IMG/VR virus record: IMGVR_UViG_3300047558_000057
Location: 1 to 37,357 of that record
Direction: 5' to 3' (one strand)
Source: a virus
Length of the DNA: 37,357 nucleotides
Positions 1 through 37,357 of the stretch are shown piece after piece. A program made the translations under genes and the position numbers. Numbering within the stretch: the first letter of the stretch is position 1; every line of letters starts with the position of its first letter. The notes under the pieces are model-generated. The model saw nothing but the letters and a program-made list of their open reading frames with translations, ran no database searches and was not told the origin of the DNA.

Positions 1-127
1 ACTTTGGGATCTGGATACTGAGTTTCACCCAATCGTCCGATCTTTCGTGAGAGCTTGAGGTTGATGAGGCCGTAAGGTTCGCCTTTGCCTTCATAACCAT
101 CCCAGAAGAAGTCGTGCAGATCTCCAA
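1..127. repeat. Exact 127-bp terminal repeat, left copy
   Basis: Bases 1-127 are identical to bases 37231-37357. The repeat lies inside the ribonucleotide reductase coding sequence, which reads straight through when the two ends are joined. This indicates a circular assembly graph or a circularly permuted genome of 37,230 bp. The length 127 equals a common maximum k-mer of short-read assemblers, so an assembly overlap is likelier than a biological direct terminal repeat. That last point is inference. Confidence 0.95.
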
Positions 128-1010
128 TATCGTGACACACGACTGAATTGTTGGACATGGCTCTCCATGACGGGATATTGCCCAAGTCCCATCGCTTAGC
201 AAGTAGATATTCCACATCGTCAGCATCTCCAATAGCAATCTGAGCACTACGACGTACGTTACCTGCCACGACAACAGCACCGATAATGTTCATGATGTCC
301 AAGCAGTCAACAGGACGAAGCTGCTTACCCGCACGTTTCTCCAAGACCTTACTGATCTGCTCAATACCCCATACCAAGTCCTCTGGGCCTGAAGCAGTAC
401 CGCCAAAGCCTTTGATCGGGGCACCTTTAGAACGAATCAGTTGTGTCGAGTAGCTGAAAGTCTGTTTACCTGAGTTGTGAGCCAAGAAAGCAGCTTTGAG
501 CGTCTTACCAAGAAGAGCAACCCAACCTTCACGACTGTCAGGAACAATAAAATCAGCCCCGCTATCGCTAGAACGAACAGGACACTTGAAATCAAGATTA
601 ACTGGAGGAAGTTTATTAACATTTTCTTTCTGAATGTTGTAGCCAACGCCTGAGCCAAGCATCAACATATCCATAGCCCAAGTGAAAGGCTCCACAGGCT
701 TATCCACCGTACGGAAAGCACAGTTCTGAAGACTAGAAAGGCCTAGTTTGTCCACGGTATCTGTACCAAGCTGCCACCAGAAACGACCTGCTACAGAGCC
801 TTTAAGACCCAAGAGGTAGTTACGCAGGCGTTGTTCTTCGTCCTTAGTAAATCCACACTTGAGCTGCTCATCACAGGCCTTGATAACACGTTCAACGGTA
901 TCAGGAAACTCTTCTGTAGGACTGTTGATGTCGTTCTCGTTCAAGCGACGAGCATAGGTACGTTTATATGTCAAGTAACCTACTGAAGACCAAGGTGTTA
1001 AAGTTGTCAT
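1..1010 (-). CDS. nrdJ: Class II ribonucleoside-triphosphate reductase, N-terminal part (continues across the circular junction)
   Basis: I translated this part by hand from the ATG at 1010. It gives 336 residues running off the window edge and continuing in frame at 37230. The joined gene would encode 637 residues ending at 36327. Visible features are an early cysteine in 'LQNCAF', the glycine-rich 'GSGVGYN', 'ASGPEDL', and a core segment containing 'RPVDCLDIMN' and 'AGNVRRSAQI'. These belong to the adenosylcobalamin-dependent, monomeric RTPR-type enzyme, which makes deoxyribonucleotides from NTPs. No small NrdB subunit or NrdG activase was seen, which fits class II. The Shine-Dalgarno is weak (GAAAGA). 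A strong promoter (1047-1075) lies directly upstream, inside the end of the preceding gene. The glutaredoxin gene follows the C-terminal part and may supply electrons. Confidence 0.93.
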   Translation of the reverse strand, partial: MTTLTPWSSVGYLTYKRTYARRLNENDINSPTEEFPDTVERVIKACDEQLKCGFTKDEEQRLRNYLLGLKGSVAGRFWWQLGTDTVDKLGLSSLQNCAFRTVDKPVEPFTWAMDMLMLGSGVGYNIQKENVNKLPPVNLDFKCPVRSSDSGADFIVPDSREGWVALLGKTLKAAFLAHNSGKQTFSYSTQLIRSKGAPIKGFGGTASGPEDLVWGIEQISKVLEKRAGKQLRPVDCLDIMNIIGAVVVAGNVRRSAQIAIGDADDVEYLLAKRWDLGNIPSWRAMSNNSVVCHDIGDLHDFFWDGYEGKGEPYGLINLKLSRKIGRLGETQYPDPK

Positions 1011-1046
1011 TTTTTCTTTCATTGTTGTTAATTTTGAAGGGCAGGT

Positions 1047-1075
1047 ATTTTAGTACGCTTCGATCATTTTGTCAA
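1047..1075 (-). promoter_or_regulatory. Sigma-70-type promoter driving nrdJ
   Basis: On the minus strand TTGACA (1070-1075) is separated by exactly 17 bases from TAAAAT (1047-1052). The start of transcription would be near 1040, about 30 bases before the nrdJ ATG. The promoter occupies the last codons and stop of the upstream DUF3310 gene. A perfect -35, ideal spacing and a 5/6 match in the -10 make this one of the best promoters in the window. Confidence 0.75.
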
Positions 1076-1403
1076 GATACCAACGAGCCTTTTTGAGATC
1101 TTCTACACCATTTTTGTCCATGAAGCGCATTAAGTACTGCATAAGTTGTACATAATCTGATTCAAAAAGAGAAGCTTCTTTGTAATGAGGTGTCATTCCT
1201 TTACTTTCGTCTTGGACTTTCTTCAATAGACGTTCAATTACATCACGTACTTCAATACCTTTGTTTTCAAAGAGCATGTAGTGCTTTGGTTTACTAATCA
1301 CATTGTACAAGTCTGAAGCTGTCGTACCGTTAAATCGCTGTTCATCAGGGATATTCAAAGAAGCCATATATTCCTCAATCTGTTTTACTGTTGGTTTGTC
1401 CAT
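1050..1403 (-). CDS. DUF3310 family protein
   Basis: The protein has 117 residues. An upstream in-frame start at 1457 exists, but the ATG at 1403 has a good site (GGAAAGAAAGT-ATG), so I chose it. The 'KPKHY...GIEVRDVIERLL' and 'YLMRFMDKNGVEDLKKARWYLDKMI' pattern is typical of DUF3310, a small helical family common in phage nucleotide-metabolism clusters and sometimes annotated as nucleotide-kinase-like. A catalytic role has not been established for it. The gene overlaps the 3' end of the metallophosphoesterase gene (1375-1403), and its own end contains the nrdJ promoter. The position between ThyX and RNR supports a link to nucleotide supply, but this is context only. Confidence 0.8.
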   Translation of the reverse strand: MDKPTVKQIEEYMASLNIPDEQRFNGTTASDLYNVISKPKHYMLFENKGIEVRDVIERLLKKVQDESKGMTPHYKEASLFESDYVQLMQYLMRFMDKNGVEDLKKARWYLDKMIEAY

Positions 1404-2154
1404 ACTTTCTTTCCAAATATTCGATTGATAAAAAAAGTTCATCAAAGTGCCCGTCATCTACTTCGTTCATGATGAGAAGACCACGCCAATGACGATTGCT
1501 TAGCTGATCCATGTAATCTTCATCATGGAGGTAATAGCTACCAGCCACAATAGCACAGATAGGTTTACCGTCAGCACGTTTACCATAAGCGACTTGCTTA
1601 CCTTGCTGATGGCCAGCCACGCATGACATATGTAACTTGCTAATAATGGCGGCAGGAGAAGCAGCGGGGCGTCCCATAGCACCAACAGGCCAATAGTGAC
1701 TGAAACCAACACCATTGATAAAAACAGGATGTAAGAATTCATGTACTTCCCAATCTTTCAAGTCAAGGTCATCATAGGTCAATAGTCCCTCAAGCATAGG
1801 ATTGTTGTTAACAGCCCTAGTGAGTCGATTCTCATGGTTTCCCTTCAAAAAGACCATACGAGGCTTATAAGGCTTATGCTTGGACTTCTTCTGAGTATCC
1901 TGAAGCTCTTTGAGAGGCTTTAAGAGCACTTCCATGCCCTTATTACCAGCCTCTACATCAGCTAGGTAGCGTTTACCTTCAAAGTACTTGCTACCAGCCT
2001 TGTCGTGACTACTGAGACTAGGAAAGTCCCAGTGATCTCCTAAGTGAACCACCACATCAGGGCGGTATTCACAGATAGCTTTACCAGCCCAAGTCAGATG
2101 GTCTTGTGGAGCATCGGGTTTGCACTGAGTATCTGGGATACATAGGATTCTCAT
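1375..2154 (-). CDS. Calcineurin-like metallophosphoesterase
   Basis: The protein has 259 residues. It shows the ordered metal-binding motifs of the superfamily: 'IPDTQ' near residue 6 (D-x-H variant with Gln), 'HLGDHWDF' (GDxxD) near 37, 'LKGNHENR' (GNHE) near 105, and 'AGHQQG' (GHxxx) near 182. These residues hold two metal ions and cleave phosphomono- or diesters. Phage members include nucleic-acid and protein phosphatases, and the substrate here cannot be told. The start overlaps the upstream gene by 4 bases (2151-2154), a usual coupling in this operon. The replacement of the first His by Gln is seen in other phage members and need not abolish activity. Confidence 0.88.
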   Translation of the reverse strand: MRILCIPDTQCKPDAPQDHLTWAGKAICEYRPDVVVHLGDHWDFPSLSSHDKAGSKYFEGKRYLADVEAGNKGMEVLLKPLKELQDTQKKSKHKPYKPRMVFLKGNHENRLTRAVNNNPMLEGLLTYDDLDLKDWEVHEFLHPVFINGVGFSHYWPVGAMGRPAASPAAIISKLHMSCVAGHQQGKQVAYGKRADGKPICAIVAGSYYLHDEDYMDQLSNRHWRGLLIMNEVDDGHFDELFLSIEYLERKYGQTNSKTD

Positions 2155-2675
2155 TTGAACACGCTCTTTTCTGGGTTATCTCCCCAACTACCAGACAAGT
2201 AAAGCTCAGGAAAGGCTAAGAGGATCTGTTGGAGACGCTCATCATTCAAGCAGCGACCATAGCCGGGGAAAGGCTTGCCTTCGTGGTCAGTGTCATTTAA
2301 GGGGAAGTTAACTGAGTAGTAAACCTGCTCTTTGATGTTGTAACCATAATGGGCTTCCATAGCATCTAGAACACGGTCCAAGACTTCCATCCAAGTGCCT
2401 TCATGAGGCTCAACAAGGACTGTATGAATAGGCTTTACTGTCTCGTTGTGTTCATTGATCCACTCAGGTGTGTACATCTCAAAAGCCCAATAATCATCCT
2501 CGTAAAGTGTAAGGTCTTCTTCTACAAATGCGGTAGGCTTAGTCAGCAGTGAGTTAATTTTCTCAGCGCAGCGCTCAATCTGTTCATTGAAGAACATTTT
2601 AGTTTTCTCAAACATGGTTGGTTCCTTTTCAGTTGGTTTATTTACAATCAATTTAAAGTAATCCTCAAGTGTCAT
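2151..2675 (-). CDS. Hypothetical acidic protein
   Basis: The protein has 174 residues from the ATG at 2675, which has a strong GGAGAG site. An upstream in-frame start at 2747 lacks one and would overlap the neighbour more. A second ATG at 2615, also with a fair site (AAGGAA), could give a shorter 154-residue form. The sequence is rich in Glu, Tyr and Trp with no transmembrane segment. I do not recognise a family. It lies between ThyX and the phosphoesterase with short overlaps at both ends, so it is part of the nucleotide and DNA-processing operon. Confidence 0.75.
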   Translation of the reverse strand: MTLEDYFKLIVNKPTEKEPTMFEKTKMFFNEQIERCAEKINSLLTKPTAFVEEDLTLYEDDYWAFEMYTPEWINEHNETVKPIHTVLVEPHEGTWMEVLDRVLDAMEAHYGYNIKEQVYYSVNFPLNDTDHEGKPFPGYGRCLNDERLQQILLAFPELYLSGSWGDNPEKSVFK

Positions 2676-2868
2676 AGAACTCTCCGTCCATTGGGTGATA
2701 TACAACATAAGCAGTCTCAAAGATTCCGTTACCGTAGTCCTTAACAACTGGTGCTGTCTCTATCATTCTACACCCTAATCGAGGATGGTCAATTACGTAC
2801 ACTTTGTACCCCTTAGTCCAATCAGGGATGAACATAGGAGGTTTATAGTGAACTATCAGCTTTGCCAT
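2665..2868 (-). CDS. Hypothetical small protein
   Basis: The protein has 67 residues, is basic at the N-terminus, and is rich in Tyr, Val and Pro ('YKPPMFIPDW'). Its start overlaps the end of thyX by 26 bases, and its end overlaps the next gene by 11 bases. It has no cysteine pair, membrane segment or known motif that I can see. Tight packing between two good genes is the main evidence that it is real. Confidence 0.65.
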   Translation of the reverse strand: MAKLIVHYKPPMFIPDWTKGYKVYVIDHPRLGCRMIETAPVVKDYGNGIFETAYVVYHPMDGEFYDT

Positions 2869-3514
2869 CGTTGAAAGCCTCCATGACGTTAGGGAAGTGT
2901 TCTTCTAAGATCTTAGCACACTGAATGGCTACATCACGGTGTTCTTTCTGAGTCGAAGCATCGGTACGAATAGCGACATAATGCAACCAAGAACGTAGAG
3001 TGCCTTGCATATACATCTTGGAGACAGTCAAGCCTTCAGGAAGGAATACACGAGCACACTCTTTAGCGATACCTTTATCCAAGGCTGCTGAGTACAGGAA
3101 CTTAGCTTCATTAACAAGACGACGCTGAGCACCTTCAAACCAGTTCTGTAAGCTGATGTCATCAGTGTACAAGCTGTTCTGACGGTTCTTTTCGTCCTGC
3201 ATACGAGCTTGAGAGTCCTGAATGAACCCTTCAGAGACTGCATATCGCTGTGAAAATTCTTGGAAGCTAAAGCTACGGTGACGTAAGATCTGACGAGCTA
3301 TATCACGAGTAGTTTCAATCTCCATGCACACATTGACCATCTCATACGGGCTCCAATGCTTGTTCTTAATGAGATACTTAAGGAGCTTTGGTGCAGAATC
3401 TACATTGTCCTGATTCGCAGGATTGCTCACCCGTGCCATCTTTGCAACTAGCTTCTCTGCCTCCGGTGTTACCCACACTAGACTTACTCGACACCGCTTC
3501 GCTTGTTGGCTCAT
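2843..3514 (-). CDS. thyX: Flavin-dependent thymidylate synthase
   Basis: The protein has 223 residues, the usual size of ThyX. The signature 'RHRSFSFQEFSQRYAV' around residues 78-93 matches the RHRxxSxxExSxRY motif that binds FAD and dUMP. 'SPYEMVNVCMEIET' precedes it and 'LRSWLHYVAIRTDASTQKEHR' supplies the C-terminal catalytic and binding residues. The enzyme methylates dUMP to dTMP using methylene-tetrahydrofolate and NADPH. The ribosome site GAAGAAGGGAAAC lies inside the upstream reading frame, because 137 bases of the two genes overlap. With the class II RNR and glutaredoxin it forms a dNTP supply module. Confidence 0.96.
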   Translation of the reverse strand: MSQQAKRCRVSLVWVTPEAEKLVAKMARVSNPANQDNVDSAPKLLKYLIKNKHWSPYEMVNVCMEIETTRDIARQILRHRSFSFQEFSQRYAVSEGFIQDSQARMQDEKNRQNSLYTDDISLQNWFEGAQRRLVNEAKFLYSAALDKGIAKECARVFLPEGLTVSKMYMQGTLRSWLHYVAIRTDASTQKEHRDVAIQCAKILEEHFPNVMEAFNDGKADSSL

Positions 3515-3653
3515 ATTGTTTCCCTTCTTCGATTGCTTTCTTTAACACTTCAATCAAACCTAGATTAACTAAGGCTTGAACCTCTAGAGGAGATAGACTC
3601 AGATCAAATTCTGCGCTACCATCCTCATTTTCCTTCTGTAATGTAACTTCCAT
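3378..3653 (-). CDS. Hypothetical protein overlapping thyX
   Basis: The protein has 91 residues from the ATG at 3653 (upstream GGAT); a longer version would start at 3731. The N-terminal half has a conserved-looking core ('SPLEVQALVNLGLIEVLKKAIEEGK'-like, helical). The last 45 residues, encoded in the region shared with thyX, are Ser/Gly/Cys-rich with several cysteines. The 137-base out-of-frame overlap is unusually long for this operon. Either the tail is a real dual-coding stretch, or the gene has lost an earlier stop. The family is not recognised. Confidence 0.6.
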   Translation of the reverse strand: MEVTLQKENEDGSAEFDLSLSPLEVQALVNLGLIEVLKKAIEEGKQYEPTSEAVSSKSSVGNTGGREASCKDGTGEQSCESGQCRFCTKAP

Positions 3654-4080
3654 CTGAAATCCTGTTACGTCGTTCTTTGATCCAATGCTCAGGAATCTCT
3701 TTATCAGCAAAAAGAAAGCCGTTCTTCTCACACCAAGCAGCGTATGTGGTACGTGAACCTTTGTTGAGCTTCTGTTTACTGTTAGAGAAGATAAACCTGA
3801 TGTCTAAGTGAGGTTGTTGTCGCTTAATGAGAAGATGTTTCTTCCTATCAGCTACCAAGAATCTACCTTTAGACTCGATGATGATTCCATTCTCAAGCTC
3901 AAAATCCGCTGTGTACTGGTGCTCACTAGCAGGTTGAATGTACTTGATCTTAGTTTCTTCATAAGTGAAGTTAACGCCTCGTGCTCTAAGAGAATCAGCC
4001 AAGTCCTCTTCAAGACCTGAACGATAACCGTTCTTGAGAGCATGAGCTCGTTTCTTACTGATTACTTTTCGAGTTGCCAT
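3625..4080 (-). CDS. Endonuclease I (Holliday-junction resolvase, T7 gp3-like)
   Basis: The protein has 151 residues, close to T7 endonuclease I (149). It has the arrangement of that PD-(D/E)xK enzyme: 'SGLEEDLA' with a conserved Glu near residue 24, then 'YTADFELENGIIIESKGRF' near 56-73 with the D...ExK core. A basic patch and 'YAAWCEKNGFLFADKEIP' follow. The enzyme resolves branched DNA during replication and packaging and can help degrade host DNA. The start ATG at 4080 abuts the stop of the preceding gene at 4080, and the end overlaps the following gene by 29 bases. Confidence 0.92.
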   Translation of the reverse strand: MATRKVISKKRAHALKNGYRSGLEEDLADSLRARGVNFTYEETKIKYIQPASEHQYTADFELENGIIIESKGRFLVADRKKHLLIKRQQPHLDIRFIFSNSKQKLNKGSRTTYAAWCEKNGFLFADKEIPEHWIKERRNRISDGSYITEGK

Positions 4081-4364
4081 TACAACTTAGTTCTTTCATA
4101 CTGATGTAACAACTGACCAAAGGCATCTACAAAGACTTCTTCATGCTGTGTATGCCCCATAGAGAACATAATAGCGTGAACAAGTTCATGGCAGAATGTT
4201 TGTTCAGTAAACACTTTGTTCATCCCTGCACGTAGGAAGATCGTTTGAGTATCACAAGCGCACTTACCATACTCACTCAAGTCTTCTACGTACTTGACGT
4301 TCCACTGACATCCAACGAGGTAGAAACTAGTGGGCACATTTGGTCTGGTGTTCTTCGGAGCCAT
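4080..4364 (-). CDS. Putative small zinc metallopeptidase-like protein
   Basis: The protein has 94 residues. 'FCHELVHAIMF' near residue 58 is an HExxH zinc site, followed about 20 residues later by 'EEVFVDAFGQLLHQ', whose acidic residues could supply the third ligand as in gluzincin or ImmA/SprT-like minimal proteases. The N-terminal half has several short beta-like stretches and two cysteines (KCACD). Similar small HExxH proteins are common in phage replication operons, but their target is unknown. The start overlaps the exonuclease gene by 79 bases. Confidence 0.72.
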   Translation of the reverse strand: MAPKNTRPNVPTSFYLVGCQWNVKYVEDLSEYGKCACDTQTIFLRAGMNKVFTEQTFCHELVHAIMFSMGHTQHEEVFVDAFGQLLHQYERTKL

Positions 4365-5023
4365 AATAAATTTAAATTTTCATCGACACGAAGTTGATTA
4401 CCATCGTAAGCTTTGAGACAAGCGTCATAGTATTCCCTTTCAGTTTTACAATCCTTTAAAAGCTTCTCAGCTTTCTTAGGCCCAATGCCTTTCAAGCCAA
4501 TGATGTTGTCAATACGATCCCCTGTGAGCACCTGAGTGAATAAGTTACGAAGACCTTCTTCCTCAGTAACGTAGTATTCCTCATGCTTCACGAAGTTGTA
4601 ATGCCAACCTGCAACTTGATCTAGGTCTTTGTCAATGGAGACAATCCATCCACCTGTCTTAGTAGCCTCAATAGCCACTGCATCATCAGCTTCTTCACCT
4701 TCTACCAACTCAGCACCTAAGCGTTGTAGATGGTTTCTGATAGCGTCATAATGCACTGGTCTCTTAGCATCCTTACGATTTCCCTTGTAAGGCTCAGTGA
4801 CTGCTATGTCGTTGCGAAAGTTACCTTTACCAGTGATGTACGCTTTGTAGTCATCACACTGTAAATCACGATACACAATCTCATTGACTAAAGAAGTCAC
4901 ACGAGCCAAACAGATATTCTCTTCTACGTCCTCAGAGGCAAACCCAATTTTGTACACCAAAATGTCCGCATCAAGTATTGCCAACCGAGGTTTAGAAGGA
5001 AACTCTTTAGAGGGCGTCGTCAT
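4286..5023 (-). CDS. 5'-3' exonuclease (flap endonuclease family, T7 gp6-like)
   Basis: The protein has 245 residues. It has the acidic metal-binding set of the FEN/PIN-like family: 'AILDADILVYKIGF' at 16-28, 'EGEEADDAVAIEA' near 110, 'SIDKDLDQVAG' near 130, then 'TGDRIDNIIGLKGIGPKKAE' near 169 with the helix-three-turn-helix that binds the DNA backbone. It would remove RNA primers and resect host or phage DNA. It overlaps SSB (upstream) by 17 bases and the HExxH protein (downstream) by 79 bases. The C-terminus 'LNLLWLRRTPDQMC' is typical of phage members, so the long overlap is real coding sequence. Confidence 0.93.
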   Translation of the reverse strand: MTTPSKEFPSKPRLAILDADILVYKIGFASEDVEENICLARVTSLVNEIVYRDLQCDDYKAYITGKGNFRNDIAVTEPYKGNRKDAKRPVHYDAIRNHLQRLGAELVEGEEADDAVAIEATKTGGWIVSIDKDLDQVAGWHYNFVKHEEYYVTEEEGLRNLFTQVLTGDRIDNIIGLKGIGPKKAEKLLKDCKTEREYYDACLKAYDGNQLRVDENLNLLWLRRTPDQMCPLVSTSLDVSGTSST

Positions 5024-5423
5024 CAGCCGTGGAAGCCTCAGGCACGTAAGTCTTCACTTCAGTGACCATAACAGTCTTGATCGAAGGAGCATTACCGTGC
5101 TTAGCTGACATACGGTGTGTGTATGAGCCTACAATAGCCACACACTTAGAACCGTTACCGAGAGCTTCGATAGGCACTTCTTTGAGTGTATCGTCTGTAG
5201 GTTTGAACAAGTACTTGCTCTTAGCGACAATGAAGTTACCCATTGAATCCTTGTGCTTCACTTTGATACCCAAGCTAGTGAGCTTAGCTGCATCGTCATC
5301 GCTAATGTTACCGATAGTGCATTCATAACGGTCATTGTCTGTGTTGAATGCTTTGTTGAATTCAGCCATCCACTTTGACCAAAACAATTCACCAGAGATA
5401 CGAACGGGTTTGAGATCTGACAT
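5007..5423 (-). CDS. Single-stranded DNA-binding protein, T7 gp2.5-like
   Basis: The protein has 138 residues. It has alternating beta-rich segments with basic and aromatic residues, and an acidic C-terminal tail ending 'STADDDAL', the hallmark by which phage SSBs contact polymerase and helicase. The N-terminus 'MSDLKPVRISGELFWSKWM' and its position between exonuclease and DNA polymerase match T7-like SSBs. The ribosome site is strong (AAAAGGAAAAG) and is preceded by a small GGCGAAAGCC hairpin. The assignment rests on the tail, size and synteny rather than on a catalytic motif. Confidence 0.8.
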   Translation of the reverse strand: MSDLKPVRISGELFWSKWMAEFNKAFNTDNDRYECTIGNISDDDAAKLTSLGIKVKHKDSMGNFIVAKSKYLFKPTDDTLKEVPIEALGNGSKCVAIVGSYTHRMSAKHGNAPSIKTVMVTEVKTYVPEASTADDDAL

Positions 5424-5554
5424 TTTCTTTTCCTTTTAGGATTGGGCTTTCGCCTCGTTGATTAAAATGTACGTCTCTCCGTACTGTCACTGAGTGTCTA
5501 ACCAAGAAGAACCCCATAGCAGTCAAGGCCGTTTGTCACTGAAGGTATGATAAG
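5424..5554 (-). promoter_or_regulatory. Leader region upstream of ssb
   Basis: This 131-base non-coding stretch precedes ssb. On the plus strand it holds TGTCACTGA at 5485-5493 and again at 5534-5542 (49 bases apart), and a GTACG-TCTCTC-CGTAC stem loop just left of the first copy. A GGCGAAAGCC (GNRA-type tetraloop) hairpin lies shortly before the ssb ribosome site. No convincing sigma-70 promoter was found inside it; ssb is probably read from the promoter at 6199-6227. The repeats and hairpins may set ssb translation or message stability. That is inference. Confidence 0.4.
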
Positions 5555-5740
5555 TTACTGCAAATAACTACCCTCATGTTTCGCTATGTCCTGTGCTTGC
5601 TCTTCGATGAACTCTAGAGCTGACTGAAGAATCAAGTATACATCAAGAAGATCAAGATCTGCTGAGTGATGTATCATAAAACTTTCATCGCTGATGTTCA
5701 TCAAGATTTGATGTGTTACATCGTCTTTCTTATCAATCAT
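5555..5740 (-). CDS. Hypothetical small acidic protein
   Basis: The protein has 61 residues from the ATG at 5740, which follows the HNH stop codon (5742-5744) by one base. An earlier in-frame start at 5785 lies inside the HNH gene. The sequence is helical and acidic, with many His and Asp residues ('HHSADLDLLDVYLILQSALEFIEEQAQDIAKH'-like, described not quoted in full elsewhere). No family is recognised. Immediate adjacency to the HNH gene suggests either translational coupling or that the two moved together. Confidence 0.6.
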   Translation of the reverse strand: MIDKKDDVTHQILMNISDESFMIHHSADLDLLDVYLILQSALEFIEEQAQDIAKHEGSYLQ

Positions 5741-5741
5741 T

Positions 5742-6179
5742 CTACTTGTATTCCTCAATGTAATTCGCTGCTTTCCGTAAGACATCAGGATTATCTTGAA
5801 AAAGTCCTAAAGCTCTGTTGCAATTATGACACAAAAGCCTCCGAACTTTTCCTGTATCGTGACAATGATCTACAACAAGGTTTTTCTTAGCGTTGGGGTT
5901 CATCTTAAAACCCTCAGTCTCGCAAAGATAGCACTTGTCATCTTGCTCTTCATACATCTGTTTTACATTGTTGTAGTCAGTATTGTAATTCCTTTTTAAA
6001 TAACGGTTGTTCAGTCCGACATCCGCACATTCTTGCGAACAATACAGATGTGATGGAGCCTTTGGCTTGAACAGTTCCCCGCAGCATCTACAAGGCTTCT
6101 CTTTGAAGTAGCCTTGAGGATACTTAGATGGGTCTGCTGTCTGATCTACTTGCTTTTTATTACCGTTTCCAATTTGCAT
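5742..6179 (-). CDS. HNH homing-type endonuclease, endonuclease VII-like
   Basis: The protein has 145 residues. Two zinc knuckles bracket it: 'CRCCGELF...YCSQEC' near 33-51 and 'CYLCETEG...CHNCNRALG' near 82-123. The 'VVDHCHDTGKVRRLLCHNC' segment is the catalytic HNH/endonuclease VII core. Free-standing enzymes of this type usually spread by homing into phage genes. It interrupts the otherwise compact polymerase-SSB order, and it has its own promoter (6199-6227) and a very good ribosome site (AAGGAGTTAAG). No matching N-terminal duplication with its neighbours was seen, unlike the copy at 26131. Confidence 0.88.
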   Translation of the reverse strand: MQIGNGNKKQVDQTADPSKYPQGYFKEKPCRCCGELFKPKAPSHLYCSQECADVGLNNRYLKRNYNTDYNNVKQMYEEQDDKCYLCETEGFKMNPNAKKNLVVDHCHDTGKVRRLLCHNCNRALGLFQDNPDVLRKAANYIEEYK

Positions 6180-6198
6180 CTTAACTCCTTAAACCTCG

Positions 6199-6227
6199 AC
6201 TGTACCATAAATGAATGGTAATGTCAA
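6199..6227 (-). promoter_or_regulatory. Sigma-70-type promoter upstream of the HNH/ssb cluster
   Basis: On the minus strand TTGACA (6222-6227) is 17 bases from TACAGT (6199-6204). Transcription would begin near 6192, about 13 bases before the HNH ATG at 6179 and including its AAGGAG site. It begins just after the polymerase stop codon at 6231. It would drive the HNH gene, the 61-residue protein, ssb, the exonuclease and beyond. Confidence 0.68.
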
Positions 6228-6230
6228 GTC

Positions 6231-8093
6231 TTAGTGAGTTTCCCGCCAGTTTGCCCCGATAGAGTATTCACCAGATAACGGACAACGGAGGCCATAGAAA
6301 AGACCTGCATCTCTGATAGCTTGTACAAAAGCTTGACCGACTGCTTCCGCTATTTCTGGTTTACACTCAATCTGTGCTTCATCGTGAACCCAAGCAACTA
6401 GCTTAACGTCCCACTTATTCTTACGAACGCTTTCATTAAACAACACAAGTGCTTTCTTCATGACGACTGCACCTGCCCCTTGAAGTAAGCTATTGAGTGC
6501 CGCATGTTCAGAACGAACCCAAATCTTACGACCATCAAGCCCCGGTACATAGCCCTTGCCCGCATAGACGGATACTTTATCACGTAGACGTTTGAGTGCG
6601 GGAGTCCCTTTAAGAAAGGCATCGATGAGCTTCTGTCCAGCCGCACTATTACCACCGACAATCGATCCAACCTTCGCTGGCCCTGCCCCATACATCCAAG
6701 AGTAGATAAATGTCTTCGCTTGGTCACGTGTTTGTAGCCCGGCTGCTTTCTGATTAATCGTGTGGATGTCCGTTCCATCTTTAGACGATCCCTCACAGAC
6801 TGTTTTAACATAAGCTTCATCCTTCATGTAATGTGCAAGCATACGCAGCTCTAGGCCACTAGCGTCTGCACCAACTAAAACATTACCCTCTTCGACAGTC
6901 CAACACTGTCTGCACTCCGGTCCATACGGAGATCCTGAATTAGGAATCTGAGCCATATTCGGTTTCATATGGGTAGCTCTTCCGGTGACCGCACCATTAG
7001 TAATCACACGTCCATGTACACGCCCATCAGAGCCTACAACCTCTAACCAAGATTCAATCTGAGCAATACGCTTCTGAAGCATCATGTACTCAGCAATCAT
7101 CTGAGCCTCAGGCCACTTAAGTCCTTGTAAAGTAGATTCATCAACGATCACTGACCCCTTCTCAGTTTTCTTAGTTGGCTTCCACCCAAGACCGATGAGC
7201 TTATCAGCTACCTGTTGTCTCGATGCTGGATTAAAGGTAATGATCTCACTCTTGAGCTTCTTACCTGTCTTCTCCGAGAACCTTTCCTGTTCATAAGGTG
7301 GCCATGTAGCCTGCATCTTGTCGTTAATAGCACTCATCTTCCCCTTCAATTCAGAGAGAAGACAAGTAGCGTGCACTACATCGAGTTTGAATCCGTTGGT
7401 TTCTTGTTTCTTGATGATAGCTGCTACACTATGTTCCAATACAAGAGAATCATTTGAGAAGCCTTTACTGACAACAAGATCAGAAAGGTGTAAAAACAAA
7501 TCCGTAAGGACTGCAACATCACGTTTGCAATAAAAGCTAAGAAGTTCGTCAATCGGTAAATCAAAACACTCACCATCATATTCTTCCCTTCTTCCGTTAA
7601 TCAAAGTATAACCAAGTCCTTTACATTTAGGACAGTCATGTTCCTCAATAAGAGGCTCAGTATTCCCTACATCTTTAATGTATTTTATACCTGTACCATT
7701 ACATGAAGGACATTCAACACGGGTTTCCCCGTTCATCCATTGCCACGTTGCTTTGTAGTCCAATTTCTGAACTCCTAGCTCTTTTCCCCATGCGTCCAGA
7801 GAGTGCCCGTTCTCCTTCGTTGGCTCTAGTAGTCTTGACACTACGAGTGTGTCGTACGCTTGCTTCAATCCAATCTTCGTCTTCCATAGCTTGTTTAAGA
7901 TCGGAAAGTCGAAGGATATTCCGTTGTGAGCTGCGATCAACGTAGCGTCCTTTAAGTAGTCCCAAAGTCCTGTTGGAGCTTTCCATACTTTCACTTCTCC
8001 TGTGTCAATGTCCTGCGTGACAGCGAGATGGATGACGTCATGCGCCATATTTGTCTCAATGTCAATAGCAATTCGTTTCACTTTAAACTCCAA
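6231..8093 (-). CDS. Family A DNA polymerase with 3'-5' exonuclease
   Basis: The protein has 620 residues, shorter than T7 gp5 (704). The exonuclease domain has 'IAIDIET' at 8-14, 'IAAHNGISFDFPIL' at 53-66 and 'FYCKRDVAVLTDLF' at 187-200. The polymerase domain has 'VITNGAVTGRATHMKPNMAQ' near 362-381, motif A 'DASGLELRML' at 409-418, motif B 'RDQAKTFIYSWMYGAGP' at 455-471 and motif C 'WVHDEAQIE' near 567-575. An unusual insertion at 128-161 carries two CxxCxGxG units and is likely to bind zinc. It is the replicative polymerase. The start overlaps the upstream membrane-protein gene by 16 bases. Confidence 0.97.
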   Translation of the reverse strand: MEFKVKRIAIDIETNMAHDVIHLAVTQDIDTGEVKVWKAPTGLWDYLKDATLIAAHNGISFDFPILNKLWKTKIGLKQAYDTLVVSRLLEPTKENGHSLDAWGKELGVQKLDYKATWQWMNGETRVECPSCNGTGIKYIKDVGNTEPLIEEHDCPKCKGLGYTLINGRREEYDGECFDLPIDELLSFYCKRDVAVLTDLFLHLSDLVVSKGFSNDSLVLEHSVAAIIKKQETNGFKLDVVHATCLLSELKGKMSAINDKMQATWPPYEQERFSEKTGKKLKSEIITFNPASRQQVADKLIGLGWKPTKKTEKGSVIVDESTLQGLKWPEAQMIAEYMMLQKRIAQIESWLEVVGSDGRVHGRVITNGAVTGRATHMKPNMAQIPNSGSPYGPECRQCWTVEEGNVLVGADASGLELRMLAHYMKDEAYVKTVCEGSSKDGTDIHTINQKAAGLQTRDQAKTFIYSWMYGAGPAKVGSIVGGNSAAGQKLIDAFLKGTPALKRLRDKVSVYAGKGYVPGLDGRKIWVRSEHAALNSLLQGAGAVVMKKALVLFNESVRKNKWDVKLVAWVHDEAQIECKPEIAEAVGQAFVQAIRDAGLFYGLRCPLSGEYSIGANWRETH

Positions 8094-8290
8094 ACAATTA
8101 AACCAAACAAGTATATACCTGCTGCGGCTGCTTCTACGACAATTAAAGCCATATCTTTAGCCTTAATCCCCACGAGACACCAAAAAGCACCTCCTAAAGC
8201 CCCAAAGATAAGGTTCAATGGGTAGATATTAAAAGCTGTCAATACCATGCCAATGAGGTAGAAACCTGTACCTAACCATCGCGTAGTCAT
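8078..8290 (-). CDS. Small integral membrane protein
   Basis: The protein has 70 residues with two or three hydrophobic segments (roughly 5-20, 24-45 and 46-67) and few charged residues. A phage membrane protein of this size between primase-helicase and polymerase is known in several podoviruses, but its role is not established. The start overlaps the end of the primase-helicase gene by 4 bases, and its end overlaps the polymerase start by 16 bases. It is therefore co-translated with replication enzymes and could tether them or alter the host membrane; both are guesses. Confidence 0.75.
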   Translation of the reverse strand: MTTRWLGTGFYLIGMVLTAFNIYPLNLIFGALGGAFWCLVGIKAKDMALIVVEAAAAGIYLFGLIVWSLK

Positions 8291-9897
8291 AAAGGTTCCA
8301 AAGTAACTTCAATCATACGTCCTGTTTGCTGGTCATACAAGAGACTTCCAGCAGGGCCAGTGGCTCCGTTATAACGGTTCTTCGCAACAGCGACTTTCGT
8401 TGTATTTCTGATAACAGGATCATCGCTCATGGAGTTACGTTCAAGAGTGATAACAGCGTCAGACAACTGAGCAATAGCACCAGAGCCACGTAACTGAGAT
8501 AAACTAACAGCACTGCCATCTTCATGTCCTTTGTCAGTGTTAGGTCGTTTAAGGTGAGATACACAGATTAAGGTAATACCTGTTTCTTGTACCAATGTAC
8601 GCAATCGTGTCATCAAGACATCAATAGACTTGCGCTCATCATTCCCATCCATACCAGAGACAACGAGAGAGATGTGATCCAAAAACACAACACGACAATC
8701 ACAAGCACGGGCCATGTATCGAATGCGATTAAGCACGTTGTCAATAGCAAGGGAGCCGAAGTGATCAAACAAGTACACACGATTAGTACCCAGAGTAGCA
8801 TCAAAGGCCTCCTTCAATTCTCGTTCTGTGACTTCTGTGTCCGGAAGATGAAGTTTTTTATTTGCGTGCAAGGACATAATTGATCTGGCAGTCTTTCGCA
8901 CTGATTCTTCGAGGAACATCCCGCCAATATTCCATTTAGTTGTTTCGAGAATTCGATAGAGGATTTCTCGTAAGAACTGACTCTTTCCGAGGCCTGATCC
9001 AGCTGTGACTGTAATAAGTTCAGCAGCTCTGAGACCATATAAGAGTTCGTTAAGTCCTTTGAAGGGGTAGAAGGCTTCTGCAACTGGTTCAGGTGTAGAT
9101 ACGCTGTCCCAAAGGGAGCTTGCGGCGATGATGCCATCGGGAACATAACTTTCAGCTCGCCACCACTGATTAACGTATTCAGCTCCTCGTCCGTTAATGA
9201 GGTAATCACAGGCATCTTTGCATCCTTTCAAATGTTTAACAATCTTAACCTTATTACCGAACAACTCAGCAACTTCTTTAGCAGCCTTCTGTCCTACTTC
9301 ATCAGCATCAAAGCAGATAACGATAGTCTCGAAGCTATCTAGATACTCATACTGAGCCTTGCAGTCTTTAACAGCCGCTGATGCTCCATTACGGATGCTC
9401 ACAGTAGGCCACTTAGCTCCTGTCATTTGGAAAGATGCTAAGGCATCAAGCTCACCTTCAACGATGGTGATGTACTTACCCTCTTTTTGAAACAAGTTCT
9501 GTCCAAAGAGCGTAGCTTTGTTGAAGTTACCTGAAATAGAGAATGTCTTGTTCGCTACATTACGGATCTTCTCAGCTACCTTAGCCCCTGTTTCATCAAA
9601 GTAAGGATAGTAATGAATTCCTGAGTATACATCTTGAGTAACACCAAAGTATTCACACGTATCCCGTGAGATACCCCGATCTACGATGGCCTTAACTTCC
9701 CCTTGTGTTTTCATCTGAAATACCTTTGTTTTACTAACATTCTTTTGAACGCTAACATCATCAGTGTTACCGTGCGAATATGTGTTACATGAATGACAAT
9801 ACGAATGCCCATCGTCATAGAAGCTATTGGCATCGCTCGAGCCACAATGCTCACAAGGTCCATGACGAAGGAACTTAGAAGCTACTTTTAGATTCAT
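8287..9897 (-). CDS. Bifunctional DNA primase-helicase (T7 gp4-like)
   Basis: The protein has 536 residues from the ATG at 9897; upstream in-frame starts at 9921 and 9933 exist, but family alignment favours this one. A zinc-binding primase domain comes first ('CEHCGSSDANSFYDDGHSYCHSC' pattern, Cys at about 15, 18, 34 and 37). A TOPRIM core follows ('VEGELDALASF', 'ICFDADEVGQKAA'). The hexameric helicase domain has Walker A 'GSGLGKSQF', 'VVFLDHISLVVSG', 'ICVSHLKRP' and 'LRGSGAIAQLSDAVITLERN'. It makes primers and unwinds DNA 5'-3' at the fork, together with the polymerase and SSB encoded downstream. It overlaps the preceding small gene by 23 bases. Confidence 0.96.
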   Translation of the reverse strand: MNLKVASKFLRHGPCEHCGSSDANSFYDDGHSYCHSCNTYSHGNTDDVSVQKNVSKTKVFQMKTQGEVKAIVDRGISRDTCEYFGVTQDVYSGIHYYPYFDETGAKVAEKIRNVANKTFSISGNFNKATLFGQNLFQKEGKYITIVEGELDALASFQMTGAKWPTVSIRNGASAAVKDCKAQYEYLDSFETIVICFDADEVGQKAAKEVAELFGNKVKIVKHLKGCKDACDYLINGRGAEYVNQWWRAESYVPDGIIAASSLWDSVSTPEPVAEAFYPFKGLNELLYGLRAAELITVTAGSGLGKSQFLREILYRILETTKWNIGGMFLEESVRKTARSIMSLHANKKLHLPDTEVTERELKEAFDATLGTNRVYLFDHFGSLAIDNVLNRIRYMARACDCRVVFLDHISLVVSGMDGNDERKSIDVLMTRLRTLVQETGITLICVSHLKRPNTDKGHEDGSAVSLSQLRGSGAIAQLSDAVITLERNSMSDDPVIRNTTKVAVAKNRYNGATGPAGSLLYDQQTGRMIEVTLEPL

Positions 9898-10132
9898 TGT
9901 TAAGTCTTTCACAAATATCATTACCCATTTCAAAGACTTTCAAGCCTAAGAGTTTCCTACCAGCATTAGTCTTCACCATAGAAGCCTTCCTACGATGATA
10001 AGCAGCACGTTTAAGCTCATTCTGTCTGTTCATCGCCTCACGAGTATGCACTCTACGTTTAACAATCAAACGCTCAGGCTCCTCGTACTCAAAAGGCCAG
10101 CATTCTTTGATGTGTACAGATTTAATAGTCAT
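9875..10132 (-). CDS. Hypothetical basic protein
   Basis: The protein has 85 residues and is very rich in Arg and Lys through the middle ('RLIVKRRVHTREAMNRQNE', 'RAAYHRRKASMVK'). That would suit binding of nucleic acid, but no defined domain is seen. The start overlaps the preceding zinc-ribbon gene by 11 bases, and its end overlaps the primase-helicase gene by 23 bases. The position next to primase suggests a replication accessory role; this is inference. Confidence 0.65.
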   Translation of the reverse strand: MTIKSVHIKECWPFEYEEPERLIVKRRVHTREAMNRQNELKRAAYHRRKASMVKTNAGRKLLGLKVFEMGNDICERLNNESKSSF

Positions 10133-10397
10133 CGCTTTCTAGCTCCTGTCTTGCACCACAGTCATCACATTGTCCATAGCTCCAATGAGCTTGACGATAC
10201 ATAGGGCCTCCACACATCTCACATACCCACTCTGATTCATCATCGTGTTCTTGCGTGTCTTCTTCATAGTTATTCATCTTAGGTTCCTCTTTCTTAGACG
10301 TTGTCACTGACCAATCAATCAAGTCCCAATTAGAATTAACTTTACTTACGTCTTCATTACGTCTTCCTGAGCCTTTACCTCCATCTCCGTGGTTCAT
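10122..10397 (-). CDS. Zinc-ribbon hypothetical protein
   Basis: The protein has 91 residues. The N-terminus 'MNHGDGGKGSGRRNEDVSK' is a conserved start seen in many phage hypothetical proteins ('M-N-x-G-D-G-x-K-G-S'). The C-terminal half has a CxxC...CxxC zinc ribbon: 'CEMCGGPMY' then 'GQCDDCGARQE'. The ribosome site is AAGGAG, which also forms the last codons of the upstream gene (stop at 10401). The function is unknown; a nucleic-acid or protein-binding adaptor is plausible. Confidence 0.75.
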   Translation of the reverse strand: MNHGDGGKGSGRRNEDVSKVNSNWDLIDWSVTTSKKEEPKMNNYEEDTQEHDDESEWVCEMCGGPMYRQAHWSYGQCDDCGARQELESDDY

Positions 10398-10400
10398 GTC

Positions 10401-10909
10401 TTACTCCTTAAAGTCCGTAGGACGCCGCTCCGAAGGGGCATATATGCCGTGGGCGGCTTCGATGGCACGGGCAAAAGCAAACAAGCCAATGCCGTCTTCG
10501 TCTACATGGTGCATACAAGTCTCAATCTGCTCATCCGTCAGCGGCTTGAGTTGTTGTGGTGTGACGTAGAGAGTCCGTATGGCCCATGTCCATCATGGTG
10601 GTCTGGAACGCCGTCATACCAATCGGACGAATGCGGAGAACGAAACTGGTGGACAACCTTACAAGATGTTGCGTATGTTTTTTGCAAACCACAAAGACAC
10701 ATGGTTTTTAAGCCTCGTTTGCAATATTCACACGCCACAGGCTCACCCTGCTCTTGCTTGGCGAGTGCTTCTTCTAGGGCTTTGATGGCACTTTTTACAT
10801 CGCTATGCCACGCGCACGTACCGCCCCAGACACCCATTGTTATTCCCAACGCCTCAAGCGCCATCTTCAATGCTTCATCGGTACTCCGTACCTGTGTTTG
10901 TGTTGTCAT
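10401..10909 (-). pseudogene. Frameshifted hypothetical gene ('EALAKQEQGEPVA' family)
   Basis: The 5' part (10909 to 10538) encodes 'STDEALKMALEAL...AIKALEEALAKQEQGEPVA' and a Cys/His-rich middle ending 'DHHDGHGPYGL'. It then runs into an out-of-frame tail and a stop. In another frame, open from 10592 to the stop at 10401, the expected C-terminal half continues: 'RTLYVTPQQLKPLTDEQIE' then 'GLFAFARAIEAAHGIYAPSE'. The two halves fit one protein of about 165 residues. The frame changes between 10541 and 10592, where a CTCTCT dinucleotide run occurs at about 10569-10574. Removing two bases there, or adding one, restores the frame. It could be a true mutation, a sequencing error or a programmed shift. 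The region is more GC-rich than its neighbours, and such proteins are common in Burkholderiales phages. Confidence 0.75.
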
Positions 10910-10983
10910 TTTCTACGCCCTCCACCACGTTTACGCCATCCCTTAGCAACTGTAAAGGAATCCTTGACTGTTGAGTTAATCAT
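10906..10983 (-). CDS. Tiny basic ORF coupled by ATGA overlaps
   Basis: This 25-residue ORF reads 'MINSTVKDSFTVAKGW' followed by an Arg/Gly/Lys-rich end. It starts in an ATGA overlap with the stop of the upstream gene (10980) and ends overlapping the ATG of the frameshifted gene (10909). The ribosome site of the latter (GGAGGGC) lies inside it. Coupling at both ends argues for translation, although the peptide may serve only to relay ribosomes. Confidence 0.5.
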   Translation of the reverse strand: MINSTVKDSFTVAKGWRKRGGGRRK

Positions 10984-11183
10984 ATCTTGACTGCCTCCCA
11001 CTTAGATAAGTCAGCGATAATGTCAGATAAAACGCTCTCAGAGACCCCTTTGTAGGCTGTGTACCCTTGAGTGAGAGACTTCAATGATTCAAGCATCTGA
11101 CAGGCCTCTAAAGCCTTCTGTGAGCACTTGTAAGCATAAGCCTCTGCTGGTTGAGACAAATCATATTCAATTGTTGCTTTCAT
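10980..11183 (-). CDS. Hypothetical small helical protein
   Basis: The protein has 67 residues and is rich in Ala, Ser and Leu, with two cysteines and predicted helices ('AYAYKCSQKALEACQMLESL'). The ribosome site is AAGGAAAACAAGGT. It has no membrane segment and no known motif. The stop forms an ATGA overlap with the tiny ORF at 10983. Confidence 0.65.
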   Translation of the reverse strand: MKATIEYDLSQPAEAYAYKCSQKALEACQMLESLKSLTQGYTAYKGVSESVLSDIIADLSKWEAVKI

Positions 11184-11284
11184 ACCTTGTTTTCCTTTAG
11201 TGTTGTCACTTACCGTAATACAATTACTTAAGTGACACTTTGATTAGTGTTAAGACAAATACAAACAAAGAGATCAGCATTGCG

Positions 11285-11497
11285 TCACCATGTTTTGTTA
11301 CCCATAGCTGTCCTTAAGTCGCCTATGACCTTCTCGTAACCATAGACAACAATAAGCTCCACGAAATCGTTGATTGTATGGACATAATGAGCTTCGTGCA
11401 TCATAGTGTCTAAGTCATCATCGACGATTAGAGTCTTATCTCTAATTTCTTTTTCATTTGTAGACATACCATCACTCCGTGATTTAAAATCTTTCAT
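11285..11497 (-). CDS. Hypothetical small protein
   Basis: The protein has 70 residues; the start at 11497 has AAGGGG six bases upstream. A second start at residue 11 is possible. An acidic stretch 'VDDDLDTMMHEAHYVH' is followed by a hydrophobic helix 'INDFVELIVVYGYEKVIGDL'. No family is recognised. The 101-base gap after it (11184-11284) holds only an 18-codon hydrophobic ORF, discussed under rejected items. Confidence 0.65.
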   Translation of the reverse strand: MKDFKSRSDGMSTNEKEIRDKTLIVDDDLDTMMHEAHYVHTINDFVELIVVYGYEKVIGDLRTAMGNKTW

Positions 11498-11520
11498 GTT
11501 GTACCCCTTATACTTTTAAG

Positions 11521-11546
11521 ACTACTTAGTATTCTTCTTAAGTAGT
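11521..11546. promoter_or_regulatory. Perfect 8-bp stem loop in an intergenic gap
   Basis: ACTACTTA (11521-11528) and TAAGTAGT (11539-11546) flank a 10-base loop. No T-run follows on the minus strand, so it is not a typical Rho-independent terminator. It lies in the 78-base AT-rich gap before the gene starting at 11497 and may affect processing or stability of the leftward message. Confidence 0.4.
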
Positions 11547-11575
11547 ATATAAATAGTGTATTAACTTCTATGTTC

Positions 11576-11848
11576 TTAGACATCATAGTCTTCTCTAGAG
11601 TCTACTACATAGTCTATATAGGCATCAATGTCTTCTAGGGAAACTTCGTTGCCCGTGGTGTCCAGATCATCATCTTCAATCCCATCTAAATCTTGCTCTG
11701 TCATCAACTCTTTACGGTCAATGGTAGGGATGATTGTCTTCACATCTTCAAAACAAACTTTACATAAGTCCAAAAACTTAAATGTAATAGCGTGTTTACG
11801 TGTCGCTTCATAATCGCTGAGCAGACGGTCGCAGTTTACGCAGTGCAT
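11576..11848 (-). CDS. Zinc-ribbon protein with acidic tail
   Basis: The protein has 90 residues. The N-terminal half holds CxxC pairs ('MHCVNCDRLLSDYEATRK' and 'LDLCKVCFEDV'), which should form a treble-clef or zinc ribbon. The second half is strongly acidic (about 20 Asp/Glu) with no lysine-rich counterpart, a form that often mimics DNA or contacts basic proteins. Related small proteins occur in early regions of podoviruses. The function is unknown. Confidence 0.75.
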   Translation of the reverse strand: MHCVNCDRLLSDYEATRKHAITFKFLDLCKVCFEDVKTIIPTIDRKELMTEQDLDGIEDDDLDTTGNEVSLEDIDAYIDYVVDSREDYDV

Positions 11849-11929
11849 TTTAAGAGCCTTTCAAGGGTTAGGGTGTTGCGGAGTTGGTCCAGAGGCTTTC
11901 AGAGCCTTCTAGCATGGTTTTAATCAATC

Positions 11930-12085
11930 CTAGAGGCATTTCTGCATCATAGGTGCATCAGGTAAGCGCTTCAGTTGATCTTCAGTATACCTTCGTTGTT
12001 GTTCAGCAGTCCACGGTACAGGTGGACATTCAGCAGGCCAAGGCCAGTTGTTAATGTGTTGTTTATAAGCGACAGCGTTTACCAC
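11930..12085 (-). CDS. Short hypothetical protein with GTG start
   Basis: Hand translation from the GTG at 12085 gives 51 residues, with a near-perfect ribosome site GGAGGATAT directly before it. The sequence contains 'NNWPWPAECPPVPWTAEQQR' and 'YTEDQLKRLPDAPMM', rich in Pro and Trp. The stop is at 11930. It fills most of a 286-base gap that would otherwise be empty. From 11849 to 11929 I see only a possible 15-codon ORF and a small GGCT/AGCC hairpin. Confidence 0.65.
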   Translation of the reverse strand: MVNAVAYKQHINNWPWPAECPPVPWTAEQQRRYTEDQLKRLPDAPMMQKCL

Positions 12086-12138
12086 ATATCCTCCGAGATA
12101 AGGTAATCAACAAAGTAACAAACAAAGACAAAAGTCAT
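12079..12138 (-). CDS. Possible 19-residue leader peptide
   Basis: An ATG at 12138 overlaps the stop (12135-12137) of the upstream gene as ATGA. It encodes a hydrophobic peptide 'MTFVFVCYFVDYLISEDMW' ending at 12079, just past the GTG of the next gene. The ribosome site of the GTG gene is inside it. It could couple translation of the two genes or be chance. Confidence 0.3.
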   Translation of the reverse strand: MTFVFVCYFVDYLISEDMW

Positions 12139-12497
12139 GTCTTATCTCCCCACATAGTAGGAAACTTATCCAAAGGGTTAGAACCACCAAAGAAGGTATC
12201 TTTAAGCAAAGGTGATGATTCGTCCTTAATCTCTGTGATATGAACCTCCATAGCCTTCCACCCTATGTTCTCATAGGCCTTGTCATAGGCTTCATTCTCT
12301 GATTCTGCTTCAATGGTGTACTGATCGTACAGATTACCATTGAAGTCCTCGATGTAAACTTCGTATTCTTTCGTCATAATCTTTTCCTTTCCCTTTGAAT
12401 AAATATGACTGCAGTTAGTGCACAGGATAGCGTCAGGCAGACCTACATTAGCATAATCCCAGTCAGGTGAATTACATTTAGGGCACCTGCGCATCAT
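12135..12497 (-). CDS. Zinc-ribbon plus small alpha/beta domain protein
   Basis: The protein has 120 residues. Residues 1-33 form a four-cysteine ribbon ('RRCPKCNSPDW', 'ILCTNCSHIY'). From residue 41 a second Met begins 'MTKEYEVYIEDFNGNLYDQY', which has its own ribosome site (AAAGGAAAAG). The longer and a shorter 80-residue product may therefore both be made. The second half resembles small phage domains of unknown role. The start overlaps the upstream gene by 4 bases (ATGA). Confidence 0.7.
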   Translation of the reverse strand: MMRRCPKCNSPDWDYANVGLPDAILCTNCSHIYSKGKEKIMTKEYEVYIEDFNGNLYDQYTIEAESENEAYDKAYENIGWKAMEVHITEIKDESSPLLKDTFFGGSNPLDKFPTMWGDKT

Positions 12498-12742
12498 GTC
12501 TCTCCTAAAGCATAACTAAGATTATCAAGACTATCCCCAAAGTTATCCCATTCTCGATAGAAATCTAGATCATCAGTTGTGGATAGAGCATTGATAGCAG
12601 GTGAGTACTTTTCTAAGACCTTTTGAGCCTCTTTTAGTAGATAGATCAGCTCATCACGTGTAGAGACTAGCTCATCACATAAAGGGTTACCTTCAGCCCA
12701 TAAACGGCGCTCTAAGGCTATGAAATCGTTATTGTTTAGCAT
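12494..12742 (-). CDS. Hypothetical acidic helical protein
   Basis: The protein has 82 residues and is predicted mostly helical ('LERRLWAEGNPLCDELVSTR', 'LIYLLKEAQKVLEKY'), with an overall negative charge. It has no known motif. It overlaps the next gene by 4 bases and follows its upstream neighbour after 3 bases, so it is firmly inside the early operon. Confidence 0.65.
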   Translation of the reverse strand: MLNNNDFIALERRLWAEGNPLCDELVSTRDELIYLLKEAQKVLEKYSPAINALSTTDDLDFYREWDNFGDSLDNLSYALGET

Positions 12743-12745
12743 TGC

Positions 12746-13063
12746 TTAATCCTCCAATAGTTGAATGTTTTTAAGTTTACCTGTTAAACCATCCCATGTT
12801 AGACGTACATCAGCTAAAAAGATTGGCTGATGCTTCAATGTAGGGTGATTTTTACGTTCATGCTCAAATCTAGCATAAGCGTTGATATAAATAGAATAAT
12901 CCTCCATTCGGTCAGGCTCAGGCTTAATACGGTAATTGTCATGACCGTCCCAGTTAGGTTTCATGACTTTAATCCATGTATTCGTTGATACATCAAACAT
13001 TTGTAATTCTTTACCATCTGCCCACGCATGGATCAGATCGGATCGAGGATGTTTAATCTTCAT
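12746..13063 (-). CDS. Hypothetical phage protein ('HAWADGKELQ' family)
   Basis: The protein has 105 residues. The sequence 'HAWADGKELQMFD', then 'KPNWDGHDNYRIKPEPDR', is a pattern I know from many phage hypothetical proteins ('H-A-W-A-D-G', W...YRIKP). Its activity is unknown to me. The remainder is 'RFEHERKNHPTLKHQ' and a beta-like end. The neighbours are equally small early genes. Confidence 0.72.
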   Translation of the reverse strand: MKIKHPRSDLIHAWADGKELQMFDVSTNTWIKVMKPNWDGHDNYRIKPEPDRMEDYSIYINAYARFEHERKNHPTLKHQPIFLADVRLTWDGLTGKLKNIQLLED

Positions 13064-13065
13064 AG

Positions 13066-13227
13066 TTATGACTCAGGATGTGGCGATTGTTCGACTAATC
13101 TAGCCAAAGCCATGAAAGCTTCAGCTTGAGGCACAGTTAAGCCGTTACGCTCTGCCCATTTAACTAACGATAGGTAGTCGTTAACGTAGTCATAATAGGC
13201 ATTGATGATTGTTTCTCGCATTTCCAT
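13066..13227 (-). CDS. Short hypothetical protein
   Basis: Hand translation gives 53 residues: 'MEMRETIINAYYDYVNDYLS', then 'LVKWAERNGLTVPQAEAFMA' and 'LARLVEQSPHPES'. The ATG at 13227 lies two bases after the upstream stop, and a GGGG-type site (AAAGGGGCC) precedes it. The stop at 13066 is 3 bases before the next ATG at 13063. The helical, soluble, codon-like sequence and exact fit between neighbours support a real gene. Confidence 0.7.
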   Translation of the reverse strand: MEMRETIINAYYDYVNDYLSLVKWAERNGLTVPQAEAFMALARLVEQSPHPES

Positions 13228-13229
13228 GA

Positions 13230-13505
13230 TTAGGCCCCTTTTACGATTGAATGATTGAAACAGAAACTGTAGCCATTACCATCAGCGGATGTGCCATAGC
13301 GCATATCTGATAAGTCCCAGTCTAATTTGTTTTTCTTTACCAGTTCTTTAACGGCTTCAAAATGGGCTAGTTCGTAGCTTTCAGCGTGTGGATAAGCAAT
13401 CGTAGCAGTGAAGCCCTTATGATCTCCGAAGCCGTAGGTATAGGCTTTAATACGTGTGCCACGTGTGTTAGAGGCAGGGATTGTTTTAGTGTGAATTGCG
13501 ATCAT
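13230..13505 (-). CDS. Hypothetical early protein
   Basis: The protein has 91 residues from the ATG at 13505 (AAAGGA site). The frame is open to 13562, allowing 19 more residues, but that start lacks a ribosome site and overlaps the small membrane ORF. The sequence 'IPASNTRGTRIKAYTYG', then 'HFEAVKELVKKN' and 'DMRYGTSADGNGYSFCF' belongs to a type common in phage early regions: an N-terminal 'PATNxxGxRxKA' and C-terminal 'GxxxDGxGYxF'. The activity is unknown. Confidence 0.72.
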   Translation of the reverse strand: MIAIHTKTIPASNTRGTRIKAYTYGFGDHKGFTATIAYPHAESYELAHFEAVKELVKKNKLDWDLSDMRYGTSADGNGYSFCFNHSIVKGA

Positions 13506-13546
13506 GATGTGTAAATCCTTTACAAATTGTTTAAGAGATTGATAGT

Positions 13547-13624
13547 TTAAGCGGTAAGCCATATCACTAAGATAGCGATAAACCCTAAGATATAGATGAT
13601 TGTGTCTGTTACTTTGTTTGGCAT
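13547..13624 (-). CDS. Tiny single-span membrane protein
   Basis: Hand translation from 13624 gives 25 residues: 'MPNKVTDTIIYILGFIAILV' and 'IWLTA', a polar start followed by one hydrophobic span. The site AGGAAAG lies 9 bases upstream. It would be the first gene of the whole leftward transcription unit. Peptides of this size are easily missed. It could be a membrane modulator, but no function is known. Confidence 0.55.
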   Translation of the reverse strand: MPNKVTDTIIYILGFIAILVIWLTA

Positions 13625-13732
13625 GGTGTTTACTTTCCTAGTTTGGGCCACAAGAGCCTGTTGATGATATAGATACCTATGCACATACTATGCCAGTTTG
13701 TATGTACTACTTGAGTATTACTATTATGATAC

Positions 13733-13760
13733 ACTATAACCTTTGAAGTGTACACTGTAA
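13733..13760 (-). promoter_or_regulatory. Probable leftward early promoter
   Basis: On the minus strand TTACAG (13755-13760) lies 16 bases from TATAGT (13733-13738). Transcription would start near 13726, about 100 bases before the first small leftward gene. The -35 is imperfect. The spacer overlaps a partial copy of the control-region repeat (13741-13762), so the site may be regulated. Confidence 0.45.
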
Positions 13761-13905
13761 GCTTAGATAGCCCTAACATGGTGCATTGATGCACTAACAT
13801 GAATAACCTGTGGATAGTATTTCACTAGATTGGTGCATGATTACTCTGATGTTAGTGAACGCACTAGCGTGCTGATTTAGATAGACCCTTGATTGTCTAT
13901 CTCAA

Positions 13906-13930
13906 GTGCCTTTGTAGGCTACATAGGCAC
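13906..13930. promoter_or_regulatory. 25-bp near-perfect dyad
   Basis: The arms GTGCCTTTGTAG and CTACATAGGCAC match at 11 of 12 positions around a single central G. Such a tight dyad suits a dimeric DNA-binding protein or, as RNA, a hairpin. It sits directly beside the CTACA iterons. Confidence 0.55.
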
Positions 13931-13970
13931 CTACACAGTCCTACACACTTTCCCTACAGAACCCTACACA
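13931..13970. repeat. CTACA iteron-like repeats
   Basis: CTACA(CA) occurs at 13931, 13941, 13954 and 13964, so spacings are 10, 13 and 10 bases, close to one helical turn. Three of the four extend to CTACACA. The array joins the 25-bp dyad on the left and the first 16-bp palindrome on the right. Iterons like these often bind initiators or regulators. Confidence 0.45.
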
Positions 13971-14014
13971 CTACCTATAGTGTCCACTTCAAAGACAGAC
14001 ACTACCTATAGTGT
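13968..14014. repeat. Pair of identical 16-bp palindromes, putative operators
   Basis: ACACTACCTATAGTGT occurs at 13968-13983 and 13999-14014. Each has 6-bp arms around CCTA, and the copies are 31 bases apart (about three helical turns), so the same face of the helix is presented. Homology extends on the right side (CCACTTcaaaG against TTTACTTtgtaG). A degenerate inverted relative lies at 13741-13762. On the minus strand each reads ACACTATAGG, recalling phage polymerase promoters, but no such polymerase is encoded. Confidence 0.6.
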
Positions 14015-14328
14015 TTACTTTGTAGTTAAGACATGGGGGGAGGGGGTAGGCTTAGGTGATTACTTTTGTGGGAGCCTCTTAAGTACACAAAAAAGAGTAT
14101 TTAAGAAAAGACACAATAGTACTAAAAAGTCTAAGTAAATCATAGAACTTAACATAATAATTAGGGACAGGTTAGCTCATGGAAGATAATCTGTGCACAG
14201 GAGCCTTTAAACGTAGCGTCATAGAGTCTCTAGAGGGGCTATGATGTGGACACAAGAGCCCTATGAAGTAAGGAATTAGAGAGTAGACTCTAATATGGCT
14301 ATTTATGTAAATAAATGTTAGAAAGTAC

Positions 14329-14356
14329 TTGACAAATGAGAAAACAGGTATAGAAT
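14329..14356 (+). promoter_or_regulatory. Rightward sigma-70-type promoter with dyad at its start
   Basis: TTGACA (14329-14334) and TAGAAT (14351-14356) are 16 bases apart. A perfect 15-bp dyad, ATAGATTTAATCTAT (14364-14378), covers the expected transcription start, an ideal site for a repressor. This is the only strong rightward promoter in the divergent region, so it should drive the terminase genes through a 240-base leader. Confidence 0.7.
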
Positions 14357-14396
14357 ACTCTCTATAGATTTAATCTATCAGGAACTCAAATGAAGA

Positions 14397-14417
14397 CTAA
14401 GTAGACAGGCTACTTAG
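14397..14417 (+). promoter_or_regulatory. Leader hairpin following a four-codon ORF
   Basis: CTAAGTAG (14397-14404) and CTACTTAG (14410-14417) pair perfectly around ACAGG. The left arm contains the stop of a minimal ORF, ATG AAG ACT AAG TAG (14390-14404), preceded by AGGA. A ribosome on it would cover the hairpin. No T-run follows, so a classic attenuator is not evident. Confidence 0.35.
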
Positions 14418-14607
14418 CTAATACAGGAAGTTCTTAATGAGTTACTTGATGAGCCTAGTGTCTTCCTTAGTCTGGACACAAGAGGGCAATAAGTAAGTAT
14501 ATACTTCATTAAGATTCCTGCTTTTAAGACATTACGTTAATGTCATAGTTACTTTAAAGTCTCTACTTAGGAGACGCTTAACCCATGTCCTAATAGAAAG
14601 GATAAAC

Positions 14608-15036
14608 ATGGATAAACCTACTGATAATGAAATCAAGACACGTGGACGAGGTAGACCCAAAAAGGGTGAGATAGTAGCCAAGAAGTCTAAGAATAGAGGT
14701 ACTCTAGGTCGTCCTAAGGGCGATAAGGCTATCATTGACGAGTATAAAGCTCGTATGCTTAACTCCCCTAAGTCAGCAAGGGTATTAGAAACTATTCTTA
14801 ATGCTGCTTTAGATGATAACCATAAGAACCAATCAGCAGCTTGGAAGCTAGTAGTAGATAGGATTATTCCAGTCAGTGCCTTTGAACAGACGAAGCAGGG
14901 CAGTAGTGCTCCTACTGTTAGCATTAATATTATGGGTCTTGGTCAAGCTAGTGCAGTGGTTGAGCAGGATGATGTCCAATATGACATCTCGGATGTAGTA
15001 GCTCGTGACGTAGAGGATTACGATGACGAGTCTTAA
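14608..15036 (+). CDS. terS: Terminase small subunit
   Basis: The protein has 142 residues. The basic N-terminus has two AT-hook-like cores ('TRGRGRPKKG' at about 11-20, 'LGRPKGDK' near 33). It is followed by a helical region ('LNSPKSARVLETILNAALDD', 'AAWKLVVDRIIP') and an acidic tail. TerS binds the packaging site and recruits the large subunit, and the AT-hooks could provide extra DNA contact. The site AAAGGATAAAC precedes the ATG. It overlaps terL by 14 bases. The assignment relies on position and general form, since TerS sequences diverge. Confidence 0.8.
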   Translation: MDKPTDNEIKTRGRGRPKKGEIVAKKSKNRGTLGRPKGDKAIIDEYKARMLNSPKSARVLETILNAALDDNHKNQSAAWKLVVDRIIPVSAFEQTKQGSSAPTVSINIMGLGQASAVVEQDDVQYDISDVVARDVEDYDDES

Positions 15037-16279
15037 CTTTGAGTTGCTCAAGTGGCAACAAACTGTATTTAAGTCAGAGAAACGCTTTAAAGTAGTTGCA
15101 GCAGGGCGTCGCTGTGGTAAGTCTAGGCTCTCCGCAGTGACCCTGCTCATTGAAGCTCTAAACTGTCCTGAAGGTTCAGCTGTGATGTACATAGCTCCTA
15201 CCCTCGGACAGGCTCGTACGATTATGTGGGACTTGTTGAATGACTTAGGTAGACAAGTCATTAAGTCCTCTCATGTGAACAATCTTGAGATCACATTGGT
15301 TAATGGAAGAAAGATCCTTGTTCGAGGGGCTGATAATCCTGACTCTCTCCGTGGTGTCTCCCTTACTTATGTCGTACTAGACGAGTGTGCCTTTATTAAA
15401 GAGGATGTCTGGCAGAAGATTATTCGAGCTTCCCTGTCTGATAAAAAAGGTAGAGCTTTGTTCATCTCTACACCGTCAGGTCGTAACTGGTTCTACGATG
15501 TCTTTAAGCTAGGCCAAGACGTAGACGAAGAGTGGCAGTCATGGCACTTCACTACTAGGGATAACGAAACGATTGATCCTAAAGAGATTGATGCTGCTGA
15601 ACGTACTCTTAGCTCTTTTGCCTTTAAGCAGGAGTATCTCAGTTCGTTCGACAACGCTGGACAAGAAGTATTTAAAGAAGAATGGTTAAAGCTATCCCCT
15701 GAGCCTAACTACGGTGAGTACGTGGTAGCTATCGACTTAGCTGGCTTCGAGGAAGTAGGTAAGAATCCCGGTGCTGCTAAGTCTAGGTTAGATGAATCAG
15801 CTATCGCTGTTGTCAAGGTAGAAGATAACGGTGACTGGTGGGTCAAGGAGATCATCGCTGGTAGATGGGATATCAAGGCTACAGCAGCTAAGATCTTGAA
15901 CGTAGTACGTGAGTATAGACCTATAGCTGTAGGTATCGAGAAGGGTGCTCTAAAGAACGCTGTGAGCCCTTACCTCAATGACTTGATGAGGAAGAACAAC
16001 GTCTACTGTCATATCTCAGACCTGACTCATGGTAACCGTAAGAAGCAAGACAGGGTTGTTTGGTCTTTGCAAGGGCGTATGGAGCACGGTCGTATCTCCT
16101 TTAACGAGGATGAGGACTGGAAGGAAACCTTTGATCAGATCGTGATGTTCCCTACAGCAGGTGTGCATGATGATAGGGTTGATGCACTTTCTTACGTGGA
16201 CCAGCTCGCCGTGACTAGCTACCAGCAAGATTACGAAGAAGATGATTGGGAACCTTTGGACTCAATTACTGGATATTAA
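15023..16279 (+). CDS. terL: Terminase large subunit (packaging ATPase/nuclease)
   Basis: The protein has 418 residues. Walker A is 'AAGRRCGKSRLS' at about 25-36. Walker B is 'LTYVVLDECAFI' near 107-118 with the catalytic Glu. The coupling-type motif 'FISTPSGRNWFYD' follows. The RNase H-like nuclease domain begins with 'YVVAIDLAGFEE', continues with 'AVGIEKGAL' and ends at 'HDDRVDALSYV', giving the three acidic residues. The enzyme powers DNA translocation into the capsid and cuts the concatemer. It is rather short for a TerL but complete. The ends agree with close packing after TerS. Confidence 0.96.
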   Translation: MTSLNFELLKWQQTVFKSEKRFKVVAAGRRCGKSRLSAVTLLIEALNCPEGSAVMYIAPTLGQARTIMWDLLNDLGRQVIKSSHVNNLEITLVNGRKILVRGADNPDSLRGVSLTYVVLDECAFIKEDVWQKIIRASLSDKKGRALFISTPSGRNWFYDVFKLGQDVDEEWQSWHFTTRDNETIDPKEIDAAERTLSSFAFKQEYLSSFDNAGQEVFKEEWLKLSPEPNYGEYVVAIDLAGFEEVGKNPGAAKSRLDESAIAVVKVEDNGDWWVKEIIAGRWDIKATAAKILNVVREYRPIAVGIEKGALKNAVSPYLNDLMRKNNVYCHISDLTHGNRKKQDRVVWSLQGRMEHGRISFNEDEDWKETFDQIVMFPTAGVHDDRVDALSYVDQLAVTSYQQDYEEDDWEPLDSITGY

Positions 16280-16294
16280 TTATTAGGAATACAA

Positions 16295-16936
16295 ATGGCA
16301 GACGATAAAAGACTAGGGGCTTTATCTCAGTATGGGGGTGGTGAAACTCTTAATGAGCTTCTATCTATTCTTGAGTCTAAAGGTATGCTTCCTAAATTTG
16401 TATCAGGTGTAACTGAAAAAGGAGGTTATGGTCAATGGGACCCTGTAACAAACACAATTACAGTAAACCCTTTAAAAGGAGCTACTGAGAACGCTTTAGT
16501 ACACGAGACTCAACACGCTGTAGATTCAGGCATTAGTAAGATGTACGCAAGGCTTTCATTAACTCCTGCTTTTCTCCGTTCCCCTCAAGAGAATGCTTTC
16601 ATTAACATGTATAACAAGCTGTACATAGAACCTTCTAAAGTTCCTAACGCTAATGAGCAAGCTTTGGGTAGTTATCGAGGATCTGGGAAAGAAATGCGTG
16701 GACACGGCGTTGGTAATATGTCTTCCCCGTATGACATAGGCTCACTTACAGATCCTGCGGGTGATTACAAACTTCCAAGCTCTCATATAGACGCTACAGC
16801 TGCTCACGAAGCTGCAATTATGCGAGATCTTTACAGTAAAACTAGAGATACTTCTCCAAGAACAATTCAAGATTTTGGACCTCGGATAATGAATTACCTC
16901 AAGTATCGTGATCCTTTTGGTGATACGACTAAATAA
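16295..16936 (+). CDS. Hypothetical protein with HExxH metallopeptidase-like motif
   Basis: The protein has 213 residues. 'ALVHETQHAVDSG' near residue 67 is an HExxH site, and later acidic and histidine residues ('SSHIDATAAHEAAIMRD') might complete a zinc site. The centre is rich in Gly, Ser and Pro. It is placed between TerL and the Cys-rich protein, before the portal, a spot where phages often keep accessory or moron-like genes. Base composition is a little more AT-rich than terL. The ribosome site is AGGAATACAA. It could be a virion-associated protease or a toxin-like enzyme; neither is proven. Confidence 0.65.
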   Translation: MADDKRLGALSQYGGGETLNELLSILESKGMLPKFVSGVTEKGGYGQWDPVTNTITVNPLKGATENALVHETQHAVDSGISKMYARLSLTPAFLRSPQENAFINMYNKLYIEPSKVPNANEQALGSYRGSGKEMRGHGVGNMSSPYDIGSLTDPAGDYKLPSSHIDATAAHEAAIMRDLYSKTRDTSPRTIQDFGPRIMNYLKYRDPFGDTTK

Positions 16937-16949
16937 TAATACTTAATGC

Positions 16950-16978
16950 TTGACAAAGTAAACTTTTTACTGTATAGT
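16950..16978 (+). promoter_or_regulatory. Strong sigma-70-type promoter; predicted start at the next ATG
   Basis: TTGACA (16950-16955), 17 bases, TATAGT (16973-16978). Seven bases later comes ATG at 16986, so the transcript would begin at or next to the start codon. The -10 overlaps ACTGTATAGT, whose reverse complement overlaps the -10 of the promoter at 19508. Confidence 0.75.
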
Positions 16979-16985
16979 GCGTTTT

Positions 16986-17462
16986 ATGGACTACTGCCCT
17001 TTACCTCTACAAAATAACAAGCTTAACATTAAGAATCATCTTAAGACGATTAAGTTTCATGGCTTAGGCCCTGCTGATCCTCGCCAGCCTAATGAGAAGT
17101 TCTGGAAGGACAAGGCTGAGCTGTGGGGTGGCACTGAAGGGGACGCTCGTGGTCGCTTGTGTGCTAATTGTGAGCACTACGTTATGACTACAGACATCCT
17201 AGACTGTATTGATAACGAGCAAGCAGCTACGTTCAAGGTGTCAATGGTTAGCCCTGAGCTGGTAGACATTGAATCTAAGCCTACAGCGTACTGTACCCTT
17301 TACGAGATTACTTGTTCACCTGTGCGTACTTGTAACGATCAAGAGATGGGTGGGCCTATTGACGATGTAAAGATGAAGGCAATTAAGCTTGCTGAGGCAG
17401 TTAATAATAATTTAGATGTAGAAGAGTTCTCAGATCCTTTTACTGATAGCACAGAAGATTAA
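16986..17462 (+). CDS. Cysteine-rich hypothetical protein, possibly from a leaderless message
   Basis: The protein has 158 residues from ATG 16986; a GTG at 16977 lies in the promoter and is unlikely. Cysteines cluster in 'LCANCEHYV', 'ILDCIDN' and 'YCTLYEITCSPVRTC', an arrangement that suggests a bound metal or Fe-S cluster. The C-terminus is acidic. No Shine-Dalgarno is present, and the promoter position implies a leaderless transcript. The gene directly precedes the portal gene (9-base gap), so it may be a minor virion or assembly protein. I recall similar Cys-rich proteins in podoviruses without known function. Confidence 0.75.
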   Translation: MDYCPLPLQNNKLNIKNHLKTIKFHGLGPADPRQPNEKFWKDKAELWGGTEGDARGRLCANCEHYVMTTDILDCIDNEQAATFKVSMVSPELVDIESKPTAYCTLYEITCSPVRTCNDQEMGGPIDDVKMKAIKLAEAVNNNLDVEEFSDPFTDSTED

Positions 17463-17470
17463 GGAAATAC

Positions 17471-19492
17471 ATGGCAACGAATATGGATAACAACGAAGGT
17501 ACTAAATGGGAAGAACCGTCTGACTCTGACAAAGAGTTGACTCAGTTCGTTGTTGACCATTGTGATCGTTGGCGTGACTACCGTGATACTAACTTCCTAG
17601 ATGCTTGGGAAGAGTACGAGCGTATCTTCCGTGGTCAGTGGGCTGCTAACGACAAGACTCGTGAATCTGAACGTTCTAAGCTTGTGTCTCCTGCTACACA
17701 ACAGGCCGTAGAGACTCGTCATGCTGAAATCATGGAAGCTATCTTTGGTCAAGGAGACTTCTTTGATATTGAAGATGATCTCCAAGACGTTAACGGTAAC
17801 GACATCGACGTAGAGCTTCTCAAGGCTCAGTTGATGGAAGACTTCGATAAGGATAAGATTCGTAAGAGTATCGACCAGATTGAATTGATGGCTGAAATCT
17901 ACGGTACAGGTATCGGTGAGATCGTAGTTAAGGATGAAGTAGAGTACAAAGCAGCTACTCGTCCTATCCCCGGCGTGCAAGGTCAAGCTGCTATTGGTGT
18001 GTCCGAGACTAAGCGTACAGCAGTCAAGATTGTACCTGTTAACCCTAAGAACTTCCTGTTTGACCCTAACGGTACATCCATTGAAGAGTGTATGGGCGTG
18101 GCTATCGAAAAGTACGTATCCATGCACAAGATCGTCAAGGGCATGGAAGACGGTATCTATCGTAAGGTAGACATTGGCCCTATGTACTCTGAGGATAGCT
18201 TGGAAGCTACCCAAGAAGCTACTCAGTTCAAAGATGACAAGGTTAAGCTCCTGACGTACTACGGTCTCGTTCCTCGTGAGTACCTCATGCAGCTTGAGAA
18301 TGAGGATGCTGAAGTTGTAGACTTGTTCCCTGAAGATTCCACAGCTGATGACTACGCTGACTTGGTGGAAGCTATCATTGTTATCGGTAATGACTCTATG
18401 CTCCTCAAAGCAGAAGAGAACCCTTACATGATGAAGGATCGTCCTGTTATCTTGTATCAAGACGACACAGTTCCTAATCGTTTGTTGGGTCGTGGTACGG
18501 TTGAGAAGGCCTACAATATGCAAAAGGCAGTGGACGCACAGATCCGTAGCCATTTGGACTCTCTGGCCCTTACAAGCGCCCCTATGATCGCTATGGACGC
18601 TACTCGCTTGCCTCGTGGTGCTAAGTTTGAAGTTAAGCCCGGTAAAGCTATCCTGACCAACGGTGCCCCACAAGAGATCTTGTATCCGTTTACTTTCGGT
18701 CAGACAGGTACAGGCAACCTAGCTACCTCTAAAGAGTTCGAGCGTATGCTTCTTCAAGCTACAGGTACTCTAGACTCTCAAGGCATGGTGTCTTCTGTGT
18801 CTCGTGATGCAGGTCAAGGCGGTATTTCGATGGCTGTTGCCTCGATTATCAAGAAGTACAAACGTACTTTGACTAACTTCCAAGAAGATTTCCTAATGCC
18901 TTTCATCAAGAAAGCTGCTTTCCGCTATATGCAGTTCGATCCTGAGCGTTATCCCTCAGTTGACATGAACTTTGTGCCCACAGCCACTTTGGGCATTATG
19001 GCTCGTGAATACGAACAACAGCAATTTATCGCTTTGTTGCAGACTCTTGGCCCTAATACTCCTGTTTTGCCTGTGATCTTGAAGGGCATCGTTGCTAATA
19101 GCTCCTTGAGCAACCGTTACGAGATGATGGCTGAGTTGGAGAAGATGTCACAGCCTAATCCAGAGCAACAGCAACAGCAAATGATGCAACAGCAGATGGC
19201 TTTGCAGACAGCACAGGCTCAACTGGCTCTTGTGCAAGCTCAAACAGCTGAAAAGGCTGCTAATGCTCAGCAAACACAGGTTGAAACACAGATGATGCCT
19301 GTGGAATTGCAAGCAAAGATGGTTCAAGCAGCTTCTACTAACCTGAATCAAGGTGACGACTTTGAGCGACGCTTAAAACTAGCTGATTTGATGCTCAAAG
19401 AGAAGAATGTGAACCTTAAAGTAGCAGATATTGCATCTAATGAGCGCATTGCTACTATGCAAATGGTAAATAAGCAAAATAAATTACAATAA
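17471..19492 (+). CDS. Portal protein
   Basis: The protein has 673 residues. Features typical of podoviral portals are a helical N-terminus with 'LVSPATQQAVETRHAEIMEA', the 'RPVILYQDDTVPNRLLGRG' region, 'YNMQKAVDAQIRSHLDS', and 'FERMLLQATGTLDSQG', where the clip and stem regions usually lie. It has a long Gln/Ala-rich helical C-terminus ('QPNPEQQQQQMMQQQMALQ') that forms the barrel. The dodecameric ring is the DNA entry channel and connects to the tail. The ribosome site AAGGAAATAC and the location after TerL fit. A very long antisense ORF within it is a codon-bias artefact. Confidence 0.92.
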   Translation: MATNMDNNEGTKWEEPSDSDKELTQFVVDHCDRWRDYRDTNFLDAWEEYERIFRGQWAANDKTRESERSKLVSPATQQAVETRHAEIMEAIFGQGDFFDIEDDLQDVNGNDIDVELLKAQLMEDFDKDKIRKSIDQIELMAEIYGTGIGEIVVKDEVEYKAATRPIPGVQGQAAIGVSETKRTAVKIVPVNPKNFLFDPNGTSIEECMGVAIEKYVSMHKIVKGMEDGIYRKVDIGPMYSEDSLEATQEATQFKDDKVKLLTYYGLVPREYLMQLENEDAEVVDLFPEDSTADDYADLVEAIIVIGNDSMLLKAEENPYMMKDRPVILYQDDTVPNRLLGRGTVEKAYNMQKAVDAQIRSHLDSLALTSAPMIAMDATRLPRGAKFEVKPGKAILTNGAPQEILYPFTFGQTGTGNLATSKEFERMLLQATGTLDSQGMVSSVSRDAGQGGISMAVASIIKKYKRTLTNFQEDFLMPFIKKAAFRYMQFDPERYPSVDMNFVPTATLGIMAREYEQQQFIALLQTLGPNTPVLPVILKGIVANSSLSNRYEMMAELEKMSQPNPEQQQQQMMQQQMALQTAQAQLALVQAQTAEKAANAQQTQVETQMMPVELQAKMVQAASTNLNQGDDFERRLKLADLMLKEKNVNLKVADIASNERIATMQMVNKQNKLQ

Positions 19493-19507
19493 AGTAGTAT
19501 AAAAGGG

Positions 19508-19536
19508 TTGACAAAGTCATTAAAGTACTATACAGT
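19508..19536 (+). promoter_or_regulatory. Sigma-70-type promoter before the head genes
   Basis: TTGACA (19508-19513), 17 bases, TACAGT (19531-19536); an alternative -10 TATACA has a 15-base spacer. The -10 lies in the dyad GTACT-ATAC-AGTAC (19525-19538), a likely operator. The first gene starts at 19566, giving a leader of about 23 bases. It should serve the scaffold and capsid genes. Confidence 0.65.
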
Positions 19537-19565
19537 ACACCCTTATTAACTATTAGGTTCTCCAA

Positions 19566-19814
19566 ATGGATAAAGAACTACAAGATTTTTACGAGAATGC
19601 TTTCTCAATGATGTCCACTCAAGGGTGGAAAGACTTGATGGAAGACATTGAGCGTGTAAAGAATAGCTACGACAAACTATCTGCTGTCACGGAAACACAC
19701 CCATTAGACTTTCGTCGTGGACAGCTGGATATTTTAGAGTGGTTATACGGCCTGAAAGGGTTGTACGAGAAGGCATGGGAAGATATTCAAGTTCAAGAAG
19801 AGGAGTCACATTAA
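19566..19814 (+). CDS. Small conserved head-region protein
   Basis: The protein has 82 residues and is helical and acidic ('AFSMMSTQGWKDLMEDIERV', 'HPLDFRRGQLDILEWLYGLK'). The 'F-x-T-x-G-W-K-x-L-x-x-D' pattern is frequent in small phage proteins near the portal, but no role is known to me. The ribosome site is weak (TTAGG). The gene is followed without a gap by the zinc-ribbon gene at 19815. Confidence 0.75.
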   Translation: MDKELQDFYENAFSMMSTQGWKDLMEDIERVKNSYDKLSAVTETHPLDFRRGQLDILEWLYGLKGLYEKAWEDIQVQEEESH

Positions 19815-20048
19815 ATGGCTCGTCGTATATTTGAATTCTTATGTGCTAACTCACACCGTACTGAAGCTTTGGTTGACGACAGCGTGCAGCACCTACATTG
19901 TAGTAAATGCGGCGCTGAAGCAGCGAAGATTATCAGTGCAATACGATTGAATTTAGAAGGTTGTACGGGCTCTTTCCCAACTGCCTCTGATTCATGGGTT
20001 CGTAAGCGTGCTGAAAAGCTTGCCCAAGAACAAAAAGCTAATTCCTAA
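19815..20048 (+). CDS. FmdB-type zinc-ribbon small protein
   Basis: The protein has 77 residues. 'FEFLCANSHRTEALVDD' and 'LHCSKCGAEAAKIIS' resemble the N-terminal zinc ribbon of FmdB-like proteins (C...H...CxxC), followed by a basic helical tail. Such ribbons sit next to the scaffold gene in many podoviruses. The function is unknown. The 86 bases after it contain only the AAAGGG site of the next gene and a minor CCAC/GTGG stem. Confidence 0.75.
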   Translation: MARRIFEFLCANSHRTEALVDDSVQHLHCSKCGAEAAKIISAIRLNLEGCTGSFPTASDSWVRKRAEKLAQEQKANS

Positions 20049-20134
20049 TTAGCGTAAGCGAACTCATAAGCTATTACAGCCGAGTTTATTTTAAAGACTC
20101 CTAGAACCACAAATAGTGGCAGGAAAGGGACGAT

Positions 20135-20911
20135 ATGTTAGTTGACAATGAAGAAGAGATGCAAGGTAGTTTTGACCAAGTAGGCACTACTGACAACACC
20201 GAGCAAGTTAATACGGAAGCTGTAAAAGCTGAGCCTGAAGTCAAGATTCCTGAGAAATATCAGGGTAAAAGTGTAGACGACATTATCCGTATGCACCAAG
20301 AGGCTGAAAAGCTCATTGGTAAGCAAGCTCAAGAGGTTGGTGAGGTACGCAAACTTGCTGATGAACTGATTAAGCACAATCTCTCTACTAAGCAACAAAC
20401 TGTTGTAGAAGAGCCTGAAGTAGATTTCTTTGAAGATCCTCAGAAAGCAATTCGTAACACAGTCGATAAGCATCCGGATGTACTCGCAGCGCGTCAAGCG
20501 ACACAAGAGTTCAAACGTATGAATATTCAACAAAAGCTAGCTCAAACACATCCTGACTTTCAACAGATTGTTCAAGATGCAGGCTTCGCTGAGTGGGTAA
20601 AAGCCTCTCCAGTGCGCTTGGGTTTGTACGCTAAAGCTGATGGTGAATATGATTTCGACAGTGCCAATGAGTTGTTGTCTACCTTTAAACAGTTGAAGCA
20701 AGTTCAGACTAAGCAAGTCGCTGCTGTGGATAATACGGCGCGTCAGCAGTCACTCAAGGCAGCAAGTGTTGATACAGGTGGCACAGGTGAGAGTTCTAAG
20801 AAGGTCTATCGGCGAACCGACCTTATTCGGCTAAAGATGACAGACCCTGCACGTTATGAAGATCTGCAATCAGAGATCATGGCGGCTTATGCAGAAGGTC
20901 GCGTTAAATAA
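20135..20911 (+). CDS. Capsid scaffolding protein
   Basis: The protein has 258 residues and is highly charged and helical. The block 'IPEKYQGKSVDDIIRMHQEA', with 'EKLIGKQAQEVGEVRKLADE' following, is characteristic of podoviral scaffolding proteins. The C-terminus is basic ('VYRRTDLIRLKMTDPARYED'), matching the part that binds the coat protein. It directly precedes the capsid gene. The ribosome site is AAAGGGACGAT. Confidence 0.9.
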   Translation: MLVDNEEEMQGSFDQVGTTDNTEQVNTEAVKAEPEVKIPEKYQGKSVDDIIRMHQEAEKLIGKQAQEVGEVRKLADELIKHNLSTKQQTVVEEPEVDFFEDPQKAIRNTVDKHPDVLAARQATQEFKRMNIQQKLAQTHPDFQQIVQDAGFAEWVKASPVRLGLYAKADGEYDFDSANELLSTFKQLKQVQTKQVAAVDNTARQQSLKAASVDTGGTGESSKKVYRRTDLIRLKMTDPARYEDLQSEIMAAYAEGRVK

Positions 20912-20943
20912 CTATTTTGTAATTATCAAAAGGACTTTTTAAA

Positions 20944-21900
20944 ATGGCACTCGGTACTAATCACGTAACCACCACTACAGCAGCTAACTTCATTCCAGAA
21001 ATTTGGAGTGATGAAATTGCAGCTGCTTATAAGAAAAACCTCGTTGCTGCGAACCTCATCAAGAAGATGTCGTTCAAGGGCAAGAAAGGTGACACCGTTC
21101 ACATTCCAGTTCCCACTCGCGGTACTGCGTCTGCTAAGGCTGCTTCGACTCAAGTTACATTGATCGCTGCAACTGAAGGCGTTGTGGACATCTCCATCAA
21201 CAAGCACTATGAATATAGCCGTTTGATCGAAGACATCGTTGAAGCTCAAGCTCTCAGCTCTATGCGTCAGTTCTACACTGATGACGCTGGTTACGCTTTG
21301 GCTAAACAGATCGACAGCGACATCATCCGTTTGGGTCGTACTGCTAACGGCGGCTCTGCTGGCGCTCGTTACAACGCTGCCTACATCGGTGGTGATGGTA
21401 CTACAGCGTTTGACTACACTGCTAACACCAACACTGGTAACGCTTCTGCTTTGACAGACGCTGCTATCCGTCGTACTATCCAACGCTTGGATGACCAAGA
21501 CGTGCCTATGGACGGTCGTTTCTTCATCATCCCTCCATCAAGCCGTAACACTTTGATGGGCTTGGCTCGTTACACTGAGCAAGCATTCGTGGGTGAAGCT
21601 GGCGCTGGTAACACCATCCGTAACGGTGAAGTTGGTAACTTGTACGGCATGGCTGTGTTCGTTACTAGCAACGCTGACTCTGCTTCTGCTACTGCTGCTT
21701 TCCCTGATTCTGGTACAGCTATCGCTCGTATCGCTTTGATGGGTCACAAAGACAGCTTCGCTTTGGTGGAACAAGTCGGTATCCGTTCACAAACTCAGTA
21801 CAAACAAGAATACCTCGGTACTCTGTTTACTGCTGATACTTTGTACGGTGTTGGCGAGTTGCGTGACTACGGTGCAGTTGCACTGGCAGTTCCAGCTTAA
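20944..21900 (+). CDS. Major capsid protein
   Basis: The protein has 318 residues and most likely has an HK97-type fold: N-arm 'FIPEIWSDEIAAAYKKNLVA', an E-loop-like 'GKKGDTVHIPVP', a spine region 'YTDDAGYALAKQIDSDIIR' and a P-domain end 'YLGTLFTADTLYGVGELRDY'. High Ala, Gly and Thr and strongly biased codons agree with the most abundant virion protein. It lies after the scaffold and before a terminator hairpin (21912-21939). The ribosome site is AAAAGGACTT. The exact capsid family was not determined. Confidence 0.92.
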   Translation: MALGTNHVTTTTAANFIPEIWSDEIAAAYKKNLVAANLIKKMSFKGKKGDTVHIPVPTRGTASAKAASTQVTLIAATEGVVDISINKHYEYSRLIEDIVEAQALSSMRQFYTDDAGYALAKQIDSDIIRLGRTANGGSAGARYNAAYIGGDGTTAFDYTANTNTGNASALTDAAIRRTIQRLDDQDVPMDGRFFIIPPSSRNTLMGLARYTEQAFVGEAGAGNTIRNGEVGNLYGMAVFVTSNADSASATAAFPDSGTAIARIALMGHKDSFALVEQVGIRSQTQYKQEYLGTLFTADTLYGVGELRDYGAVALAVPA

Positions 21901-21911
21901 TAGCTAGACTG

Positions 21912-21939
21912 AAGGGGTTCCTCTTAGGAGGGACTCCTT
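21912..21939 (+). terminator. Terminator-like hairpin after the capsid gene
   Basis: AAGGGGTTCCTC (21912-21923) and GAGGGACTCCTT (21928-21939) form a 12-bp stem with two G-U pairs and a TTAG loop, followed by TGTTATAT. The tail is only moderately T-rich, so partial termination is likely. That would favour capsid message over later genes, as T7 does after gene 10. Confidence 0.65.
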
Positions 21940-21966
21940 TGTTATATCTATTAAAGGTAGAAAATA

Positions 21967-22152
21967 ATGGCAAAGTATAAATGTATTGCAAGTGGTAATG
22001 TGATTGAGTTCACTAATCAAGTAGATATTGACTCTATGGTAGGCCATGAGGGTTATATCAAGCTTGAAGAACAACAAGAACCAGTTAAAACCGCTGTTGC
22101 ACCTAAAAAGACTACTAAAGTAGCTGCTCAGCAAGAAGTGGAAGTTAAGTAA
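21967..22152 (+). CDS. Small hypothetical protein after capsid
   Basis: The protein has 61 residues: 'MAKYKCIASGNVIEFTNQVD' followed by 'HEGYIKLEE' and a Lys/Val/Ala-rich end. Small proteins of this form follow capsid genes in many podoviruses, possibly as decoration or connector proteins, but I cannot confirm it. The stop overlaps the next ATG by one base. Confidence 0.7.
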   Translation: MAKYKCIASGNVIEFTNQVDIDSMVGHEGYIKLEEQQEPVKTAVAPKKTTKVAAQQEVEVK

Positions 22153-23189
22153 TGAGCGGTATCTACCGTGGCCCCGGAGGCACAGGAGACGCTACAGGCG
22201 ATGCAGCCTCTCAAGCTGCCTTAGCTGTACAGAAAGCTGCTCAAGCGTCTGCCTCAGCAGCCTCTGCTAGTGCTTCAGCCTCCGCTGCTGCTACAAGTGC
22301 TACCAATGCAGCCACTAGCGCCACTGATGCAGCTTCAAGTGCTTCTGGAGCTTCTTCTGATGCGTCTACTGCTTCTACAGCAGCCACTAACGCTTCTAAC
22401 TCAGCAACTGCTGCGGCAGCTTCAGCGGTAACAGCAGCCAGTGAAGCCACTGATGCAGCTTCTAGTGCTACTAACGCAGCAGCATCTGAGACAGCAGCTT
22501 CAACGTACGCTTCCACAGCTAGTACACAAGCTACTAATGCCTCTACATCGGCTAGTTCAGCGGCTACGTCAGCCTCAGCAGCATCTTCCAGCGCCTCAAG
22601 TGCAGCTACATCGGCTACTAATGCGGGAAACTCAGCAACGGCTGCTTCTGGCTCAGCCAGTACTGCATCGACACAAGCCAGCAACGCAGCAACATCAGCT
22701 TCCTCGGCTGCAAGTTCGGCAACGGCTGCATCAAGCAGTGCGACAAGTGCGTCCTCTAGTGCCTCAACAGCTACTACTCAAGCTACGAATGCTTCTAATA
22801 ATGCTTCAGCGGCTTCTACGTCTGCCACTAACGCAGCTAGTTCTGCTAGTTCAGCAAGCACTTCAGCCACTAATGCTGCATCTAGTGCCACTACTGCATC
22901 CACACAAGCAACTAACGCAAGCAATAGTGCCTCAGCAGCCTCTACGTCTGCTAGCGCAGCCTCTACATCAGCAACCAATGCAGCAGCAAGTGCAACTGAA
23001 GCAGCTAACACTTTGTCTTCAACTGTGAAGCTTACAGGGGATCAAACTATTGCGGGTGTTAAGACATTCTCTAGCACTATCATAGGCTCTATCAATGGTA
23101 ATGCAGCTACAGCCACCAACGGTGTGGTTACTACAGGCTCTTACTCTAATCCAACTTGGTTAACTTCTATTAACGGCGGTACTTACTAA
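22152..23189 (+). CDS. Ala/Ser/Thr-repeat tail-fibre-like protein
   Basis: The protein has 345 residues. From about residue 20 to 285 it is almost entirely Ala, Ser and Thr with regular Asn and Gln, in roughly 7-residue units such as 'SATNAATSATDAASS'. This is the collagen-like/trimeric coiled-coil shaft pattern of phage fibres. The last 60 residues change to 'LTGDQTIAGVKTFSSTIIGS' and 'NPTWLTSINGGTY', a small foldable tip. The start 'MSGIYRGPGGTGDATGDAAS' matches virion-anchor ends of such fibres. Codons vary along the repeat, so it is old and not recently amplified. Long ORFs in other frames here are artefacts of the repeat. Confidence 0.85.
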   Translation: MSGIYRGPGGTGDATGDAASQAALAVQKAAQASASAASASASASAAATSATNAATSATDAASSASGASSDASTASTAATNASNSATAAAASAVTAASEATDAASSATNAAASETAASTYASTASTQATNASTSASSAATSASAASSSASSAATSATNAGNSATAASGSASTASTQASNAATSASSAASSATAASSSATSASSSASTATTQATNASNNASAASTSATNAASSASSASTSATNAASSATTASTQATNASNSASAASTSASAASTSATNAAASATEAANTLSSTVKLTGDQTIAGVKTFSSTIIGSINGNAATATNGVVTTGSYSNPTWLTSINGGTY

Positions 23190-23190
23190 T

Positions 23191-24474
23191 ATGGCAACCA
23201 CTATCATCACTAAAAACTCTAGTACAGCGTCTGCTGTGCCTCTTGCAGCGGATCTCGTACAAGGTGAACTTGCTGTTAACGTAACTGATAAGCGTCTGTT
23301 CACTCAGAACGCTAGTGATGTTGTCGTTGAATTAGGCACTAATCCTTCTACAATCACAACTACTACTGTTAACGGCCTCACAGTAGGCAAAGGCGCTGGC
23401 TCCGTAGCAACCAACACTGCTGTTGGTGCTAGTGCTTTGGCGGCTAATACGACAGGAGCAGGAAATACGGCAGTTGGCGCTCAAGCGCTTATTACAAACA
23501 CAACCAGTTCATTTAGCACGGCTGTTGGATTAAATGCGCTCAATCTTTCAACTGGAACTCAAAACACAGCTATTGGCGCGTATTCTCAATATGTAGCAAC
23601 TACTGCAGCGTACAACTCATCACTTGGAACAAATGCACTTTCTAATGTAACAACAGGCTCATCAAATGTTGGTGTAGGCGCTTCTGCTTTGTATTCCAAC
23701 ACCACAGCCTCAAACAACACTGCTGTGGGTTATCAGGCTGCGTATGCAAACACCACAGGGTTAGGAAACACTTTTGTTGGTTATCAGTCTGGTCTAAATA
23801 AAACGACAGGAGATTTCAATACTGTTGTTGGCGATCAAGCATTTAAAGTAAACGTTGGCGGTAGCAATAACACAATGGTTGGAGTTGGTGCTGGATATGC
23901 TAGTAGCGGTAGCAATAACACCTTTGTGGGCGCAAGAGGTACAACAACCAACGGCTGTGGTGAATTGATGACCACAGGCTCAAAAAACACCATTATTGGT
24001 TCGTACAACGGCAACCAAGGCGGCTTAGACATTCGCACAGCAAGCAACTACATCGTGCTGTCTGATGGGGATGGGAATCCAAGACTTTGGCATAGTGGTT
24101 CATTCTTGGCTTGTCCTACTGTTTACAGCGTTACAACTGCTTCTACACCAAATGTATTCGTCGATTCTGCTGGCGGTATTTACAGAGGTGGCGTGTCTGC
24201 TTTGAAATACAAGCAAGACATTCGTGATCTTGAAGAAATCAACATCAATTTGATTCGTGCTGTTCGTTACAAATCCAAATGTGAAATTGACGATCAAACA
24301 AAAGACTATTTCGGTGTTGTCGCTGATGCTGTCGCAGAAGCTGGTATTGAGGAATTGGTTACCCGCAACGCAGATGGTGAAGTTGAGGGCTTCCAATACG
24401 AACGCCTGACTGTCGTGTTGCTCAAAAAGCTGCAAGTGTTGGAAGCTAAAGTGACTGCATTGGAGAACCAATAA
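23191..24474 (+). CDS. Tail fibre/spike with S74 intramolecular chaperone
   Basis: The protein has 427 residues. The first 60 resemble a fibre N-terminus ('LAADLVQGELAVNVTDKRLF'). Residues 65-280 hold about ten 'NTAVGxxALxxNTTG' repeats, like the YadA-head/beta-roll fold. The C-terminal 110 residues form a Peptidase_S74 domain ('SALKYKQDIRDLEEININ', 'DYFGVVADAVAEAGIEELV', 'ALENQ'). That domain trimerises the fibre and then cleaves itself off at a Ser near 'GGVSAL'. It is a candidate receptor-binding protein. It begins immediately after the previous fibre gene. Confidence 0.88.
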   Translation: MATTIITKNSSTASAVPLAADLVQGELAVNVTDKRLFTQNASDVVVELGTNPSTITTTTVNGLTVGKGAGSVATNTAVGASALAANTTGAGNTAVGAQALITNTTSSFSTAVGLNALNLSTGTQNTAIGAYSQYVATTAAYNSSLGTNALSNVTTGSSNVGVGASALYSNTTASNNTAVGYQAAYANTTGLGNTFVGYQSGLNKTTGDFNTVVGDQAFKVNVGGSNNTMVGVGAGYASSGSNNTFVGARGTTTNGCGELMTTGSKNTIIGSYNGNQGGLDIRTASNYIVLSDGDGNPRLWHSGSFLACPTVYSVTTASTPNVFVDSAGGIYRGGVSALKYKQDIRDLEEININLIRAVRYKSKCEIDDQTKDYFGVVADAVAEAGIEELVTRNADGEVEGFQYERLTVVLLKKLQVLEAKVTALENQ

Positions 24475-24707
24475 TGATTGAACTAACACCCGAAGAACAA
24501 ATCACCAAGCACTACTCTGCCTGCATGGACAGCGTTAACCTCATCAATGCTGGCAAGCCTACGTCACAAGGCGACTATGAGATTATGTCAGACGCTGAGT
24601 GGGCTGAAACAGTGGCTCGCAACAAAGAGCATTTGAACATCATGCTTGCTAAGAACATCTTTGATGGATTTGATGTAGCTCCTTTGCAACAAGCAGCTGC
24701 TGAGTAA
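24474..24707 (+). CDS. Small hypothetical protein downstream of fibre
   Basis: The protein has 77 residues, helical and soluble ('LTPEEQITKHYSACMDSVNL', 'AEWAETVARNKEHLNIMLAK'). It shares TAATG with the fibre stop. Its position suggests a fibre-assembly helper or a minor tail protein. No family is recognised. Confidence 0.7.
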   Translation: MIELTPEEQITKHYSACMDSVNLINAGKPTSQGDYEIMSDAEWAETVARNKEHLNIMLAKNIFDGFDVAPLQQAAAE

Positions 24708-24712
24708 TCAAC

Positions 24713-24931
24713 ATGGCAGACCACTCTTTAACAACGGAGACAGGAATAGCTCTGGTAACTAAAGCAGCGCCCCCTGTGACTGTAAGTTTAGCTACTGTGG
24801 CTGGTTATCAAGTGTCAGAGCTAGTTCTATGGGCTACTCTGATTTACACTGCTTTGATGATTGGACATAAAGTAGTACAAATTTATAAAGATATTACAGC
24901 TAATACATTTAAAAGTATTGACAAAGAGTAA
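24713..24931 (+). CDS. Putative holin (single membrane span)
   Basis: The protein has 72 residues with one clear hydrophobic span (about 28-53) and charged ends 'HKVVQIYKDITANTFKSIDKE'. Size, one span, and location between fibre and tail genes resemble small T7-type holins. A second holin-like gene lies at 34500 near the endolysin, so this could instead be a pinholin, antiholin or other small membrane protein. The last codons contain the -35 of the next promoter. Confidence 0.6.
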   Translation: MADHSLTTETGIALVTKAAPPVTVSLATVAGYQVSELVLWATLIYTALMIGHKVVQIYKDITANTFKSIDKE

Positions 24932-24946
24932 TAAATACGTTAGGAT
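24918..24946 (+). promoter_or_regulatory. Sigma-70-type promoter; predicted start at the next ATG
   Basis: TTGACA (24918-24923), 17 bases, TAGGAT (24941-24946), then 7 bases and ATG at 24954. The -10 matches 4 of 6. The TTGACAAAG sequence is shared with the promoters at 16950 and 19508. The -10 also contains AGGA, which could act as ribosome site on read-through messages. Confidence 0.5.
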
Positions 24947-24953
24947 ACAAGAT

Positions 24954-25142
24954 ATGGCAACAAACAAACCTAAAACCAAAGTAGGCAAGCAAGCTAAAGT
25001 GGGGAAAGTGATGCACGAGTTCAAGACAGGTACTCTGCACTCTGGTGGTAAAGCAGGCCCTGTAGTTAAGTCTCAGAAGCAAGCTGTGGCAATCGCTATG
25101 TCTGAAGCAGGCATGGCTAAGAAGCCAAAGAAGAAAAAGTAA
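24954..25142 (+). CDS. DUF6496-type small basic protein
   Basis: The protein has 62 residues from ATG 24954; the longer frame from 24918 would overlap the promoter and lacks support. The block 'VMHEFKTGTLHSGGKAGPVV' with 'KSQKQAVAIAMSEAGMAKK' matches a small family found in bacteria and phages, with 'H-E-F-K-x-G-x-L' and 'Q-A-I-A-I-A-x-S-E-A'. It is highly basic and probably binds DNA. The TAATG junction links it to the next gene. Confidence 0.8.
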   Translation: MATNKPKTKVGKQAKVGKVMHEFKTGTLHSGGKAGPVVKSQKQAVAIAMSEAGMAKKPKKKK

Positions 25143-25477
25143 TGGCTCGTCCTGTAACAGTAGGTTTAAACCTTACTGCCGCTACCTTAACAACTATCTA
25201 CACAGTTCCTACTGGCTATTACGCTAAGTGGAACTTAATGTACTTGTTCAATAATACAGGGTCAACTAAAACTATCTCTGTGTATTGGAGAGACTCAAGC
25301 GCTAGTGCAGATATTTATGTCATGGATAGCGGTGTTTCCTCTAAGACCTATGTACGGATGGACGGTGGAGCGTATGTGGTCATGGAAGAGGGTGATACGA
25401 TCAACATGACTAGCGAAGCAGGTAGCACATTTAGCACTATCTGTACCTTTGAATTGTTTAAGAAAGAAGGTGTCTAA
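25142..25477 (+). CDS. Putative virion structural protein
   Basis: The protein has 111 residues, predicted mostly beta ('LTTIYTVPTGYYAKWNLMYL', 'KTISVYWRDSSASADIYVMD', 'EGDTINMTSEAGSTF'), and resembles small Ig-like or tail-associated beta domains found near phage tail genes. It starts at the TAATG of the upstream gene and stops just before the tail-tube gene, which is the main evidence for a structural role. Confidence 0.7.
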   Translation: MARPVTVGLNLTAATLTTIYTVPTGYYAKWNLMYLFNNTGSTKTISVYWRDSSASADIYVMDSGVSSKTYVRMDGGAYVVMEEGDTINMTSEAGSTFSTICTFELFKKEGV

Positions 25478-26128
25478 ATGGCAACCTATTTAGATATTGT
25501 CAACAACGTGATGAAGAGGCTCCGTGAGCCTACAGTTACGTCTGTGAACGACAATAAGTATTCTTCTCTCATTGCTGTCTTGGTGAATGACAGTAAGCGT
25601 GAGATTGAAGACGCTTATGATTGGAATGCTCTTGCTACTACCTTGACAGCTAACACCACTGAAGATGTGTTTAACTATGTCTTGGTTGGCTCAGGTACTC
25701 GTTTCCGTGTGATTGATGTCTTCAATGACAGTAATGACTTCCAAATGCGTTATGCCCCTACGCACTGGATGAACCGTCAGTTCACTACTACTAACACTCA
25801 AAAAGCTTCCCCTACGTACTACAACTTTAACGGTGTAGACGCTAACGGTGATACTCAAGTAGACATCTACCCTATTCCAGATCAAGCCTACGACCTACGT
25901 TTCAACCTTACAGTTCCACAAGCTGATTTGGTTGCTGACAATGATCGTATCTTGGTTCCTGACCATTTGGTTGCTATGTTGACTTACGCTAAAGCTATTG
26001 CTGAGCGTGGTGAAGATAGTGGTAATTTGTCTTCTGAAGCTTACGCTTTGTTCAAGAATGCTTTGGCTAACGCTGTAGCTATCGAGCGTAACCACTACGA
26101 AGAAGAAATGAACTGGGTTGCTCCATAA
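25478..26128 (+). CDS. Tail tubular/head-tail adaptor protein (gp11/P22 gp4-like)
   Basis: The protein has 216 residues: 'ATYLDIVNNVMKRLREPTVT', then 'VNDSKREIEDAYDWNAL', 'FQMRYAPTHWMN', 'QVDIYPIPDQAYDLRFNLTV' and a helical end. This layout is typical of the adaptor ring below the portal in short-tailed phages. It is followed two bases later by an HNH gene that separates it from the tail-nozzle gene, its normal neighbour. Confidence 0.83.
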   Translation: MATYLDIVNNVMKRLREPTVTSVNDNKYSSLIAVLVNDSKREIEDAYDWNALATTLTANTTEDVFNYVLVGSGTRFRVIDVFNDSNDFQMRYAPTHWMNRQFTTTNTQKASPTYYNFNGVDANGDTQVDIYPIPDQAYDLRFNLTVPQADLVADNDRILVPDHLVAMLTYAKAIAERGEDSGNLSSEAYALFKNALANAVAIERNHYEEEMNWVAP

Positions 26129-26130
26129 CT

Positions 26131-26604
26131 ATGGCTGAGCAATTACTCACCTCTTCTATTGCTGCTCCGGGCTTTAAGCTTGTGTGTAGCACCTGTAAAG
26201 AAGAAAAAGATGTTTCTGCTTTTCACAAAGCCGGGAATAAAAAGAGAGGGTATCAGTTTAGCTGTATTGCTTGTAGGAAAAAGGTAAAAGAAAAACAACA
26301 GGCCAGTATGTCACCTGAGGACTGGTTGTTACTGAACCGTAAATATTGGTTAAAATCGCAGTATGGGATCTCATTAAATGATTATAATACCATGCTCAAA
26401 CAGCAAAACCACAGTTGTGCTATCTGCAAAACAGATGAGACTGATGTATTTAAGCAGGTTCTTTATGTAGACCACTGCCACACAACTGGAAAAATAAGAG
26501 GTCTTTTATGTATGCAATGTAACGCAGGATTAGGTAAATTTAAAGATTCTTTGGATATGTTAGAAGCTGCTAAAGATTACTTGAGAAAGGCTAAAGATGT
26601 CTGA
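26131..26604 (+). CDS. HNH endonuclease (VII-like) inserted at the 5' end of a tail gene
   Basis: The protein has 157 residues. Its first 15 ('MAEQLLTSSIAAPGF') match the first 15 of the downstream tail protein ('MSEQLLAASIAAPGF') at 12 positions, then sequence identity ends. The rest has zinc knuckles ('CSTCKEEK', 'CIACRKK'), 'SCAICKTDE', the core 'YVDHCHTTGKIRGLLCMQCN' and 'GLGKFKDSLDMLEAAKDYL'. Presumably the gene entered the tail gene after its start region and kept the original start codon. There is no clear ribosome site, as expected for the old tail start. It overlaps the tail gene by 8 bases. Confidence 0.88.
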   Translation: MAEQLLTSSIAAPGFKLVCSTCKEEKDVSAFHKAGNKKRGYQFSCIACRKKVKEKQQASMSPEDWLLLNRKYWLKSQYGISLNDYNTMLKQQNHSCAICKTDETDVFKQVLYVDHCHTTGKIRGLLCMQCNAGLGKFKDSLDMLEAAKDYLRKAKDV

Positions 26605-28135
26605 GCAATTATTAGCTGCTTCGATAGCTGCCCCCGGTTTTCAAGGATTGAATACTCAAGACTCTTCCGTGGCTCTTGAGAATGGTTACGCCACTATTGC
26701 TTCCAACTGTGTCATTGACAAGTTTGGTCGTATTGGTGCTCGTAAAGGATGGCTACCTAAGCACTCAACCAATGCTGATTTGAGCATTGCTAACGTAAAA
26801 GCTATCGGTGAATTGATCGGTAATGACGGTACATCTTACATCATTGCAGCAGGTAACAACTGTATCTTTAAGCTAAGTGGTTCTACACTGACTAAGCTCA
26901 CTTATGGTGGTGGTGGTTCAGCTCCTACGATCACCGGCGACCATTGGCAACTAGCTCCTTTGAATGGTGTTTTGTATCTGTATCAAGAAGGACACGATCC
27001 TCTGGTATTTGATCCAGCAGTATCTACAACTACATTCAAGCGTGTATCAGAGAAGACAGGTTATCTAGGTACGGCTCAGTTGAGCAACTGTGCTATTAGC
27101 GCCTATGGTCGTACATGGACAGCCAGCACAACTACAGACAAGAACACAATTCAGTTCTCTGATCTCTTAGCTGGTCATGTTTTGACTACAGGTACAGCAG
27201 GTACTCTGAATGTCTCTCAGATCTGGCCTTATGGTGCAGATGAGATCACTGCTTTGGCTGCTCATAACCATCAGTTGTTCATCTTTGGTCGTCGTCAGAT
27301 CTTGATTTACACAGGTGCTGAAGATCCTTCAACTATGCGTCTGTACGACACAATTAGCGGTATTGGCTGCTGTGCTCGTGACTCAGTTGTAAACACAGGC
27401 ACCGATGTCTATTTCCTGTCTGATTCAGGTGTACGCTCCCTTGCTCGTACTATTCAAGAAAAGTCAGCTCCTATGCGAGACATTAGCGCTAACGTGCGTG
27501 ATGATCTTGTCTATGACTTGAGCTTGGAGACACTGAAAGAGATCAAGGCTTGTTACTCAGATAAGAATGCTTTCTATCTCCTAAGCTTTCCTACATCGTC
27601 TACTACTTATTGTTTTGATACTCGTCAGACATTACAGAACGGTGCTCAACGGGTAACTACATGGTCTATTGCTCCCAGAGCTATGTTCTCTAACCGAGCT
27701 AAAGAGACTTTGTTGGGCTTTGCTGGCTATGTTGGCTACTACACTGGTAACTTGGACAACATAGCTAACTACCGCTTCAAGTACTACACTAACTACTTTG
27801 ACTTAGGTTCCCCTAATCAGATTAAGGTGTTAAAAAAAGTAGGATTTACTATCATTGGTGGGAATACTGCTGATGTAGTAATTAAGTATGGATTTGATTA
27901 CTCAAACAGTTATAATAGTGAAACTATCACATTAGGTACTTCAACTCCTGCTGAGTACGGCATTGCTGAATACAACATTGCTCAGTACACAGCTGGTGTT
28001 ATCTTTGACAATCAGAAGATTCATGCTGGTGGTGCAGGTAATGTGCTTCAGTTGGGCTTAGAGGCTGTTATCAGTTCTTTTGAGTTATCAGTTCAAAAAT
28101 TAGACGTATATTGCAAGTCTGGAAGGATTAATTAA
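26597..28135 (+). CDS. Tail tubular/nozzle protein (gp12/P22 gp10-like)
   Basis: The protein has 512 residues, beta-rich, with 'NTQDSSVALENGYATIASNC', 'VIDKFGRIGARKGW', 'LPLNG'-like propeller segments, 'WPYGADEITALAAHNHQLFI', 'FGRRQILIYTGAEDPSTM', and 'GCCARDSVVNTGTDVYFLSD'. This is the form of podoviral tail hub or nozzle proteins that close the tail tube. The start is at an ATG overlapping the HNH stop (AAAGATG, with GAGAAAGG upstream). The first 15 codons are a diverged duplicate of the HNH start; see findings. Confidence 0.85.
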   Translation: MSEQLLAASIAAPGFQGLNTQDSSVALENGYATIASNCVIDKFGRIGARKGWLPKHSTNADLSIANVKAIGELIGNDGTSYIIAAGNNCIFKLSGSTLTKLTYGGGGSAPTITGDHWQLAPLNGVLYLYQEGHDPLVFDPAVSTTTFKRVSEKTGYLGTAQLSNCAISAYGRTWTASTTTDKNTIQFSDLLAGHVLTTGTAGTLNVSQIWPYGADEITALAAHNHQLFIFGRRQILIYTGAEDPSTMRLYDTISGIGCCARDSVVNTGTDVYFLSDSGVRSLARTIQEKSAPMRDISANVRDDLVYDLSLETLKEIKACYSDKNAFYLLSFPTSSTTYCFDTRQTLQNGAQRVTTWSIAPRAMFSNRAKETLLGFAGYVGYYTGNLDNIANYRFKYYTNYFDLGSPNQIKVLKKVGFTIIGGNTADVVIKYGFDYSNSYNSETITLGTSTPAEYGIAEYNIAQYTAGVIFDNQKIHAGGAGNVLQLGLEAVISSFELSVQKLDVYCKSGRIN

Positions 28136-28137
28136 TT

Positions 28138-28677
28138 ATGAGTAACCTCTCATATCTTCCAGCAGCTCAAAGTAAGGAATGTCCTGTCTGTAAGACTGTT
28201 AAACTATTTACAGAATTTAACAATAATAAATCAGCAAAAGACGGAAAACAGCGACTATGTCGACCTTGCGATAATGTTCGTTTAAAAGCAAACAGAAAAG
28301 CCCGTGAAAATGAGTATCGTGAGTATGAAAAAGAATATAGAAAAAGTAAATTTAACGATATGGAGTTTCGACTTCAAGGTCTTTTAAATGCCTCCAGAGC
28401 AAGAGCACGGCAAAAGAATAGAGAACATTCTATAACAAAGCAGGATCTTTACGATTTATATCCTTTAGATGGTAAATGTCCTGTGTTTGGTTTTGATTTG
28501 GAATGGAACGGGGCAGGATTTAGAGAAACAAGCCCTTCTATAGACCGTATTGATTCTTCTAAAGGCTATACAAAAGATAATGTTCAAATCATCTCGTGGA
28601 AAGCAAATAGATTAAAATCTTACGCAACGGTTGAAGATTTAGAAGCTGTTCTAGCTTACATGAAACAAGGAGATTAA
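28138..28677 (+). CDS. HNH homing-type endonuclease, second family
   Basis: The protein has 179 residues. N-terminal zinc knuckle 'CPVCKTVKLFTEF' and 'CRPCDN' come first. A charged helical linker follows, then 'GKCPVFGFDLEWNG' and the signature 'SPSIDRIDSSKGYTKDNVQI' with 'ISWKANRLKSYATVEDLEA'. That group is distinct from the VII-like copies. It sits between the tail nozzle gene and a fibre-like gene whose usual ATG has been replaced by TTG. AT-rich base composition sets it apart from the tail genes around it. Confidence 0.86.
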   Translation: MSNLSYLPAAQSKECPVCKTVKLFTEFNNNKSAKDGKQRLCRPCDNVRLKANRKARENEYREYEKEYRKSKFNDMEFRLQGLLNASRARARQKNREHSITKQDLYDLYPLDGKCPVFGFDLEWNGAGFRETSPSIDRIDSSKGYTKDNVQIISWKANRLKSYATVEDLEAVLAYMKQGD

Positions 28678-28679
28678 TT

Positions 28680-28910
28680 TTGGGAAATTACGTAAAAAGT
28701 ACAGACTTTGCAGCTAAGGATTCGTTATCGACAGGTAACCCTGCAAAGCTAGTCAAAGGTGCTGAGATCGGTACTGAGTTTGATGCTATTGAAGCTGCTG
28801 TTAACTCTAAGGCTGACTTGAATGGCCCTGCTTTGACAGGTACAGCTACAGCAGTTAACTTAACTGTATCAGGTACATTTTCAGCTACTGTCGATGGCGG
28901 AGCCTATTAA
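28680..28910 (+). CDS. Fibre-like structural protein with TTG start
   Basis: The protein has 76 residues; the N-terminus 'GNYVKSTDFAAKDSLSTGNP' with 'LVKGAEIGTEFDAIEAAV' is the usual anchor sequence of phage tail-fibre proteins, where it normally starts with ATG. Here TTG at 28680 has an AGGAG site 7 bases upstream inside the HNH gene. It ends '...FSATVDGGAY', like the fibre at 22152 ('...SINGGTY'). It is probably a short fibre base or a trimmed fibre. Confidence 0.78.
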   Translation: MGNYVKSTDFAAKDSLSTGNPAKLVKGAEIGTEFDAIEAAVNSKADLNGPALTGTATAVNLTVSGTFSATVDGGAY

Positions 28911-29214
28911 GTCAGTAAAGACTCCTGTAGTTCTAAGACAAGATTATGTTATGTACTTAGAACTGTGGGATGGTAGTCTCTGGTTTCATACTGATATTCA
29001 TAAGTGGACAGCAGAGACAAAGAAGCAATATAAACTGGATTTAGAGAAGCTTGAGGACTTAGTAAGTATTTCTCTGATAGCCCTAATAACTGAAGATAAC
29101 TTAAAACTCAAGAAGTTCGCTGAGAGTTTCAACTGGAAAGAAGTAAAACAGATCATGTTAAACAACGGTACAACAGCTTTTATCTACGCTTCTCAGCGTA
29201 ACAAGGGAGAATAA
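28894..29214 (+). CDS. Hypothetical virion-region protein
   Basis: The protein has 106 residues: 'KTPVVLRQDYVMYLELWDGS', 'FHTDIHKWTAETKKQYKLDL' and a basic helical end. It overlaps the fibre-like gene by 17 bases. I do not recognise the family. Its place directly before the ejection-type proteins suggests a virion or assembly role, by position only. Confidence 0.7.
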   Translation: MAEPIKSVKTPVVLRQDYVMYLELWDGSLWFHTDIHKWTAETKKQYKLDLEKLEDLVSISLIALITEDNLKLKKFAESFNWKEVKQIMLNNGTTAFIYASQRNKGE

Positions 29215-29215
29215 T

Positions 29216-30316
29216 ATGGGCGGTGCAGTAAGCGGTCTGGTAGACACAGTAGGTGACACCTTGAGCGGAGGTGCTGACCTCTATAAGCAAATTCAACAGC
29301 CTATTTTTAATAATGCTGGTCTTATTGGAACAGGTGTTGGTGCTGCTTTCGGTCAACCTGCTTTAGGTGCTGCTCTTGGTGGTGCTATCCAAGGGAAACT
29401 TGGTGAAGGTTCTAGTGGTGCTCAGCTAGTAGGCGCAGGCTTGGGCGCGTATGGTGCTCTACAGTCTGGTCAATCAGCTCAGCAGGCAGCTCAACAGCAA
29501 GCACAAGCAGGTCAATTCCGTCCTGTAGGCGTCACTACTCGCTTTGGTAGCTCTAACTTCCAAGTAGACCCCACTACTGGTCGTTTGTTGAGTGCAGGGT
29601 ATAATTTGTCCCCAGAAGCTGCTGGTTATCAGACTCAACTGTCCGGTATGACAGGTCAAGGTTTGATGCAAGGCAGTCAGCTGCAAGGTCTAGCTTCTCA
29701 GTACTTGGGTGAGTCTCCTGAGGCTGTGCGTCAGCGTTACATGACTCAGCAGTCTGCTTTGTTAGCTCCTAAACAAGAACAAACCTTAGCTGGTATCCGT
29801 AATAACTTGTTCCAAACAGGTCGTACAGGCTTAGCTACAGGTGCTACCACAGCAGGCGGCTTGGCTGCTACTAACCCTGAGATGGCTGCTTACTATAACT
29901 CTCTTGCTCAGCAACAAGCTCAGATCGCAGCAGGTGCTGATGTGGCAGCTCAAAATCAGATTAAGTTTGGTCAAGGGTTGGCTTCTGGTGCTTATGAGCC
30001 ATTCAAGGCAGGCTTTGGTGCTCTCGGTACAGTTGAACAAGCTGGACAACAAGCTCTCGGCTTAGGCTCTGAGTTAGGTGGTCAAGCATCCTCAGCAGCT
30101 CGTGCAGTTGCTCCATATCAGTATCAAGCAGCAGCGTATAATCCTACAGCTAATTTGCTTGCTAATCCACAGTTGCAAGGTGCTTTAGGTCAAGGCATTG
30201 CTGGACTTTTTGGTAATACTTCTGTACCATCTTGGACTACAGGTTCAGATGTAATTCCTGCATCTACATTCTCAGGCTCAGGTGATGCCTCGTGGATGTC
30301 TGATTACTGGATGTAA
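29216..30316 (+). CDS. Internal virion (ejection) protein A
   Basis: The protein has 366 residues. The N-terminus is Gly/Ala-rich with membrane-active looking segments ('GVGAAFGQPALGAALGGAIQG'-type). A Gln/Ala-rich middle ('SAQQAAQQQAQAGQFRPVG') and 'AAYYNSLAQQQAQIAAG' follow. Such composition and the order before two further Gln/Ala-rich proteins match the ejection proteins of short-tailed phages, which leave the virion to form a channel through the cell envelope. The ribosome site is AAGGGAGAA. Confidence 0.7.
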   Translation: MGGAVSGLVDTVGDTLSGGADLYKQIQQPIFNNAGLIGTGVGAAFGQPALGAALGGAIQGKLGEGSSGAQLVGAGLGAYGALQSGQSAQQAAQQQAQAGQFRPVGVTTRFGSSNFQVDPTTGRLLSAGYNLSPEAAGYQTQLSGMTGQGLMQGSQLQGLASQYLGESPEAVRQRYMTQQSALLAPKQEQTLAGIRNNLFQTGRTGLATGATTAGGLAATNPEMAAYYNSLAQQQAQIAAGADVAAQNQIKFGQGLASGAYEPFKAGFGALGTVEQAGQQALGLGSELGGQASSAARAVAPYQYQAAAYNPTANLLANPQLQGALGQGIAGLFGNTSVPSWTTGSDVIPASTFSGSGDASWMSDYWM

Positions 30317-30336
30317 GTTTAAAAGGAATAAAGACA

Positions 30337-31476
30337 ATGGCTACAGATTCTATTATGGGGTTATTTCAGACTCCTGAACAATACCAACTAGCTCAGCAGC
30401 AAGCTCAAATGGAGCAAGCTCGTCAGTATGCTGCTCAAGACCCTATGCAACGTGCTGTAGCTTCTCAGTACTTTGCTGGTGGTCAACTAGGTCGTGCCTT
30501 GGGCGGTGAAGATCCTGCTTTGAAGCTACAATCAGCTCGTGCTGCTATCATGCGCCAAGTAGATCAAACTGATCCTCAGTCTCTTGCTCAGGCTGCTCAG
30601 GCATTGAATCAGGCAGGTGACGTACAAGGTGCTCGTGCTTTGGCTCAAGCAGCTCAAGAGGCTGCTTTTAAACAATCACAGATCACCAAGAACTTGCGTG
30701 AAGGCCGCGCGGCAGCTACTAAGTTGCAAGAAGTTGGTGTCGCTGAGGGTACTCGTGAGCCTGTGTACACATATCAGACACCACAAGGCGTTGCTCAAGT
30801 TATTTTTAAGACTGTCAACGGAGAGCAACAGATGGTTCCGTTCACTGGTGGGGTTGACCGTACCACAGCACGTACGAACGTGGGTGTTAAACTTCCTGAA
30901 GGTGAGTCTGAATTTGTTAAGCGTTTGGGTGCTAAAGATGCAGATCGTGTAGATGCAGCCATCACTACTCGTGAGACAGCTTCTTCAGCTATTAACTCTT
31001 TGAATAAACTAGCTTCATTACCAGCAGATCAGCTCATCACAGGTCAATTTGCTTCTGGTCGAGTAGGTGCTACAAACCTGCTTACAACATTAGGCTTGGC
31101 TTCTCCATCTGACGCTAACAAACTAGCTACCAGCCAGCAATATCAAAAAGTTGCAGGAGATGTTATCTTACAAACATTGGGTGGTAAACTCGGTTCAGGC
31201 TTCTCTAACGCTGATCGTGAATTTATCGCTAGTCTTGTGCCTCAGCTTGAGACTGATCCTGAAGCTCGTCGTCAACTTATTCAGTTTATGCAGAATAAGA
31301 ATCAAGACATCGTTCAAGAAACTGTACGTCTTGAGAACTATGCCCGAGCTAATAAAGGATTGTCAGGCTTCACTCCAAAGATTCCTTTATCAGTAGAACC
31401 TAGTAAAACGAACCCATATGCGGGCTTGAGTGATGCTGAACTTGCTGCTAAAATCGCTGCTGCACAACGTAAGTAA
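30337..31476 (+). CDS. Internal virion (ejection) protein B
   Basis: The protein has 379 residues: a Gln-rich helical start ('QYQLAQQQAQMEQARQYAA'), an 'AQAAQALNQAGDVQGARALA' helical repeat, a central beta part ('VYTYQTPQGVAQVIFKTVNG') and a C-terminal helical domain ('SGFSNADREFIASLVPQLET', 'RRQLIQFMQNKNQDIVQETV'). It lies between two like proteins. The ribosome site is AAAAGGAATAA. The precise role is inferred from position and composition. Confidence 0.7.
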   Translation: MATDSIMGLFQTPEQYQLAQQQAQMEQARQYAAQDPMQRAVASQYFAGGQLGRALGGEDPALKLQSARAAIMRQVDQTDPQSLAQAAQALNQAGDVQGARALAQAAQEAAFKQSQITKNLREGRAAATKLQEVGVAEGTREPVYTYQTPQGVAQVIFKTVNGEQQMVPFTGGVDRTTARTNVGVKLPEGESEFVKRLGAKDADRVDAAITTRETASSAINSLNKLASLPADQLITGQFASGRVGATNLLTTLGLASPSDANKLATSQQYQKVAGDVILQTLGGKLGSGFSNADREFIASLVPQLETDPEARRQLIQFMQNKNQDIVQETVRLENYARANKGLSGFTPKIPLSVEPSKTNPYAGLSDAELAAKIAAAQRK

Positions 31477-31487
31477 TAAGGAGTAAT

Positions 31488-33638
31488 ATGGCTGATGATT
31501 TGGCAGCTCTGTTAGAAGAGCAACAACGCCGTCAAGGTAAAGTCACAGGAGGCTATACTAGCGTCTTGGCTCAACCTGAGCAGACTACGACACTTGAAGA
31601 AACTAAGCGAGCAGTAACTGCTTTACTTAAAGGCTCTACCAAAGGTATTATTGATCTTGTCGGTGGATGGGGAAAACTGTACGATGTAATCAAAGAAAAC
31701 AAGACTCCAAGTGCCTTATCTGGTCAAGGTATTGTCAACGCTATCGCTCAAGCTGGTGGTCCTGATCTGATGAAGATTCAAGGCTACAAAGGTATGTACG
31801 ACATCGGTCAAGCAGGTGCTCCTGCGGCTGTGATGGGGGCTATGACACCTGCGGGTAGTCTTTTCTCAGGCACGACAGGTACTGCTGCACGAGCTGCTAA
31901 AGAGTTCGGCACTGCTGGTACTCTTGGTTTGTTGTCTCAGCAAATTGCTCCTGAGAGCCCTATGGCTCAGTTGACAATGCAGACGCTTCCTTATTTGGTT
32001 AAAGGCGGTATAAGCGGACTGAAAGAACGTAACAATCAAAAAGTCCTGAATACTTACAAAAATGATTTACCATCTTCTGATCTAGGTATTTTCAATGAGT
32101 ATGTTCTTAAAGGTCAAGGCTCTACTGATCCTCAGATCGCTGCTGATATTGCTCGTCTAACAAGTTCTCCTAAATATAAAGAGATGGTTGTAGCTTTGAA
32201 TGAAGGAGCTACTTCCAAAGCTCTTGAGGGGATGGCTCCTAAAGGTAGTCAACTGACTCCTGAGCAGTCTAAGACAGGTATTATCCAAGCTATTCAGAAT
32301 AAGCTTGCAGGTATTCGTGAAAGCAATGCTGATAGCTTGTTTGAAAAGGCTAAAGGCTACGGTGGCGGTAATGGCTTGGTAGATCCAACACAGACCATTG
32401 GTAAGATTGACGGCTTGATTGCTCGTTATTCAGCCCAAGCGACACCTAATGCCGAACGTGCGGTACAAGCTCTTAATTCAATTAAAGAACGTCTTACATC
32501 ACAAGCGCCTATTGACCCTACTCAAGCTGCCTTTGCTGGCGCTGCTGGCCCACTACCTACGACAACTAAGCGTACTATTGAACAAGTACAAGGTGTTTTA
32601 TCTGAATTTGGTAAGAAGGCCTCTGCTGGTGACAGCTTGATTAAAGACTTGTCTATTAGCGATGAGCGTATTATTTCTAGTGCTATCTTTGGCGGTATGA
32701 AAGATGACGTTGCTGCTGCTTTGAAAGGTGCTACAGGGGCTGATAAGTCTGCCTTGAATCTTCTCAACACAGCGCGTGATCGTGTATCTAAAGCAAGTAC
32801 AGCTTACAATGAAGCTATTGCTCAAGGCCTCCCTGCTTCACTCCATAATAAGTCTTTGGCTGAAATCTCCCCTGAAGAACTCTACACCACCTATAAGAAT
32901 TTGACCCCTGCTCAACGTGGAACTATGCGTGAATGGGTGAGCACTACAGATCAAGCTGCTCTGGATGTCTTAGATAAGCAGGTATTTACTGAGTTTGTAA
33001 ATCAAGCTAAGAAGACTAATCCACTTGGTGTTGAGACTGTGGACTTAGCTACATTGGCTAAAAACTGGCGTGATCTTGAGAAAGTTCCCGGTGCTCAGGA
33101 CTCTTTAGCTGTAGCCTTGGGATCAAACAAGACTGAGTTTGGTCAGCGTATGAAAGATGCTGAGTTGTTCACTCGAAAGATGTCAGTAACTCAGGGAACT
33201 ACAGATCAGGCTTTTACTCCTGCTCAAGTTCGTGAGACACAGGCTGCTATTGGTGGTGTTGCTGGCTATGGCCCTGCCAAGATTGGTCAACTTGCTATGG
33301 ACACTTTGAACACATTGACGAATAATGGTTTGTCTGAAGATCAACTGATGAAAGTCTTATTGACTGATTCAGGTAAGAGTTTCTTACAGAACGCTGCTTT
33401 GTCTCCTCGTTCAGAGAAAGCCTTGGCTGATTTAATGACAGTTGAGCAAACTCCAGTGGAGGCTCTTGGTAAGTGGGCTGTAGGCGCTACAGCTCGTTTA
33501 GGTCCTCGTATTGGGGCTGCTGAACAACCTTCTATGGCTCCAGAAGCTCAACCAACACAACAACAGGCAGCTCCTCAGCAAGAAGATCTACAACTTCTCC
33601 TTGAAGAGCAAGCACGTAGACAGCAACAAGGGCAGTAA
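31488..33638 (+). CDS. Large internal virion (ejection) protein C
   Basis: The protein has 716 residues, mainly helical and Ala/Gln/Leu-rich. The first 15 ('DDLAALLEEQQRRQG') and the last 17 ('EDLQLLLEEQARRQQQGQ') carry the same short motif. The rest has helical domains, with 'AAVMGAMTPAGSLFSGTTG' a possible membrane-active stretch. It matches the largest of the ejection proteins in size and order, but no transglycosylase motif was seen. The ribosome site is AAGGAG. It ends directly on the next ATG (TAATG). Confidence 0.7.
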   Translation: MADDLAALLEEQQRRQGKVTGGYTSVLAQPEQTTTLEETKRAVTALLKGSTKGIIDLVGGWGKLYDVIKENKTPSALSGQGIVNAIAQAGGPDLMKIQGYKGMYDIGQAGAPAAVMGAMTPAGSLFSGTTGTAARAAKEFGTAGTLGLLSQQIAPESPMAQLTMQTLPYLVKGGISGLKERNNQKVLNTYKNDLPSSDLGIFNEYVLKGQGSTDPQIAADIARLTSSPKYKEMVVALNEGATSKALEGMAPKGSQLTPEQSKTGIIQAIQNKLAGIRESNADSLFEKAKGYGGGNGLVDPTQTIGKIDGLIARYSAQATPNAERAVQALNSIKERLTSQAPIDPTQAAFAGAAGPLPTTTKRTIEQVQGVLSEFGKKASAGDSLIKDLSISDERIISSAIFGGMKDDVAAALKGATGADKSALNLLNTARDRVSKASTAYNEAIAQGLPASLHNKSLAEISPEELYTTYKNLTPAQRGTMREWVSTTDQAALDVLDKQVFTEFVNQAKKTNPLGVETVDLATLAKNWRDLEKVPGAQDSLAVALGSNKTEFGQRMKDAELFTRKMSVTQGTTDQAFTPAQVRETQAAIGGVAGYGPAKIGQLAMDTLNTLTNNGLSEDQLMKVLLTDSGKSFLQNAALSPRSEKALADLMTVEQTPVEALGKWAVGATARLGPRIGAAEQPSMAPEAQPTQQQAAPQQEDLQLLLEEQARRQQQGQ

Positions 33639-34396
33639 TGCCTCTCTTAATCCTTGCTGGTGCTCTCAAGGCTGTTGAGGCTATCCAGCAGGGATGTGAG
33701 CTATACAAAGAATATAAAGGTACTGTACTTAAAGCTAAGGCTACCTTTGATGAAGTTAAAGGTATAGCTGTAGAGGTCTCAGATGTCGGTACAGGTATTT
33801 GGGACTTCATTAAGTCTAAACTATTCCCTTCAGAATCTGCGGAGATTAAACCCGATAATCGACGCACAAGTGCTGACCGCATAGAGACTGAACAGAAGGT
33901 TACAGAAAGTGCAACTAAGCGAGTAGTTCCTCAAGAGTACGATGAGCAGATCATCAAAGCTGAGCTAATTAAGAACCTTAAGGTGTTCTTTAAAGCAATG
34001 ATAGCTATCCAGAAGAAGATAGCACAGCAGCAAGAACGTATTGACCATGAAGTGATAGAGCCTGATGAGTTACTAGATGTCTCATTGGACTTAGTGGTAG
34101 CTAAGAAAGAGATGGAAAAGGCTCAGAAGGAAATTAGAGAGACTATGGTCTATCAGAGTCCTCCTGAGCTAGGTGCTTTATACACCGATGTAGTTAATAT
34201 GTTTGGTATCGTACAAGAGAAACAAGAAGCTACACATTTATTAAATACTAGAAAGAGGAAAGATGAGTGGCTACGCAGAAACAGAATTCTTTCCAAAGTA
34301 AGACAACGAATAGCATGGGTCGTAGTAATGGCTCTAATAGTACTGGAAACATGGGGACTAATAGCAGCGATTCTTCTAGCGAGACAGCCTACATAA
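33638..34396 (+). CDS. Coiled-coil protein with C-terminal membrane anchor
   Basis: The protein has 252 residues. A charged helical body (about 20-215, heptad-like with 'QQQERIDHEVIEPDELLDV' and 'KKEMEKAQKEIRETM') is followed by 'RIAWVVVMALIVLETWGLIA', one membrane span at the extreme C-terminus. A tail-anchored coiled coil before holin and endolysin genes could be a spanin-like or virion protein; no signal peptide or lipobox was seen. A gene in another frame begins inside it at 34267. Confidence 0.7.
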   Translation: MPLLILAGALKAVEAIQQGCELYKEYKGTVLKAKATFDEVKGIAVEVSDVGTGIWDFIKSKLFPSESAEIKPDNRRTSADRIETEQKVTESATKRVVPQEYDEQIIKAELIKNLKVFFKAMIAIQKKIAQQQERIDHEVIEPDELLDVSLDLVVAKKEMEKAQKEIRETMVYQSPPELGALYTDVVNMFGIVQEKQEATHLLNTRKRKDEWLRRNRILSKVRQRIAWVVVMALIVLETWGLIAAILLARQPT

Positions 34397-34503
34397 GCTT
34401 TCTTGTATTACTGACTCTATTGTTCTTCCTTATCTTACCTTTTGAACTCTATCTATATATTATCGTAAAGGACGCTGTAGAGGCGTGTAAAGCATCAAGA
34501 TGA
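34267..34503 (+). CDS. Overlapping small membrane protein
   Basis: The protein has 78 residues from GTG 34267 with the strong site AGAGGAAAGATGA; the ATG at 34315 is an alternative. A Ser/Asn-rich polar half precedes one long hydrophobic span ('YISFLVLLTLLFFLILPFEL') and a short 'KDAVEACKASR' end. The first 130 bases lie within the preceding gene in another frame. The last 104 bases are unique, and the stop overlaps the next ATG as ATGA. The nested layout resembles lysis modules, but there is no lipobox to call it Rz1. Confidence 0.65.
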   Translation: MATQKQNSFQSKTTNSMGRSNGSNSTGNMGTNSSDSSSETAYISFLVLLTLLFFLILPFELYLYIIVKDAVEACKASR

Positions 34504-34955
34504 ATGAACTAATGAATATGCTCAAAGGAGCTGCACCTGCTCTGGCTACTGCTGTGATGGGGCCTATGGGCGGAATGGCTATGAATGCTATCGCTTCTAA
34601 GCTTGGTGTTGAGGCTACACCTAGTGCAGTTACTCAAGCTCTTAAAGACAATCCTGAGTTGGCTGCTAAGCTTAAGGAGATTGATTGTAAAGAGTATGAA
34701 ATTGAACAAACAAACCTGACGGAGCGTATGAAGGCTGATATGGCCTCTGACTCTTGGTTGTCTAAGAACATCCGTCCTATGGTTCTTATCTTCTTGTTGG
34801 TTGCTTACAGTGGCTTCGCTATTGCATCAATCTTCAACTATGAGACTCGTGGGGCTTATGTGGAGCTGTTGGGCCAGTGGGGTATGTTGGTTATGTCCTT
34901 CTACTTTGGTGGTCGAACAATGGAAAAACTAGCTGATAAGGTAGCTAAGAAATGA
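34500..34955 (+). CDS. Holin of the 3-TM/GTA type
   Basis: The protein has 151 residues. 'LKGAAPALATAVMGPMGGMA' gives a hydrophobic N-terminal helix. The signature 'SWLSKNIRPMVLIFLLVAYS' and 'LLGQWGMLVMSFYFGGRTME' forms two further spans and matches the 3-TM holin family first seen in gene transfer agents. It lies upstream of the endolysin in the same operon. It overlaps both neighbours by 4 bases (ATGA). Confidence 0.85.
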   Translation: MNELMNMLKGAAPALATAVMGPMGGMAMNAIASKLGVEATPSAVTQALKDNPELAAKLKEIDCKEYEIEQTNLTERMKADMASDSWLSKNIRPMVLIFLLVAYSGFAIASIFNYETRGAYVELLGQWGMLVMSFYFGGRTMEKLADKVAKK

Positions 34956-35263
34956 AAGAATTGTTAACACTTTGGTTGACTAAGCCGGTAGTTAAACCTA
35001 CTGTTGAAGAGGTTGAAGTCCAAGTATGGGCTTTTGTAGTTAAAGCTATCACTGTAATGGTACTAGGTATTGCCTTTGGTGTTCTGTATTCAGTTGCTTT
35101 TGTTCCTGAAGAAGAAGTATTAGCCCCTATTGATGCTGTTTTCTTGGAGATCTTGAAAGCTATTGCATTCATGGGCGTAGGCACTATGGGTGGCATCTCA
35201 GGTCGTAAAGCATCAACCGCTATCGCACAAGCTATCGTAGGAGAAGACAATGAACCTAAGTGA
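34952..35263 (+). CDS. Small two-span membrane protein, lysis module
   Basis: The protein has 103 residues with two hydrophobic segments ('VWAFVVKAITVMVLGIAFGV' and 'LEILKAIAFMGVGTMGGISG') joined by an acidic loop. It sits between the holin and the endolysin and overlaps each (4 and 14 bases). It may be an antiholin or second holin; this rests on topology and location. Confidence 0.7.
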   Translation: MKELLTLWLTKPVVKPTVEEVEVQVWAFVVKAITVMVLGIAFGVLYSVAFVPEEEVLAPIDAVFLEILKAIAFMGVGTMGGISGRKASTAIAQAIVGEDNEPK

Positions 35264-35702
35264 ACACTTTACTCTTGAAGAGGCTACCTACAGCGAAACT
35301 GCTGTACGTAATGGCATTGACAATCAGCCTTCTACACTCCAGTTGGAGAACATGAAGATTGCAGCACAGAAGCTTGAACAACTACGTGCTGTTACTGGCC
35401 CTCTGAAGATCAACTCTTGGTTGCGTCTACCAGCCGTTAACGTGGCTGTTGGAGGCTCTAAAGTGTCTTCTCACATGGATGGCTGGGCTATCGACGTATC
35501 TAGCTCTAAACTGACTCCTCTGCAACTCTGCCAAGAAGTACAGAAAGCAGGCATCAAGTTCGATCAGATGATCCATGAGTTTGGTCGTTGGATGCACATC
35601 AGCTTTGCACCTGAGATGAGACAACAAGAGCTAACTATCTTCCGTCCTGAGAACAAGTATAAAACTGGTATCTTGACTGAAGAACAGTATCATAAGGCGT
35701 AA
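35250..35702 (+). CDS. Endolysin, peptidase M15 family
   Basis: The protein has 150 residues. 'EHFTLEEATYSETAVRNGID', 'INSWLRLPAVNVAVGGS', 'SSHMDGWAIDVSS' (SxHxxGxAxD zinc motif) and 'RWMHISF' (W-x-H ligand) define the M15 D-Ala-D-Ala peptidase/endolysin fold. It would cut peptidoglycan cross-links at lysis. There is no signal peptide, so export depends on the holin. It is the last rightward gene and is followed by terminator hairpins. Confidence 0.93.
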   Translation: MNLSEHFTLEEATYSETAVRNGIDNQPSTLQLENMKIAAQKLEQLRAVTGPLKINSWLRLPAVNVAVGGSKVSSHMDGWAIDVSSSKLTPLQLCQEVQKAGIKFDQMIHEFGRWMHISFAPEMRQQELTIFRPENKYKTGILTEEQYHKA

Positions 35703-35722
35703 GCCTGTATAAAGCATAATAA

Positions 35723-35742
35723 ATGTATCTTAAATGATACAT
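35723..35742. promoter_or_regulatory. First of two tandem hairpins between converging arms
   Basis: ATGTATC (35723-35729) and GATACAT (35736-35742) pair around TTAAAT. ATGTATCTTAAA (35723-35734) can instead pair with TTTAAGATACAT (35761-35772), which belongs to the terminator's right side, so the two structures exclude each other. Confidence 0.55.
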
Positions 35743-35782
35743 AAAGCCTCTAATGTACGTTTTAAGATACATTAGAGGCTTT
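35743..35782. terminator. Bidirectional Rho-independent terminator
   Basis: AAAGCCTCTAATGTA (35743-35757) and TACATTAGAGGCTTT (35768-35782) form a perfect 15-bp stem with a 10-base loop, followed by TCTGTTTC on the plus strand. On the minus strand the stem is followed by ATGTATCATTTAAG, less T-rich. It stops the structural operon after the endolysin gene and probably shields it from leftward transcription. Confidence 0.85.
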
Positions 35783-35795
35783 TCTGTTTCTACGG

Positions 35796-35948
35796 TTAGA
35801 TAAATAGTAGAGAGATTGTGAAGAATCCTAAGTGGATCATGACACAGCTACAGAACTGATATACATCCTCATCAGTTTCTACCACTGCTTCATCACTGTG
35901 TTGTATTCCTACAACAAAGCCTCCTGCGAATGAGAAGTCAATTATCAT
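35796..35948 (-). CDS. Short membrane-associated protein, last leftward gene
   Basis: Hand translation from ATG 35948 gives 50 residues: 'MIIDFSFAGGFVVGIQHSDE', 'AVVETDEDVYQFCSCVMIHL' and 'GFFTISLLFI'. The hydrophobic C-terminus is one possible membrane span. It overlaps the previous gene by 11 bases. I recall similar 50-residue proteins with 'F-A-G-G-F-x-x-G-I-Q-H' in other phages, without known function. It fills what would otherwise be a gap before the terminator. Confidence 0.7.
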   Translation of the reverse strand: MIIDFSFAGGFVVGIQHSDEAVVETDEDVYQFCSCVMIHLGFFTISLLFI

Positions 35949-36132
35949 TCTTTTTACCTTCCCAAGTTATCCGAGGACGGGAGTAAAGAGCATACCCGTT
36001 ACACCCTTCCTTTTTAAGGAACGTGTTCAACATTGATTCCATGTTTGGCAATATGATTCCAACATCTCTTTTTAAAAAAGCAACATCAACTTCAATAATC
36101 ATTTTTCCTTGTTGAATTTCACTGTTTACCAT
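35938..36132 (-). CDS. Hypothetical small protein
   Basis: The protein has 64 residues: 'EIQQGKMIIEVDVAFLKRDV' and 'EGCNGYALYSRPRITWEGKK', soluble and basic at the end. Its ATG overlaps the glutaredoxin stop (ATGGTAA), so the two are translationally linked. No family is recognised. Confidence 0.65.
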   Translation of the reverse strand: MVNSEIQQGKMIIEVDVAFLKRDVGIILPNMESMLNTFLKKEGCNGYALYSRPRITWEGKKNDN

Positions 36133-36317
36133 GTTTCATCCTTTGAGTAGATCATGTAAGGTACTGAACGCACAGTAGGGAATTTCTCCTTAAAGGCTTC
36201 AATGGTCATATCCTTGCCTAAAACAATCTCGACATATTCAACACCTTCAGACTTTAGCTTAGTCTTCAATGTGTCGCATCCGGGACAGTTAGGCTTAGAG
36301 TATACGATTGTCTTCAT
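36126..36317 (-). CDS. Glutaredoxin-like protein
   Basis: The protein has 63 residues, short for a glutaredoxin. 'IVYSKPNCPGCDTLKTKLKS' has the CxxC redox centre (CPGC) near residue 11, and 'RSVPYMIYS' has the cis-proline loop. It is the natural electron donor for the class II RNR encoded just upstream (10-base gap). The C-terminus lacks part of the usual helix, so it is a trimmed phage version. The ribosome site is GAGGAAACT. Confidence 0.9.
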   Translation of the reverse strand: MKTIVYSKPNCPGCDTLKTKLKSEGVEYVEIVLGKDMTIEAFKEKFPTVRSVPYMIYSKDETW

Positions 36318-36326
36318 AGTTTCCTC

Positions 36327-37357
36327 TTAACGGATAGGGCAAGCACCAGTCGAACATTCAGCATCGTCAAGACCAATATTAGCCTCGTCAATAGCCGTGA
36401 TAGTGCGCGTATTGGCAACCAGTTCATTGTATTGTTCCTCAGTGATCTCTTCCAATGGAGCTTGTTTGAAACCATGCTCAGAGTGCAACAAGAAAGACAA
36501 TGACTTATGGTTTGTCTTGTAGTTCTTCTTGAGGTACTTCTTGATCTCAGGAAGCTCTTCAGGACGGTAGTACACAGTACAAGACACAGAGTTATCGCTC
36601 CACACTTCCTGCAACCACTTAACTGTTTCCAGTTGAGAGATAGCTGTCATGTCCTTAGCCAATACAGCGTGATCTGGGTGACGGAAGGGAAAACTTACCA
36701 CCACTGTTGAACGATCTTCAGTACCATCGAAGTTTTGCTGATACTCAACATGATAACCATGATCCTTACAGACTTGAACCAACGAGTGATTAGAGCTGAT
36801 ACGAATACGACGAATCATGAATCGAGCATAAGCAGGATGACAGCCGGGAGTAACACCGGGCAACAGAGACAAGGTACCTGAAGGCTTTACAGTGGTCAAT
36901 TTGATTGACTTATTGAAACCATTCTTAGCACTGTACTCATTGTCATACTCACGGATCTTACCGTATGTCTCACTCAACCATGACTTTTGATCTTCAGTGG
37001 ATTGCAAGACACCTGTGATACCAATACCCATTCGCATATTCTCGTGAACGATAGTCTCTGTGACCTTTTGGTGACACTGGAGCGCCAACGAGTGCTTGTT
37101 GATACGATACAACAAAGTACAGACATCGAGAAGCTCTTCTTTGCTAGAGATATTAGGGAGGAATACTTCAGCAAGGCAGCACGTCTCACCGTCAGCAAGA
37201 GACTGTTCAGCGCAAGGATTATAACCCTGCACTTTGGGATCTGGATACTGAGTTTCACCCAATCGTCCGATCTTTCGTGAGAGCTTGAGGTTGATGAGGC
37301 CGTAAGGTTCGCCTTTGCCTTCATAACCATCCCAGAAGAAGTCGTGCAGATCTCCAA
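36327..37357 (-). CDS. nrdJ: Class II ribonucleoside-triphosphate reductase, C-terminal part (5' end lies across the junction)
   Basis: This is the continuation of the gene that starts at 1010; its last 127 bases in the window duplicate bases 1-127. Motifs are 'NPCAEQSL' (the active-site cysteine of the radical-bearing barrel), 'VKPSGTLSLLPG', 'SVSCTVYY' and a C-terminal 'CSTGACPIR'. The last has the CxxxxC pair that re-reduces the active site in RTPR-type enzymes. The stop is at 36327, and the glutaredoxin gene begins 10 bases further on (36317) with a GAGGAAA ribosome site, so the two are co-transcribed. An in-frame TTG at 37262 is internal and not a start. Confidence 0.95.
   Translation of the reverse strand, partial: GDLHDFFWDGYEGKGEPYGLINLKLSRKIGRLGETQYPDPKVQGYNPCAEQSLADGETCCLAEVFLPNISSKEELLDVCTLLYRINKHSLALQCHQKVTETIVHENMRMGIGITGVLQSTEDQKSWLSETYGKIREYDNEYSAKNGFNKSIKLTTVKPSGTLSLLPGVTPGCHPAYARFMIRRIRISSNHSLVQVCKDHGYHVEYQQNFDGTEDRSTVVVSFPFRHPDHAVLAKDMTAISQLETVKWLQEVWSDNSVSCTVYYRPEELPEIKKYLKKNYKTNHKSLSFLLHSEHGFKQAPLEEITEEQYNELVANTRTITAIDEANIGLDDAECSTGACPIR
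37231..37357. repeat. Exact 127-bp terminal repeat, right copy
   Basis: This is the right-hand copy of bases 1-127. The unique genome ends at 37230. Anything annotated here on the minus strand duplicates the first 127 bases of the window. Confidence 0.95.

Follow-up and report, generated by a model that had tools for sequence, protein, structure and literature searches.

How an endonuclease and a virion protein came to share a beginning is the question raised by the window analysed here, a complete IMG/VR record of 37,357 bases. Its genome appears podovirus-like, with identifiable terminase, portal, major head protein, DNA polymerase and primase/helicase, and belongs to a family of uncultured bacterial viruses from water. 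Searches turned up no cultured phage closely related to it: its nearest DNA polymerases in culture, at 39–49% identity, come from Pelagibacter and Roseobacter phages. Behind the tail adaptor-like gene, an HNH gene and a tail nozzle gene share 8 nt in a stop/start overlap, and their products begin with MAEQLLTSSIAAPGF (HNH) and MSEQLLAASIAAPGF (nozzle). Our recount agrees with the first-pass annotation that 12 of these 15 residues are the same, that the underlying 45-base stretches match at 34 positions, that the codons for Leu6, Ser9, Ile10, Ala12, Pro13 and Gly14 differ silently, and that the proteins share nothing past residue 15. By our own rough estimate, which assumes uniform composition, the chance of such a residue match is ~1e-13.

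The HNH gene product is an Endonuclease_7 protein (Pfam PF02945, E = 8e-25) that also matches PHROG endonuclease VII (E = 5e-41) and, in PDB profile searches, Hpy99I (7e-12) and T4 endonuclease VII (4e-6). Its zinc-ribbon HNH core, DHCH...CxxCN, is invariant in 16 relatives and, judging by a dN of 0.08 and a dS of 1.49 between L022 and L037, the HNH body is under purifying selection. A search of the PDB with the nozzle sequence returned no match; its predicted fold (pLDDT 80) matches the nozzle proteins P22 gp10 and T7 gp12 (E to 4e-21, TM 0.6–0.7), which favours the tail-nozzle identity first proposed from the sequence, and by analogy with T7 and P22 the gene is presumably essential.

Relatives lacking the HNH gene reveal which start is the original. 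Among 80 nozzle loci fetched, L001–L005 are closest to the window (nozzle 91–92% identical; adaptor 89–94% identical in amino acids). In these loci the adaptor stop is directly followed by a single nozzle start encoding MAEQLLTSSIAAPGF, so that their first 15 nozzle residues equal the window HNH copy letter for letter. Thus, the start of the HNH gene (copy 1) is the original nozzle start and that of the present nozzle gene (copy 2) is a replacement. The first-pass annotation had proposed that the HNH gene kept the nozzle start and had predicted HNH-less relatives with a single start matching one copy; both proposals hold. The probability that the two N-termini represent a common leader peptide, or that the duplication is an assembly artefact, is negligible. 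HNH-less relatives carry a single copy, and these empty sites also exclude an unrelated leader common to both proteins and the case in which neither sequence occurs in such relatives. Moreover, the duplicated arrangement recurs on independent contigs from many metagenomes and hence is not an assembly error; we found no point in favour of either idea. Native-like leaders of the copy 1 type are also present in L022, L037, L083 and L090, and a GAGAAAGG/AAGAAAGG-like sequence also precedes the nozzle start in L022 and L037.

Table 1. Features of the window at the adaptor/HNH/nozzle locus.
Feature	Coordinates	Strand	Evidence
Tail adaptor-like gene (left homology flank, upstream of insertion)	25478..26128	+	PHROG tail protein phrog_10775, E = 3e-13
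HNH / endonuclease VII-like gene with captured leader	26131..26604	+	157 aa; PF02945, PHROG
Copy 1: captured original nozzle start, HNH codons 1–16	26131..26178	+	L001–L005 nozzle aa 1–15
GAGAAAGG, likely new nozzle ribosome-binding site within the HNH gene 3' end	26583..26590	+	Sequence; putative function
Copy 2: recoded nozzle codons 1–18, carried with HNH	26597..26650	+	Comparison with L003
Tail nozzle gene, interrupted and restored target	26597..28135	+	512 aa; AlphaFold model
Putative insertion/cleavage point, nozzle nt 52–55 (codon 18)	26648..26651	.	Change points at nt 51–57 in most occupied/empty pairs with a close relative

Insertion of an HNH gene just past the nozzle start region, as the first-pass annotation had it, is seen many times over. 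HNH relatives were gathered by HNH-based searches, in which an alignment query recovered the closest ones that strict peptide patterns had missed. The same HNH family lies at the same adaptor/nozzle junction in ~20 further loci from many lineages, always at that junction, of which it is a long-standing resident; 28 distinct loci were occupied and 265 empty in this similarity-selected sample. The left edge of the insert is variable, falling after 1, 3, 13, 16 or 18 codons of nozzle sequence. The captured leader comprises 16 codons in the window, L022 and L037 and 18 in L083 and L089, while the native match ends after ~13 codons in L085 and L090, only 3 native codons are kept in L150, L155 and L164, and L142, L143, L146 and L147 keep the start codon alone. 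In the HNH-core tree, long-leader forms are found in two distinct clades, each neighboured by relatives with short or no capture, so the simplest reading is that long capture arose at least twice. No comparable captured leader was found among 53 HNH/next-gene pairs at other sites.

One explanation for the persistence of the two copies is that the captured N-terminus is functional in the HNH protein, for example by tagging it for virion packaging or by improving translation initiation, the copies being kept alike by selection for that role. The leader does supply the native ribosome-binding region and start, and the native start region (26101–26190) folds more stably as RNA than shuffles do (z −2.96), which might affect translation control. 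However, many relatives have a very short leader or none, and in L085 and L090 it ends at codon 13; the leader is also predicted to be disordered (pLDDT below 50, in a modest model with mean pLDDT 70), and its sequence follows host lineage, as expected of something passively retained. We regard a functional leader as very unlikely. Purifying selection on the HNH body together with a leader predicted to be disordered is consistent with a working enzyme bearing a tolerated passenger.

Our preferred reading, to which we assign a probability of about 0.8, is that a homing HNH element inserted near codon 18 of the essential tail nozzle gene, using that gene's start and carrying a recoded replacement for its 5' end. 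Comparisons of occupied loci with their nearest HNH-less relatives show native sequence up to the left edge, then the HNH body, then recoded nozzle codons 1–18, after which native nozzle sequence usually resumes at nt 51–57; in one example pair, 19 mismatches in nozzle nt 4–52 give way to 5 in the following 188. For the second clade, base-level comparisons drew on 67 distinct HNH-less loci. Here L090 and the empty locus L327 agree at all 68 nt compared up to nozzle nt 38, after which L090 has HNH sequence, and its copy 2 then differs from L327 at 19 positions in nt 1–52 and at none in nt 53–105. Similarly, copy 1 of L083 shows 2 mismatches in 39 to L308, whereas its copy 2 shows 16 in nt 1–54 and then 3 in the next 126. 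Base-level mosaics of the same kind were evident for L037/L065, L085/L345 and L022/L027. Such sharp mosaic junctions in near-identical flanks indicate that the gene has moved independently of the host genome.

The change point fell at nt 51–57 in 12 of the 20 HNH-family loci having a comparator. Divergent tracts were longer in L142 and L143 (to nt 84) and L146 (to nt 69), the change point was poorly placed in L089, L158, L164 and L176, and L144, L148 and L158 had no usable right boundary. The right edge in the window is less sharp, its nearest empty relative being just 86% identical downstream; the change point lies at nt 75, or at nt 52 with a broad interval when the comparator is chosen by the adaptor. 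Choosing comparators by adaptor instead of nozzle gave the same break for most loci with a close relative. Among empty nearest-neighbour pairs, 3 of 228 had a change point at nt 40–66 (LLR > 5), and two of these three involve alleles that themselves look element-derived.

The replacement start is strongly altered at the DNA level. Over nt 1–54, copy 2 of the window is 67% identical to the nearest HNH-less locus, L003, as opposed to 86% downstream, and in codons 2–18 it has 3 codons the same, 10 silent changes and 4 missense changes. For 12 occupied/empty pairs, codons 2–18 comprise 49 unchanged, 119 silent and 36 missense codons, so that 119 of 155 changed codons are silent, while codons 31–47 of the same pairs comprise 184, 17 and 3, respectively. 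The extreme case is L037, in which copies 1 and 2 differ in 13 of 15 codons with zero amino-acid changes. Nt 1–54 are strongly recoded in occupied alleles with close relatives, and such alleles may be resistant to their own enzyme. A scan for the recoded-codon pattern GCNTQD yielded 10 stretches, none a known occupied locus, and was uninformative because the Ser codon after the pattern is not of the TCN type in occupied loci.

The HNH element itself seems to bring the recoded start with it, since such a start accompanies this HNH family throughout and, where measurable, mostly stops close to codon 18. The first-pass annotation had suggested that the nozzle start was either recoded or rebuilt with a copy from another phage; a rebuilt start with mostly silent changes is what we see, while a patch from an unrelated phage does not agree with this linkage. 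In the second clade, copy 2 of L083 resembles that of L089 and copy 2 of L085 that of L090, following the HNH subclades, whereas copy 1 and the adaptor do not sort by HNH subclade within the L083–L090 group. When all seven captured loci are taken together, the HNH body correlates with copy 1 as well (Spearman 0.82), and correlations of either copy with HNH body and adaptor do not separate the copies, so the linkage of copy 2 to HNH rests on the subclades and the junctions. Copy 1 seems to follow the host phage and copy 2 to go with HNH, the linkage of copy 2 alone being clear only within subclades.

These data also bear on a simpler scenario, in which HNH is an old intergenic resident moved by ordinary recombination in its flanks, the leader extended the HNH gene at its 5' end by accident, and the divergent nozzle start is old linked sequence that arose with neither selection for recoding nor cutting. 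In several family members the leader is almost lacking and the HNH gene occupies precisely the boundary of adaptor and nozzle, as this scenario expects, and age alone could yield many silent changes. But ordinary crossovers should end anywhere in the 1.5 kb nozzle gene, while the divergence usually stops at nt 51–57, and an unrelated HNH clade at the same place is accompanied by no divergence. The scenario is, in our judgement, unlikely, though the divergence of copy 2 could partly reflect the age of element-linked sequence and not selection for recoding.

The preferred reading, a homing insertion carrying its own repair, suggests the following mechanism. Left of the insert lies the phage's own sequence, that is, the nozzle ribosome-binding region, start codon and first 1–18 codons (16 in the window), which now start the HNH gene; the insert consists of the HNH body and, through the stop/start overlap, a second version of nozzle codons 1–18. 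The tail protein can still be made because the insert carries a differently spelled replacement for the ~18 displaced codons. We infer the cleavage, mobility and immunity of the element from its sequence. The enzyme would cut uninserted nozzle genes near codon 18, and repair from an HNH-bearing copy would bring in the HNH body with the carried codons 1–18. The recipient's own nozzle start would become the HNH leader, while the carried 5' end would restore a full nozzle protein. Mostly silent recoding could block re-cutting, and it could also make copies 1 and 2 less prone to recombine with each other, an event that would remove the element. A further role of the captured leader is probably that of a left homology arm extending nearly as far as the break; its match to the recipient lineage would then be expected, and by placing homology up to the break, it would favour its own retention. 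A break at ~nt 53 followed by variable trimming of the left end would keep the right edge nearly constant while the left edge varies, which is the pattern here. We lean slightly towards the fuller proposition of a natural 5' home-and-rescue drive in phages, combining cut-site insertion, theft of the start, a recoded 5' end as both rescue and immunity, scars (candidates being L070 and L315/L317) and a leader that repeatedly evolved as a homology arm.

Several known systems resemble this arrangement in part. In fungal mitochondria, mobile ORFs carry replacement 3' ends for Glomus atp6, atp9, cox2 and nad3 and Allomyces atp6 (PMC3630166). As here, an endonuclease gene lies in an essential gene together with a diverged replacement end, and the native end adjoins and matches close relatives; there, however, it is the C-terminal end that the insert supplies anew, the native one remaining downstream and in some genes unexpressed (PMC3630166). 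In the phage element the enzyme is HNH and the replacement affects the 5' end, whose native version now serves as the endonuclease start, making the element an analogue and not a member of the fungal group. The engineered home-and-rescue drive HomeR likewise combines nuclease-driven insertion at a cut site in an essential gene with silent recoding that restores function and limits gene conversion, its recoded rescue spanning 22 or 27 codons at the cut site (PMC7968924) compared with ~18 in the phage element. HomeR is a synthetic Cas9 system of flies acting at the 3' coding end (PMC7968924), whereas the phage element is natural and acts at the 5' end.

Among phage endonucleases, the free-standing seg/mob genes of T4, a case of intronless homing, also lie between essential phage genes, and many are promoterless and use host phage transcripts; their cleavage sites are reported to be hundreds of bp away from where they insert (PMC2988022). 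In the phage element the putative cut site instead falls at the right edge of the insert, and a rescue 5' end is carried in addition. Homing endonucleases borne by introns and inteins, and one that splits a ribonucleotide reductase gene, also insert in essential genes, relying on RNA splicing, protein splicing or a split protein (PMC10448857), whereas the phage element re-encodes the displaced part. No splicing is needed at our locus because the HNH gene has its own start and stop and overlaps an intact nozzle ORF, which sets it apart from group I intron and intein endonucleases, whose host gene is restored by splicing. F-CphI, a phage homing endonuclease with an Endo VII catalytic motif, provides a case of such a motif serving homing in a phage, and the accessible part of its abstract does not mention a re-encoded target gene start (PMC6083498). 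A literature search returned no earlier phage case in which start capture is combined with a recoded rescue, which, given incomplete subscription coverage, is weak evidence of novelty.

Re-encoding what is broken would be another way for a selfish nuclease to occupy an essential gene, besides RNA or protein splicing and split genes. Its resemblance to the recoded rescue of synthetic gene drives means that the element would offer natural replicates of drive fate over time, in the form of repeated captures, variable left edges, apparent resistance alleles and loss. Target-site recoding as self-immunity is directly testable, as many occupied alleles have a near-identical empty allele. For annotation, a captured leader may be mistaken for a genuine protein domain.

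Additional variants of the locus were observed. L070 (4177–4236) is HNH-less and has a recoded nozzle start like copy 2 of L037, and L315 (1089–1148) and L317, also HNH-less, combine element-like codons 11–18 with a start that is native elsewhere; all three are candidate resistance alleles, perhaps left by loss or partial conversion. A different HNH clade occupies the adaptor/nozzle junction in L179 (HNH 3998, nozzle 4429) and L183 (HNH 755, nozzle 1186), where HNH takes the ATG position, the nozzle gene starts with GTG and recoding is absent.

The window contains a second HNH gene (28138–28677), between the nozzle gene and the next gene (28680–28910, TTG start). At this second site, non-ATG starts of the next gene occur in 13 of 21 HNH-occupied loci versus 53 of 252 empty ones, and nt 1–24 of this gene in the window share just 46% identity with the nearest empty relative, rising to 87% downstream; this may be the same trick at smaller scale. 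Short capture by the HNH gene at 28138 was considered as well, its MSN start being similar to relatives of the next gene; in L025, though, the start departs from that lineage, and short capture is a lead at most. Lastly, inserts of 52–55 nt lie between adaptor and nozzle in L034 (827–881), L063 (2627–2681), L076 (1988–2042) and L044 (3475–3526); these are partly palindromic (AGGCGGTTTCGCC) and unrelated to HNH.
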